In this document: in pieces, positions 1 to 64,000 of the stretch
How positions within the stretch are numbered: the first letter of the stretch is position 1
Layout of the letters: the number at the start of each line of letters is the position of its first letter
DNA from: Mactra quadrangularis
Taxonomy: Eukaryota; Mollusca; Bivalvia; Venerida; Mactridae
Assembly (NCBI GenBank): GCA_025267735.1
Contig: CM046294.1
Location: 36,239,222 to 36,303,221 of the forward strand
Length of the DNA stretch: 64,000 nucleotides
Direction of reading: 5' to 3'
Translations under genes and position numbers: made by a program
The notes under the pieces: generated by a model
The model's input: only the letters and a program-made list of their open reading frames with translations
Database searches by the model: none
Told to the model about the DNA's origin: nothing

Positions 1-1095
1 TATAACATAAATCTACGTCTGGACAAATAAGGGGTTCAGAACTGCAATTACAGAGTGCAAACTTGAATATTTCAATATTCTAAGTATCCTTATTTTGATT
101 TATTGATGAGAACAAGGCAGGATTTTCAACAATTTTTTTCCAATGTGTCTTTTTGTTGAATCCATGAAATGAAAACGTAATATCACACCCAGTCAATTAT
201 GATTTATTTTATATTACCCCTAACTTTTCAGTGATAGAATGAATATGATAACAACGCATCGGAAGCAGAAATAAGTTATCAGTACCTGAACCAATGACAA
301 GAAATCGTATAATTTGTTTTCCATCGCATCATTTATGTGAATTATAATGTGAGTGTCAGCTTCGTGCTTTGTGAACAAACTTAAAGTTATTTGCTAGAGC
401 AAGGATTACATCAGAAACCCATCAACCTGTAACAATTGAATCCAAAAATTGGGAAAAAATTCTTAAGCTCACGAGATTATAAGAGAGGCATTCTTCAACG
501 TCTGCTTCGTTGTCAGTTTATGTTATAATATTGACCCCATACTTAAGGTAATGGCACATGTCGACAAGTAATTTGTTTTCCAACAGGTCGTTGTTTGCCA
601 ATTTGCATTGTTCTTGTAAAGACTTTACTGGAATTCCAACCAAGATATTCAGCAAAAGTGACACCAACAGGCGTAATTTGTTCAATTTCAATAAAGAAAT
701 AAGTCTTGACAAATATAACAGTATGGTCACCAAATATCCGACAATACTCAGTCTTGCGAAGAGATCAAATCAAGCATAATCATCTTAAATAACCAATGTA
801 GGTCTGCCTGAATTAGATACCTTTGTTGGAACTATTATACCTTGTTCAGTGGTAAGTATATTAAAAGTTTGACATCCATGGCATCACAAAGGCGTACGTT
901 TCTACATACAAGGTCTAATCCCCCCAATTTGTGCTTTTATAAAACAGAAGAAAATCTTAAAGATTTCTGGTTATATCAATGCTCGAGCAAATCCTAAAAT
1001 CTACAACTTGAACGTATTTTAAAGGTTTCGATTATAAATTTGCGTGACTTTTTTCAAGAAATATACTGTTCAATGAATACATAGTTTTAATAATA
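1..1095. other. AT-rich stretch, no gene recognised
   Basis: The small open frames near 518-779 lie on opposite strands over the same bases, lack splice context and show no recognisable motif. I see no repeat with clear borders here. Confidence 0.5.
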
Positions 1096-1099
1096 AGAA

Positions 1100-1790
1100 A
1101 ATACACTGTGTTGACCTTTGGCCTCAATAACCCATTTTTATCACAAAATAGGGTTTTACATTCTCTATGTGGTTCAGTAAGTCATCTAGCAACGTGAATT
1201 AAATAATGAACTGCCTTTTCAAAAGTTTTCCACATTTGTCAAAAAATCACTAAAAACAGTTTTACCACTCGCCCTTAATTTTACACCCCTGTGACATTAT
1301 ATTAGCCGTATCGAGTATTAAATGTCTTCTTTAAAGGTCACGAAGGATCAATAAACACAATTCAAGTACATTTAAACCATAAACACAAACTGTAGTTCTG
1401 CTAGTTGAACTATTGTAGACAATTTTTTATTGTCACCTATTTTCGCGACAAAAGGCTAAAAAGGGAAGTAATCATGTCATCAAACACTCATTTTTTTCAT
1501 AGAAATAAAGTTTAATCATAATGCATTATTTTTCAACAAAGAAAATCTTCTCTTCACCGATTTAATTTCTTGAAATTTTAGTTTAAAGAGCATAGGGTCT
1601 GATAAAAAATAAATGGACCTACTTGACCTTTGACCTAGATTACGGACTTAAACGCGACTTAGATTTTATACATCCCCCGTACGATATCAGGGAGGCATCC
1701 AGCTACATGAATCAACCATTAGATTTGCATTAACAAAAATGTCCTACGGTGGTCAAAATTTCACTATAAGTTAGGTAGACTATATATCAA
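1100..1790 (+). repeat. Two related ~130-bp segments of a dispersed repeat
   Basis: Two parts, about 1110-1205 and 1617-1745, share the order TTGACCTTTG(G/A)CCT, then about 60-80 bp later a run resembling CATC(T/C)AGC(A/T)AC(G/A)TGAAT. The spacing between them is about 510 bp. The protein-like reading is closed by stops. Likely a decayed dispersed repeat; family not identified. Confidence 0.3.
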
Positions 1791-1799
1791 GTTACAAGA

Positions 1800-4290
1800 T
1801 TAAATGTATATGTGTATACCCGTTGATCAGGTAGAAGGAACGGGATCAAATTGGATTATATTTACTCGTTATGTCTAGAAATGTTGTACCGGGTGGTGAA
1901 GTAGCACATCGTCAATTCTGACCACTCTTAGCAGATGTGTTTGATTCTATATCCTAAATATACTCTACATATAAATGTTACATTATGTCCTTCTGTTATC
2001 TCTCGAATATCAAATTCCATTGTTAGTTCACAATATGTACATGAATAACCTGCTTTAGAATAATGAAAATGCTGATAGCACTAATTGTATTAGTGCATAT
2101 CATGACGCTACACTCTAAAACACTAATGAATGTATGTCTTTACTAGGGTAGTTGTAAATCATTTTGCCAATCGCTGATACAAAAAAGTGCTGTGGGTCAT
2201 GGTGTTTTAAATTATTTAAACACGGATTAAAACAACAAACGGAAACAATCCAAGATAATCGTTCCTTACACTTACTGAACATTAGAATACGTTACCATAA
2301 TAAGTACACTATAATTGTGACACCCTATGGAAAAACCAGACTGATGGCTAAAATTCACAAATTTAGATATAAACATTTTCTGAATCTGGAATTTTACAAA
2401 CATAAGTTTTGAAAATTTCGGATGATTTTGACTAGTAGTTAAAAAGTTATAAAAGTCTTAAGAATGTATGATGCACAAAAATAGTTAAGGGCATTCGGGA
2501 CAAAACAGCATTGGTTTTCATGAATAGTACAGATATATTCTACAGCAAAAAACCAGACATCTAAGATGTGAATTTCCTTTTAATCAACTTTTTTTTCAAA
2601 CATGCAAAGTTCATAATGACCCCAGGGCAACCATTTATAAATGGTTTATAAGCTCTATTTATGTTAAGTTTGAATTATTTGTTGTGACATTCAATGTCAC
2701 TTCTGCATAAAACGGGAAATAATGCATTGAAATGTATTTAGTAAAATTGCACACATTCATTTTATGGAAATAAAAATGATAGGATACAAATAATTAGTGT
2801 TCTAAGGAAACCACCATGTATGCATGGAAGATGAGACAGAATAGTGAGGACAAATTGTAGCTGTTATTGTCATGCTCATAATTTAAGTTAATCTTAAAAT
2901 ACTGTACTTCATTCAATGCTATGTAAATTTATCATGATATTAAAACATGTTCACATATCCATCCATTCGTTTATTTTTTTCGGAACGAAAGCGTTACCAT
3001 AGCATTCAACCAGCAATATTTAGCTTAGCCAAATATTTTTTATCAAGAAATGTGAACAAGTGTGATATTTATTGTCACAATAAAATCAACAAATAATCTT
3101 AAATCAAGTTGAAATTTTAAATGTATCAATTAAATAGCATTTAGAATGCACTAAAGTCATGATCATTTCAACAAGCTTTAACTGATTAGTTTAAAACTTT
3201 GGAGATTGAATTGAACACACAATTGAATAATCTTTGCAGGCAAAATTAGAGTAACTCGGTTGCAAAACAAGTACTTTTCTTGAGAGAAAGCATTACAGCT
3301 AGGCTTATTCAACATGATAATTTATAAGTTATGTTTCCATTACTAAAGATAAGCTAACTCTAAAATGTTAATGGGTATTGGGTAGGCACATGCCATATCA
3401 AATACCAATGTACTACCTATGTCTACAAGTTTGATTGTTGACTGATCATAAAATCATGTGTTTGCACATTGCCTGCATGTAAAGTAACTAAAACAAAATG
3501 TATATTTTCAATATTTATTATTTTGTTTTGTTTCATATTTCATTCATTTAGAAAATTAATATTAAATTAATATTATCTCATTTCCATGAAAGTCAATCAT
3601 TGAGTAAATTTCTTCATACATTTAACACTTTCTCTCTGAAGTTAACTATTCTGGTGCTTTATTTACATCTCAGCATGGTATTAGGCTGTACTTATCTAAG
3701 TATTCACCTCTATCTATGAAAATAGATTAAAATAATACTCAATAGTTTGGCATAAAAAGGATCAAGCACATAAATTGACTACATCAGTCATAAGAAATGA
3801 AAATGTAACACTTTATTGACCCTTCTGTTTGTGTATTGTAGTACATTTGCAGATGAATGGCCATAAAACCATCATATAAATATGCAAGTTTTAGTTATTT
3901 TTGATGACAAGTGAATGATATTACACATGTGATAAGATAAGAACCAACATATAGGGCATACCTATGTACAATGTGAACTACTAACCATTTCCTAACAACA
4001 AGCATACTTCCTTTCAACAGGAAGTTTTGAAAGACATTGAGCATACCAACAGAAATAATTAGAAACAAATATCATATTCCACAGTATGTACCCTCATTAC
4101 TTAAAATATAATTTTGATAATAACAGCTTCATGTCTATTGTCTTCTTACTTTCCTTGGAGAACAGAAAACATTCATGCACTCATTACTACAGTTATCAAT
4201 TTTCGATACCATTTTAAAAATCATTGATTAATTATTTTTAATAATTAACCTTTCCTCGTTTGCCAGAAAAATACATGACATTAATACCTA
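1800..4290. other. AT-rich stretch, no gene recognised
   Basis: About 2.5 kb without exon-like sequence. An 82-codon open frame at 2164-2412 begins without a clear start context and has no recognisable motif, so it is not called. Confidence 0.45.
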
Positions 4291-4295
4291 CCCCA

Positions 4296-4385
4296 TTAGT
4301 TATACAGAATAATGACTGGTAGACCTCCAAACACTGCTGAAGTAAGTCCCAATACTAGTAGAGTAACGTATTTCTTTATAAAGTG
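4296..4385 (-). CDS. Possible terminal exon ending in a membrane segment
   Basis: Reading the - strand from about 4385 gives a short open stretch ending in a stop at 4296-4298. It contains the hydrophobic run TLLVLGLTSAVFGGLPVIIL, which would span a membrane, and terminates YN-stop. An in-frame stop lies just upstream, so a splice acceptor inside the open part would be needed and only a weak one is visible. No partner exon was found. It could be chance. Confidence 0.2.
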   Translation of the reverse strand, partial: HFIKKYVTLLVLGLTSAVFGGLPVIILYN

Positions 4386-4399
4386 TCAATTTGCTGTGA

Positions 4400-5785
4400 T
4401 ATTCCCGAGATAAAGAAAATGAATTGACACTGTATTTTGGAAAAATACTACCCAGTCAGAAAATCAATGTTTATAATCCATAGATCTGGAACAAATAAAG
4501 TTGGACGAAGTGTGGTGGGAAGAGCGATGTGGGCGGAGCTTGAGAACGAAATACGATTACGTCATTTAATAATTTAAAGATATTTTATTGCAAACTTGTC
4601 AATTCTTAAAGATTTGCATACCTTAACATTCATATAATCTTCTCATTTAAATAAAAATGTCGCTAGGTCGACCTGAAAAATACAGTCCCAAACTGACAGG
4701 GACGGCAGAGGAATTTCACATTTTAAAGGCAATGACATTGGCCTTAAAACTTAAGATAAAGCACTTTTTTTATTTGATTCACGAACTAAATTGAAATTCA
4801 AAGTAATTGTTTCTGTTCTTACAAATCTTAGTGACTAAATAATTCAAGGATGAGCATATCACATCAACACATAGATAGCTTTTGGACAGTAACACTTGTC
4901 AGTAATTGCAGACGAAAAATGTTACTTTCAATTTCGCCGAGTGAAAAGATTTCAACAAATAATGAATGTTTTCAAATTTCTTACCATTATCTTAAATTTA
5001 ATCGTCGTATAAATGTGTATACAAACATATTTGAAAATTTTCATAATTAAAATTGTACAGATTACAGTTCGAATAATTTAACCAAATTTACAGAAAATAA
5101 AACTCACCTTGGTTGACAAGATGTCGTCGTGTTTGTGGTTAAAGGACACAACATTATAAATACTTTCGTGACAGTTATTTCTCGTACCATAAAAAACATT
5201 TGTAAATGTTCAATCTAAGTATTTGCCGAGTTTTATTGAGAAGAATGCACATTTTATAAAAAAAAAAAACGATTTAAATATTCGAGGTTAGTTTTTGATA
5301 TCTACATTTCATGTGGTGTTTGGAAAAAACACGTTTTTTAACGTTACGTCTTTTTATCAATCCGCCTGGTTTTCTCAAGGGACGTCACAATTTTTTAAAC
5401 TGTATTGAATATATTGTGTGAACTTCATTAATAACAGTAGTAAGTTTACTTTTGATTGCGCTAATGGTGATTTGTGTAATAGGGTTTTTATGAGCATTTC
5501 CTACATTCTTTAACTAAACATATCATCCGTGGGACTGCGATTATAATCATATCGGCTAATAAATTAAAAATTTTGCAGCATTTCACTCGTACGCTGTGCT
5601 GTGCGGTTGTTTTTCATAACAGTCAATATAAATTGTTGCTGAAACTACCGTCAACAATGTAGTTTGGCCTAAAAGGGCACTGTATTAAATACAAATAAAA
5701 TAGCTTGGTATTAAACGTTAAGATTTTAACATTCCTTTTAGTATATAGTTATCAACATTGTGTAAAACTACATAAAGTTATACCT
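4400..5785. other. No gene recognised
   Basis: AT-rich. A GC-box-like string GTGGGCGGAGC occurs near 4527-4537, but no gene could be tied to it. Small open frames at 4657 and 4850 have no family resemblance. Confidence 0.4.
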
Positions 5786-5992
5786 GGGCTGAGTTCAGTT
5801 ATCGCGAACGTTACAGAACGTTACATAACGATACATTCGGAACTCCTCGGCCATATAATTGTTTACTTTAACACCGGTAGTTTCAAAAAAGCGTCTAAAT
5901 ATGTCCGAGATTATTCGCAGCAAATGATCAAGGAGTTCCGAATGTATCGTTACGGAACGTTCTGTAACGTTCGCGGTAACTGAACTCAGCCC
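5786..5992. mobile_element. Palindromic MITE with AACGTT-rich inverted ends
   Basis: The two halves are reverse complements over about 75 bp. The left end reads GGGCTGAGTTCAGTTA and then repeats of AACGTTAC; the right end is its complement. The arms include TTCGGAACTCCTCGGCC. The same arm recurs near 8.49 kb and at 54.05-54.36 kb, so this is a family rather than a single hairpin. No coding capacity; the 92-codon open frame across it is an artefact of the palindrome. It would be mobilised in trans if at all. Transposase family not determined. Confidence 0.8.
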
Positions 5993-6223
5993 TGATATAT
6001 TGTACTCGCTATCATTGGACGATTTTCAACTTACTGATTTCAAGTATCTTTTATTACTTCTAATTATGAATGCAAAATTTAATACACAATTTTTACGCAT
6101 TGCTCAATAACATATTATACAACAGATACAAAACGATTTTACAAATTAAATATTTGGTGAAATATCGAACTTCTAAAAATTATTTATCTAAATATTGGGA
6201 CCAATGATCCTTGTGGTCATTAT

Positions 6224-6512
6224 TGTTTGTTTGTTGAGTTTAACGACGTAGCAACACAGTATATAGGTCATATTACGGCGGTCCCTCTGGAAAGGCAAAA
6301 TCTCTATTTAGCTGTTAACCAACTACTAAACGCATACTTTCGTCAATGACTGACAACTGGCCTACATAATTAAAGATCATAGGTAGGAGGGAGAATGGCC
6401 GTAGAAATGATTTCATGACCAAGCTCCACGAAAGTATGTCCCGCCCGGGAATCGAACCCACGGACCATCGACCTGTAGACCTACGTGCTACCAACTGAGC
6501 TAGCCGGGCAGC
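6224..6512 (-). mobile_element. tRNA-derived SINE, family A
   Basis: On the - strand the head at 6512-6440 is tRNA-like: an A box with GCTAGCTCAGTTGGTAGC and a B box GGGTTCGATTCCC, which together make an internal RNA polymerase III promoter. The body follows, then a tail region whose complement is GAGTTTAACGACGTAGCAACAC. Other copies are at 43.2 and 45.8 kb. The tail resembles the conserved 3' domain of bivalve V-type SINEs (from memory). Confidence 0.8.
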
Positions 6513-6853
6513 CCCTATTATTGAAAACGTTTCCTTAATTTAAGATTGAGAGAATACGTTTCGAATAATTTATGGTTTAAACACCGTGTTTATAGACATT
6601 TAGTCATTTTACGTCGACCCTCTTATATAACCTTGTTTGTTCAGGCCTTTGCTTGTGTCCAGTACTCATATATCTTTAAACAAGACCAAAAACCTTTTCA
6701 ATATAGTTGGAGGACATTCGGTAATTGGTTACATTTTCGTAGAAAAGTAGAATAAGCTGGTTGGGTTTCAGGTTACTCACTTAGCTACGTTCTCAATTAT
6801 TCTGAACAGACAAAAGCAAGCAAGCACACAAATGAATATACCATTATCTATAC

Positions 6854-7160
6854 TAAAAATCCACATATTCCCTGTTCCATCAGGTTGAATTGCGTTTTTA
6901 CATGCAAATATTTGGTTATTTAAATAAGTATAATCATGTACAGTAACTTGAAAAGAGGTACCGTTACATGTATAAGAATATTTCCTCTATGAATATTCAT
7001 ATCCATAATTGAGAAAAAACTCAGATGGTGACACTGTACATGTTCCATTTTCATAACTCATCAATGATGAACCAGTCGATCCTGAATATCCATCGCATGT
7101 CCATCTTATTTCACGGCGTCTCAACGCCGTGATATTGTGATGGGTAGATCTTGATAGCAA
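6854..7160 (-). pseudogene. Broken Ig-like domain exon
   Basis: A single - strand frame reads IRWTCDGYSGSTGSS, then a C-containing strand (NGTCTVSPSEF), an in-frame TAG at 6987-6989, and continues in the same frame as YSYTCNGTSFQVTVH and then IFACKNA before a possible donor at 6853-6852. The spacing of Trp, Cys and Tyr-x-Cys resembles extracellular Ig-like exons of invertebrate receptors. The stop splits the domain, so it is either a pseudogene exon or skipped. No neighbouring exons of the same gene were found. It is not an obvious copy of the five Ig exons at 31.6-35.4 kb. Confidence 0.5.
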
Positions 7161-8330
7161 TGGGCAAAAGTCACGTGACATATATCCTTTCGATTTCTAC
7201 TGCCGACATTTTATTGGTTTTTAATGCAATCATTGTACAGCCCATTTCCGTTAAAAGTTACATAGAAAAGGCATTTTTTTTTGGAAACCATATAAACAAT
7301 ATTTCAACAGTGCCACACACGAAAAATCAGCGTTTTATATTAATACATTTCCTTAAATCCTTTCGACACACTTGAAAGCACGCCAGTTTTTAATTTGTTC
7401 GAATCGATTATGTTTTCTCGTGTCCGAGTAATTTCTTTTAATTTTCTAAAAACGTCTTTTGAACCTTACATTTCTTAGTTTCTATATTTGATGGCATGTT
7501 ATGTTTTCTTAAATTATGATTTCTATTCGATATAGCTTGCCTTTTGTATATAGGCCTTTGTGTACCCGCAACAAAATTCCTCATTAACACGTACAAACTC
7601 CTTACAGTGCTTACGTCACGCTTTGTTATTGATTAATAAAGGAAAATAACCGCTGCGGGGAGTTTGTTGTCAAATTAGGGTTGCGTGAATGGACTTGTCG
7701 AAGCCATGTTTTGTCGGGTTACCAGCTTGAATTACCGAAAATACCATTACCAATATATAAACGTTTGCCAGTTAATAGAAAGTTGCAATATAAGACCAAG
7801 AAAATTGCTAAACAAAATATAACGTTTTATTCTTTTTAAAACTCGCATTTGATGAAAAAATGCAAACCTATCTACCCTACTTCGGGGCAAACCTAAATCA
7901 ATGGTTTTACATAGGGTGCGCTAATTCCTGATATTCGATAAATAGACCCACCGGAATTTCCAAATTGTATCTGTCCATATGTGTATTTCTCGACTGTAAG
8001 TCATTTTTAAGAAGCATGATGCAACTTTTCTTGTTTCTACTTGACAATGTGTTGTTTAGCATATAAGATATAACGATAACATGTTTATATGTATTTAAGT
8101 AGGAATTGAAGACTAAAAAAAGAAGAAAAACATTTATAAAATCCAATCTTTTAATGTTAAACAAAAAAACTGAAAATATAGTAGTTTTAATTTCTATATT
8201 AGCTACATACTTATATTGGCAGGTATGATTCATGTCAGAATAAAATTATGGAGTATAATACTATAGTCTTAGTCATTGTATTATGTTTAATAGTTTGAAT
8301 TCTTGTCTCAAACACTTTCTAGTTAAAAAA
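7161..8330. other. No gene recognised
   Basis: AT-rich spacer. The 108-codon open frame on the - strand at 7907-8233 is hydrophobic and low in complexity with no motif, so it is treated as chance. A short palindrome, CACGGCGTCTCAACGCCGTG, sits at about 7116-7135 beside the broken Ig exon. Confidence 0.45.
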
Positions 8331-9068
8331 CAGTGCCCGCCAAAAGTTTGGGGACAAAGACAATTTATTTTTAACTCCAATGATTGATTATTTTAAAACT
8401 ATTACTTTCAATACATCAAGGATTATTTATGATGAAATGAAGGCACATTTCATTAACGCATCACAATTAATAGGTTCAGCATCTCATATTCCAAAGCTAT
8501 TCGGAACTTCTCGGCCATTCGCTACGAATAACCTCGGACATATTCAGACGCCATTTTGGAAAAACCGGTATTGAAGTAAACAAATACACGATGGTTAAGG
8601 CGATGACTGAAGTTTCGTTTTTTTTGCGTAAATTTGAAATTACACATTTCAATGATATCGATTACCAATATTTGGTTCAATTTAAAACAAACAAATATGT
8701 TTAGACAAAGATCTGTGTTTATACTACAAGAACTATTTTGTGTAACCGTTACGTGCTTCGCCTCGCGTAAGTAGTAAAATCACAAAAATCCAATGAAGAC
8801 CCGCGAATCCTTCCGAGATTATTCTTCATGAAAAGTCGAGGTGTTCCGAATGATTCCAAAGCCTCCAAAATTATGATAATTAATTTTGTAATACTTTTCT
8901 AAATATATTTTTCAGCTACTTCAGTAGTATTAACTGTAATAAGAAATATAACAAAAATTAAACAAAACTAACAAGTACTTAACAACTAACAGTTAAATAA
9001 AATATTTGAAAACAGCTATTCAGTAGGCCTATAAAGTTATAATGTCTCCAAACTTTTGGTGGGTACTG
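8331..9068. mobile_element. Tc1/mariner-like non-autonomous element
   Basis: The ends are inverted repeats of about 25 bp: CAGTGCCCGCCAAAAGTTTG at 8331 and its near complement ending at 9068 (complement CAGTACCCACCAAAAGTTTG). CAGT-starting ends of this type are usual for Tc1/mariner elements. A TA follows the right end, but the left flank is an A-run, so the TA duplication is not clear. There is no transposase frame. A copy of the palindromic MITE lies inside (8487-8862). Confidence 0.7.
8487..8862. mobile_element. Diverged palindromic MITE nested in the Tc1-like element
   Basis: The left arm carries TTCGGAACTTCTCGGCCATT and the right arm ends in a decayed complement (AAGTCGAGGTGTTCCGAA). 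The inner part matches the MITE copies at 5.79 and 54.05 kb, including CGGACATATT and ACCGGTATTGAAGTAAAC. More diverged than those copies. Confidence 0.6.
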
Positions 9069-9069
9069 T

Positions 9070-9184
9070 AGGGACCAGGACAACTCAACCCGAAGACAAC
9101 TCAACCCGAGATAACTTAACCCATAAGCCGAGACAACACAACCCGTATGTAGGGACAACTCAACCCGTAGACAACTCAACCCGT
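9070..9184. repeat. Short array of GACAACTCAACCCG units
   Basis: Five to six imperfect units of about 16 bp built on GACAACTCAACCCG, directly after the Tc1-like element. The same units form the ends of the element at 61.0-61.5 kb. No matching inverted end is seen to the right here, so this is probably a single surviving terminus. Open frames across it are repeat artefacts. Confidence 0.7.
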
Positions 9185-9470
9185 ATGATATATAATTAGT
9201 TATTCATCATAAATAATATGTTTAAACTGTTAAATTTAATATTGAGATAAAGTTGATCGCTAATAAAAGATATCTAAGTATGAAAATAATGATGACAATT
9301 TTAACCTAATGTTTGCTAATTAAATTGGAAATATGTCATTAAATAAGGAGCTCTTCATTTTGTCATTCTAGGGGCATCTCCGCTCAGTCACAAAGTAAGT
9401 AAAAGCTGACTGAAAAAGTGACTGTGCTAATCTCTCTATATTTCTGACTTTTCTTTATATATAGAAGATA

Positions 9471-9618
9471 TTCGTTGATTTTGGTGTAAGATCGATTTAT
9501 ATTTCTCTAAGTGAGCTCAGAAAACATATTTTCACGAGTGGCGTAGCCACGAGTGAAAATGTCATTTTCTGAGCTCACGAGGTGAAATATAGATCGATCT
9601 TACACCAAAATCAACGAA
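9471..9618. repeat. 148-bp near-perfect palindrome
   Basis: Left arm from TTCGTTGATTTTGGTGTAAG and right arm ending CTTACACCAAAATCAACGAA, with a loop of a few bases around 9541-9547. The arms differ by small changes near the middle. A fold-back element or MITE; no coding capacity. Confidence 0.85.
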
Positions 9619-9753
9619 TTTTCTGTTTCTTTCATGCTTTTTAAGTTAATAACAATGTCAGGCATGTAGATATACATGTACCTGTGCCAGTTCATGACTG
9701 ACCGAATAACACACTAAGAATGTGATAGAGCAGATAGTTCTATTGTAACTGAT

Positions 9754-10015
9754 TTATTGAAACATAAAGGGACCACTGGCGGCATTTTGTGGCAATGATG
9801 TAGAATTTGCTGCCTCCTGGGTTACAATAGATGCCGTGTGTGTAACAGTTGAACTCGAACTTGACGACAAAATGTTTGAAATCGATCTAGCTTGTCTGTT
9901 ATTCATGTGACAATAATTGTTGAGGCTATTGACATTCTTATCGCCTGAAATATAGACAATTTGATTTGGGGAAACACCTTCATCACTAAGCTTTTGGATC
10001 AGTATTTTTCTTGCA
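9754..10015 (-). CDS. Terminal exon of a DUF3504 (tyrosine-recombinase-like) gene
   Basis: Splice acceptor TTTCCAG at 10016-10017, then 87 codons to a TAA at 9754-9756. The reading SARKILIQKLSDEG, VYISGDKNVNSLNNYCHMN is the C-terminal core of DUF3504 proteins (the ZMYM / QRICH1 / KIAA1958 group, known to derive from Crypton tyrosine recombinases). The usual His of the HxxR box is Tyr here (YSAR), and the second box has Asp where His is usual (GDKN); the Tyr of NNY is kept. A Ser-rich tail follows. It joins in phase to the exon at 10533-10656 (AG + T gives Ser). An AATAAA signal at 9758-9753 overlaps the stop codon. Clearly coding; whether still expressed is doubtful because the upstream exon is broken. 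Confidence 0.8.
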
Positions 10016-10532
10016 CTGGAAATGAGAAAAAAACATGTTAGGATTCTGTTCGTATTCAGCTAAAAGCAAATAATGCCATGGACCTCCATGTGTGAGACCA
10101 TGTTCCTTAGTGACTAAACACTGCTTTGATCCAAGGATTCTATATAACAGATTGATCTCTGTCATTCCCATCAAATGTGGTGGAGAGTAAAAATTTCATT
10201 TTTCATTTTGTTTTGCCCAGACATCAGCCAAAATGCATAACAACATGCCACAATTTATCTGCAATTATTGATTAATATAAATCTAAGCATGATTTGTTCT
10301 TTAGTCATGAATACACGCCATATGAATTATAATGTAAACCCCATATTTGAATATTAGTTATGTATACCGAGGAAAAGCTATTATCTAGCAGAGTGTAAAT
10401 TAATAATTGCTGATGAATTTTTTTTTATAAAAAAAAACACTGAAGAAATATACTTCGTTATTCATTACATATGGACTTAATGTGTATATAACGGTTCAGT
10501 GTTTTATAACAAGTTAAGGATTTATACTTTAC
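10016..10532 (-). other. Intron of the DUF3504 gene
   Basis: Bounded by a GT donor (10532-10531) and an AG acceptor (10017-10016). The short open frames within it are not supported. Confidence 0.6.
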
Positions 10533-10656
10533 CTGTAGAGTTTAATTTTGCTGTCTTCTATGCCTGCATCAGCTTTCATCTCGTTCATTATGTTGTATAT
10601 TTTGTTTATTCCCATCGGTTGACTTTTGAACCAACATCTTTGGTTTGGGCTTGCAG
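10533..10656 (-). CDS. Second half of a DUF3504 exon cut by a hAT-like element
   Basis: The - strand reads ASPNQRCWFKSQPMGINKIY and then IMNEMKADAGIEDSKIKLY, followed by a donor AG|GTAAAG. WFKSQPMGINK is a hallmark of DUF3504 proteins. The open frame runs upstream into the hAT element at 10657, where its sequence stops making sense. The 8 bases at 10649-10656 are the target duplication. The missing first half of this exon is on the other strand at 14106-14241, and the two fit in the same phase across the shared 8 bp. Confidence 0.85.
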
Positions 10657-12122
10657 TAGTGATGTTCCGATTATCGCCGACGTCGCCAAAATCGGTTAGA
10701 AAAATTTCAGCGACGATTAATCGATTACGATTTCTGTGGACGGCGACGCGTGGCGGAAAACTAGCCCGTACCAAAGGGAGATAATTCACTTTCGTGTGCG
10801 CGCTATAATGGCGGATTCGGCAGAAAATGTTTTCAATAACAACTTTTCTTCGACGTAACCTACGTGCCCGACGCCCGAGACGAGTGATTTCGCCGACGAG
10901 CGAGCGAAAATCTTAGCCAGTAGCTCGATCGGACGAGTCCTCTTTACGTATCCGAATCATGTTTGTATCCGAAAAAGGTGTACTCGAACGCACTTTTACG
11001 TTAACTTTTATCTGAGATTTTTGCGTAATTACTCTTTTACACATTCATAGTTCCGTTTCGTAATCAAATTAAAGATGAAAAATTTAATGTTGACCAGCAA
11101 ACTCTTTTGTCTTACCGCTTCTAAATGATAAAGCTTAACTTTTGGTCAAGGTCATTTGTCATAAACGAATTTTTCACGGAGCGCGATTTTAGGCTACCAT
11201 TAAAGTAACACTAGCTGCCATAAAGCATAGAGATTGAAAGCTGTTCATTTCACGATGATTTCTCAATAATGATGTTATGGTTGAAATCATACAACGGTAA
11301 TTTGAAGTATTAAAAACGTCAGAGTAAATGTAAAACATTCGTCCCCAATAATTTTCGTACTCGGCACGTTATGGATTTGTTTTCAAATATATTTTTCAAT
11401 GTTTGAAAATGAGCCCATTTAAACGAATTTACAATAATTGTTAGATCAAAATTGAAAATATGTCATTTGATGAAATTGATCAGAACGGATCTTTGGTGGC
11501 TCAGACCCTGAAATATTGGTAGCCTCCTCATTTGTGAATTATGTAATGCCCTATCATTTGATTTCATTATATCATAAATTGCTGGTTACTTTGAACACAA
11601 TTGCATAAAGCTAGAGTAGATAATGTGACTTAAATTATTTTGAATGAATTTTCCCAGAAATATAAAAAACAGATTAGTTATTTTGTTTGATGCCTTAGAT
11701 GTACAAAAATAAAATACACATTGTAAAGGACATTTCTCTGTAAAATGCCTTAGGCTAGTGAATTTCGATTCAACCTAGTGAAAATTGTTACCCGGTAGCC
11801 CAACTAACCATTGACACAAATAAACTTAAAGACATGTAAAATAAAGTTTATTTTGTTTGTATTTTTTCACTCAGATGAGTGAACTGATGCCATATTGTTC
11901 ATATTAAGCTAAGAAGCAAGATAAGAACATTATGAATAATGTATACAACATTTTAATCATTGAAATAGATGTATATTTTGCATGTTTATGTAAGACAATG
12001 ACCAGAATTTAGCTATATAAATTTTGGCATCCAACCGATTATAATCGGAAAGTCAGTCGGTTGAGCCCAACCGATTCCTCCGATTAATCGATTGTGAATT
12101 TTCCAACCGATTGCCATCACTA
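10657..12122 (+). mobile_element. Non-autonomous hAT-like transposon, copy A
   Basis: 1466 bp, ends TAGTGATG...CATCACTA with short inverted repeats, continuing into GATTAATCG-rich subterminal sequence on both sides. TAGNG-type ends and 8-bp target duplications are typical of the hAT superfamily. No transposase frame. Flanked by GCTTGCAG on the left and GAGTTTAA on the right, which do not match each other but match the two flanks of copy B in inverse orientation. Copy B without its LINE is about 1465 bp and closely similar along its length. Confidence 0.85.
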
Positions 12123-12360
12123 GAGTTTAACATAAGCTTTATATGCCCTTTGTGTATTATCGAATCGTTTAAATGATCATTACAGTTATTTATTTAGTTC
12201 GAACTCTTAATTGTGTATTACATTATTATATTATCTATATTATGGTTTCTATTAATCCATTAGTGTTCTAGAGATGGCTTTTATTAATGTATATTTCAAA
12301 CAGATTTAAAAAAAACTGATAAATAATCATTACGAACTTGATAAAAGTGGTAAAATAATA
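12123..12360. repeat. Dispersed repeat, copy 1 (paralogue at 22.7 kb)
   Basis: This sequence aligns with 22747-22965: AGTTTAACATAA, then TATTTAGTTCGAAC(T/A)CTTAATTG, then TTAAAAAAAACT. The 22.7-kb copy also continues to the left into sequence matching the complement of 19495-19560, so it represents the unbroken locus. Family unknown. Confidence 0.7.
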
Positions 12361-13648
12361 TCCATACAAGTGATTTGATATGTTGCCGCTTTTGCTTTCA
12401 ATTTTATTTTTTTGCTCTCTGATATCATTTATATTGTTACGTACATTGCAAAACATTAATAATGCAACTAGACCAATTACTAAGGCCTAAAATAGAAATG
12501 GAGTGACTGCACAGTATGTCTGATAGAAAAGTGCGATATATCAAAGAAATTAAGTGCATGTATACATATAATTGATTAAAAATACAAACTTAAAACCTAT
12601 ACGTAAATCATTTAGAATTTAATTGTCATCCCTTTACCTGAACGGTCTTAAATGCGACAATTTTCATATAACATGTGCTTGATAAGTAGTATACACACTT
12701 GTATGTCCACAAATGAAAATCATGAACATCAAAATATGCCATTTGATTTGGCAATCAATACTTTTCTGACAATTTTATTACTGACAATTTCTGACAATTA
12801 TATTTATAATTAATACTTAAATTGTACTATAAATAATACAATATGTTACGGTAACATATATTTCACATTCTAAATGATCTCTATTAAGTAAGAGTTATAC
12901 TTTAGGAACTTGTATGTTCTATTAATAAATCTCAAATATCATATGAATAGTTTTTATGAACGAGCCATTATTGTAAAAGCCTTATAGAAAAATGGTAATT
13001 TGTTTGTAATTTGGTTACGGCATTTAACCTGATTTTCTTCTAAAACATACCAACATTTCGTCTGAAGGCATTGCAGAATGATCATTTGTACGTGAAACAT
13101 TCTCTCAGATGATTTCTATCGGTTTGCATAATCAAAAACACTTTAACGTAAATTACGGCGTACATTTTCTATATACTGAAACAAAATTGCACTTATTACA
13201 TGCACTTTTGATTTTGGTAGTAAAAATGATTTGTTTGAGATCAATTTTATCAACAGAGCAAAACTTATGTGGCATAAAATGAGAATGATAAAATTCAGTT
13301 ACGGTATTTCATATGCTATAACTTTAAGACAACTTGAATAATAGATGCAAAACTCATTGGAAAATGTTTACATTGATATTTTGTATTCAAAAACATGGTT
13401 ATTAGTTAACTTTGTCATAAGAGTAAGCACTTATAAAAAATGATCAACCCCAATTTAGTACATTTTACACTGTAACGTAAATGAAAGCTGATATATCATG
13501 GGTATAAGCACCAAATTTAATATGATTTGTGCAAATATGTTGTAAATGCATTCAAAATAAAATATCATTAATCAAAAATGTGATTTGATGTAAGTAACAG
13601 CTGAAAAAGTATGCACGAATTTTAGAGTGCACTTTGGTTTTTTAGTAA

Positions 13649-13812
13649 CGTACATCTTTGAGCTCAGATTGTGGGAAAACGCCTACCTCGCCAGTTTTAA
13701 GAAATGCATTTTCAAATTCCTCAGACAAAACTACATTAGAATCACTCATCAAACTATTTGGGCGCGATACCGCACCTAAAACCCTGCGAGCTCTCGGACT
13801 GACAGTTCTATT
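13649..13812 (-). CDS. Candidate isolated exon, product unknown
   Basis: A patch richer in G+C than its surroundings. On the - strand an AG acceptor precedes TVSPRARRVLGAVSRPNSL and the frame runs to QSELKD before a GTACGT donor. The + strand is also open over much of the same bases (SDCGKTPTSPVLRNAF), so the strand is uncertain. No family recognised. It lies in the inverted segment; on the - strand it would oppose the DUF3504 fragment there. Confidence 0.3.
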
Positions 13813-14105
13813 ACAATGTAACAATATAATTTATATACATAATTTCACATACAGCACAGAAGTCATTGTTTGGTCCTTGAAACTTGTAACTATAATATTA
13901 GATCTGTATCTAAAGCAGACTTTGATCTAAACATGTCAATAATAGGAAGGGCCTAAACAAAATTTCTTTGTTGAATGTTTTCAATATAAATATGTCCTAG
14001 CATTTTACACCAATAATCAATGCATTGATTTTATTGTAACCTATTTCTCAAATTATGTAAACAATTTTTATTTCATGCCACATTTAAAAGTGTCTTATTT
14101 TTCAG

Positions 14106-14241
14106 ACAAAATCAGCCACAGGCTTATGCCATTCATGATGATCTACTTAGAGATCCAGTGTCACTGTACAACAAATATATGGAAATGAGACCTCTTTCAA
14201 TGCTACATGATGAAGCACCTTTTTTTCTAAGTACTGCAAGC
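14106..14241 (+). CDS. First half of the split DUF3504 exon
   Basis: After a strong acceptor (TTATTTTTCAG) the + strand reads QNQPQAYAIHDDLLRDPVSL, then YNKYMEMRPLSML and APFFLSTAS, and stops abruptly at the hAT copy B at 14242. The DPVSLYNKY..RP...FFL pattern is the conserved DUF3504 segment that normally precedes WFKSQPxGxNK. That motif is found on the opposite strand at 10648-10533. The last 8 bases, CTGCAAGC, are the target duplication. In this position the fragment cannot be spliced to its original downstream exon. Confidence 0.85.
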
Positions 14242-14891
14242 TAGTGATGGCAATCGGTTGGAAAATTCACAATCGATTAATCGGAGGAATCGGTTGGGCT
14301 CAACCGACTGACTTTCCGATTATAATCGGTTGGATGCCAAAATTTATATAGCTACATTCTGGTCATTGTCTTACATAAACATGCAAAATATACATCTAAT
14401 TCAATGATTTAAATGTTGTATACATTATTCATTATTTTCTTATCTTGCTTCTTAGCTTAATATGAACAATATGGCACCAGTTCACTCATCTGAGTAAAAA
14501 AAAAAAAAAACAAATAAACTTTATTTAACATGTCTTTAAGTTTATTTGTGTCAATGGTTAGTTGGGCTACCGGGTAGCAATTTTCACTAGGTTGAATCGA
14601 AATTCACTAGCCTAAGGCATTTTACAGAGAAATGTCCTTTACAATGTGTATTTTATTTTTGTACATCTAAGGCATCAAACAGAATAATTAATCTGTTTTT
14701 TATATTTCTGGGAAAATTCATTCAAAATAATTTAAGTCACATTATCTACTCTAGCTTTATGCAATTGTGTTCAAAGTAACCAGCAATTTATGATATAATG
14801 AAATCAAATGATAGGGCATTACATAATTCACAAATGAGGAGGCTACCAATATTTCAGGGTCTGAGCCACCAAAGATCCGTTCTGATCAATT

Positions 14892-17800
14892 GAACAGAAC
14901 AGAACAGAACATATTCTTTATTATATTAAGCACAGGTTACATTATATAGAGTAACAGCATGTGTGATAATTGGTAATGGTTAACAGAATACAATATTGAT
15001 ATAGATTTATAGAGTTACGGGGAATTAAAATGTATAGAGTATAGAGTAGGTATATAAATATAAATATGACTATTATGTATAATGAAAGTCAATTCATTTT
15101 TAAGTTCAAAAACAATAGGATAAACAATGTAATAAATGAATGGAAACTAAGTTTTAACTTTTAAATTTATGAAAATATTGGATGTGTAATTACGTATTGT
15201 ACAAATTTGCTAAGGTTTATAAGCGTGGCTTCTTCTTTAACATTCATTAGCGCTTCAAAGTTTCTCAAACTAGGATAGTTATAAAAATTGGGAGGAATTA
15301 ATTTTTGTCTGGAGGGTCCAAAAAAAGTACATTCTAATAAATAATGTTTTTCGTTACCAATGGAATTTAAATCACATAAATGACAGCGTCTGTCCTCGTA
15401 TCGTACGTAAGGTCGCGTCCATCGTCCTGTCTCTACGGGAAGTCGGTGGTTGCCTGTTCTAAAATGAAATAGGCTAATTCTATGTGTATGATTTAAAATA
15501 GTAAGGTAGTTTTCAAAATGTGTATTTTCTTTAAAAGAATGATAGTTATATCCCTTTGATGATGTAGTTAAACTAGATTCCCAGGATTGTTTAAATTGGT
15601 CATTTAGCGTACATTTAACAAGTGTGTGAATAGGTTTTAAATTCATGTTAAATTGGCTTAACCATACATAAGTGTTCCCGGTAGTATCTAATATATTTTT
15701 AATATAATTTAGCCACTTAAATGAGCTATGAGATTGTAACATGTATTTATAACATAAATGTGCTATTTTTGATTTATTTTCAATTACAATGTTACTCCAG
15801 AACTTAATCATTCTAGTTTTAATAGTAATATCAACTGGGTGTCGACCTAGCTCCGCGTAGAGCATATATTTCGGCGTGCTTTTGCGAGATTTGGTTATAG
15901 TTCTAAGAAAATTACAATGAAATGTTTCAATTAAATCCAAATTATTAAACCCCCAGATTTCGCACCCGAATGTGAGTATAGGTAATATTGTACAGTCAAA
16001 TAACTTAAGTTGAAGATCTATAGGTAAATGTAGGTTTTGTATTCGTGCACGGAATGCAAAAAGGGCTTTACTTGCCTGTATTATTAGTTGTTTTATATGG
16101 TTTAGGAAGCTGCCGGTTGAAGAAAAGACTACCCCCAGGTATTTGTAAGTTTTGACAATTTCAATGGGTCTTTTGTTAATTTCAAAAGAGTATTTATCAA
16201 TTTTATTTGTGCCAAAGATTATTAACTTTGTTTTGGAGAAATTAACATTTAGTTTCCATTGGTTACAATACGTGTTAAAATCGTTGAGTAAATTTTAAAA
16301 GTCTATCTCATTGTCACTTAGGACTATTGTATCGTCTGCGTATAGGAGAACAAGTATTTTGAGAAATAGATTACTACCGTTATCGTCGATATTTAATCCT
16401 ATACCATTATTTTGAGTCGAGAGATATTCACTTAAGTCGTTGAGATATATCGAGAATAATATGGGAGACAAATTTTCTCCTTGTCGAACCCCACAATAAC
16501 TATTAAAGAAAGAAGAAGTATTTCCATTATTAGAGACACATGTTTTAATATCGGAGTACACACTTGTAATAACTTGAAAAACTTTACCGCGTATACCTAA
16601 TTTGAACAACTTGCTCCAGAGCCCTGACCTCCATACAGAATCGAACGCCGCTGTGAAATCAATAAAACAACAGAACAATTTATTTTTACTAGCCCGGATC
16701 TTTTCAATAAGGAAATTTAAAGTAAATATATGATCACATGTCGAATATCCGGTTCTAAACCCGGCTTGATTTTCGTTTAATAAATTATTATCATTGAGAA
16801 ATTTATTTATTCTATCGTTGATGATGGATGTAAAAATTTTCCCTAAACAACTAAGAATCGTTATCGGTCTGTAACCACCGGGGTCAAGGGTCGAGCCTTT
16901 ATTCTTAAAAATTGGTTTGATAGTACCGATAAGCCAGTTGTCTGGTAAGATGCCAGTGTCCATTATTGTATTAAACAGTTCACAATAGATAGGTAACATG
17001 AAAGGTTTCGTACAGTTTAGATATTCATTGGATATATTATCAAAATTTGACGAAGATTTGCCATTTGCACACTTTTTGATCATTCGATCTATTTCGGTAA
17101 TTGTGATAGCATCATTCAGTGATTGTGTACTTTCAATGGTAGGTATGAATGAGTCATCAAATTGTTCATGAAAAGGTTCGTGTTGTGTGTTATTGATGTT
17201 TGTAAAGTGCTGAAAGAAGGATTCTATATCTGGTTGTTGTTGTTGTGTACCTTGTTTTTTTATACTATTTAAAACTTTCCAATAGTCTTTTGGTTTAGAC
17301 AAATTCAAATGACGTAGACGTTTTTCTCGTGAAAGGGCATGTCGTTTGATGAATGAATTCATGGTTTGTTTATACGATTTACTAGCCAAGTTTAAATTAC
17401 GTTTGTTTTGACTAGTTTTACTATTACGATATTTTCTACGTGCTTTATTATACACATTTCTAGCTGTTCTACAACGAGGCCCGAACCAAGGTTTATTGTG
17501 TCTTGAATTCTGTGATTTGTTATTTGGATACTTATGCGTTGGAAACGTGATGTCGGCTGATTTTGAAAAAAGGAAAGAAATTTTATCAGTTATTGTATTT
17601 AATTGGATTTTAATATCTGAGTTACGGTCAATCGGCAAGGATGTTTGGATGTCATTAACTATAGATTCGTCGATATTATTGGAAAATTCACATTTTTTAG
17701 ACTCTACCCAGCGTTGAGTTGAATTTGTGTTTCTTATTACAGATTAATCATTTTTTGGACTATGTAATGTGAGATCTAATGATAGGAGACAATGGCCGTC

Positions 17801-18671
17801 AGAAAGTAAACTGTCTGTTTCAATAATATTGAAACTATGTATGTATTGAAGAACATTGATTGTCGAGATTGAGTAATCTATAACAGATACATTTCTAAAT
17901 GTACATGTGCCAATGTTACGGTCTGACCCTAACCGACCGTTATGTATCAGAAGATTATTTATTTTGCATATATTGAGGAGACGAGTGCCAAGTCGATTAT
18001 GTTTATTACATTTGGAGGATCTTACAAGTGGCACATTAAAGCGTTCTAAATCTTCAGTATGGTCCGAACTGTTTAATGTATTATCATCAAGGTTTAAGTG
18101 TTGTGTTAGAAAATTGTCCGAGTCAGTATAGTCAGGTAAGTTAGAAGTATGTGCATTTGCGTCACCCATAATTAATACATTACAATAATCAATACATTTA
18201 CTAGTGATCTCATTTTCAAAAATAAACAACTCATCTTCATTTAAAAATTTAGCACCGATAACAATGTCAATTGAATTTAGACACCTTAGCTTCAGCCAGT
18301 ATACGTATTCCGAGCTTGAAGATAAAATTTCGGTATAATCATTGATAGACTTGTGTACAAAAAACCCTATACCACCAGACTTACGTTTATAATTAGCGGT
18401 TCTCGGCTTAGAATAGAATGTATAATTAGGTACATCAATAATATCATATATATCTAATTTAGTTTCAGCAACACATAATATAGAAAATTGGTTAATCATA
18501 GCGATAAATTCTGGATAATTCAAACGTGGTTCTAGACCGCAGACATTGAGACAACCAATTTTAAGATTGCAGGAATCAATTTGTAGGGAGCCAATATTAT
18601 TGTCACAATTATTATTTTCATGGTCATGAAAGTGAGAGCCATGTTCACAATTATCATATCTAGATGTACAA
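14892..18671 (-). mobile_element. 5'-truncated LINE (APE-type non-LTR retrotransposon)
   Basis: Inserted into hAT copy B on the - strand. The 3' end is a short tandem tail of GTTCT units (14892-14912 on the + strand: GAACA repeats) rather than poly(A). The 5' end starts directly at the endonuclease region, so ORF1 and the 5' UTR are absent. Comparison with copy A shows about 2 bp of target lost and no target duplication. Endonuclease plus reverse transcriptase plus a C-terminal CCHC-like motif suggests the Jockey/CR1 group; the exact clade is not determined. Confidence 0.85.
15167..18671 (-). pseudogene. LINE ORF2 (endonuclease-reverse transcriptase), two stops
   Basis: One continuous frame of about 1,170 codons, broken only by two TAA codons at 17744-17746 and 16295-16297; I checked that the frame is the same before and after each. 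Order: apurinic endonuclease-like domain (KIGCLNVCGL, VAETKLD, SGGIGFFVH, MGDANAH), linker, reverse transcriptase (GGYRPITILSCLGKI, CCFIDFTAAFDSVW, GVRQGENLSP, LLYADDTIVLS), thumb region (YKYLGVVFSSTGSF) and a C-terminal C-x2-C-x9-H-x4-C. The catalytic YADD is intact. Both stops are one change from a Gln codon, so the copy is young but dead. Confidence 0.9.
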
Positions 18672-19494
18672 ATCAAATGACATATTTTCAATTTTGATCT
18701 AACAATTATTGTAAATTCGTTTAAATGGGCTCATTTTCAAACATTGAAAAAAAATTTTGAAAAAAAAATCCATAACGTGCCGAGTACGAAAATTATTGGG
18801 GACGAATGTTTTACATTTACTCTGACGTTTTTAATACTTCAAATTACCGTTGTATGATTTCAACCATAACATCATTATTGAGAAATCATCGTGAAATGAA
18901 CAGCTTTCAATCTCTATGCTTTATGGCAGCTAGTGTTACTTTAATGGTAGCCTAAAATCGCGCTCCGTGAAAAATTCGTTTATGACAAATGACCTTGACC
19001 AAAAGTTAAGCTTTATCATTTAGAAGCGGTAAGACAAAAGAGTTTGCTGGTCAACATTAATTTTTTCATCTTTAATTTGATTACGAAACGGAACTATGAA
19101 TGTGTAAAAGAGTAATTACGCAAAAATCTCAGATAAAAGTTAACGTAAAAGTGCGTTCGAGTACACCTTTTTCGGATACAAACATGATTCGGATACGTAA
19201 AGAGGACTCGCCCGATCGAGCTACTAGCTAAGATTTTCGCTCGCTCGTCGGCGAAATCACTCGTCTCGGGCGTCGGGCACGTAGGTTACGTCGAAGAAAA
19301 GTTGTTATGAACACATTTTCTGCCGAATCCGCCATTATAGCGCGCACACGAAAGTGAATTATCTCCCTTTGGTACGGGCTAGTTTTCCGCCACGCGTCGC
19401 CGTCCACAGAAATCGTAATCGATTAATCGTCGCTGAAATTTTTCTAACCGATTTTGGCGACGTCGGCGATAATCGGAACATCACTATTAAACTC

Positions 19495-19832
19495 AGTGAT
19501 ATGCATTGACGAAACATATAACCTTAGACCTTTTGTTATGTCATATTTTCTCCTTTGACACATCTTCTATTTTAATTTATCTTTCAGGTATATTAAGTTA
19601 TTTATCAAGGTATGAATTGACTTTGTTAAAGTATTCAAACTAAACAAGTTTTGAAAACTGCGTTAAAAGTGACTTATCTTAGTTGATTTTAGTAATCCAA
19701 TATTTTTTTCAAGTAATATTGACGTGTTTATCATAAAAAAGTTTGAAAAATGTAGAGTTAACATGTATCTTTTGTTTTACATCATATGTATATTAATGAT
19801 TATACTGAACATTATATATATTAAGACTTCGA
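19495..19832. other. Right flank of the rearrangement, no gene recognised
   Basis: The first ~65 bp, read in complement, match the sequence just left of 22747 (GTCAATGCATATCACTGAG versus GTTAATGCATATCACTAAG), so this is the displaced left part of the dispersed repeat. Nothing coding is seen. Confidence 0.6.
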
Positions 19833-20810
19833 GGGCCGATTGCATAAATCAAGTTTTATTTAGTCTAGTTTAAGCCCTAGTCCGAGGCTTACTAGCCATG
19901 AGTTTATCTCTCAATTGCATAATTCAGGTTTAATTTTGTTTTAGCTAGCCTAAGACTAGCTATCCGGGGGATTACAAAACTTGAGCTTTGTAATCTTTTG
20001 GTACTTAGTCCTCAGGTCGGATCAACTATAATTGAAGTTTTCTTTCGTTGCACCGAAAAAATACCACTTAATCATGAGAATTTCGTGCTTGGACATTGAT
20101 TATTTTGTATAAAATTTAAATCGGTCGATTAACAGTGTTATTTTCAAATACATGCAAAAATAAATTTAATGTAAACATTATTGAAATAAAAATATTATCA
20201 TTTATGTGCAACTGATTTTCTTTCTATGATTGTCTTGAAAGGGCAAGCGAAAAAAAACAAAGGGTAGTATAGCAAGATAAATGACTTTATAATCTGTATT
20301 TTAATGATATTTTCTGTATAAAAACCACACATAATTGATACATCTGTTAATTAATAAATGAATTGAATGATGTTATGCTCAGCTTACTTGCACATTCAGA
20401 GAGCTCATATACAGATACATTTTTAAGGTACCTCACTTGAAGGCTGAATGAAACTACTTTTAAGATGTTAACATTTAGTAAGATATTGAAACTGCAAAAC
20501 ATGGCATCACACGCGCATGCGCATATGTAACGCATGTCAAATTTTTGCCAGTTTTGAATTGATAAAATATCAGATCAAATGCATTAGCATAATTGTATTA
20601 CCCTGAAAAGGTGTACCTGTGTTGAAGCTGAGTAATTAAACAACATTATAAGGTTTTCAAATATGTTGAGTTGCAATTAGTTTTATAGCAAGTTGCACGT
20701 TTGTCGATCGACCCTCAAACAACTAAGATTAATCATATTCGAGTTTGCTTTCTGTTTCCCCCGTTCTGAGCTAGCTGTAAAAATATTTAGCTCAAAGAAA
20801 TAACGAGGTT

Positions 20811-20890
20811 TTCGTTGGGATTCGAATAAATGCCGGACTGGCGGTCCAATGATTTCCAGTCCAACGTAGTAACCACTCGGCCATGATTGT
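20811..20890 (-). repeat. tRNA-like sequence (Ser-type), probably SINE-derived
   Basis: The - strand has GGCCGAGTGGTTA (A box) and ATTCGAATCCC (B-box-like), with a long variable region as in class II tRNAs. The acceptor ends do not pair well, so a functional tRNA is unlikely. Confidence 0.4.
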
Positions 20891-21049
20891 TTAGTTGGCT
20901 GAGCATGTTTATGAAAAAAAAATTTAACCGCACTTTTCCCCATTTTTTCGTAAAAATTCATCAAAAGCTCTTGTTTGAACGCAAATTTAATCATACAAAT
21001 GTATATACTTCATCGATATTACATCGATAGTATTACAAGTTTACCCCGA

Positions 21050-21125
21050 TGTGTGACTGTAGCTAATCAGCTATGACGGTAGACTTGTATCATCGGTCTT
21101 GGTTCGAATCTTGTTCCGAAGCCAT
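21050..21125 (+). repeat. tRNA-like sequence
   Basis: Contains TAGCTAATCAGCTATGACGG and the B box GGTTCGAATCT. The acceptor stem is not evident. Probably a tRNA-derived SINE head or pseudogene. Confidence 0.35.
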
Positions 21126-21545
21126 TTCTTTGTTTCTATGCACAAAAACTTTATTCTTATTGCTTAGTACCGGAGAAGGAATCTTGCATAAAAGTGATAA
21201 ATATTAGTTGTAAGAACTTTTTACACACAAAGGTTAAATTTCTCAAATACGAGTTGCACATTATATTGAAATTTATTCGTTGCAATATGTGGGCAGTCAT
21301 TTTTTCAACTCACAAAACTTATATATTTTCTAAAACTCAGCCTTAAACTACCCCCATCGCAGGTTTAATTTTAATGATGTATTAGACTAAATATAAACTC
21401 TGGTTTTGCCTAAACTGTATTTATGCAATCCAACCAGGCTTTTGCTTAGTCTGAGACTAATTAAACTACATTTATGCAATGGACAGGGTTTAAACTCTGG
21501 TTTAAACTTGAGGTTATCTTTAGACTAGAATTATGCAATCGGGCC

Positions 21546-22699
21546 AAATAGTTTAAGTTTATTTTACTAAAGTATTGCCAGGGAGAATATAAACTATATT
21601 TTAAAAAAGTAAGAACAAGTTTTTTTTTCTGAAAACCTACTGAAATAAACATGAATATAATCAGTTTTGATAAGACAGATTGGTCTTTACGCATTTACTT
21701 GTGTGAAGTTTACAATAATGCAGTTTTCATGCGCTATGGGTAGTATGTCATACACATAAAATATAAGAACATAAAAATGAAGAATTAATTAAGTCCGATG
21801 TTCGACTAGGCAAAACAATGTGTACACTTAACACTTATTCGAAAGTGTGAAATAGTAATATACATTTCTTGGTTTCATCGAGTGCTAATTCGTAACCTAC
21901 GTTACAAAACAAAAATTATGACTGGTCAATCGTTTGATATATTTCACCAGAATGCTATAAAATGCGCATACATGTAAATGGTATATAAAAAGTAGCTTTA
22001 TGTTTAATAAAAAAACTCGTTGATTTGTTATTTGACTTGATTTTGGTATTTGAATTTCCCGGGGAGCAAATATTTAAAACATAAGCGATAACGTGCGATA
22101 CTCATTAATTTGTCTATTGGCAATGGAGATTGGAATATTTTCTAATTCATTCGCATGATATAAATGCATTCTCTCTAACTGCGTAACAATTACAACAATG
22201 AACACTTGCTTCAACAATTATTATCCGAATGTTTAAGTATTAGACAGCTAGAAATTTAATAGTTTTGTAAACCGATACAATTAACGTGTTTAAATAAAAT
22301 ATAGTGGGGCTTCATTAGTACCTATGAACAATACTATTTTAACAAATTACCAAGTGTTTAACTGCATTTGAAGCTTTGGAAATACGTCATTAAACGTCTT
22401 TGAAATAAGTCGTATGTGTTATTCTTTCCTGAATTTTTCCATGTAAACTTCATATTCAACGTGAAATGTACGTGACAAATGAATAAACATATGATGATAT
22501 TTAATAAGCTTGATTAAAAACAATTAAACTGAAATACGTTCACATGTCACACAAACAAGTGTGTACAAATTAAAACCGGAAATACAGCACAACCCATTTC
22601 CATTCTTGTTTTATTTGAATATTTTACCAATGTCAACCTCAATGAAAATACGTCTTAGATAAATTGAGATGAAAATGAATCATAAGAGATGATATGATG
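21546..22699. other. No gene recognised
   Basis: AT-rich spacer with no exon-like sequence or repeat that I can delimit. Confidence 0.45.
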
Positions 22700-22965
22700 A
22701 CATATTAAAGCTTTTAAAACTATATCTTTCGTTAATGCATATCACTAAGTTTAACATAAACTCTATTTGTCCTTCGCATATTATGTAATCGTTTGAATAA
22801 TCAATACAGTTATCTATTTAGTTCGAACACTTAATTGCGTATTACAATTTTTAAGTTATGGTTACAGTTTAACCCATTGGTAATCTGGAGAAGGTTTTAT
22901 AAATGTAAAAAAGATTTAAAAAAAACTCTAATGAAGAATCATGTTACCACTTTAATCAAGTTCAT
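22700..22965. repeat. Dispersed repeat, copy 2 (unbroken locus)
   Basis: Matches the complement of 19487-19560 on its left and 12123-12360 on its right, joined without interruption at AAGTTTAA (22747-22754). It is thus a paralogous empty site for the hAT insertion that made the GAGTTTAA duplication. Confidence 0.7.
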
Positions 22966-23012
22966 TATGACTCTTCATTAGTATTTTAAAAAAAAAATCT
23001 TTTTTACATTTA
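22903..23012. repeat. Hairpin of about 110 bp
   Basis: Left arm AAATGTAAAAAAGATTTAAA with CTAATGAAGA; right arm TCTTCATTAG with TTTAAAAAAAAAATC and TTTTTTACATTT. The right arm seems to have been copied in inverse onto the end of dispersed repeat copy 2. Confidence 0.7.
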
Positions 23013-25860
23013 ATAACTGAGGACGAAATACAATGCTGCTGTGAGACTGATGTTGTTAACACAGCCATATTATCAATGATTAGCGCAGACTACTATCACG
23101 TTTACCTTGTCGATCATAATTGATGAATAGTTGAATATTGACACATATGTCTGTTCATGTGATCCGGAAAATAGTTTTCACATCAGAAATGTTAGGATTT
23201 TTCCAAATCTTCACCAAGCAACAACATTATTGTATTATTATTGCCCATTGTTGGTCAACTCTCACATTATTGGCTGTCCCCGCGTCATTTCTCATTATTT
23301 TTGTGCACTGCAGGTTTTTATTTGACAGACCTGTCAGTTGAAGTGTTTAGGTTGCCGGACATTTAACTTTTGGCTACTTTTCGAATATGTACTAATCCGA
23401 AGGGCAAAATCATAACCATCGAGACTGATCCCGCCCACATTTATCATTGAGACCCTGAATAAGAACCGGTTGTAATTTGTTGAATTTGTTATTGCATAAT
23501 GGCTAACTAAGATATAGAAATACAAGCAAGTCGTACTGATAGCAAGACATATATCGTATCATTCGTATCGAACTAATGGTATAGTAAACAACCGAACGAA
23601 TGGTATAAAACGTATAGAACGTGTGGTATAAAACGTATGGAGATCTATATCGTAAGACCTGCGTACAGATCGTAATTCGTATCGTTCGTATTCGACTTTG
23701 GGAATGGTATAACGTACGAATCACATGCGTATTGTCATCGTATATGGTAAAGATCGTATTTCAACGATTACGCGCACCTAACTGTAATCTAAAAATAGAC
23801 TTGAGACGGTTACGGCTAAATGGCGATTTTAAGCATTTTTGGAAATGCTCATACTTGTAATTAAACACGTTTAAAAGCAGTGGGTGAATGTTATGTATTC
23901 ACTGAGCTGCGAGGGGAGCTTAAGGTATTACCTAGTACAAGGGCTTTACACTAGTATACGATATATATCGAATGCCGGTATTGTAGGTTCGATAGATATA
24001 TCGGATCGATCGTTTCCGTATCGAACAAAATATCGATCAATGACAGTTATACTTTTGTACAATACAAACAAAAAAATCCAGTCCCGCAAATCGATTGATA
24101 TATGTTACTCACTGTTCCTGCCAAAACTATTTGTCAGGATCTTTTAACTTTTTCTTTATTTATCACTTTCCAACGTGCACTTAATCCTGCCTGTAACACT
24201 CGAGAACGGGGTTGGCAGTATTCAGAGATCAAATATTTTGCATAGCCAAATTAACATCCTACTGCTTCCGGACAGTACGGTATGGGCTAATATGTGGACG
24301 AACTAGCTAATATTATGACACACCTTTACGCAAACGTCTTAAACCGGTTACTTCATGTTTTGTTCTTGAGAAGTAGCTGTCACTTTTTATGTACTTTGAT
24401 TTTCAATTTGCCCGGTGACCAACAATCGCTTCTTATTATACAGATCAGTTCGGGCAACCAATAGTCACACGGATTGGTAAGGACAGATCCGCAATGTAAC
24501 GGATTGAACAGAAGCGATATTTTATGTAAATAGCTTAAGTTATGAAAGAGTATGCTTTCCCTTATGCTGATCTTTTTAAACGTCATCCAAATATGAATTA
24601 CGGGAAATAAATCCAACTGAAACCAAACATCCTGTCGGCATAAAGTGGATGTCTAGATCCAGACTATTCTCGTACCCCGAGGTTATCAAGATTCTCAATC
24701 TAACTAGTATCGAGAATCTTACTAGGCTCTGGGAACGAGAATGTTACATATGAACAAGAAAACGTTTTATAACAATTTACCTTTTTATTACTGAAAAACC
24801 TTAAAAGTTAACATGACAATTCTATATAATGCTGTTTTGAGTTACCTTTAGATTATACTTATCTGGTTTTTTTTGTTTGCCGTGACAGTCACATTGCTGC
24901 ATTTCGCAGCAAATTTTTACTTGTATTAGCTTCTGGTGCTAATTAGCAAACTAATGTGTGACCTGTGTGACTGTCTATCTCAACAACGTTAATAATCAAT
25001 GTAGAAAATTGACATTAACACCAGATGACTGAAAAACAAACATATTAGATAACAAGCAAAAAGGATAATAATAAAATTAAACATTTTTAGTACAGATGAA
25101 CTCAAGCAGAAATAATAATTATATCCATTGTTTATGATAAGCGACAGAAAGAATGATTGCATAACGCACCCTTTTAACTTATCTTAATTAACCCCAAAAA
25201 TTACGCTGTATTTGAGATGGATAAATATTTAATTGACATTGGAGAACACGACACGAAATGAGTGGGTAGCATTGTCTGCGTCTAATATCCAAATTTGTGT
25301 TGTACGTAAAATTGAAAAAGAACCTAATCAACTTATAAACTTTGTATGAAGTGAATGTTAATATGAAAAATTATATAACAGGGAAAGGCATAATGTAGGT
25401 TTGTACATCATTAACTAACGATGTCCGGCATTATACACATTTAGACATAAATAAAATAGTTTTCCTAATTTCATATAAGGTAAATTAATACATAGTTTAA
25501 ATGTAGTAGATAATCTATGTCAACAATTTCTCATATTATCCTAAACGAGGTATACATTGCACTAGTCAATAATTCAAAACAATCAACACTCACATCTTGA
25601 AAAATAGAGTGGTTTTGTGACTGGTACACTACCAAATAGTCAGTTGAATTAAACAAATACATGGTAAATAAGACATAAAACTAAACATCTACTATTAATT
25701 AAGCAAAATATTGCCTCACTTATACGTAATAAGTTAAATTTAAACTTTGCTAAATTTATTCAGTAAATGAAACAAAATAATTGTAGTATCTACAGGTTGG
25801 TATAAAAGCAGATTAGAAAAAATCGTTATGGTTGTATTTGTTTTATTATCCATGGAGTCT
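23013..25860. other. No gene recognised; CGTAT/CGAT-rich stretch inside
   Basis: Between about 23530 and 24060 the sequence is dense in TCGTAT, ATACGA, CGTATCG and TCGAT strings, unlike its AT-rich surroundings, without a regular period. A smaller cluster around 24670-24730 repeats GATTCTC / GAGAATC. Open frames here are not convincing. Confidence 0.4.
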
Positions 25861-25867
25861 TGTCTAA

Positions 25868-26005
25868 TATGTTGCGCGTTCCATTTTACCATTCCGGACA
25901 CGTTCTTCATGTTCTGTCCAGGATGTGTGATTGGAATGAAATGGAACACGAAACTGCCCGGGACGATTGAATGGAATGAAACAGAACGCGTAACACAAAC
26001 AAAAT
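25868..26005. repeat. Imperfect inverted repeat
   Basis: TGCGCGTTCCATTTTACCAT near 25874 faces GGAATGAAACAGAACGCGTA near 25972. It lies inside the longest unexplained + strand open frame (25828-26256, 142 codons), which shows no motif and is probably non-coding. Confidence 0.45.
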
Positions 26006-26518
26006 GGCTTATTTCCTTGCTGACGTATGCAGAATCGCCTCTTCTAACAGAAATAAAGCCTATTTATACCTATTTATACTCATGTCCACTTATTACAACT
26101 TATAACGCGAAAACTAGTAAAAAATTTTACTTCACCTATCGTCCAATGCTTTGTCAGCCATCTTGGATTCCACGATGCACCTACTCGACTGCGGGGACGG
26201 TCAGAACATGTTCTGAAACTACATCTAACCAGCTAGTCAACCTTTATGTCAGTTAAGGAGGCATTATTATTTTTCGATAATGCCTATCAGATATTTTTGA
26301 CTAATATGACCATGCGTGTGGAGTAACAACAAAATAAGCTACCAGGCCCCACAGCCACTCACTCCACCAATTGGGGTACTGGTAGTGTGATAAAAAAGTG
26401 CAATACTTATTCTCTTGACTAAGGACATGATATTAAAATGACCTTCGGCCAACAATATGTAAAAATGCACCATATGCATAAGAGAGGTTAGTAATTGTTA
26501 AAAATGGTATTTTCTATT

Positions 26519-26896
26519 TTAAGATTGCAACATAACGTATGCGACATGTCTTGACTCAAACCATTTGATGGTATCAGCATGGACTACATGGGATGGTAAA
26601 GAATGCCACTTAACTACAGTTCTGGGGAAGTATGCGAACTTGAAGTAGTCAACTGATGTTGATGGAATGTGGTATGCTAGGTGATGATAATGCTTTAATT
26701 GTTTGTTGTAAGGTGAAAGATATTGTGAAAGATCCATAGATACATGATTGGTTACCACGTTGTAAAAATATGTTAAGCGACTAGCTTGCCCTCTGCTTTC
26801 TAATGAGTTCCATTCTAAATCGGACAATATGTTTGTGACAGTTCTCGGGGTCTTGCTGTAATTGTTTGCGACAAATCGTTTTTTTTTAAATTTCAA
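26519..26896 (-). pseudogene. C-terminal fragment of a LINE reverse transcriptase ORF
   Basis: The 125-codon - strand frame contains LEWNSLESRGQASRLTYFYN and HHLAYHIPSTSVDYFKF, then FPRTVVKWHSLPSHVV. This is the conserved C-terminal tail of Jockey/CR1-type ORF2 proteins (RR..ARL..ly.i..., FFPRTI..WN.LP). The RT and endonuclease parts are missing, so it is a dead 5'-truncated remnant, different from the LINE at 14.9-18.7 kb. Confidence 0.85.
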
Positions 26897-27417
26897 GTCT
26901 TATCTAAGTTTTTTTGTAAGTATGGATCCCAAACCGTCTAATCTGATGGTATATTTAAAAATGAACTTGATAAAGACCTAATTCTATGCAAATTCTGTCA
27001 TTTAGTATATATAAATGTAATTACAAATGAAGCATATAGTGAAACAATTAAAAAAACATAATAAACATCAGATTAGTAATTTTATTTTACCTTCAAAATG
27101 TTCCTCTGTAGCGAAACCATTGATAATTAAATTTGCTTATCCAAGCTCATACAGCAGTGAACTATAAGCATATACCAAACGAAGATGGTATAACCCGAAT
27201 ACGCATACAGTATTGTTTATGAAACACTTGAAAATATGCCACTGCAGCCAATAATAATGCTATAAAAACATAGGAATGTATGATACAAATATAGTAAAAA
27301 TACCAGAAACACTGTTGAAAGTTTAGTTTAGAAAAAAAAAAATTTATTTAAACATGAAAGGTGTAATTATTTGTGTTGGGTTTATGCGCTTTATAAAACA
27401 CAATAATTATCATTTTA

Positions 27418-27545
27418 TGACGTCCAGTGCACATAACTTTCCTAGACTTTTGTATAAAATACTAACAAACCTACATTTTCTCAAGACCGGTAAGTTCCCC
27501 ATTTACCGAATCAATGGAGAAAAATGACAAGCCACGGACCCAAGT
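27418..27545 (-). mobile_element. Decayed SINE fragment (family B body)
   Basis: TGACGTCCAGTGCACATAAC, CTTTCCTAGACTT, TTCTCAAGACCGG and ATCAATGGAGAAAAATGACA follow the order of the family B SINEs at 40.8 and 55.3 kb, with many changes and no tRNA head. Confidence 0.6.
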
Positions 27546-27938
27546 CTGATAGTTTTGTTGATATTTTATAATTCAAATACTATATACTTAAACGCTTATT
27601 GTGTCATTTAGAATGAATTCATGACATTGAAAACTGAAAGAGTCATTTTTAAATGATAATTATTGTTTATAGAAAATATCCATGAGAAAATGTACATTAG
27701 TAAGATGAAAACAAACATTTATGAGACGTGTACAAGAGTGGTTATTGACAAACAAATAACGTGATCAGTTGATACCTCAGCATGGTGAACTACAATATTA
27801 TTCATGGATGAATTAGTCATGCAAATGTATTAGTGATATTCCAGTGTGAAAAAGTTATAAGTCACAGTGTTCTCTGAATATAGTCGTAGGTTTACATCAT
27901 ATGTTTTCAACTGTTCATTACACTGCGAAGGATGTTAA

Positions 27939-30900
27939 CTAATACACTTTAATTTGCATGTTTTCGTACACGCCCTTCTTATCCTCAATAGTGGTATCTA
28001 CAATAAACCATAATACTAAACGTTTAACAAAACTGACCATGCCGCTACACTATTGTAAAAACTTAAGTTTGTTTAGGCAAGTGTGCGGTTTATACAGAAA
28101 ATGCGGTAAATCGTTCAAATCATGTTACCAGTTCGAAGTATTCAGATACAGTCTATAGTATAAAAGAGTATCACGATGAGAATTTTCATTTTCTCGAACT
28201 GGTTTTTCCACAAAAGTCGATGCATATTTTTAAAGTAGCAGAGTGTTTTATCTGTCCAGTACACTCAGTCGGTCAAGTTTATTAAAATTAAGAATAATCG
28301 AAAAACGTATATTAAAATCCCAAGTAGGTCGATTATCTCCTCAATGCTAAACACATTACATACATTTAATATTATTATGTAAATTTGAAGAAATTAATTT
28401 GTCTTTTATTTTATACATCATGTTTCCTAGATACAATGACATCATATAAAATAAATAGAATTCAATTCTATAAAATATTTAAACTATAAAATGAAAATGA
28501 ATTTTACCAGTGGTTGTAGAATGGTTTGTTTGATCCAAAGATGAGTAAGGGGTGGATTCAACTTTTTTCAGGTTAACCATTTCATAGTTAGAGGCACTAC
28601 AATATAAACGTCGCAGAGTTTTTACAATTAAAAATATTTGAGATGAACGTGTTATTCTTTTTAACAAAATGCAAAAAAATCCGAAATGAACGACGACAAT
28701 TTAGCGCCTAAACTCTACAGTATGTCTTCAATGAAAGTTTCAAGATCTATAAATATCAATGCTGCTGTCATGAATAATAATAGGACAAAATATTAACCAT
28801 TTAATTAAGTCGACATGTTTACATTATCTATTTAGATTTTTTCCACCACTATAGATTTAAAGTTGTCTATTTAATAACACTGTAAAATTCAATGATAAGT
28901 GCTATACGTTTATGACAATCTTTAAAATATTCAATAGGCATTTAATGCAATAACTGGATTACCTGACAACATTGTAGTAAACCGGATCTTCAACCAGGCT
29001 GTTGTTTCTGCTGGTATCACTGCAAGAGATATGAGATAGATTTCAATATAAAAGTGTATCTTATGTTTACTCATATGAAATTTTTATCATTGCATATATC
29101 AACAATAAGAAAAAACTTAAACAGCAAATTGGTTTAATATAATAATAGATATACAGTAGAACTTGGTTATAACATACTCGGTTATAACATACACTCGGTT
29201 ATAACATACCATTTTTCCTGGCCCATTTCTCATATTTTGTATATAACATACATAGTATGCTATATGGATATAACATACCTTGGTTATAACATACCTTTTT
29301 TCTTTGGCCCAGCGAGTATGTTATATCCAAGTTTTACTGTAAATACAATGTATGTACAAACCTTTCAATTACGTTGTAAGTGGCATCATCATCTTCTTCA
29401 TTTGTAATTTCTTCAAGTCTGTTGAAAAGATAAATTACAAACATGAACACGTATATAACACACTAATGTATATCTGAACTATAGGGACAACTCCACCAAC
29501 GACTGAACATAGTAAACTATTCGAACAAAACATGAAGTAAACAATAATTATAAAGTTGAGTTCCTACAACCATGCTGAAGGGAACTTGACCGTTTAAGTT
29601 CAGAATCGATTGAGTAATTCAATGTACATGTAAATGGTACATATCTTTATTGTCACATCAGATATCAATATGCAAGGGTGAATTATATACAATGTAATTA
29701 CCTTCCAGTATTGGTGTAAGCATGCTTCTCAGCTGAAGTATTAGTTGTGTCGCTATAATAACAATAATATAAACAAATATAAAACAGTAGAAGGTATTGG
29801 TTAAGATTCTGATACAGTTTAATGTATACTGACACCAATAATTGTTAGTGTGAGAAATTCTTAACAAATTAATCATATTCATGCGTCATTTATTCATGAA
29901 ACAAAATGTAACAAGTCACCTTATTGTAAAATGTTTTGATTTTACGATTATATGCTTGATGAAGCGATGCTCAGACATTGTCATATAGGACTATAAGTTG
30001 GTTTAATTAGCAAAAGCAAAGCTTTAACTAAAGTTTGTGTGCAAGCACGTGACATATTAACAAATTATCAAATAACACCAACAGCGACCGCGCATTAGCA
30101 TATTTGTGAAATGCAACTTGACAATGCTATAAATTTTGAAAAAGAACCATTTATATAATAAAACTAAGCAACAAACAAACGTTAATTCAACTAACCATTT
30201 GCCATGTGACATTTTTCCATCACAAGCTGAAATATATAGATTAACAAAGCCAGTCAAGATAAAAACACTCACTGGTAGAACTTGATTTCCAATATGGCTT
30301 ACGCTGTTTTTAAAACCGTACGGTTGCTAGATTCCAATTGTAAAACATCGGCGATTATAGATACATTTGCCCATTACCATCATGTGAAACATCTAGCTTT
30401 ATTAATAGCTACTTAACAAATAAACACATAAAAATAGACGTGCATCCGATATTTGATTAATACAACCTATATACGAGGCTTGTCTTATTTGAGTTTTATT
30501 CGGTTTTGGCAGTCGTATTACCCGATTTTTACTTTTCCCGCCGTTTCTTAATCAAATTGCTTGCGCTCGCTCGAACATCCCCTGATAGTGTTGACAGTTG
30601 AACGGTAGACATTATGCTTCACTACAGACCAGTATACTCATTTAAGAGAAATTACAATAAACAAAATCAAATACGTCTGCATCGTTGAATGTGACGAAAC
30701 ACGCTTCATTTGAAACATAGTCTTGGTAATGATTGTTATTACTTAATGAATGTACGAGTTATAATAAAGCAGATAGTAAATTCGGTAAAACGTTACATCT
30801 ACTAACCTTTGCGCTGTTGATATCTTCTGATAATTACTATGATTACTATACCAATTATAATACAGCCAGTAACACCACCAACAATACCTCCAATCAATGA

Positions 30901-33315
30901 TACAGGTGTCGATGATAGAGTGTCAGTGCCTAAAATAACAAATCACGAATATTCGTCTTCTAATCATTTCTAATCTATAATTAAACACATTTATATGTAT
31001 TTGGTTGCAAATATTTGAAGATAATGACTAAAGTATTTTTTTAATAATCTTTCATGTTCTAAAGATTTCATTTATTATTTAAGGTTTTATCTAAACTTCA
31101 AAGTATTGAATTGACTGTCGACACATTAAACAGGTATATGTAAAGTTGCCAATATATATTGACTATTGACGAATGTGACTATCCACTCATGAGTAATATA
31201 AAATGGAATAACCGTACATTTGTACAAAAAGTAAAAATGTGACATGTAAATTGTATATGTTATATTTGCCGCTGGTGACCTTCCGATAATTATCGAAATA
31301 AATTTGACTTTGAAACGTTGAAACATGTTGTCTGCAATAACTTATATTGTGTGTGGATTCGTTTTCGCCGACTAATACACGAATGAATTGAAAATGTGAA
31401 GACTGTATAAAATAATTGTCACCATTTTCTGATATCTGTCAATAAATGCAACAACCCACAACCAGGTAAATATGTTGAAATTAATGTTTAATACGAGGTT
31501 TTAACTAGTTTTTACATTGTTCCTTCTATCATTGTGAACTTTTAATATTAAACGATGCGAATGCACATACGACAAATAAAAAAAAACGGAAATAATACTT
31601 ACAATTAACGAATAATTGTAGAATATCTGTCGACTCATGATGAATATTTCTAGCCGAACAATAGAAAATGCCTTCATCTGAACAGCTTGCCTTAGCAATG
31701 TTGTATTCTACACTATTAGATGTCACTGTTAGCAACGTTTTACTTTCGTGACGCACAGTCATCAAAGCTGTTGGATTACTATCAGCAGTACAAATAAATC
31801 TAACTGGGTCACTTTCATTTACAGTCACAGTTTGACTAGAATATCCATCTATTGTAAATGATCTTATGATTGCTGCAACTAATCAAGAGAAGATAAACTT
31901 ACACAATATTGTTACAAATTTTCAACGTGTTACACAAATTTAACCAGTAGAATAACAGAAAAACGTCACTATTGACCTAAAATGAACTTATATATTTGAG
32001 CGTTAACTTTACTAAATTCAAACAAAAAAGTGGGTCAAATAAAAATACATATCAACGCCATTGTAATAATAGCTTCTCAACTATTTTAGCTAAAATTATG
32101 TGATATATTTTCTGAACATTAAAAACAGGTTTTATGCAAATTCTTTATCTTTTATTATTGATTTTATCAATTTATTGCATACTTACATTGTACATCAAGA
32201 TGAAAACTTTGACTATGTTGACCAATGTAAGATTTATTATCTCCACTTTGTTTCATGATATTATATGCTGTACAAGTATATATCCCAGTATCACTCTCTT
32301 TAAGAGACTCAATGTTTAATGTTGAAGTATTCCATTCTCTATTATCATGGTTTCTTGTCCATTTAATTGACGTGTTTTCTGGAATTCCAGCTGTAAAGAT
32401 GCACGTCGTATTTAACTGTTCCTCTTTCAGATTTACAATGTCATTCAAAGGTAGTATTGCTGGTGGATCTGCAATACAATTTATATTTTAAATCATGACT
32501 CATTAAAACATGCTAAAGAAGCCCAAATTGTATGACTTACTGAATGTTTCTGTTAGTAATATTTCGAGACTCCTGGGTCGAATAACTATGGTGACTGGTT
32601 TATGCCATGTCGTATTTTCGTTTCTTTGTGGCAAACAAACGAAATCACGAAGACACTACAAATCCATTGTTTGTCGTATCTTCGTATTTTCGTATTTTCG
32701 TTTCTCCGCCGCGGAGACACAAAAACACGACAAAATAAATACAACAATACAACAGATAAAATGTGCCGTTTTTTTGCCTTACATCTGTCGTATTTTTGTA
32801 TTTTCGTTTCTTCTTGATGAAGAAACGAAAAAACGAAGATACGACAGATGAAGGGCGAAAACACGTAAAATCCATAGTTTGTCGTATCTTCGTCTTTTTG
32901 TTTCTTCGTTTCTTCACCACGAAGAAACGAAAAAACGAACAAAAGAAGATACGACAGATAAAGAGCAAAAACACGACAAATTCATAGTTTGTCGTATCTT
33001 TGTCTTTTCATTTCTTCGCCACGAAGTAAAAATAATCACAACAAGTGCAAAACTATTTGTAAATATTATGTTACATGCAACGCTTTATTTAATACTTTCA
33101 ATTTTCTGTGATATAATATCTTAGGATTACTGTGAACATGATTTTATTGTACACATTAATTTTGCCTCTCCGTGTCATACTACCACATGAGGGTCCACAA
33201 TGGAAACATGAGTTCACTCTTTTTTGTGCTTACCCTTGTGCTGGTATTTTATGACATGGTTTAAGGGTAAGCACAAAAAAGAGTGAACTCTTGTTTCCAT
33301 TGTGGACCCTCATGT

Positions 33316-33353
<38 letters not shown>

Positions 33354-35395
33354 CAAAATACAATATTGTTAAATTACATATGTCATGTTGTATTTTGCCA
33401 ATACCTAAATAAATCTATCAATCTAAACCTAATCTAAACACACAAGTTTTTTGGCTTGCTAGTAACATGCAAAGACAAATACTAGTGCTAAAACAAAACT
33501 TACATAATACAACTACAGTCACGGTACTACTGTTTACACCAGCAACATGACCTCCAGTTGATGGATTCATTGTATTATATACACTACATTTGTATTCTCC
33601 AGCGTCTATCTTCATTATATTATATAACTGAAGTAGTTGTATATTCAAAGAATCAGCTATTCTTGGTCCTGTCCATGTATATCTATCTGGTGATGGTTTA
33701 CTGTCTGCTGTACACTCGATACTTCCGGTATTACCTTCTATAAATGAAATATCTCCATATGTACTATTAGCATTCACTATAAATGCCGGTTTTGATGGAG
33801 GATCTGTAATAGAAACATTTATGTATTTACTTCCATATAATATGTGTATAATATCGTTAATAGACATTTTGCCTTTGACGAATAAACGTATAAATAGTTA
33901 TAATACTAATGCTGTGACATGTTGATGCATTTAAAATAATATAAGTATTATTAGATATTGAGCTTTAAAATAGCTTATTAAATTTTAAATAAAAGACAAC
34001 GTAACATTAGTTTATAGATATTTATTTGCATTTGTTAAATCAAATTGAATCACTATTTCACGCCAGATTGAATATAACATATTGGTTCTCTTTTCTCATT
34101 ATTGGCGAGACAAGTTACTGGTTCTATATAACTCAGTCTAGAAATAAGCAACATTTATTTTGTAAAACAAATGAAAGGCTTAATGCAAAAATTTTGTATA
34201 ACATTGGCAATTATAAAAAACATTGGTTAGACCCCCACAATTATATAAAAGCAATTATAAAATCGAATACTCACATAATACAATCAATTTAACATCGATT
34301 GATTCATTTGTAAACCCTGTTTGTTGAGATGTAAATGTACATGTTCCTTCGTGTGTTCTTGATACATTCCATGTTAATGTTGCAGTGACGTTTGCATCTG
34401 AGTTGATGATTGATTGGTATATAGGTGAGACATTAATACAACTCCATGATAATGTTGGTGTAGGATTTCCACCTTTAACACTACAAGATAATGTCCCCAA
34501 GGAATGTTCTATCACACGATATTCATTACCTTGAAGAATGTAGGGGTCTCCTGCCTTGTCTGAAAATGCATGAATACATCTTCAAATATAAATATAATCA
34601 AATTGAATGTTAAAAACTTATAATTAATTGCATACTTATTATGTCAAATTACTATTTCTCATAGAGTCCACAACAATTATCAGAAATAGTATGACGTAGA
34701 TAACTTATCTTTACATATATTTAAGGACAGAATGAATCAAATCTGACGGGACATACTTCTATTTGTCAAACACTTAGTCATATATGTAACAATATACATA
34801 ATGTATGCGATTAAAAGGCACACGGAGAGAGACATATTGACTATTTATATGTATATCATTACGTCAATATGTAGTACATTGTATATTCGGATTTTACTGT
34901 TGGTTTTTGAATATACTATTTCAATATACAATGTATTATGGGTAAACTTCTGAATAAATAAATCAATGAATTAAAAAGTTGGCTATAATATTAGTATATT
35001 AATATATACTCTCCATACAAAAGTTATGAAAATACACTTTCATGAGCTTTATGCTTACTTACACAGAACGTTCAGTAATGTCTTCTTGTTAGGTCTAACT
35101 GGACTCGTGTTGACAGAATTGTTAGCTGTACAGTATATTTTGGTGTTACTATGTTGTCGTTTTGGTACAAAATGAAGCGTACTGGTTGTTACACTTAAAT
35201 CACTGTAGTCAGTTGTTGATGTTGTTATATTTTCTGTTATTTGAGTTATATCGTTACTGTTATTCAAATCTCTAAACCAATATACCAAGGCAGCAGGTCT
35301 TGCTGTTAATGCTGTACATGTTAGCTCTATAACTGTGTTTTCTATGACATTTACGCGATATTCGTCAGGTAGCATCGTAACGGATGTCAGTGGAG
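27939..35395 (-). CDS. Ig-domain transmembrane receptor with ITIM-like tail
   Basis: Twelve phase-checked exons, 5' to 3' on the - strand. Ig1 35395-35063, Ig2 34559-34275, Ig3 33803-33504, Ig4 32468-32187, Ig5 31878-31603, all phase 1-1 with Cys pairs (for example ELTCTALTARP...IYCTANN; GEYKCSVYN). Then TM 30929-30807 (LIGGIVGGVTGCIIIGIVII, then basic RRYQQRK). Cytoplasmic: 30226-30196, 29752-29702 (AYTNTG), 29418-29362 (ATYNVI), 29019-28963 (VYYNVV), 28596-28508 (SNYEMV, TPYSSL) and last 27997-27939 (GVYENM), stop at 27939-27941. Single-pass surface receptor; SxYxxV and VxYxxV fit the ITIM consensus and YxN suits Grb2-type SH2 domains (known biology; function here is inferred). The signal-peptide exon is not certain; a weak candidate with MVCVIFLFQYHP and a phase-1 donor lies near 36033-35998. 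Ligand unknown; an adhesion receptor is the alternative. Confidence 0.88.
29152..29342. mobile_element. pogo/Tc1-like MITE with GGTTATAACATAC repeats
   Basis: Ends ACAGTAGAACTTGGTTATAA and its near complement TTATATCCAAGTTTTACTGT. Inside, GGTTATAACATAC(T/A)C(G) is repeated several times. CAGTA(G/A)AA-type ends are typical of pogo-related MITEs. Lies in an intron of the Ig receptor gene. Confidence 0.7.
32600..33035. repeat. Dense inverted/direct repeat built on TGTCGTATTTTCGTTTCTTC
   Basis: At least eight blocks of the motif or its complement (GAAGAAACGAAAA...ATACGACA) alternate in both orientations with short spacers, so adjacent blocks can pair as hairpins. Because stop codons are rare in this composition, long open frames appear in five frames on both strands; none is a gene. 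Lies between Ig4 and Ig3 exons. Confidence 0.85.
33179..33319. repeat. Long hairpin, ~57-bp arms
   Basis: TACCACATGAGGGTCCACAA at the left and TTGTGGACCCTCATGTGGTA-like complement (TTCCATTGTGGACCCTCATG) at the right; arms near-perfect, loop about 28 bp. Immediately followed by (AT)n. Probably a fold-back MITE in an intron of the Ig receptor gene. Confidence 0.85.
33318..33350. repeat. (AT)n microsatellite
   Basis: About 16 uninterrupted TA units between two hairpins. Confidence 0.95.
33350..33404. repeat. Small hairpin
   Basis: ATTGGCAAAATACAA and its complement TTGTATTTTGCCAAT flank an AT-rich loop. With the adjacent AT run and larger hairpin it forms a palindrome-rich cluster. Confidence 0.8.
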
Positions 35396-36925
35396 CTGAA
35401 ATAAATTATTTTTACATTGATAACTTAACTGCAACGTGTAAAACCAAGATGCGATATACAAGTATAAATTCATTGATAAGTTCAAGGAAAACAATTATAT
35501 GAATATAACTACGCGTATTCCTCGGGTATCGATTCACTTTAATATATCAATGTTAATATGTACAATGTTACATAAGTATTCACATTGTCAGTAGAAAAAA
35601 CACTGTTGTGGGGATAATGCCGTAGCAACACTTTGTATATGTTATATCACGATGGTCAGTCAACATACTCACACATAAAACAGTATTACTGTAATTAACT
35701 GTTATGTCTAGACACAAGGTATACGGTCAAGTGAATGTGATTCTTCTTAATTAAGCCATGGAAAGTAATATAAATATACAATAATTATTTTTTACTCGCT
35801 AAAACCTTATTGTACGTGGAAGGGAAATTCGTGTTTAAGGTGTAACATTAAAAGGTGCCCGTTTTTTCTCTCATTTACTAATGTTAAATTATCAATGCAG
35901 CAATTCTCCCATAATTGTTGCCATTTTGAAAAGTGAAATTCGAAAAATGAACCAACTGTAAACATTTAATTTTCAACATAATTGCAAACATCAAACCTGG
36001 GTGATATTGAAACAAAAATATAACACACACCATTCGTAGACTGAGGAAGATATACGAGTTTAATAACTGTATGCCAACTACTACGTTACGGAACATAGAA
36101 ACACGGGTACAATTACAAGTTTTAAAATAAAAAAATATGTATTTCTGTCCATGTAAGTATGAAATATCATTCAATGGTGAGTAGTGAGACAAATTTAAGC
36201 AAACTATTTTGCAATATATACATGTTTGTCAGAATAGTGCAGGCAGAATTCATGATCATGTTTTGTTGTTTAGATAAGATAGCGTAACACATTTATGTCA
36301 ATATATGTATTAGTCACATACAGACATGTGGATCATTCTTGTCTACATTGATTGATACTTAAACATATTAGGTACAATTTAAAATGTCAATTAGTATGAA
36401 ATATGACACCGTATGCTCAAACCTAATGCCATATTTGATATGCCATGTAGTTACAGAACATAATACAAAAAATAAGAGCCTAATAAGAACAAAATTACAT
36501 TTTAATATCGATTACATAATACAAAATTATAATTTATTAACAGCACAGAGTATTCCTCAATGTTTGAAACAAGTTTTAAGTTTATGTTGTGCCATTTAAC
36601 AACCTTATGATATTACTGAGCTTGGAATATAACAAATGAGATATGTGAAGCAAGTATGATAGTATAAACCTAACTCAAGTACACTTTTAGTGATTTATTC
36701 TATTGTGTATATCATGTAGATATATAAAATAGACGACACTGATCGTGATGAACATTTTAAATAAATCAATGATTTAGCAATTTGTTAAAATTACTATGCT
36801 ATGCGGCGTTATGGAATACATGTTACGGGAAATATTAAGCACCACAATTGGATCAAATTATATCAACAACCCATTTGTTTGGGTTTACATAGTATTTTTG
36901 GTGACCGTGTAGACCAAATATATGG
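35396..36925. other. Upstream region of the Ig receptor, no clear exon
   Basis: Should contain the leader exon(s). The only hint is a hydrophobic - strand stretch near 36033-35998 with a phase-1 donor (CCCAG|GTTTG). The 102-codon open frame around it has no motif. Confidence 0.35.
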
Positions 36926-36929
36926 AAAG

Positions 36930-37440
36930 CCAGAGTACACCCCCGACGTCGTTGTTATTTTCCCTATATAAATGCATTGGAAAATAACTCCGTCGAATCC
37001 ATTAACATCGACGTCGTTTTTATCATGTTGACGAAACTATTTACGAAACTATTTATAACAACTTCGTCTTAAAGCACCGACGCATTTATTTCAACGACAC
37101 TATATTATCTTCGTCATATCTCAATTCAACAACTTCGCACCGACGCTACTAATTTCAACAAGTCTATAATATCTTCGTCGATTAAACAATTTCGATTTTT
37201 AAATTAATTTCGTTCAATCGACGCCGAAGTTATTAAGATTGACGACGCTTTGATGAACAAATTCGATAGGTCATTTCTATAGTCGGTTTTCAGGCATAAG
37301 TTATTGAAATAACGTCGGTCTAAAACCGAAGTTATTTTACTGTCGTATTCCGAGAAATAACCCTGCTCGTGTAAGGCTACTACAACAATAACTTCGGCAA
37401 AATGACGACGAGATTTCAGCGAAACGAACGTGACTTGAAT
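36930..37440. repeat. CpG-dense cryptic repeat of AATAACTTCGTC-like strings
   Basis: Many imperfect copies of CGACGTCG, AACTTCGTC and their complements (GACGAAGTTATT), including local palindromes such as GTTATTTTCC/GGAAAATAAC and AGTTATTGAAATAACGTCGG. CpG dinucleotides are far more frequent than in neighbouring DNA. No frame is open. Possibly an old palindromic element, or a CpG-rich region between the divergent Ig and integrase-core genes. Confidence 0.4.
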
Positions 37441-37840
37441 TTGTTATTGTGGCATTAAAGTGAGTGCGCACCGTTCATTAATGGGAACGAAGGATTGAAC
37501 AACCAGGCGTCAAAATGTAAGATTTTGTTTTATATTTTTTAATTTGACCTTATTTGGATTAGCCATATCATTAAAGTAGTTGCTGAGCAAATCACATTTA
37601 CATCTGAGTGAATTTTTCCGAATGCTGTATAATATATAAGGTGTGACTCGTTAATACTAAAACTCTTCTGCAGTCAATTTAAAATGGCGACCAATTTATT
37701 TTTGGAACTCGATTGCCAAGTACGTCATGGTTAAGGATTAAGAAGCTTATAACTGTTTTAATTGTACAGTAAAACCACAGTAATGGCTCTTGCGAATCGC
37801 GTGGTCACACCAGGCTCCAAATGGAAGTTGAAAACTTGAT

Positions 37841-38357
37841 TGAAAATTTATGAACTGGTGGTGTTTAAAACAGAAATGAGGGTGCCATATTCCCCCAACT
37901 TGGCCCAAGACGCCCCCCCGAAAAGGTCGGTTGTCTTGACCGTATTACATTCTCCCAATAGTATGCTTCCATTCAATGTATTAAACAGGTTGTAGGGATA
38001 ATAATCTAGCTGGTATATATAATAAGTTATTGCCAGCCCTGAGGAAAGAAACAGAGGTGATTGAGTGTGAATTTCATTTGTTAAGGGATAGAATTTAACT
38101 AGAATTTATGTACTGGGGATGTTTTAACCAGAAATAAGGTTGCCATACTCCCCCCTCCCCCCAACTTGGCCTTTCCCTCCCAAAAACGAGTGGTTGGCTT
38201 GACTTTATTTCATTCTTCCTATAGTATGCTTTCATTCAATGTATTAAATAGGTTGCAGGAATAATAATCTAGCTGGTAATATAAGTTATTGCCAGCCTTG
38301 AGGAGTGAAACAGAGATGATTGAGTATGAAGTTCATTTGTTAAGGGATAGAATTTAA
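37841..38357 (+). repeat. Tandem duplication, unit about 258 bp
   Basis: Two head-to-tail copies share (G)TACTGG...GTTT(A)AA(A)CAGAAAT(G)AGG, CCCCCAACTTGGCC, AGTATGCTT(C)CATTCAATG, AATAATCTAGCTGGTA and TTCATTTGTTAAGGGATAGA. Copy 2 carries an expanded C run (CCCCCCTCCCCCC). Confidence 0.8.
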
Positions 38358-38460
38358 CTAGATGAGTGAGACCAGGGGCATCAACTTAGTCAAAGATAAA
38401 TGACATGTGCAAATAATAGAAAGTATAGGTTATAATCTTAATAGCTTCATTTGACCTCAG

Positions 38461-38500
38461 TTTTAGGTGAGCAACTTAGGGCCCTGCGGCCTCTTGTTTA
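38461..38500 (+). repeat. Repeat terminus GTGAGCAACTTAGGGCCCTG
   Basis: The string GGTGAGCAACTTAGGGCCC followed by CGGCCTCTTGTT resembles a widespread bivalve repeat end (GGTGAGCGA..CAGGGCC...CTCTTGTT, from memory). The open frame at 38467-38697 starts in it and is not called. Confidence 0.35.
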
Positions 38501-38810
38501 AGTTTTTGAGGTATTTTGTCATTAGTTTTATGATGTTCCTGGTTATAATTTTGCTGGTTATATCCCTTCTCTATAAATCTGAGCTTATATATATTCAAAT
38601 TTTCAATCCTTTAAAGGGCATTTTTGTTGATTTATTTCCATGTAATATTTACTGCCAAGATTTTTGTTCAATCTCCATAGGAACAAAAATATCATAGCTG
38701 CACTGTGTGCCTGTTTAAATATACATTTCATTTGCAGGAATTCAACTTGCTATAATAAATTGTTATGCATGTAGATTTATTTATTTTGATGTATGCTTTA
38801 CATTGTCTAC

Positions 38811-38872
38811 CGCCGTGATATAACCTATAAATGTGTTGCTACGGCGTTAAACCCAATAAAAAAAAATACATT
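38811..38872 (+). mobile_element. SINE 3' tail fragment
   Basis: ATATAACCTATAAATGTGTT then GCTACGGCGTTAAACCCAAT and an A run: the conserved SINE tail in + orientation with no head; same tail as the full copy at 45962-46171. Confidence 0.75.
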
Positions 38873-40575
38873 GTCTAAAATCTTTATTTTCAGATAATCT
38901 AGGACTGTTGGGAAAATAATGGTATCAGAAGGTAACTATGTTCGCATTGTTCTGTATTACTCTGTAAAGTTTCTGTAATTAAATTTATTGTTGTTAGCCC
39001 TGTGACTTTGAGTATAGGTATAGTACTGATTCTAAAGGCTATGAAAAATTTGCAAGTCTCTAAGGGTCCTATTAAAGGAAAAAAAATAGTGCCAGTTGCC
39101 TTATCATGCACTGTAGGACTTATGATGTTGATAAATTACTCTAATTCAAAATGGGTATGCTTATATGGTTCCCAGCTATGTATTATGCATCACATATTGT
39201 AACTATATAAGTTCTCAAAATAAAAGAAACAACTTCACTGCAGATTATTGAATTAAATAATTTTCTTTCCATAAAGCTAATGTCTAGCTCTTCCACATGC
39301 ATGTTAGGACTTAAAAAATATGTTATTTAACTTATTACCTATAATTTGAGATAATGATCAGGTATGAATGTAAAAAATGCTTTTAATGGTTCATTGGCCC
39401 TTGAATTTCATGTAACATTTGAAGACCTGTCATACCTTTTTTTCTCTCATTGCATTGTTGTTCTATGTTGGATTTGAATGCCAAAAATTTGCTTTTTGAT
39501 GAGTCCTGTACATGATAGCCAGTCTGATCTTATATGCAAACAGATTATATTTGTACTACTGCAGTCATTGGAAACTTGCCTATATTCAAAATCAGAGTTT
39601 TTAGATCTGGGGTTTGAAACCATTGCAATGACAGCCATGACTTATTTATATTCATACTTGCTTGTTTTTTGGTTAAGCCATATTGCTTAGCTTTATTCAT
39701 ATTTAATGTGAATGCCTAAAATCCAAATGAAGTGCTCTTTTGCTTACACCATTCATTTAAATTAAGATATGTTATCTTATCTTTAGTAGGTACCATTTTT
39801 TCCAGACTTATAAGATAAATATTGTCCAAAAAAAATAAAACCGCTTATTAAAGAAATGTAGATATTCCTGAATGATGAATTAGAGATCTGACTTCTACCT
39901 TCTTCCAGGGATAAAGAATGCTATCAGGGCTTATCATCAAAAGGGGTACAATTACAAACTGATACATTACCTGTTGGAAAAAAGACATTTTTGTGTTTTG
40001 AGGCAGGTACCCCTTAAATTTGTTTTGAAAAAAAGATAGAAATCTGATTATGGTATTTAAAATGTTAGTTGATTTTAACACACAGATATCATTATACATG
40101 CTACTTGTAAACTCACAAGAGCTTTTTTCTAGTGAGCTTTTGTGAAAGGGTGATGGTCAAGTTCTGTAGTCTGTTGTGCATTGTCTACAAAAAAAACTTT
40201 TAAATTTGATCAAACTGCTTATCTATGATCCTTAGGTGGCCTCCAACCAAACCTGTTGAAATAGTTCAGCTGGATGCATAAGTAGGTCTTATTGATTCTT
40301 GATTATCACATGCTCTTTTCCCTCTCTTATCCATCTATGGTTAAGGTCCCTCGTATTATGATGATTTTATCATTATTCAATTCCAATTTTTTTGAAGTTT
40401 TATGAGATTCTTAAAACAACTTTTCAAGGTCAGATTAAAGTAAGATATCAGCTGAATGTTCACAGAAAATGTGTGCAATTAAATTACATTTTATTAACAG
40501 CTAGTAGGAATATTTATTGTTGACATTCTTAGCATTCAGTGTTGGAGGTTTTATTAGTACTTATTAAATTTACAG

Positions 40576-43500
40576 CTTCCAGTACCTGCAGAAAAAACTG
40601 ATACCATCTTTAGGCTTAAAGAGAAGAGGAAGTTTAACAACAGACCTAGATAGTGTTATTGATCTGTCTAAGGTAAAAGTTATTCAAATTACTCTCAACT
40701 ACCTCACTTTATTTATTGATTTTAGAAGAAAATGTAAAAATACTGTTAAATAGTGCAATAGGAAGGCCTTGTTAATACCAGTCATATTTATTTATTTATT
40801 GGAGTCAACGCCGTATCAACACAATTTAGGTCATTTCACGGCGTCCAGGGCACCTAACCTAGCTTTCCTGGACCATTGTCTATAACCAGTACTCGCCTAC
40901 CCTTCCACAAGGCCGGAAACTTCTCCATATTATCTAATCAATGGAGGAAAATCGACATTATTGTCAATTTCTCATGGAAGGGTATAACCTCCCCGGGTGG
41001 GATTCGAACCCGCACCCCCTCGGGCACGAGTATCCAAATTCCGGCGCGCTACCAACTGCGCTATCGACCCGGGTTCAGCTTACTTAATGAACAAAACATA
41101 ATGTATAGTTTATTATTTTTCTACTGTGTCCAGTTTATTCCAAACAATATGACTAATGCAGAAGCAGTTCTCTGAAAAGATAATAATAATAATTTACATG
41201 ACATTCTAAAATAAAAAAAAATACATAGATTTTAAAAACCCATTTTTTAGATATGGGAAAGTTTTCCCGCAGGAATAATAAACTTGTATGGATGATATCT
41301 GGTGTTTTTATTTGCGTTCATAGTCGAAAACGACAATAAATTGCAAAGGCCGTAGATAAGAATGGATAGTCCGTTGATAGAACAAGCGTTGTCAGTAGCA
41401 ACAAACCGGAAACGGTATTATTTAGTGAAATGGACAGCTATTCAACATGTTGCAGTTCTCACTGTAAAATTAATAATATCATGGTAAATACTGGTAATAA
41501 GTTGCTGACATTTGGCAGAAAAGTGAATTAATGTAGGTATAATTGACTAGAATCGACAAAACGATGTGAGACGAACTGTCACAGTTGAAAAACCCTATAC
41601 AAGTAGCTGTTTATATGAAAAATGAAATGAGAAATGCCGGACTGAAGGGGTCTCCCTGGTTACCGACAAGAAACGTCAAAGACCGTCAAGAAGCGTAATT
41701 TATTAAAATAGTGCAATAATATTTGTAGTTAGATAGTCAAATGCCAGATCATTTCAATATCTTAGTAAAACTTATTGAGTGAACTACTGTAGTGCATATC
41801 TTTAATTTAAAAAAATTGAAAATAATCAGATGAAAATCAAGAAAAAGTTTCATGATTTGCAAACTTACTCTGTACTGTATCCACAGCATTTCCTGCCCAG
41901 GACTATTATAAATTAAATCTAGCATTTAATTAAATGACCGTGCTTGATGGTAGGCTATATCTATCATCTCATTAATTATTATTCTATTTAGAAGGAGATA
42001 TGGAATGGTGTTGCTGGTTCTGAACAACTGAGAAGGACTCTTGCCATCAAGTACCAGATAAGAATTACCAGGTTATACGCTTAATGAAATAGTCAACATT
42101 TATTTACAATAAATAAAATGTTTTGGATTTTCATGATAAACATACAGCTTATACTTTTTAAAAGCATTGCTTTGAAGATGGGCTAAATGAATTTTATTAA
42201 CAGTCAGAAGTCTCTAAATTCTGTATCAACATTTCTGGAGCACATTGTATATAACTGTCTGCTTTTTTTCTTCATGAGCATGGCATTTCCATTCTTAAAT
42301 TAAATTAAAATGTCTGACAAATATTGCCAAATAAGATCAAGTGAATTTTTTACATTCCTTGATTTATGTTGTTGTTGGATATTTATTGAAACTTCTTATT
42401 CTGCAATTTTCTAAATGTCGTACTAGAATTAATTAGTCCATATTTGATATCATTATTGAGCTCATGAAAGCAATTTTTGAAAACAACTTCTAATAAGTCC
42501 ATACACCATGAATTTTTGACAATTGTATTTCCAGAAGGGTTAGTAGAGAACTAATCAAATTGTTAGACTGTGAAGGATTAGAGAGAAGACAGAAAAACAG
42601 GCTTCGAAGAAGAGTATATATGTCTAAGGTATGTATATTGTATAAACATATTTATAAACATTAAAAACCAATTTTTTACCAATCAATGTTCTAATATTTT
42701 AACATGGAGACATGTATGCCCCCTTCCCATACACTCACCCTTAAACTACTTTGTTTATGTGCCATTCTAATTGATTGACTATTGCACATTCAGATCCTTA
42801 TTTATTTATTTATTTTATTCATTTGATTGGTTTTAACGCCGTGTCAACACAATTATAGTCATTTTACGGAGGCCAGTACGCCTAACTTAGCTTTCCTGGA
42901 CCCTTGTCTGTAACCAGTACTCACCTACCCTTCCAAGAGGCCGACAATTTCTCTGTATTCCATATTGATGGAGGAAAATCGATATTAATGTTGAATTTTC
43001 AGGGAAGGGTATAGCCGGCCCGGGTGGGATTCGAATCCACACCTCTTTCAGGACACTAGATTCGAAATCCTGCGGGTTACCACAACACCACAGACCCGCA
43101 TACATCCAGATCCAACAAACTCACATGTTTCTGACCGGTTTGAAATAATCTTAACATGGAATGACTTTATATTTTTGGCAGTTCAATATTATAACACTGT
43201 GGGTGTGTGTTGATTTAAAGATTTGAGTTTTTTTATTTGGTTTAGCTCCGTAGCAACACTTGTATAGGTCATATCAAGGCGGTAAGTCAACCAACTGACA
43301 TTTCCTGGAAAGGCTAGGATCTCTGGATTTAGCTGTTAACCAACTACTAAGCACATACTTTCTTCAGTGACTGGCAACTGCCCTACATGATTTTAGAATC
43401 AGTGGTAGAAGGGAGAATGGCCGTAGAAATTATTTCACGACTACATTCCACGAAAGTATGCCCCACCCAGTGATCGAACCCGCGACTCCTCGATCAGTAG

Positions 43501-46500
43501 ATTTGCGGACTACCTACTGAGCTAGCCAGGCGGTCTGATTATTAGTTGCTTTACTTCTGAGGTGCATTGTTACTCATTTCAGGGTCCCAATTACTGCTGG
43601 CACATTGGTAAGTATATTTCTTTCACATAACCATGAGTTTGGGCCAGCATATATCTTGTGTGAATGGTACAAATGTAACATAATAGTGTGTTGTTAAAAT
43701 CTTGACTGTATATGTACATAGTTAATGGCATTGAGCTGGGTAATATTTTGTCACCTACATGTTTGATAGCTTATAACATTACTTTTTGTAGAATGGTATT
43801 ATACTTAGTTGGTAGTTTATTAATTACGTTGGAAGTAAAATTAATTACATTGTACTTCAGTTATTGAGCAATATTTTTTTTCAGATTATTACTATGATAT
43901 TAAGAAAGTCCCATACATTGTGTATGGGATAGATAATGCATTCACCTATTCATTGTTAGAATTAAGAAATAATCAAAGAAACAATGTCTCATTGGGTATT
44001 GTTTATTACCTAGGGTAGTTAGTTTCATTGGCATTCATGATACAGCTTTGAAAAGAACCACAATAAGTTCGGTTTTAAGATTATATGTACATGTATACTA
44101 AGATAGGGTTGATAATATACATAAGTTATAAATTACCTTCTATTGGCTAAGAAAATGCATTATCATGGATTGTCAAAAGTAAGAGTAAGGTGTCATTTCT
44201 TAATCTTTTTCAGATGGTTATGATAAGCTCACACCATATGGAATTTCCATTCATGGATGCATTGATGGGTAAGTTTGTTAGCCTTCATGATGGAAACAAT
44301 TAAAGCACTTGGATTTACAATTTAAAATGTTATATAACACTTGTTGCTTAACTGGTGGACTGTTGGATTATTTGAAAATTCATAATTAAGATTTTTTTAG
44401 TTTGACTACCTTCACATATTCTTTCCTTTTCATTAATATTCACTAACGTTAATCTCTTGTAACAGAGAGTTTACAATGAAATCACAGACGAATGTAGTGC
44501 ATTATTTGTCCACCCTTCAGATTTATTTTATTAGTTTCAGTCGAAAAGTTATATGGTTGAAAGCAGGCATAACAAACAGAAGGCCAGAGGTTGTGGGGAA
44601 ATACTTTTTGGATGCTGTTTTATCAGAAGGAGGTGGGTTACACTTCCAAAATATTTTCAAAATTTTTAATTCTCAAATATTTTCAAAACTTTTCTTTAAA
44701 TAGACAGAACTGGGTGTATAATCCATCATCCTTAATTCACTTTAAAAGGGACAGCTTTTAGTTTTGTGTCAGATGTAAGGAGTTGTGCCTGTGATGTTCT
44801 TTGCATCAAACACACCTATGTTAATATATTTGCTCTAGTAAGATTCTTTTATGGGAAACAGGTGCTGTAGTAAGTGATTTAATTAGAAACAGATTCATCT
44901 GATATTTTTGTGTGTAAAAATTTTATACAATATATTAAGATAGAAAAGAAGGCCCATGGTGCCTGTTAATGTGACATGAGTTGAACTAAAAGTTTGTACA
45001 ACCTTCATTTATTAGCATTGATATTTTGGCAACCTGTCCAGAATAAGATGCAGAGTATTAATTTTATTTCACTTGACTAAATAAATAAATAAATAGATTG
45101 TTCTAATGAACAAACATGTTTCGAAGCTGTGATGGACCCTAATAAAGTGAAAACAGATTAATTTCAATTTAATTAACTATCCGTTGATTAATGTCCTAAT
45201 GTGTGTGCAGGTAAAGGGCACTTTGATCAGATGTTGTGTACTGCTAGTATAGCAGTTTAACGTTTTGATTAACATCATATATATTATTTTTCATTGTTAT
45301 ACTGATAATTAAGTTCAGTAATCTATTTACACCAGGTTTGCCGAGAAGAGTTAGAGGAGATTGTGGGACAGAAAATGTTTTGGTAGCTGAGATAATGAGA
45401 GAATTATCTGGTGATGACAACTCTTTTAGATATGGGCGATCAACATCAAATCAGGTATTTGTATCTTACATTGTGCAAACTTTGACTTGCCCACTTCTTG
45501 ATTTATTAACACATGAGTTGTTCTAATCTGTTACTTCTTTAACTTTTCATGTCACTTCCTGAACTTTTTTGTGAAAAAAACATGGTTCTATTAATTTTCT
45601 ACTATTTCTCTTCATATGATAACCCTCAAGGAACAGAGTGGCCCTCATTGCCAGGAAAAAAATTGTCAGATAAATTGAATGAATTTAAACTCTGAATTTG
45701 AAACATCAAGAATGTTTGATGGTAGGAGAGTATTATTCTGATTTATCATTATGATTGAAAAATTTGATCAGAATTGCTTGATTTGATTTGATTGGGTCTA
45801 ACACTGTAGCAACACATTGCATGGGTCATATCACGGCGGACAACTGCCCTACATGATTAAGAATCAGTGGTAGGAGGGAGAATGGAAAAATTTCATGACC
45901 ACGCTCCACGAAAATATTCCCCGCCCGAGGATCGAACCAACGACCCCTCAATCAGTAAACACCCGGGATGGTTATACCCATCCATGAAAATTCGACAATA
46001 ATGACAATTTTTCCTCCATTAATAAGGTATATGGAGAAGTTGCCGTCCTTGTGGAAGGGTAGGTGAGTACTGGTTATAGACAAGGGTCCAGGAAAACTAG
46101 GTTAGGTGAGCTGACCACCATGATATAACCTATAAATGTGTCGCTACGGTGTTAAACCCAATAAAAAAATCGATCAGTAGACTGAGCTAACCAGGCGGGT
46201 CGATCGGAATTTCATTTCTGCTCCAAGAAATCAAAAATGACTGGTTCAATTAAAGATTTATATACCTTTACTAGTTCAAAGTGAACTTGGATGGTTGATT
46301 GTTTATCATATATTTATTACATGTATTGAAAGAAGTGTCATCTTTGAATATGAATCACCTTGGCTCATGAGATTTTACTTTTTGAAAAAATCTAGGGCTA
46401 TTGTGGCTCTCGTTTTCTAATTTCAACATGGTGAACTGGTGACCCTATAGAGTATAGTACTTGATATTTTCCTTGTAGCGCATAGAGAGATGGTGGGGAA

Positions 46501-49500
46501 CTTTAAGACATTCAAGGTCAGATTTTTGGATGCAACAATTTAAGTTATTATTTTGGACATATATCTGCAAATGCCTTTTTAATATACTTTATACAGCAAA
46601 ATGTTCGGGACCAAACAATGATTTCGGATAATCCATGATATTCGTTGGATCCGACTTCGGATAATTGAGATTTAACTGTATATACATTCTTGGATGATTT
46701 CTAGATAAATTGTACTTGGCAAATTGCTTCCTGATGCTGAAGTTTTAACACAATTTCAGTACTCAACACTTTACATTTACTGTTCAAACAGTGTTTAAGA
46801 ATGATGCTATGTTTGGCATGAACATCAAACCTTAAGCTCGTTTCTCGTGGTGTTATGGCTAGCATGAATGACTACCAAACCAAAGGTTTCTAGTACATTT
46901 TCTGACCACGGGTTATACCTCTTTGCTGGATGTCAGACATAATCTGTGTACTAGACATATGGAGAAGTAATCAGTTTTAAAAAAGATAAATCAGTGCTGA
47001 TGTCATCTTAGCTGTTGAAGTGGCATAAAATCCAAAACATTCAAAACAAAAGCTGGTGTGAGAGATACAAAGAAAGTTGGAAAGGTCAGCTGAATGCCTT
47101 GAAATGACATACATATTATTATGTGTTGCTAGAGGTATATTATGATAACTGCTAAAGTTAGATACATTTCTATTTGCAGCTTTTGGAGGAAAAAGACCAC
47201 CTGCAAAAGGATAATACTATACATAGGTAATACTTCGGTGATATTTTTTGCTATTAATGCACATTGCAGGCAAATTGGAATATTTTAATAAGCCCTTGGT
47301 TATTTGAAAATATGGTTACTCATTGTAGTTATTGTTCACAGAAATAAAGTTAGCAATGTTAGAATACTTACTCTACGCATAAAAAATACAAATATTTTAT
47401 TGCCTTGTGAAGTATTTTTTATACCCCCGCTTTGAAGAAGAGGGGGGGTAATACTGTTTTACCCTTGTTATGGCCTGCAGAAATTTAACTACCGGGTAGC
47501 TCCATTTTTGTCTCGGGTATTTTTTGGCTAAACTTACAAAAATCTTTACATCGTTATATTGCATCAAATTCAAATGATATGTGCAAAAAATGTAGGTCTT
47601 AAGAATTATGTTTCCTTAACTGTAAGAAAAGATTTGAAATCTATTTTGCTTGGGTATTAACTATTAACTAAACATCCTGCCACTCCAAAATATTCCCTGC
47701 AATGAAACATATGTAATGGTTTTGTTTGGATTTTAGGTTTTGTCTTCAATATGTTTTCATGGATTTCATCAATAAGCAATTAGAAGAAGTAAGACTTCTA
47801 TGGAACCATCATAAAATTCGTTATCAAAAGCAAGGGAATTCTATGCCAGGTATTCCAGAGATTCTTCACAATGAGACAGAAGTATATGGTGAGTCATTGT
47901 ACAAATGCGACAGGCTAGTGTCCTGAAGTCAGACAGTTTAAACATCTATTTTTGAGCCATTGTTGAAAGACGATTAACCTTAAATGTTCAATCCCTATGG
48001 GCAGGTGGTTCATTTGTCCGGTCCTTAACATTGACATCTAAAGTGGGCTTGACTACATTGGTTTGTATATGCTTAGGCATATGGGCATGTGCAGAGCTAC
48101 AGAACCATGAAGAGTATTTTCATATTAAAATGTTTAAATACATTAAACATTGACTCGCACAACAATGCTAGTAAATAATAGCGTTTTTGAGCTAGACCTT
48201 TCTTTAGTTGGGGATCCCTGAACAATAATCCAAGACAGTTTGATCGAAGTCAAATAGTTTCAGAGTTTTAAATTAACACAGCTTAACCTAATTATGGGCT
48301 TGTATCTTATCTCCTTATTATACCCCCGCTTCGAAGAAGAGGGGGGTATACTGTTTTACCCTTGTCCGTGCGTGCGTGCGTGCGTGTGTGCGTCCGTCCG
48401 TCCGTCCGTCCGTTACAAAATTTCCGTCACAGTTTTCTCAGCAACTATACCATGCAGCAGCCTGAAACTTTGCATATTGCTTCATCCTATAGTCCCATGT
48501 GGTGTAAAGCGATTTCATGCTCCTCGCTCATCTACTTCCTGTTTGTCGCATATTTTTAGATTTTGGCGGGGGTATCACTAGTGAGCATTAGCTCACAGAT
48601 TTACTTGTTGTTCATAGTTGACAAAAAATACAAAATTATATGCAATTGTATTAAATCAATTTGCCTTAAGTCACTCATTCAGTATTTGATGCATTTATCT
48701 TAAACACATGAATTTCAGTTTGTTCTGAACATGATAAAATTTCATTTAAGTTAGCAATGAAGTCTGTGTTTTTGCAACATTTACAAAAAAGTCTCATATG
48801 TCTCCATCAACAATTCATATAGGATTTGGCACATCTTGCTGGATGGTACTCTCTACATTTCCCTTAATAGCTCGAGTATTCGAAGAATAGGGAGCTATTC
48901 CGGTCACCCCGGTTGCGGCGTCCGCGTAATGCTTTGGCTTAAGTTTTACGTGCAAGTATCTCATCTCTGTTTTTACTAATATCATTGTGTTGAAACTTTG
49001 CACATGTTTTTGTAACCATAATTTCATCCTATGCGCAAGGATTCACAATTTTGACATTTATTTAAGTGGAATAATGACCCTTTTTGACTTAAGAGATTTG
49101 GGGTTAATGTTTTGCGTGCAAATGTAATATACAATGAATCTGTACATAATATCTCTGTTTCTGGTAATGCCTTTGCTCTGAAACTTGGCACATGTCTTAG
49201 CGACTATCTTATCATCCTCTAAGCAATGCTTTTTTACTCTGATATTCAATTTTAGCTCGACTATTTAGCTTACTATCCAGCTCTAAGAATTGTCTAGTGT
49301 AGCTGTCCTTTGACAGTTCTTGTTTATATTCTTTTCATGATTTAATGTGTTATTGATATTGTTGACCAATCTATATGTTTTATCAACTGTATTTCCTCCT
49401 TTTTAGGAGTAATGAATTACATGCAAGAAGTTCCCAATATAGATAATTACCTGCAGCGTTGTACAACGGATTTTCTAGACTTGGATAAAGATTTCACAAG

Positions 49501-49621
49501 ACTAGCTGAAGAAATTTCTCTTGCTTACGGTCTTCCAAGTCCAGAACAGATTTTTGAATTTACAGAAGCTGTTCATGTTTTTAATGTTTTATCAGACGTT
49601 ATGCAAAAAATGATCACTTAG
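40576..49621 (+). CDS. Integrase-core (DDE) domain gene, at least 11 coding exons
   Basis: Exons joined by phase: 40576-40672, 41992-42071, 42535-42628, 43583-43607 (25 bp), 44214-44268, 44535-44632, 45336-45454, 46479-46544, 47180-47226, 47737-47888, 49407-49621; 348 residues plus stop from the first complete codon. The product has a helix-turn-helix-like start (LQKKLIPSLGLKRRG), an Arg-rich linker (RRQKNRLRRRVY) and the core GPNYCWHIDGYDKL, HGCIDGFSRKVIWL, VRGDCGTENVLVAE, SNQRIERWWGTLR. The three acidic residues of a retroviral-type integrase (Asp of WHIDGY, Asp of RGDCGTEN, Glu of RIE, with 33 residues between the last two) are all present. This family occurs as host-like, intron-rich genes in many aquatic animals; substrate and role unknown. 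The 5' exon is missing; 38894-38931, with an ATG at 38919 and a phase-1 donor, is a weak candidate. The 46544/47180 junction lacks a GT donor (see findings). Confidence 0.82.
40786..41074 (-). mobile_element. tRNA-derived SINE, family B
   Basis: Head on the - strand: CGATAGCGCAGTTGGTAGCG (A box) and GGGTTCGAATCCC (B box). Tail complement AGTCAACGCCGTATCAACAC and an (AAAT)n end. In an intron of the integrase-core gene. Confidence 0.85.
42798..43101 (-). mobile_element. tRNA-derived SINE, family B, with target duplication
   Basis: Flanked by ACATTCAGATCC (42786-42797) and ACATCCAGATCC (43102-43113), 11 of 12 identical. Head with GGATTCGAATCCC-type B box; tail TTTTAACGCCGTGTCAACAC in complement; (AAAT)n end. 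A full-length insertion. Confidence 0.9.
43228..43536 (-). mobile_element. tRNA-derived SINE, family A
   Basis: Same order as the copy at 6.2 kb: tail complement GGTTTAGCTCCGTAGCAACA, body with GTTAACCAACTACTAA, and head with CTAGCTCAGTAGGTAG on the - strand. Ends 46 bp before the 25-bp exon 43583-43607. Confidence 0.85.
45777..46201 (-). mobile_element. SINE family A interrupted by a family B SINE
   Basis: Body and B box at 45777-45960, and the remaining A-box end (GACTGAGCTAACCAGGCGG) at 46181-46201. The interruption at 45962-46171 is a complete + strand SINE. The central part is shortened relative to the other family A copies. Confidence 0.85.
45962..46171 (+). mobile_element. SINE family B nested in family A
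   Basis: Runs CCCGGGATGGTTATACCCAT to GTTAAACCCAATAAAAAAAT. Flanked by ATCAGTAAAC (45951-45960) and ATCAGTAGAC (46173-46182), a 9/10 target duplication inside the host SINE head. It lacks most of its own tRNA head, so it was 5'-truncated on insertion. Confidence 0.85.
46590..46682. mobile_element. pogo-like MITE remnant
   Basis: Ends with TCGGATAATTGAGATTTAAC then TGTA, the common complement of TACAGTTAAATCTC. Inner TTTCGGATAATCC and TTCGTTGGATCCG strings fit. The left terminus is decayed. Confidence 0.5.
47403..47520 (+). repeat. Truncated copy of the ATACCCCCGCTT...GAAGAAG repeat
   Basis: TATACCCCCGCTTTGAAGAA then GAGGGGGGGTAATACTGTTT, the same start as the copy at 48318, but the body diverges after about 50 bp. 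Confidence 0.6.
48318..48612 (+). repeat. Dispersed repeat with (CGTG)n/(CCGT)n core
   Basis: Starts TATACCCCCGCTTCGAAGAA and ends GGCGGGGGTATCACTAGTGA then GCATTAGCTCACAG. Contains (GTGC)n followed by (GTCC)n. I recognise this as a common molluscan repeat with a variable microsatellite (from memory). The two 65-95-codon open frames over it are artefacts. Confidence 0.75.
48868..49325 (+). repeat. Dispersed repeat starting AGCTCGAGTATTCGAAGAAT
   Basis: Start AGCTCGAGTATTCGAAGAAT followed by AGGGAGCTAT; two similar inner segments read ACTTTGCACATGT and ACTTGGCACATGT after a TATCTCT(G)T phrase; ends TTTGACAGTTCTTGTTT. A widespread bivalve-type repeat (from memory), in the last intron of the integrase-core gene. 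Confidence 0.65.
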
Positions 49622-49929
49622 TGTTTATTTCTGTGTTTATGGATGCCATAGGACACCAACTTTGCAGATAAACATTTATTGTTCTTTTTTCAGCAATAGG
49701 CATTTTTCTTAAATGTTGTATTGAAGTTTGAACTTCGATTATTAATTACCTTAGCCTTATATTTGGCGAGTTTAAGACTGATATTTCATTTTTTTTTACA
49801 TCTAGTGACTAATGATATTGAAATTCGCCATTGTAACTAAGTATCTTGTGTTTTATGCTACATATTTTGTCATTTTGTATTTTGTTCTTATTCTCTGTAC
49901 TTAAAAGTTTATGCTTATTTCATACAAGT

Positions 49930-51177
49930 ATGTCCAACATAAAACAAACACTACAGAATGCTCTGGAATCGGGAAAAAATTGTGATGCTGTTTTAGAACT
50001 GAAGTCTGGTAAATCATTCACGTGTCATTCTTTCATTTTACGTTTAAATAGTGAATATTTTGAGTCTTTTTTTAAGGATGAGTGGAAAACTAATGATAAC
50101 ATCCCTACTATTCATTGTATAGATTTTGATGATAAATATGTTATCGGTGTTATACGATTTATGTATGGCATCCCTTGTAATTTAACTCTTGAAAATATTG
50201 AAATTTTTATGGCATGTGCTGTTTATTATGGTGTGGATGAGCTTTGTGAGCAGCTGGATTCTTTTTGTATTTCAAACTTATCTTCATCTAATGCTTTGGG
50301 ATTTCTCCAAATTGCTACTGAAAATGGGCGTAAAAATTTTGAAAATTATGTTCTCGCATTTATTGACACTTGCTTTGTTGAAGTTATAAATGCAAATGAT
50401 AAATTTTGCTCTTTACCTAAAACCCTAGTTGTTTTAATTATTCAACGCAAATCTTTGAGTGTAAATGATGAATATCTATTTTCAACTTCAATGTCTTACA
50501 TTGATGCTTGTGGGGACAATAACTTATTAAAAGAATTTTCTTCCCACTTCATTTATACCCAGATGAGCCTTGAATTTTTTGTCCGTGAATGTGTTACTCG
50601 TGATTTTTTAGACCCGATTACACAGAGCAATGTGTTGTTATACTTGTCATCACTCTCTGCTTCTACTGCTGATATTGGGTACGGCAAAGGTAGAAAAATG
50701 GTTATGGACACTGACCTTTATGTTAGGAGATGCTGTCAGCCATCTGATTCTGCTTCATGGGTCTCAGATCAAATGGATGGTGACAGATGTAAAATAAAGT
50801 TAGATGTTGATATGAGATTAAAAGCAGTTGATATTTTTGGAAGACCAAATGAGTCATTATTTTATGAACTTTCAGTATTTACTTCCGGCTCTGGAGAGCT
50901 GCTTGACACAATTAGTGGTAGATTATGTTTTGGCCAAGATGAAATTAATCAGCCTGTTCTGTTTCATAAGCCTCTTTTATTAAAAAAAGATTTATATTAT
51001 ACTTTTGTTTTAAAAACTAAAGGAACAGAAACGTTTTTTTGTGTAAATTGTATCCAGACCCAAATTTTATCATCAAATAAAGTGATTGGTAATGTGACTT
51101 TCCACAGTTCTGAAAGTGGATCATCTTCCGTGTCTGGGGGACAGTTTTTTGGATTTGTGTTCATTAAAAATATCTGA
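49930..51177 (+). CDS. Intronless BTB-BACK-PHR domain protein (BTBD-like)
   Basis: 415 codons from the ATG at 49930 (MSNIKQTLQNALE); the frame is open a further 28 codons upstream but these encode a hydrophobic run unlike the family. BTB domain at about residues 15-120 (CDAVLELKSGKSFTCHSFIL, SEYFESFF, RFMYG), BACK-like helices at about 120-215, and a C-terminal PHR-type beta domain (LYYTFVLKT, GNVTFHSSESGSSSVSGGQF, FGFVF). This order is that of the BTBD1/2/3/6 group, known as substrate adaptors of Cullin-3 ubiquitin ligases; that role here is inference. Vertebrate and insect relatives have introns, so a single exon suggests a retrocopy or lineage-specific intronless member. It begins 308 bp after the stop of the integrase-core gene on the same strand. 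Possible poly(A) signal ATTAAA at 51221. Confidence 0.9.
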   Translation: MSNIKQTLQNALESGKNCDAVLELKSGKSFTCHSFILRLNSEYFESFFKDEWKTNDNIPTIHCIDFDDKYVIGVIRFMYGIPCNLTLENIEIFMACAVYYGVDELCEQLDSFCISNLSSSNALGFLQIATENGRKNFENYVLAFIDTCFVEVINANDKFCSLPKTLVVLIIQRKSLSVNDEYLFSTSMSYIDACGDNNLLKEFSSHFIYTQMSLEFFVRECVTRDFLDPITQSNVLLYLSSLSASTADIGYGKGRKMVMDTDLYVRRCCQPSDSASWVSDQMDGDRCKIKLDVDMRLKAVDIFGRPNESLFYELSVFTSGSGELLDTISGRLCFGQDEINQPVLFHKPLLLKKDLYYTFVLKTKGTETFFCVNCIQTQILSSNKVIGNVTFHSSESGSSSVSGGQFFGFVFIKNI

Positions 51178-51237
51178 AATGTCGTTTCCTTTCATAGACA
51201 ATCGTTTTTGTTTGGTCAGAATTAAATACATAGTTCT

Positions 51238-51292
51238 AGTTTGTTTGGATTTAACAGCGCATCAACACAAAAAGGCCACATCGCGCCGAACA
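51238..51292 (-). mobile_element. SINE tail remnant
   Basis: GTTTGGATTTAACAGCGCAT then CAACACAAAAAGGCCACATC: complement of the SINE 3' domain, without body or head. Confidence 0.5.
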
Positions 51293-51299
51293 TAGTTCA

Positions 51300-52070
51300 A
51301 CTATTCACTAACAATTGCACAAAATAGTTTTTAAGGTCAAATGAGCACAAAGTCTTTGCCCGCCATCATTGATCATATTGTGTCTTAGTTTAGCTTACTA
51401 GCCATCTAGAGATTATTATTCTAGACAGGTCTTAATCAAAGCTTGTCATTTTGTATTCTCAACAAAATTTAGAACTACTGTAGTTTGATAATGGAAAATC
51501 TCAGATCAAAAACTACTTGGTAAAGACACATGTAAAAAGCATAACAATTTGCATTGAGCAATTTTGTGTCAATCACAATGGAAATTAGTCATAATATAAT
51601 ATATATATCTATAAAATCAAAGTTAAGCTTTATGTTGGAACACCTTGGTTAAAAAATACCCATCATTGTTACTAAATTATTAACCCGATATAATAAATAG
51701 ATATCACTTTTGTGTAGAAACTTGGTCTGATAAGCATTTTGACATGTTGTGCTGTTCTGTCAATTAATGTTTGATAGTAGTACATGTTAGATATTTTATG
51801 AAGACAGTCCGATCTAGTTTCCCCTAGAAATGCTTTCTTTCAAGAAAAATGTATTGAACAGGAATTTCATTAAAAAAGTTTTTGAGTTTGAACCAGAGTT
51901 CCTTGAAAATGTTATAAGATGCTATTTTTCTGTATTATTTCTGCAACAAATGATAACATACTTGTATTTTGTTTTTGTGTCTTTGTGAATCAGTTTAAAG
52001 TTAATATGTGTATATTTTGTGATTTCCCCCAGTTTTACCATTTAAGTAACCATTTGTAGAAATACTAAGA
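51300..52070. other. No gene recognised
   Basis: AT-rich spacer downstream of the BTB gene; nothing delimited. Confidence 0.45.
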
Positions 52071-52074
52071 TTCA

Positions 52075-52222
52075 TTTACCCTATTGATGGAGGAAAAATT
52101 GACACGCGTCCAAATTTCATGGAAGGGTATAACCGGCCTGGAGTAGGATTCAAACCTGCACCCCTATCGGGACACTCGATTTGAAATCCTACGCGTTAAC
52201 CACTCGGTCACGGACCTAGGCA
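52075..52222 (-). mobile_element. SINE family B, head and body only
   Basis: CTATTGATGGAGGAAAAATT, CATGGAAGGGTATAACCGG and AGGATTCAAACCTGC match family B; the tail is missing. The tRNA-like head is diverged (GTCCGTGACCGAGTGGTTAA on the - strand). Confidence 0.7.
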
Positions 52223-52224
52223 TT

Positions 52225-53365
52225 ATTGATTTTAGTCAAGGTCGCTGGGACTTCATATCGAAAAACCATGTCCGGATGATAACTCAACAATGACTTGATA
52301 TATTCTCAACAAATCTTGTCAATGGTTAGCTCTTCGGTCAAGAACAATAAGGTATTTTCAATAGGTAATATTAGATGCTACTGATATACATGTATATTAT
52401 TGTTATGAGAAAAATTTACTTTTACATATCTGATATTTTAAAACTTTTATGAATATTATAGATTTTTTGTAAAAGTTTCGATCTTCTGTTTTGTCTAAAA
52501 TGCCTATCACAAAGATTTTGACGGGTGTAATTGAGTGTGGTATGAATGCAATAAGATCTTACATTTTCAGCACGACTATTAAGTTGTATTTTGTCTGATT
52601 TAAGAATTATTCATTGATCATGCTGACTTTAGAAAATTACATAATTGTACTCATAGCACATCATTTTAAGTGAATTACTCTACCAGATTTTGAAAATTTC
52701 ATATGGACGATAAATGATGACCTTTGTAGTGTGAGACATATTTTTAAAACAATTTTACAATTACACTGAAATCTTGTAAAATTTATTAACATGTATGTGT
52801 TAATTTTGATGATAATGTGGATCTTGTGATTTTGTGATAGTAAGATCTGCACAGAAGTCAAAGATATACAGTATTAGAGCCACCTTGGTAATATAAGGAA
52901 CGTTTATGAAACATGAAAAGCCTTCTCTGTTGAGATTTGATGAGCTTGGGTTTTTAAATACCAAGACTAGTTAGAACTGTTTATATTTTTGTTGGTTTTG
53001 TCTTGTTTTTTTCATGTATAATATTTGTGTATTTCCTTTTTTTATGCATATTGAACAATAAAGAATTGTACAATGTAAATGTAATTTACGTTTGTGTTTT
53101 TTTTTACATCAAAACTTTTAAGTTGTCAGTTGTCCTTCAAGATTCAGTCAATAACACTAGTCTTAAAGTCAGGCTGAATAATCGTCACATTTGTCGGAAT
53201 GTTTGTCTTAATGTCATAAGAATACGGGTCTGCTCTTGTCAAGAAGCTCATCAGGTCAAGTTTTACAAAAACCTTTTTAACACTCATAGGGTCATTATTT
53301 TTTTAGCAATCTTCTTGAGGAATTTATTCACGCCTATTGCTCAAAGAAAGAATAAAATCAAAGAT
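52225..53365. other. No gene recognised
   Basis: AT-rich. The 126-codon + strand open frame at 53003-53383 is hydrophobic and low in complexity and ends inside the next SINE, so it is not called. Confidence 0.4.
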
Positions 53366-53366
53366 A

Positions 53367-53608
53367 TTTATTTATTTGATTAGATTTAACACCGTATCAA
53401 CAAATTTATGGTAATTTTACGGCGGCCAGCACACCTAACCTGGCTTTCCTGGACCTTGTCTCTAACCAGTACTCGCCTACCCTTACAAATGGCCGGCAAC
53501 TTTTCCATATACCTTATTGATGGAGGGAAATCAACATTAATGTAAAATAGGATAAAACCAGTCCAGTTAGGATTTGAACCAGCACCCCCACTACACCACA
53601 GACCTCAA
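53367..53608 (-). mobile_element. SINE family B, shortened
   Basis: Tail complement AGATTTAACACCGTATCAAC, body TACCTTATTGATGGAGG, B-box region AGGATTTGAACCAGCACCCC. Part of the head is deleted. Confidence 0.75.
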
Positions 53609-54051
53609 CAACAAAAGGTATGAGCATAATACAGATAAACAGCACAGGTCAGAGACCTAAGCTTTTTAGAAGAGCAAGTGGCTCTACTGACAATAGTGAT
53701 TTAATTGGACATAACAGCATAAAATGTCAAACATACAATAAATTTAATTGAAATAAGGAATTTTAGCAACAATTTTAATGAATTTCCAATTAAATTGTTT
53801 GAAAATATGTGAACTTGGTTTACAATTTTACCATGAATTTTGATTTAAAATTGTTTAAACCTGTAAGAATATGTTAAGTTAACACAAATTAAGCCTAATG
53901 GTATTAAATCATGACACTAACAAATGAGTGTTGAAATAAATAAATGTACACCAAATGTAGCATTCAGAAATAAAAAAAGACCGGAGTTGCTGGACTACAA
54001 GCATTATGGTGTAGTTCCAGATTGAACAAGTTTAATGAGGGAAACCTACCC

Positions 54052-54363
54052 TGCGTTCAGTTACCGCTAACGTTACAAAACGTTCCGTAACGATACATTC
54101 GGAACTCCTCGGCCATTCGCTGCGAATAATCTCGGACATATTTAGACGCTATTTTGAAATTACCGGTGTTTAAGTAAACACATATATGATTGTTTAGGCA
54201 TTGAGTGATGTTTCGTTTTAGTCCGTAAATTTTGGAACATCACTCATTGCCTTAACGATCTCATATTTGTGTTATAGATTAGGTTTTTAGCAGCGAATGG
54301 CCGAGGAGTTCCGAATGTATCGTTATGTAACGTTCTGTAACGTTATGTGTAATTGAACACGCT
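54052..54363. mobile_element. Palindromic MITE with AACGTT-rich ends, larger copy
   Basis: Left end GCGTTCAGTTACCGCTAACG and right end complementary to GCGTGTTCAATTACACATAA. Both arms carry repeated AACGTTAC and TTCGGAACTCCTCGGCCATT. The loop is about 150 bp and shares ACATCACTCATTGCCTTAAC / GGCATTGAGTGATGTTTCGT inverted repeats. Family mate of 5786-5992. Confidence 0.8.
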
Positions 54364-55040
54364 ACTGGGCGATGTCACACAGAAAATATCTTAACTCTTT
54401 AGCTTAACAGTTTTACAGGTTATTGTCAAAGATAACGCTATATGACAGTACAAAAACTTAAGACCCTGTCAAATTTCATTTTGACCCGTGATATCAAATT
54501 CAAATAATTTCAAACAATCTTGGAAAAAACATTAGATAATAAAACATGTTAATAATGATAGCAACATGCTTTTATTTGAATCGAATCTTAAAGTTCGCAT
54601 GTTACTCAATGTAATTTTTTTTTTGGGGGGGGGGTTTAGGAATCAAAACTATAAGATACATGTACATACATGTCAATTTTTAAAAATTTATTACCAGTAA
54701 CCATATACATAGGTAAAACAAAGAGAACAACCGATGTTTGTTTTGTTCAAACTACTTAAACAGCACTTCGTCAAAGTTTGTGATAGTATCATTCAAATTG
54801 TAATACTGAAATAAAAATAGAATGAGTTTATTTATAATATAAACATGACATGAAACAAAGACTGCTTTATTTCATTGGTACAAATCTAAAAATTTCGAGA
54901 TAACCACATTTTTTCACTATTTAACTTGTGTTTATATTGCATTTCACAATGTGTAGTTAAATACAGAACTGCCAAAGCTTCTTATTTAGGTTTCCTTTTG
55001 GTTTTCTGAACCCTTTTATGAGCAGAATTGAATGATCTCA

Positions 55041-58000
55041 TCATGAGGCTGATAACTCATGAATGGGTACAAACCTATCACGACCAGATTGGAAAATGTA
55101 ATATCTAGATCCAAGGTCACACAAGCCAACCACCACACTGCATCCATGGCTATTTAGTAGACTGGTGATTGACCAAAATCTTTTGAATGAATGCAGTCAG
55201 TTTACCAGTTTATTTGTCACAACTACATTTATTTTTATTTATTTATTTATTTATTGGAGTTAACGCCGTGTCAACACAATTTAGGTCATTTTACAGCGTC
55301 CAGCCCACCTAACCAAGCTTTCCTGGACCATTGTCTATAACCAGTACTCACCTACCCTTCCACAAGGCCGGAAACTTCTCCATTTTATCTAATCAATGGA
55401 GGAAAATCGACATTATTGTCAAATTTTCATGGAAGGGTATAACCTCCCCGGGTGGTATTTGAACCCGCACCCCCTCGGGCACAAGTATCCAAATCCCGGT
55501 GCAATACCAACTGCGCTATCAAGCCGGGTTGTCACAATTACAGGCTTGTGGCTTTAATGCACAATTTGTATTTGAACTTGCCGAGTTAAAACATTTCATA
55601 GATACTTATACATAAAATAAACAACAGCAAAGTTTTTAGGCATGCCTCCCTTCCCAGTAAATACTATAATATTTATGTATCATTTACATGAGGAAAAAAA
55701 TTGTATACGGTCCCTGATTCTTTGGTGGTACCTTATTCTTTCAACAGTTTTACCAGGTAAGCTTATCTGGCAAATAGACTAAAGAGACTAAAAATCAGAC
55801 CCCATACAAAGTTGAGACTCTTGATCTTAAACTTAATCTTTCTTTTTGTTGTTGTTTGGTTTAACGCCGTGTCAACACAAGTATGGTGATATTACAGCAG
55901 CCAGCACACCTAACCTAGCTTTCCTGGGCCTTTGTCTATAACCAGTTCTCACCTACCCTTCCACAAGGCCGACAACTCCTTCTTATACCTTATTAAGGCT
56001 TACTTACTTCTTCAATCAGAAACATAGTATCTTCTGCTTCTTCTTTCCTATCAAGTCTTGTACCATTGATTGACTGCAGGAAGAATTTTGGGGGCAATAT
56101 TTGTGCATCAACTGAGGCACAAACTGCATCAATAACATGCTGGAAATGAGTATAAAACTGTGTCACTACAATTACACACAAAATTATTGTACACAAGTTC
56201 TCAATCCAATGGAAGTTTAAGTACAATGATGGCCTCATATTGAAGATAGATGTACTTGTAAATGATTGTGCAGAACACTGAAAACATAGTTCATCCCATG
56301 AACATACATTATAGGTAATTTCCACATAAAAACATAACATCATAATCGGCTAATATTCATATATGCATAATATACAGATGTAACTAAATTGCTGCTACAT
56401 ACTATTGTTACTTAGCAAATTCTTGTTATAACAAATAAGCAAGATACCTGTATATCACCATCATGCGGAATTTCCAATGTTATTCCAAGGAAGTGTCGGG
56501 CTTTATATACCACAGTTACTGTCTTAAGCCTTTTTTCCAAACTCGTCTGAGCTAATTTTTCCATGGCAAGCTGAAAAATATATCACCATGTAAGATACCT
56601 ATATCCTTGAAAGAGTTTTGTTTTCCATAAAATTACAAAATCATTAAAAATTGTATCATGAAATGGCACAAATGTGTTCTTTGTGGCAACAATTGCGAAG
56701 TTTAAGTTCTAAACTTCGCCAAAACATTCTTCAGTACTTAAATTGAATGGATGGTTTAACGTTTTAAGATGAACTCTTCAATTCTGAACAATATAAATTC
56801 TTAATAAGGAGGCTTTTAAAAGATAACTTATGTCTTCATACTGATATATATTCAATGAAGCCTTAGAAATAGAAGTTGATTGTTCTTAGCTTCTTACCAT
56901 TCATGACAAATGCATGAATGCAGCTTGATGGACAAATGTAAGAACTAACAAAGCTAATATAAATCTTTCATACACTATTTGACATTTCTTTTTATAGTAC
57001 GTGGTAATAAGTGTATTCAGTCACATTTATCATTCACATGTTTTGTAGACACTGTTATTTCCAAAACAAATGTTACAGTAATTTTATCTCAAAACTGTAA
57101 TTGTTTTATCATTAGCTGAAATGAGAGGTAATTGTCCTAACTTCTACCATGCATGATATTTTTAAGTATATGATATATCATCATAACTTATATAGCCGAA
57201 AGTATAGAGCAGATATTACAATAATGGTGAGCAGAATATAAATGTTTTCAAGAGACCTTACCAATTTCCTTTCTTCTAACTTTTCCTGCATCTTAAACAG
57301 AAAGAAGATCAAACAAGGATATAAACATGTCAAAGTTGACAATAATAAGAAAATGAAGCATACCTATATTGTACAGTATCTGCATGTATATTGGCATTCA
57401 GTTAAAATAAAATAATCTTTTTTATGTTAAAATTCTAAAAAATAATCATAATGCATGCTATGCCATTTATGGGTGCTGTGACAAAAGTTTCATGCTTCTA
57501 AAGTTTTGCATGGACCATAAATGAAATTTAAACAACACAACATTTTGCTTGAGTATTTTTTGCAACATGCAAGAATATTACATTTACATGGGTGAAAGTT
57601 CAACATTGTCAAAATCCTGAAATTTCCAAATTTCATGTTTTGAATGCCACATTACCATATGGAAAGAACCCTTTCTCTGTTCCAAAAATCCTGAACTTCA
57701 GGATCAGTCCTGAAAACTTTCACCCATGCATTTATTGTTTTTTTCAAACATAGATGTGAACCATTGAATATAAAGTTAACTTTTTTTTTCTTACTCTGGT
57801 AAAACTCTCCAACTCTGGATCCACCTGTAACAATGAAAATGAATAATGCCTTAATATATATTATCTTAACCCTTAATCAATACTTTTAAATTGATAGAAA
57901 TTCAAGTCAGCTTAGCTCGGTCAGTAGCTCAAAAATATGTTGCTTAAAGCATTGAGCATTCGCTTCCACTTCTGAAAGACTTCTTTCATTTATTGGTAAT

Positions 58001-61000
58001 AAATTACTGAGACAGACATAATTGAACACTCTTTGTAATGGACCTTCAGGTGATGCAACACTTATTTATTTTATTCATTTGATTGAGGTTAACGCCGTGT
58101 CAACACATTTATGGTCATTTTACGGCAGCCAGCTCACCTATCCTAGCTTCCAAGACTCTGTCAATAACCAGTACTCACCTACCCTTCCAGAAGGTTGAAA
58201 ACTTATACCTTATTGATGGAGGAAAGTTGACATTATTGTCGAATTTTCATGGAAGGGTATAACAGGCCCGGGTGGGATTCAAACCAGCATCCCCACCAAA
58301 ACACTAGATTCGAAATCCTGTGTGTTACCACTACACCACAGACCTGGCCCATGATGCAACGTACTATATATTGTAGTTCTGGGCCTCATGGTTTTAAAGA
58401 CATTCCTAGCAGTTCTAAGTTATCTAAAAAATTGCCAAACTATTTCTTCACAAACTTCACAAAAAATGTTTATAAGAAATTTTAAACAACAGATGCACAC
58501 ATAATTGCACTAATAGAGACACAAACACTGACACTAGACTGATTTGGCACTATAACTCCCCAGAGCATGAATTGCTCAGGTGAGCTAAAAAAGTAAAATA
58601 CATTATAAAAAACTTACATCAATAATATCCAAATCTTCTGATTCAGGAATTTCGTTTTCCTAAAAACAAGCATCATTTATAAAATACTAAAACAGCAAAA
58701 TGCATATACATGTAGTTATGATAAATGCAAATATCAGGATAATAACTACTTCAAACGGATAGAAAAATCAGATATTTTGGTTAGTTGATTGTAAAATAGA
58801 AGATAAAAGTCTAAACAAATTGAGGCATGAGATGCTTAGTGTGTGAACACATTTCATGCCAACTTCAACAGGTTTTCAATAACAATTTTCTTAGACCCAT
58901 GGACACCATAGGCACATACAGCTAGTGAGTGAAAACTACTGGATATATAAAAAATCAGTGGTAGGACCTGCTGTGTTAGGTGTTGGTCATCATGCTGTTG
59001 CATTAAGTAGCAGCTACAAAATGGAAACATATTACTCCTCATATATACACCAAAATTTATTTCAATATCAGTTCTTGTAAGATGCATCACTGCATCACAA
59101 TAAATAAGCAACTATAGAAGGTAACATGGCACAGCAAAGTTTGCATTGATTCACTTCAAAATTTCATCATGCTTAACATTCAAATTTGTGACAGTCCCAT
59201 GAAATCTAAAGAAAATGGGCGATCTAGAGTTTCAAAAGCATTCTATGTGCTTTGACGATGTGGCCTAAATTTGGATTAAGAAATAAAGTTCTGATCAGGA
59301 TTCAGACAAAAAACACCAGGAATAATACATACTTGACTAACAATGATCTCATCAGGTGTTTTATCTTTATCCACTTTACCAGTTGAAGCCTGAAATAAAG
59401 AGAGGTTAAAAGAAGTCTTAATACTTTGATTAAACAAGCTTTCATCATGATTAAAATGTGCCCTCTAGAGTTTCAAAGCATTCTATTTGCTTTCACAAGC
59501 AACCTTAGTTTTAACAAATAACACATGTACATTATATAATCATTTCTTATTTAGTGCTTTGACGGAAGAAATAGAGGCAAAAACCCTCAACTTTCTCACT
59601 TGATGCAAGTTGATGTGCCAAGTAAATTTTACTAGCTATTCTACATTTACAGGATGTTCAAGATAAGGGTTCAGACAAAACAAAAAAAAAAAAAACACCA
59701 AGAATAATACATACTGGACTATCAATGATCTCATCAGGTATTTCATCTTTATTTACTATAATAGTAGTTGAAGCCTGAAATAAAGAGAGGTTAAAAGAAG
59801 TCTTAATACATTGATTAAACAAGATTTCATCATGATTAAAATGTGCCCTCTAGAGTTTCAAAAGCATTCTATTTGCTTTCACAATGTGACCTTAGTTTTA
59901 ATAAATAATACATGTACATTATATAATCATTTCTTATTTAGTGCTTTGACGGAAGAAATAGAGGCAAAGTCCCTCAATTTTTACACTTAATTTAAGTTGA
60001 TGTGCCATGTTAATTTTGCTAGCTATTCAGATAATTCTACATTTACTGGATGTACAAATTCTGGATAGGATTCAAACCAGAAAAAAAACACCAAGAATAA
60101 TACATACTGGACTATCAATAACCTCATCAGGTGTTTCATCTTTATCTACTATAATAGTAGTTGAAGCCTGAAATAAAGAGAGGTTAAAAGAAGTCTTGAT
60201 ACTTTGATAAAAGGATGATATTTGCCAATTACTTTATGTACACAATAATGATCAATTACTACTGTAATACTGTTATACCTATACACTGTAAACATTGAAA
60301 AGAAACTCCCTTAACAATGACAGATAAGAGACTGAGCTAGTGGCAACAACCTAAATTAAATATAAATTATGCATTTTATCTCAAAAACAATAAATGCCAT
60401 GCAAAATGAATAATAAGTAAATGATAACCTGCTTTAAGCTTCGTATGTTTGCTGATTCCTAAATTTTATAACAGGTAACTGCCTTATCTCTACAAAGGTA
60501 TTATTCAGACTGGTATAGTTGCCATGACCACCAGCCATGATCAGACTTGGATTTGGAAACCTAAACGTACGGACGTACATGTGTATTTTTTGTCTCTAAT
60601 CAAAATTTTATAACAAGTTCTTATTTTTGGCTTTAAGTGTATATATACTTCAGTAATATTTCAATAAATATAAATAGATTTCATTGAATTTAACTATTTT
60701 TATTAGATGTTTGCATTAAAATTCAACTTTTAAATTGTATTAGATTTAGATCTACTTTGAATAATCGATCTTATTCTAAGGTCATTCATTGTTGTAATTT
60801 AACTGTATACGTCTGTCACCTTCGTCAGGATTAATACGCGTTCGGAAGCACTCGGCATTTTTCGTAACATCTTGTATACTTAACTAAATTTAGTCCTTCC
60901 ATATCTAATTGTATATTTTTCATGCATTTAAGTCATTTAATTAATAGATTTTGATGAACTAAAACAATCTTGGCTTTTTTTCCTAGATCTAGATTTACTG

Positions 61001-63847
61001 GGGACAGGACAGCCCGAGACAACTAAACCCGCAGGTAGGGACAACTCAACCCGTGGACAAGTCAACCCGTGGGCAACTCAACCTGTATAATAAATTATAT
61101 ATTTAACATAAATTAGTTTTGTTTGTTAAAAATATCATTTTAATACGTAAAAATAATTTTAAACATAATTTTATCATGTACTGAAGATAATTGTGAATAA
61201 AATAAAATGTTTATTAGGAATTTAGAATATTTGAAATAAGAGCACTTGTATAAAAAAGGAAGATTGCGTAAAATCATGTTGATTATTATGTATAAAGTGC
61301 AGATTAATTATAAATTAATTTTATGTTAATATATTGTTTGTTGATCATTGAGAATTAATTTGAAGTTTCATTTTAGTAATTAATTTGGACAAAAGTGTTA
61401 TGGACAAAAGTGTTATAAACAAAATAAATAAATAAATAATAATTTATAATACGGGTTGAGTTGTCCACAGGTTGACTTGTCCACAGATTGAGTTGTACCG
61501 GGCCCGATTTACTAGATCTACACTTCACACAATAAGTAACATAGTAGGTCTAAAACATATAAGTCTGTAGTGCTGTTTAGCCACTAGGCAAACCCAAACA
61601 GGAAATAAGTATAAAATACTTCTTATTTCATAAATTGCGATCATTCTTGTTTGTAAGATCCACGCTACCAAACCAACCCAGAGTAAATCAAACCAGAGTT
61701 GGAGCAGTCAACATGTATACCCAGGACTATAGTATTAGACAAGTAGCTGATCAATCTGGAAATTAGTACAGTTGCACCCGGTGGATTTGGCCGCTAGAAT
61801 GCAACAATACATTAACAACTTCATACTAAAATTTCACTAGACATTATTCAGGTGTAATTCATTGACCAATATAAAAGAACAAAAAGAGTAACAAACAACT
61901 GAACGATACAATTTAATACCACAAGCCTCAACTCAACATGCTGACCTTGATCTTTGGCTTTCATTTACATGACAGTGTAAATGGCCTTGCCACTTGCTTA
62001 ACATGAGGTTCAATGAAAATAAACATTCACTTAAAAACACTTACATTCATTTGTTCGGGTTCCATGACTGTTGTTTGGGTTCCATGGTCTTCATCTTTCA
62101 TTTCCTTCAAGGTTAATAAATAGAATATTTAATATATTCATATAAATAATATAGTGCAACTGCTTCTGCTCTGTCTTATACAATGTAAGAAATTGTAAGC
62201 ATTTTTCTTTTTACTATCTTGCTTATTAGCAATTTATTTTATAAATATTTCGGTAAGTTTTTCTAAGGGAATATAATGCATGAATGAACAGGTCATTAAT
62301 TACAAAGATTGCTTAAAATAACTACTAGTAGTACTGCAACAAAAACTTAAAGCTATGAAGCAAAAAAGCATATGGCACTGATTTGCTCACTAGAATAACT
62401 TGGTGAATTAGTGTCATACAACCTTGACAGAGCAACTGAGCTAGCAATGGAGGTCACAGGTTCAATCCCCAGGTCCAGCATACTTATCTTAAGTTTGATA
62501 TCGAAATATTGTTGCATCCCAGCTGGGGACCAGTTCCTCGGGGTTTTACTGTAAACCCAACTCTGTATAGGGTGTGTTCTACTCAGTCCGGGAGTTTAAT
62601 CCGCCAATGGTGATCACAATGAGGAAATATAAAGCACTCTGTGCTTATATCTCCAGCCTCTAACTTGAAAAGGCTTTAGTATTAAATGATATGAAAACTA
62701 AAGGAAAACAACCCTGTGCAAGTGGATTTCTAAAATCTATTGAAATAGATACTTCTTAACAATAATATAACTATGTTTAACAATTTAAATTTATAATCAA
62801 GGATGGCTTTATGAAAGTTAAAACCCTGTAAAAAAAATTTGAAGCATAAAAATATAGGGGTCCTACTATTTTAAATACAAAATTCTACTTAAATTGCCTA
62901 TTAAATATACTTATTTACTTAAATAATCTAATTTGAATATTCAATTTTGTTTAAATACAATGTCATGAATTTTCCTTCACTGATATGTGAAACATATCAA
63001 TATTTATACAGTGATTCTTCGTTTCATCTCTGTTCTCAATAATGTAGGGAAGTTGTGAGTCATTGACCAAAGTATGTGCAATGTTATCTCGCGAAAAATT
63101 GATCAGCCTTTCCATGAATAGTGACTCTATGACCAACATATGAGTCTTAAACTTACTAAAACAACCAACCTTCACAGAGCTCAATTCTTATATGTAAATT
63201 TCTTTTGATGTTTTGGTTCATGACAATAACATTATACATAATTTGTACTGTTGATCAGTAACATTATATTTAAGCAAACATCTTTTTAGAAGATTTTTTT
63301 GAAAGAATATTGAAAAATTGAAATCAATCATCAATGTAATCATGCATTACACTACTCCAAAAATAACTATAGAAATAAACTTGGAAGAAGAGTGATATTT
63401 TTCATATTAATGAGGAAATAAAGAAGTATAATGCGGAAATAACTTTCCCAGTCTTCATATTTTGCCAAGAGCTGTGAGGGAAAATATATTATTATTATTA
63501 CACAAGACCTAACATTGCAAGTTGTAAAATACAAAGCCTGTGAGAGTTATTTCAGTATAATTTTCCTTTTATCCTATATACCTATGGACTGAAAAAACAA
63601 TGCAATTATTTAAAGTTATTATGTTATTTCATTCCATAGATATGAAGAACAAATAACTTGGTGAAAATATATGAATGGGGGATAAAAACATCTCTAACAA
63701 AATACACATTTTCATCTGTTGACTTAAAATTGAGTTGTGCCATTTCAATATACTCACCGGAAAATTTATAGGCATAATTATGATAATGGGCACATTCCGC
63801 AAGGCAATCGCTAGCTGTCGCTTTTTGAAAGGTTTTTTTGGTAACAT
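55041..63847 (-). CDS. Unrecognised 12-exon gene with a triplicated small exon
   Basis: Exons on the - strand: 63847-63758 (start MLPKKPFKKRQLAIAL, in-frame stop upstream), 62104-62045, 60167-60108, 59774-59715, 59389-59333, 58659-58618, 57824-57795, 57291-57262, 56570-56448, 56139-56008, 55766-55732, 55179-55041. The first ten are phase 0; 55766-55732 goes phase 0 to 2 and joins the last in frame. About 285 residues. N-terminal third acidic with repeats A-S-T-x-I-I-V-x-K-D-E-x-P-D-E; middle charged helix (MQEKLEERKLLAMEKLAQ); then a compact part TVTVVYKARHFLGITLEI, IQHVIDAVCASV, PPKFFLQSINGTRL, and a C-terminus SVVVGLCDLGSRYYIFQ. The alternation of strands and one helix looks like a ubiquitin-like (beta-grasp) fold, but this is only a guess and I do not recognise the family. 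A 17-codon piece at 54805-54752 with an acceptor and stop is not in phase and was left out. Confidence 0.72.
55228..55530 (-). mobile_element. SINE family B with target duplication
   Basis: Flanks GTCACAACTACA (55216-55227) and GTCACAATTACA (55531-55542), 11/12 identical. Head GATAGCGCAGTTGGTATTGC with B box GGTTCAAATACC on the - strand; (AAAT)n tail. Lies in an intron of the 12-exon gene. Confidence 0.9.
55847..55999 (-). mobile_element. SINE family B, head deleted
   Basis: TTGTTTGGTTTAACGCCGTG, CAACACAAGTATGGTGATAT and CTACCCTTCCACAAGGCC, then it stops at CTTATACCTTATTAAGG, 9 bp from the donor of exon 56139-56008. Confidence 0.8.
58060..58351 (-). mobile_element. SINE family B with target duplication
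   Basis: Flanks TGATGCAAC (58051-58059 and 58352-58360), 9/9 identical. Tail complement GTTAACGCCGTGTCAACACA; head diverged. The + strand open frame across it is an artefact. Confidence 0.9.
59205..60205 (-). repeat. Tandem triplication containing a 57-60-bp exon
   Basis: Three head-to-tail units, each with an exon of the 12-exon gene plus intron sequence. Shared strings: CTCTAGAGTTTCAAA(A)GCA, AGAATAATACATACT, GAAGCCTGAAATAAAGAGAG, GTTAAAAGAAGTCTT. Units with exons 59715-59774 and 60108-60167 are about 385-393 bp and very similar; the unit with 59333-59389 is more diverged and shorter. Confidence 0.85.
61000..61505. mobile_element. Element with GACAACTCAACCCGT-array ends, 8-bp duplication
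   Basis: Flanked by GATTTACT on both sides (60992-60999 and 61506-61513). The left end has about five units of GACAA(C/G)TCAACCCGT; the right end has three to four in complement (CGGGTTGAGTTGTCCACAGG). The AT-rich inside has no coding capacity. An 8-bp duplication fits hAT-type transposition (inference). Confidence 0.8.
62415..62690 (+). mobile_element. tRNA-derived SINE, third family
   Basis: The head GACAGAGCAACTGAGCTAGC is A-box-like (weak), with B box GGTTCAATCCCC. Body includes GCTGGGGACCAGTTCCTCGG and GGGTGTGTTCTACTCAGTCC; end CACTCTGTGCTTATATCTCC. Different from families A and B. In the first-second exon intron of the 12-exon gene. Confidence 0.6.
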
Positions 63848-64000
63848 AATAGGTCTCCAGAACGGTTTTCTTCAAGCTAGCAAAAACAAAATGGCGACTT
63901 CCTCAAACAAATAGTTCAAAATTGTAACAAATGAAAAATATTTCAATCAATTATCCCCATGAATATTCTTTTTAACCACTTTGACGAAATTTTTGCATTA

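Follow-up and report, generated by a model that had tools for sequence, protein, structure and literature searches.

Exchanged target duplications point to a 2.1-kb inversion ending at two oppositely oriented sister hAT-like copies in Mactra quadrangularis

Features of the locus

The window, by which we mean the whole 64,000-nucleotide stretch analysed (Mactra quadrangularis, assembly GCA_025267735.1, contig CM046294.1, positions 36,239,222 to 36,303,221, forward strand), contains two hAT-like copies of opposite orientation whose 3' ends point towards one another. The same region holds the two halves of an exon encoding part of a DUF3504 domain, the next exon of that gene, an arm of a dispersed repeat and a LINE that lies inside the second hAT copy. 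The positions of these features, together with the four 8-bp duplications that flank the two copies, are collected in Table 1. Elsewhere in the window, we observed an open reading frame (ORF) for a BTB-BACK-PHR protein at 49846–51177 and immunoglobulin-domain exons on the minus strand at 33418–33867 and 35055–35375.

Table 1. Positions of the features at the locus, numbered from the first base of the window
Feature	Position	Strand	Evidence or remark
Next exon of DUF3504 gene	9757–10015	-	In frame, to stop
Downstream half of split DUF3504 exon	10533–10648	-	GT donor after 10533
Outer-left 8-bp target duplication, GCTTGCAG (site A, first half)	10649–10656	+	Sequence
hAT-like copy 1, 1466 bp	10657–12122	+	Non-autonomous
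Inverted segment, including inner member of each duplication	12123–14241	-	Exchanged duplications, exon continuity, repeat continuity
Inner-left 8-bp duplication, GAGTTTAA (site B)	12123–12130	-	Sequence; reverse complement of outer-right
Dispersed-repeat arm, cut off at site B	12131–13800	+	Continues into 19495–~19832 when order restored
Upstream half of split DUF3504 exon (with duplication)	14106–14241	+	AG acceptor ending at 14105
Inner-right 8-bp duplication, CTGCAAGC (site A, second half)	14234–14241	-	Sequence; reverse complement of outer-left
hAT-like copy 2, 1465 bp of hAT in two pieces	14242–19486	-	Pieces at 14242–14891 and 18672–19486
LINE insertion in copy 2, ~3.78 kb	~14892–18671	-	Reverse transcriptase RVT_1, 118 bits
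Outer-right 8-bp target duplication, TTAAACTC (site B)	19487–19494	+	Sequence
Related repeat stretch, uninterrupted across restored site B	22597–22942	-	72% over 376 columns

With the LINE left out, copy 1 and copy 2 were 98.4% identical. Both ends of both copies carried the terminal inverted repeat TAGTGATG, read from the outside inward, and diverged beyond it. Copy 1 contained no ORF of 90 or more amino acids and is therefore called non-autonomous. The original prediction had described two hAT-like copies that were nearly identical and in opposite orientation, which our comparison bore out; the interval 14242–19486 also includes the LINE. The LINE has three ORFs in one frame with stops between them, and its 3' tail consists of TGTTC-type repeats. 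At its insertion point in copy 2, we saw no target duplication, and two hAT bases were missing.

Exchanged target duplications

The four 8-bp flanks of the two copies lie at the coordinates first proposed for them. Their swapped pairing was likewise reproduced: GCTTGCAG is the exact reverse complement of CTGCAAGC, and GAGTTTAA that of TTAAACTC, with eight of eight bases matching in both cases. Turning the segment 12123–14241 back gave both hAT copies a matching 8/8 duplication, as predicted. The exchange was exact to both hAT ends, with no bases gained or lost, and the ends of the inversion coincide with the inner (3') ends of the two oppositely oriented sister copies.

We considered whether the flanks could resemble each other by chance, with no inversion having taken place. 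The probability of both matches arising by chance was 2.3e-10 under equal base frequencies and 1.7e-10 under the composition of the window. When pairs of 8-mers were drawn at random from the window, reverse-complement matches occurred in 88 of 2,000,000 draws, which when squared gives about 2e-9. No point in favour of chance likeness was found, and we regard its probability as negligible; it is ruled out by these values (about 1e-10 to 2e-9) together with two independent tests of continuity, one at each target site.

Ancestral order at the two target sites

The first continuity test concerns the DUF3504 exon at site A. In the present order, 3.5 kb separate its two halves, which are on different strands. 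When the segment was turned back, 14106–14241 followed by the reverse strand of 10648–10533 formed a single 252-nt exon with one open frame, an AG acceptor and a GT donor (splice sites read from the sequence). The restored exon leads through a 517-nt intron into the exon that begins at 10015 on the minus strand, in frame, for a total of 170 codons to the stop. Against the Pfam DUF3504 profile, the restored exon scored 34.4 bits (cut-off 29.7) over profile positions 96–160. The halves alone scored 14.2 and 14.1 bits over positions 95–131 and 137–161, respectively, and thus matched neighbouring parts of one profile. The spliced peptide scored 32.6 bits against DUF3504 and 24.1 bits against Phage_integrase, the latter being below the cut-off of 27.1, with a match that spans both joins. 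Crypton transposons are described as the source of DUF3504, which derives from their tyrosine recombinase (PMC3212892). Since the exon halves rejoin, the hAT target at site A appears to have lain in a coding exon. We found no upstream exons of the gene in the window with the motifs tried, and no protein relatives of the joined exon in a large protein database.

The second test concerns the repeat at site B. After the inner-left duplication, the inverted segment begins with 1670 bp (12131–13800) of a dispersed repeat that has at least 53 matches, including the window itself, with 40 of 329 candidates scored. We took a 601-base stretch spanning the matching place from each of the six repeat copies that scored highest after the window. 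All six crossed the restored site B join without a break, at 74–94% identity and with no hAT element. The 8-bp target was present once in each of these copies, either exactly (L064, L066, L067 and L069) or with its last base changed (L065 and L068). By contrast, the join of the present order was matched on one side only in 6 out of 6 copies. The related stretch at 22597–22942 within the window also crossed the restored join unbroken, containing the target once and no hAT element, and likewise matched the present-order joins on one side only. The order in which each target occurs once is thus represented at site B by paralogous, not allelic, repeat copies and at site A by exon continuity only.

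Several further observations were made on this repeat. Its arm is at least 1.67 kb long and often occurs in inverted pairs 1.7–8 kb apart (for example, on C4, C12, C18 and C7), which resemble a foldback or long-inverted-repeat DNA element. Two copies in the same assembly (G000), at C2:1628712-1630197 and C2:1689823-1691309, lie 61 kb apart in the same orientation and with the same match limits; they are probably a segmental duplication. No second haplotype of 12131–14233 was seen, as all places listed beyond the window had at most 97% identity, with 40 of 329 candidates scored.

The two continuity tests do not draw on the duplications and agree with them, so the restored order is the ancestral one. 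This applies to either end of the segment, and the two hAT insertions are the derived state. The predicted inversion of 12123–14241 is therefore backed by the duplications, by exon continuity at the left site and by uninterrupted repeat copies at the right site, and we are highly confident that this segment is inverted relative to the ancestral order.

An assembly error would give the same picture if the true order were un-inverted and a wrong path had been taken through the near-identical inverted repeats, and short reads break down in inverted repeats as long (1.47 kb) and as similar (98.4% identity) as these. However, the chromosome-scale contigs of tens of megabases suggest the use of long reads that would span 1.47 kb, and 23 substitutions as well as the LINE distinguish the two copies. 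We consider such an error improbable.

Related hAT copies elsewhere in the genome

Using copy 1 as a DNA query against the 979-Mb assembly, we obtained at least 49 matches, including copy 1 itself, with 40 of 775 candidates scored. Since this list of matches lacks copy 2, it may lack other near relatives as well. We took 39 hAT loci, of which 37 had both ends readable; L045 and L047 were left out, as their right ends could not be located. Among these 37 other copies, the target duplications matched at all eight positions in 27, at seven in two and at fewer in eight (L011, L020, L023, L028, L030, L033, L037 and L040). A mismatched pair is the exception among these copies.

In the 27 exact duplications, position 2 was T in 20 and position 7 was A in 22. 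The motif nTnnnnAn is the target preference of Ac-type hAT elements. Read in the sense of the element, sites A and B both have the A at position 7 and lack the T at position 2. The 8-bp target duplications, short terminal inverted repeats and target preference are those of a hAT DNA transposon.

At one locus (L014; G000:C18:3981000-3985000), a hAT copy is nested in inverted orientation within a 100%-identical copy of the same family, and each of the two has its own 8/8 duplication (CGGGCTAC inside and CTTCCCTT outside). Sister pairs also occur on different chromosomes, such as L022 and L023 (99.6%).

We then compared copies 1 and 2 with their relatives. In a tree of 40 rows, the two copies were sisters with support of 100/99, and 14 states between positions 32 and 1441 were common to these two alone among 38 rows. 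No chimerism was seen against the 36 other full copies; copies 1 and 2 were mutually closest along their whole length, and the differences between them, being mostly private or in homopolymer-like stretches, supplied no markers for recognising a chimera. The 5' half held 4 of the 23 differences (p 0.006), a distribution as extreme as this being found in 0 of 629 family pairs. With homopolymer-like stretches masked, it held 4 of 13 (p 0.17), and 4.3% of family pairs were as extreme. The scarcity of differences in the 5' half could reflect gene conversion, a hint in the aligned copies that fades on masking. The longest identical run between the two copies was not unusual, being reached in 548 of 5000 and 1186 of 5000 permutations.

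Possible origins of the inversion

Symbolic bookkeeping showed that the observed series of flanks, with the 3' ends inside, arises by two routes, namely a crossover between the inverted copies or a hybrid-end transposition. The first comprises two ordinary insertions and an exchange, and the second is one reaction. The sisterhood and closeness of copies 1 and 2 are expected under both.

The account that fits best is the crossover, and we hold it as a whole with moderate confidence. A DUF3504 (Crypton-type tyrosine-recombinase) gene would have received a hAT element at GCTTGCAG in one of its exons, and a second copy, most likely through a local hop, would have landed in inverted orientation 2.1 kb away at TTAAACTC in an old dispersed repeat. 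Homologous exchange between the inverted copies would then have turned the segment over, and the inner members of the two duplications with it. At some point, the LINE inserted into copy 2. As the hAT element would have interrupted the exon before the flip, the flip alone would have broken no intact exon.

Several results argue for this account. The inverted copies are a substrate for exchange, given their identity over 1.47 kb, and human inversions between inverted repeats of 1.6–24 kb are described as highly recurrent (PMC3961182). Local insertion occurs in the family, as the nested pair at L014 illustrates. The marks of ectopic recombination are present at the locus: copies in opposite orientation at both breakpoints, target duplications exchanged twice and exactly to both hAT ends, and an ancestral order that the restored exon and all six repeat copies at site B support. 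On the other side, copies 1 and 2 showed no sign of chimerism and are each other's closest relatives, as a hybrid-end insertion also predicts, and an un-inverted chromosome with both copies was not seen in the one assembly.

A one-step hybrid-end transposition, involving sister chromatids or homologues that carry the same single hAT insertion, would produce these flanks in this series and likewise leave the 3' ends turned towards one another. It predicts sister copies, and these are what the tree and the states restricted to the pair revealed. According to Delprat et al. (PMC2775673), the one thing that sets the outcome of this route apart from that of ectopic recombination is that it yields identical copies, not chimeric ones. 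Ac/Ds, itself a hAT system, is reported to perform sister-chromatid and other alternative transpositions (PMC8225341, PMC3744419). However, alternative transposition is described as rarer than the standard kind, even where Ac/Ds is active (PMC8225341), and adjoining sister copies can also result from a local hop, after which the inverted repeats can recombine. The copies are now 1.6% apart, so any identity at birth would no longer be visible. We regard it as possible but doubtful. An aberrant transposition by hAT ends had been mentioned as an alternative in the original prediction; that the two copies are sisters makes it more credible than was implied there. Were it true, a single event would have produced the inversion along with the second copy and second duplication, and an un-inverted two-copy chromosome would never have existed; the locus would then offer a natural instance, from an animal-type genome, of a hAT transposase joining the ends of hAT copies on sister chromatids. 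Explanations beyond the crossover, a hybrid-end insertion and mis-assembly have, in our estimate, very little probability left to them.

Comparison with known inversions

The inversion is a new and clean instance of chromosome rearrangement by transposons, along a route already known. The Galileo inversions of Drosophila buzzatii (2z3, and also 2j and 2q7) are described as having, as here, transposon copies in opposite orientation at both breakpoints, exchanged target duplications and secondary insertions nested in the copies (PMC2775673). Galileo belongs to the P superfamily and has 7-bp duplications, whereas the element studied here is hAT-like with 8-bp duplications. The Galileo copies were shown to be chimeric by comparison with non-inverted chromosomes (PMC2775673), whereas here the copies are sisters, the inversion measures 2.1 kb and one assembly was available. 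Delprat et al. met the same ambiguity between routes at 2z3, where it was settled by the chimeric copies (PMC2775673).

The Ac/Ds system of maize and rice resembles the present element in being a hAT system with 8-bp duplications and inversions that have element copies at their breakpoints (PMC8225341, PMC3744419, PMC3470690), and its alternative transpositions are of the kind to which the hybrid-end route belongs. Reversed-ends transposition was also considered as a candidate. Ac/Ds inversions of that type are described as having one newly made duplication and as losing the piece between the elements (PMC8225341), neither of which applies here. At the present locus, there are two target sequences only, each occurring twice, and both empty sites are restored without loss; reversed-ends transposition is thus ruled out.

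In human inversions between inverted repeats, the intervening segment is flipped likewise, the repeats measuring 1.6–24 kb as against about 1.47 kb here. Those inversions were genotyped in many people and found to be recurrent (PMC3961182), whereas ours is seen in one assembly. We saw no other case of exchanged duplications around hAT copies in the open-licence papers searched, although one may exist in print.

A single reference genome with no comparison species yielded the inversion event, its polarity and its agent: the exchanged duplications establish that there was an inversion, and the interrupted exon and interrupted repeat tell which order is the old one. The locus makes the choice between a crossover and a hybrid-end transposition testable by genotyping. 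Any DNA-transposon family that makes duplications of fixed length could be surveyed genome-wide in the same manner.

Within the present hAT family, we looked beside the eight copies with mismatched duplications for partners carrying the exchanged duplication. None was found, either by BLAST in 16 stretches of up to 10 kb or, for six of the eight copies, by duplication sequence as well. Some of the eight, such as L020, L037 and L040, have altered ends, so not all mismatched copies are rearrangements. Four copies (L011, L023, L028 and L037) have clearly mismatched duplications, with 1–3 of 8 bases matching, and are candidates for further rearrangements.
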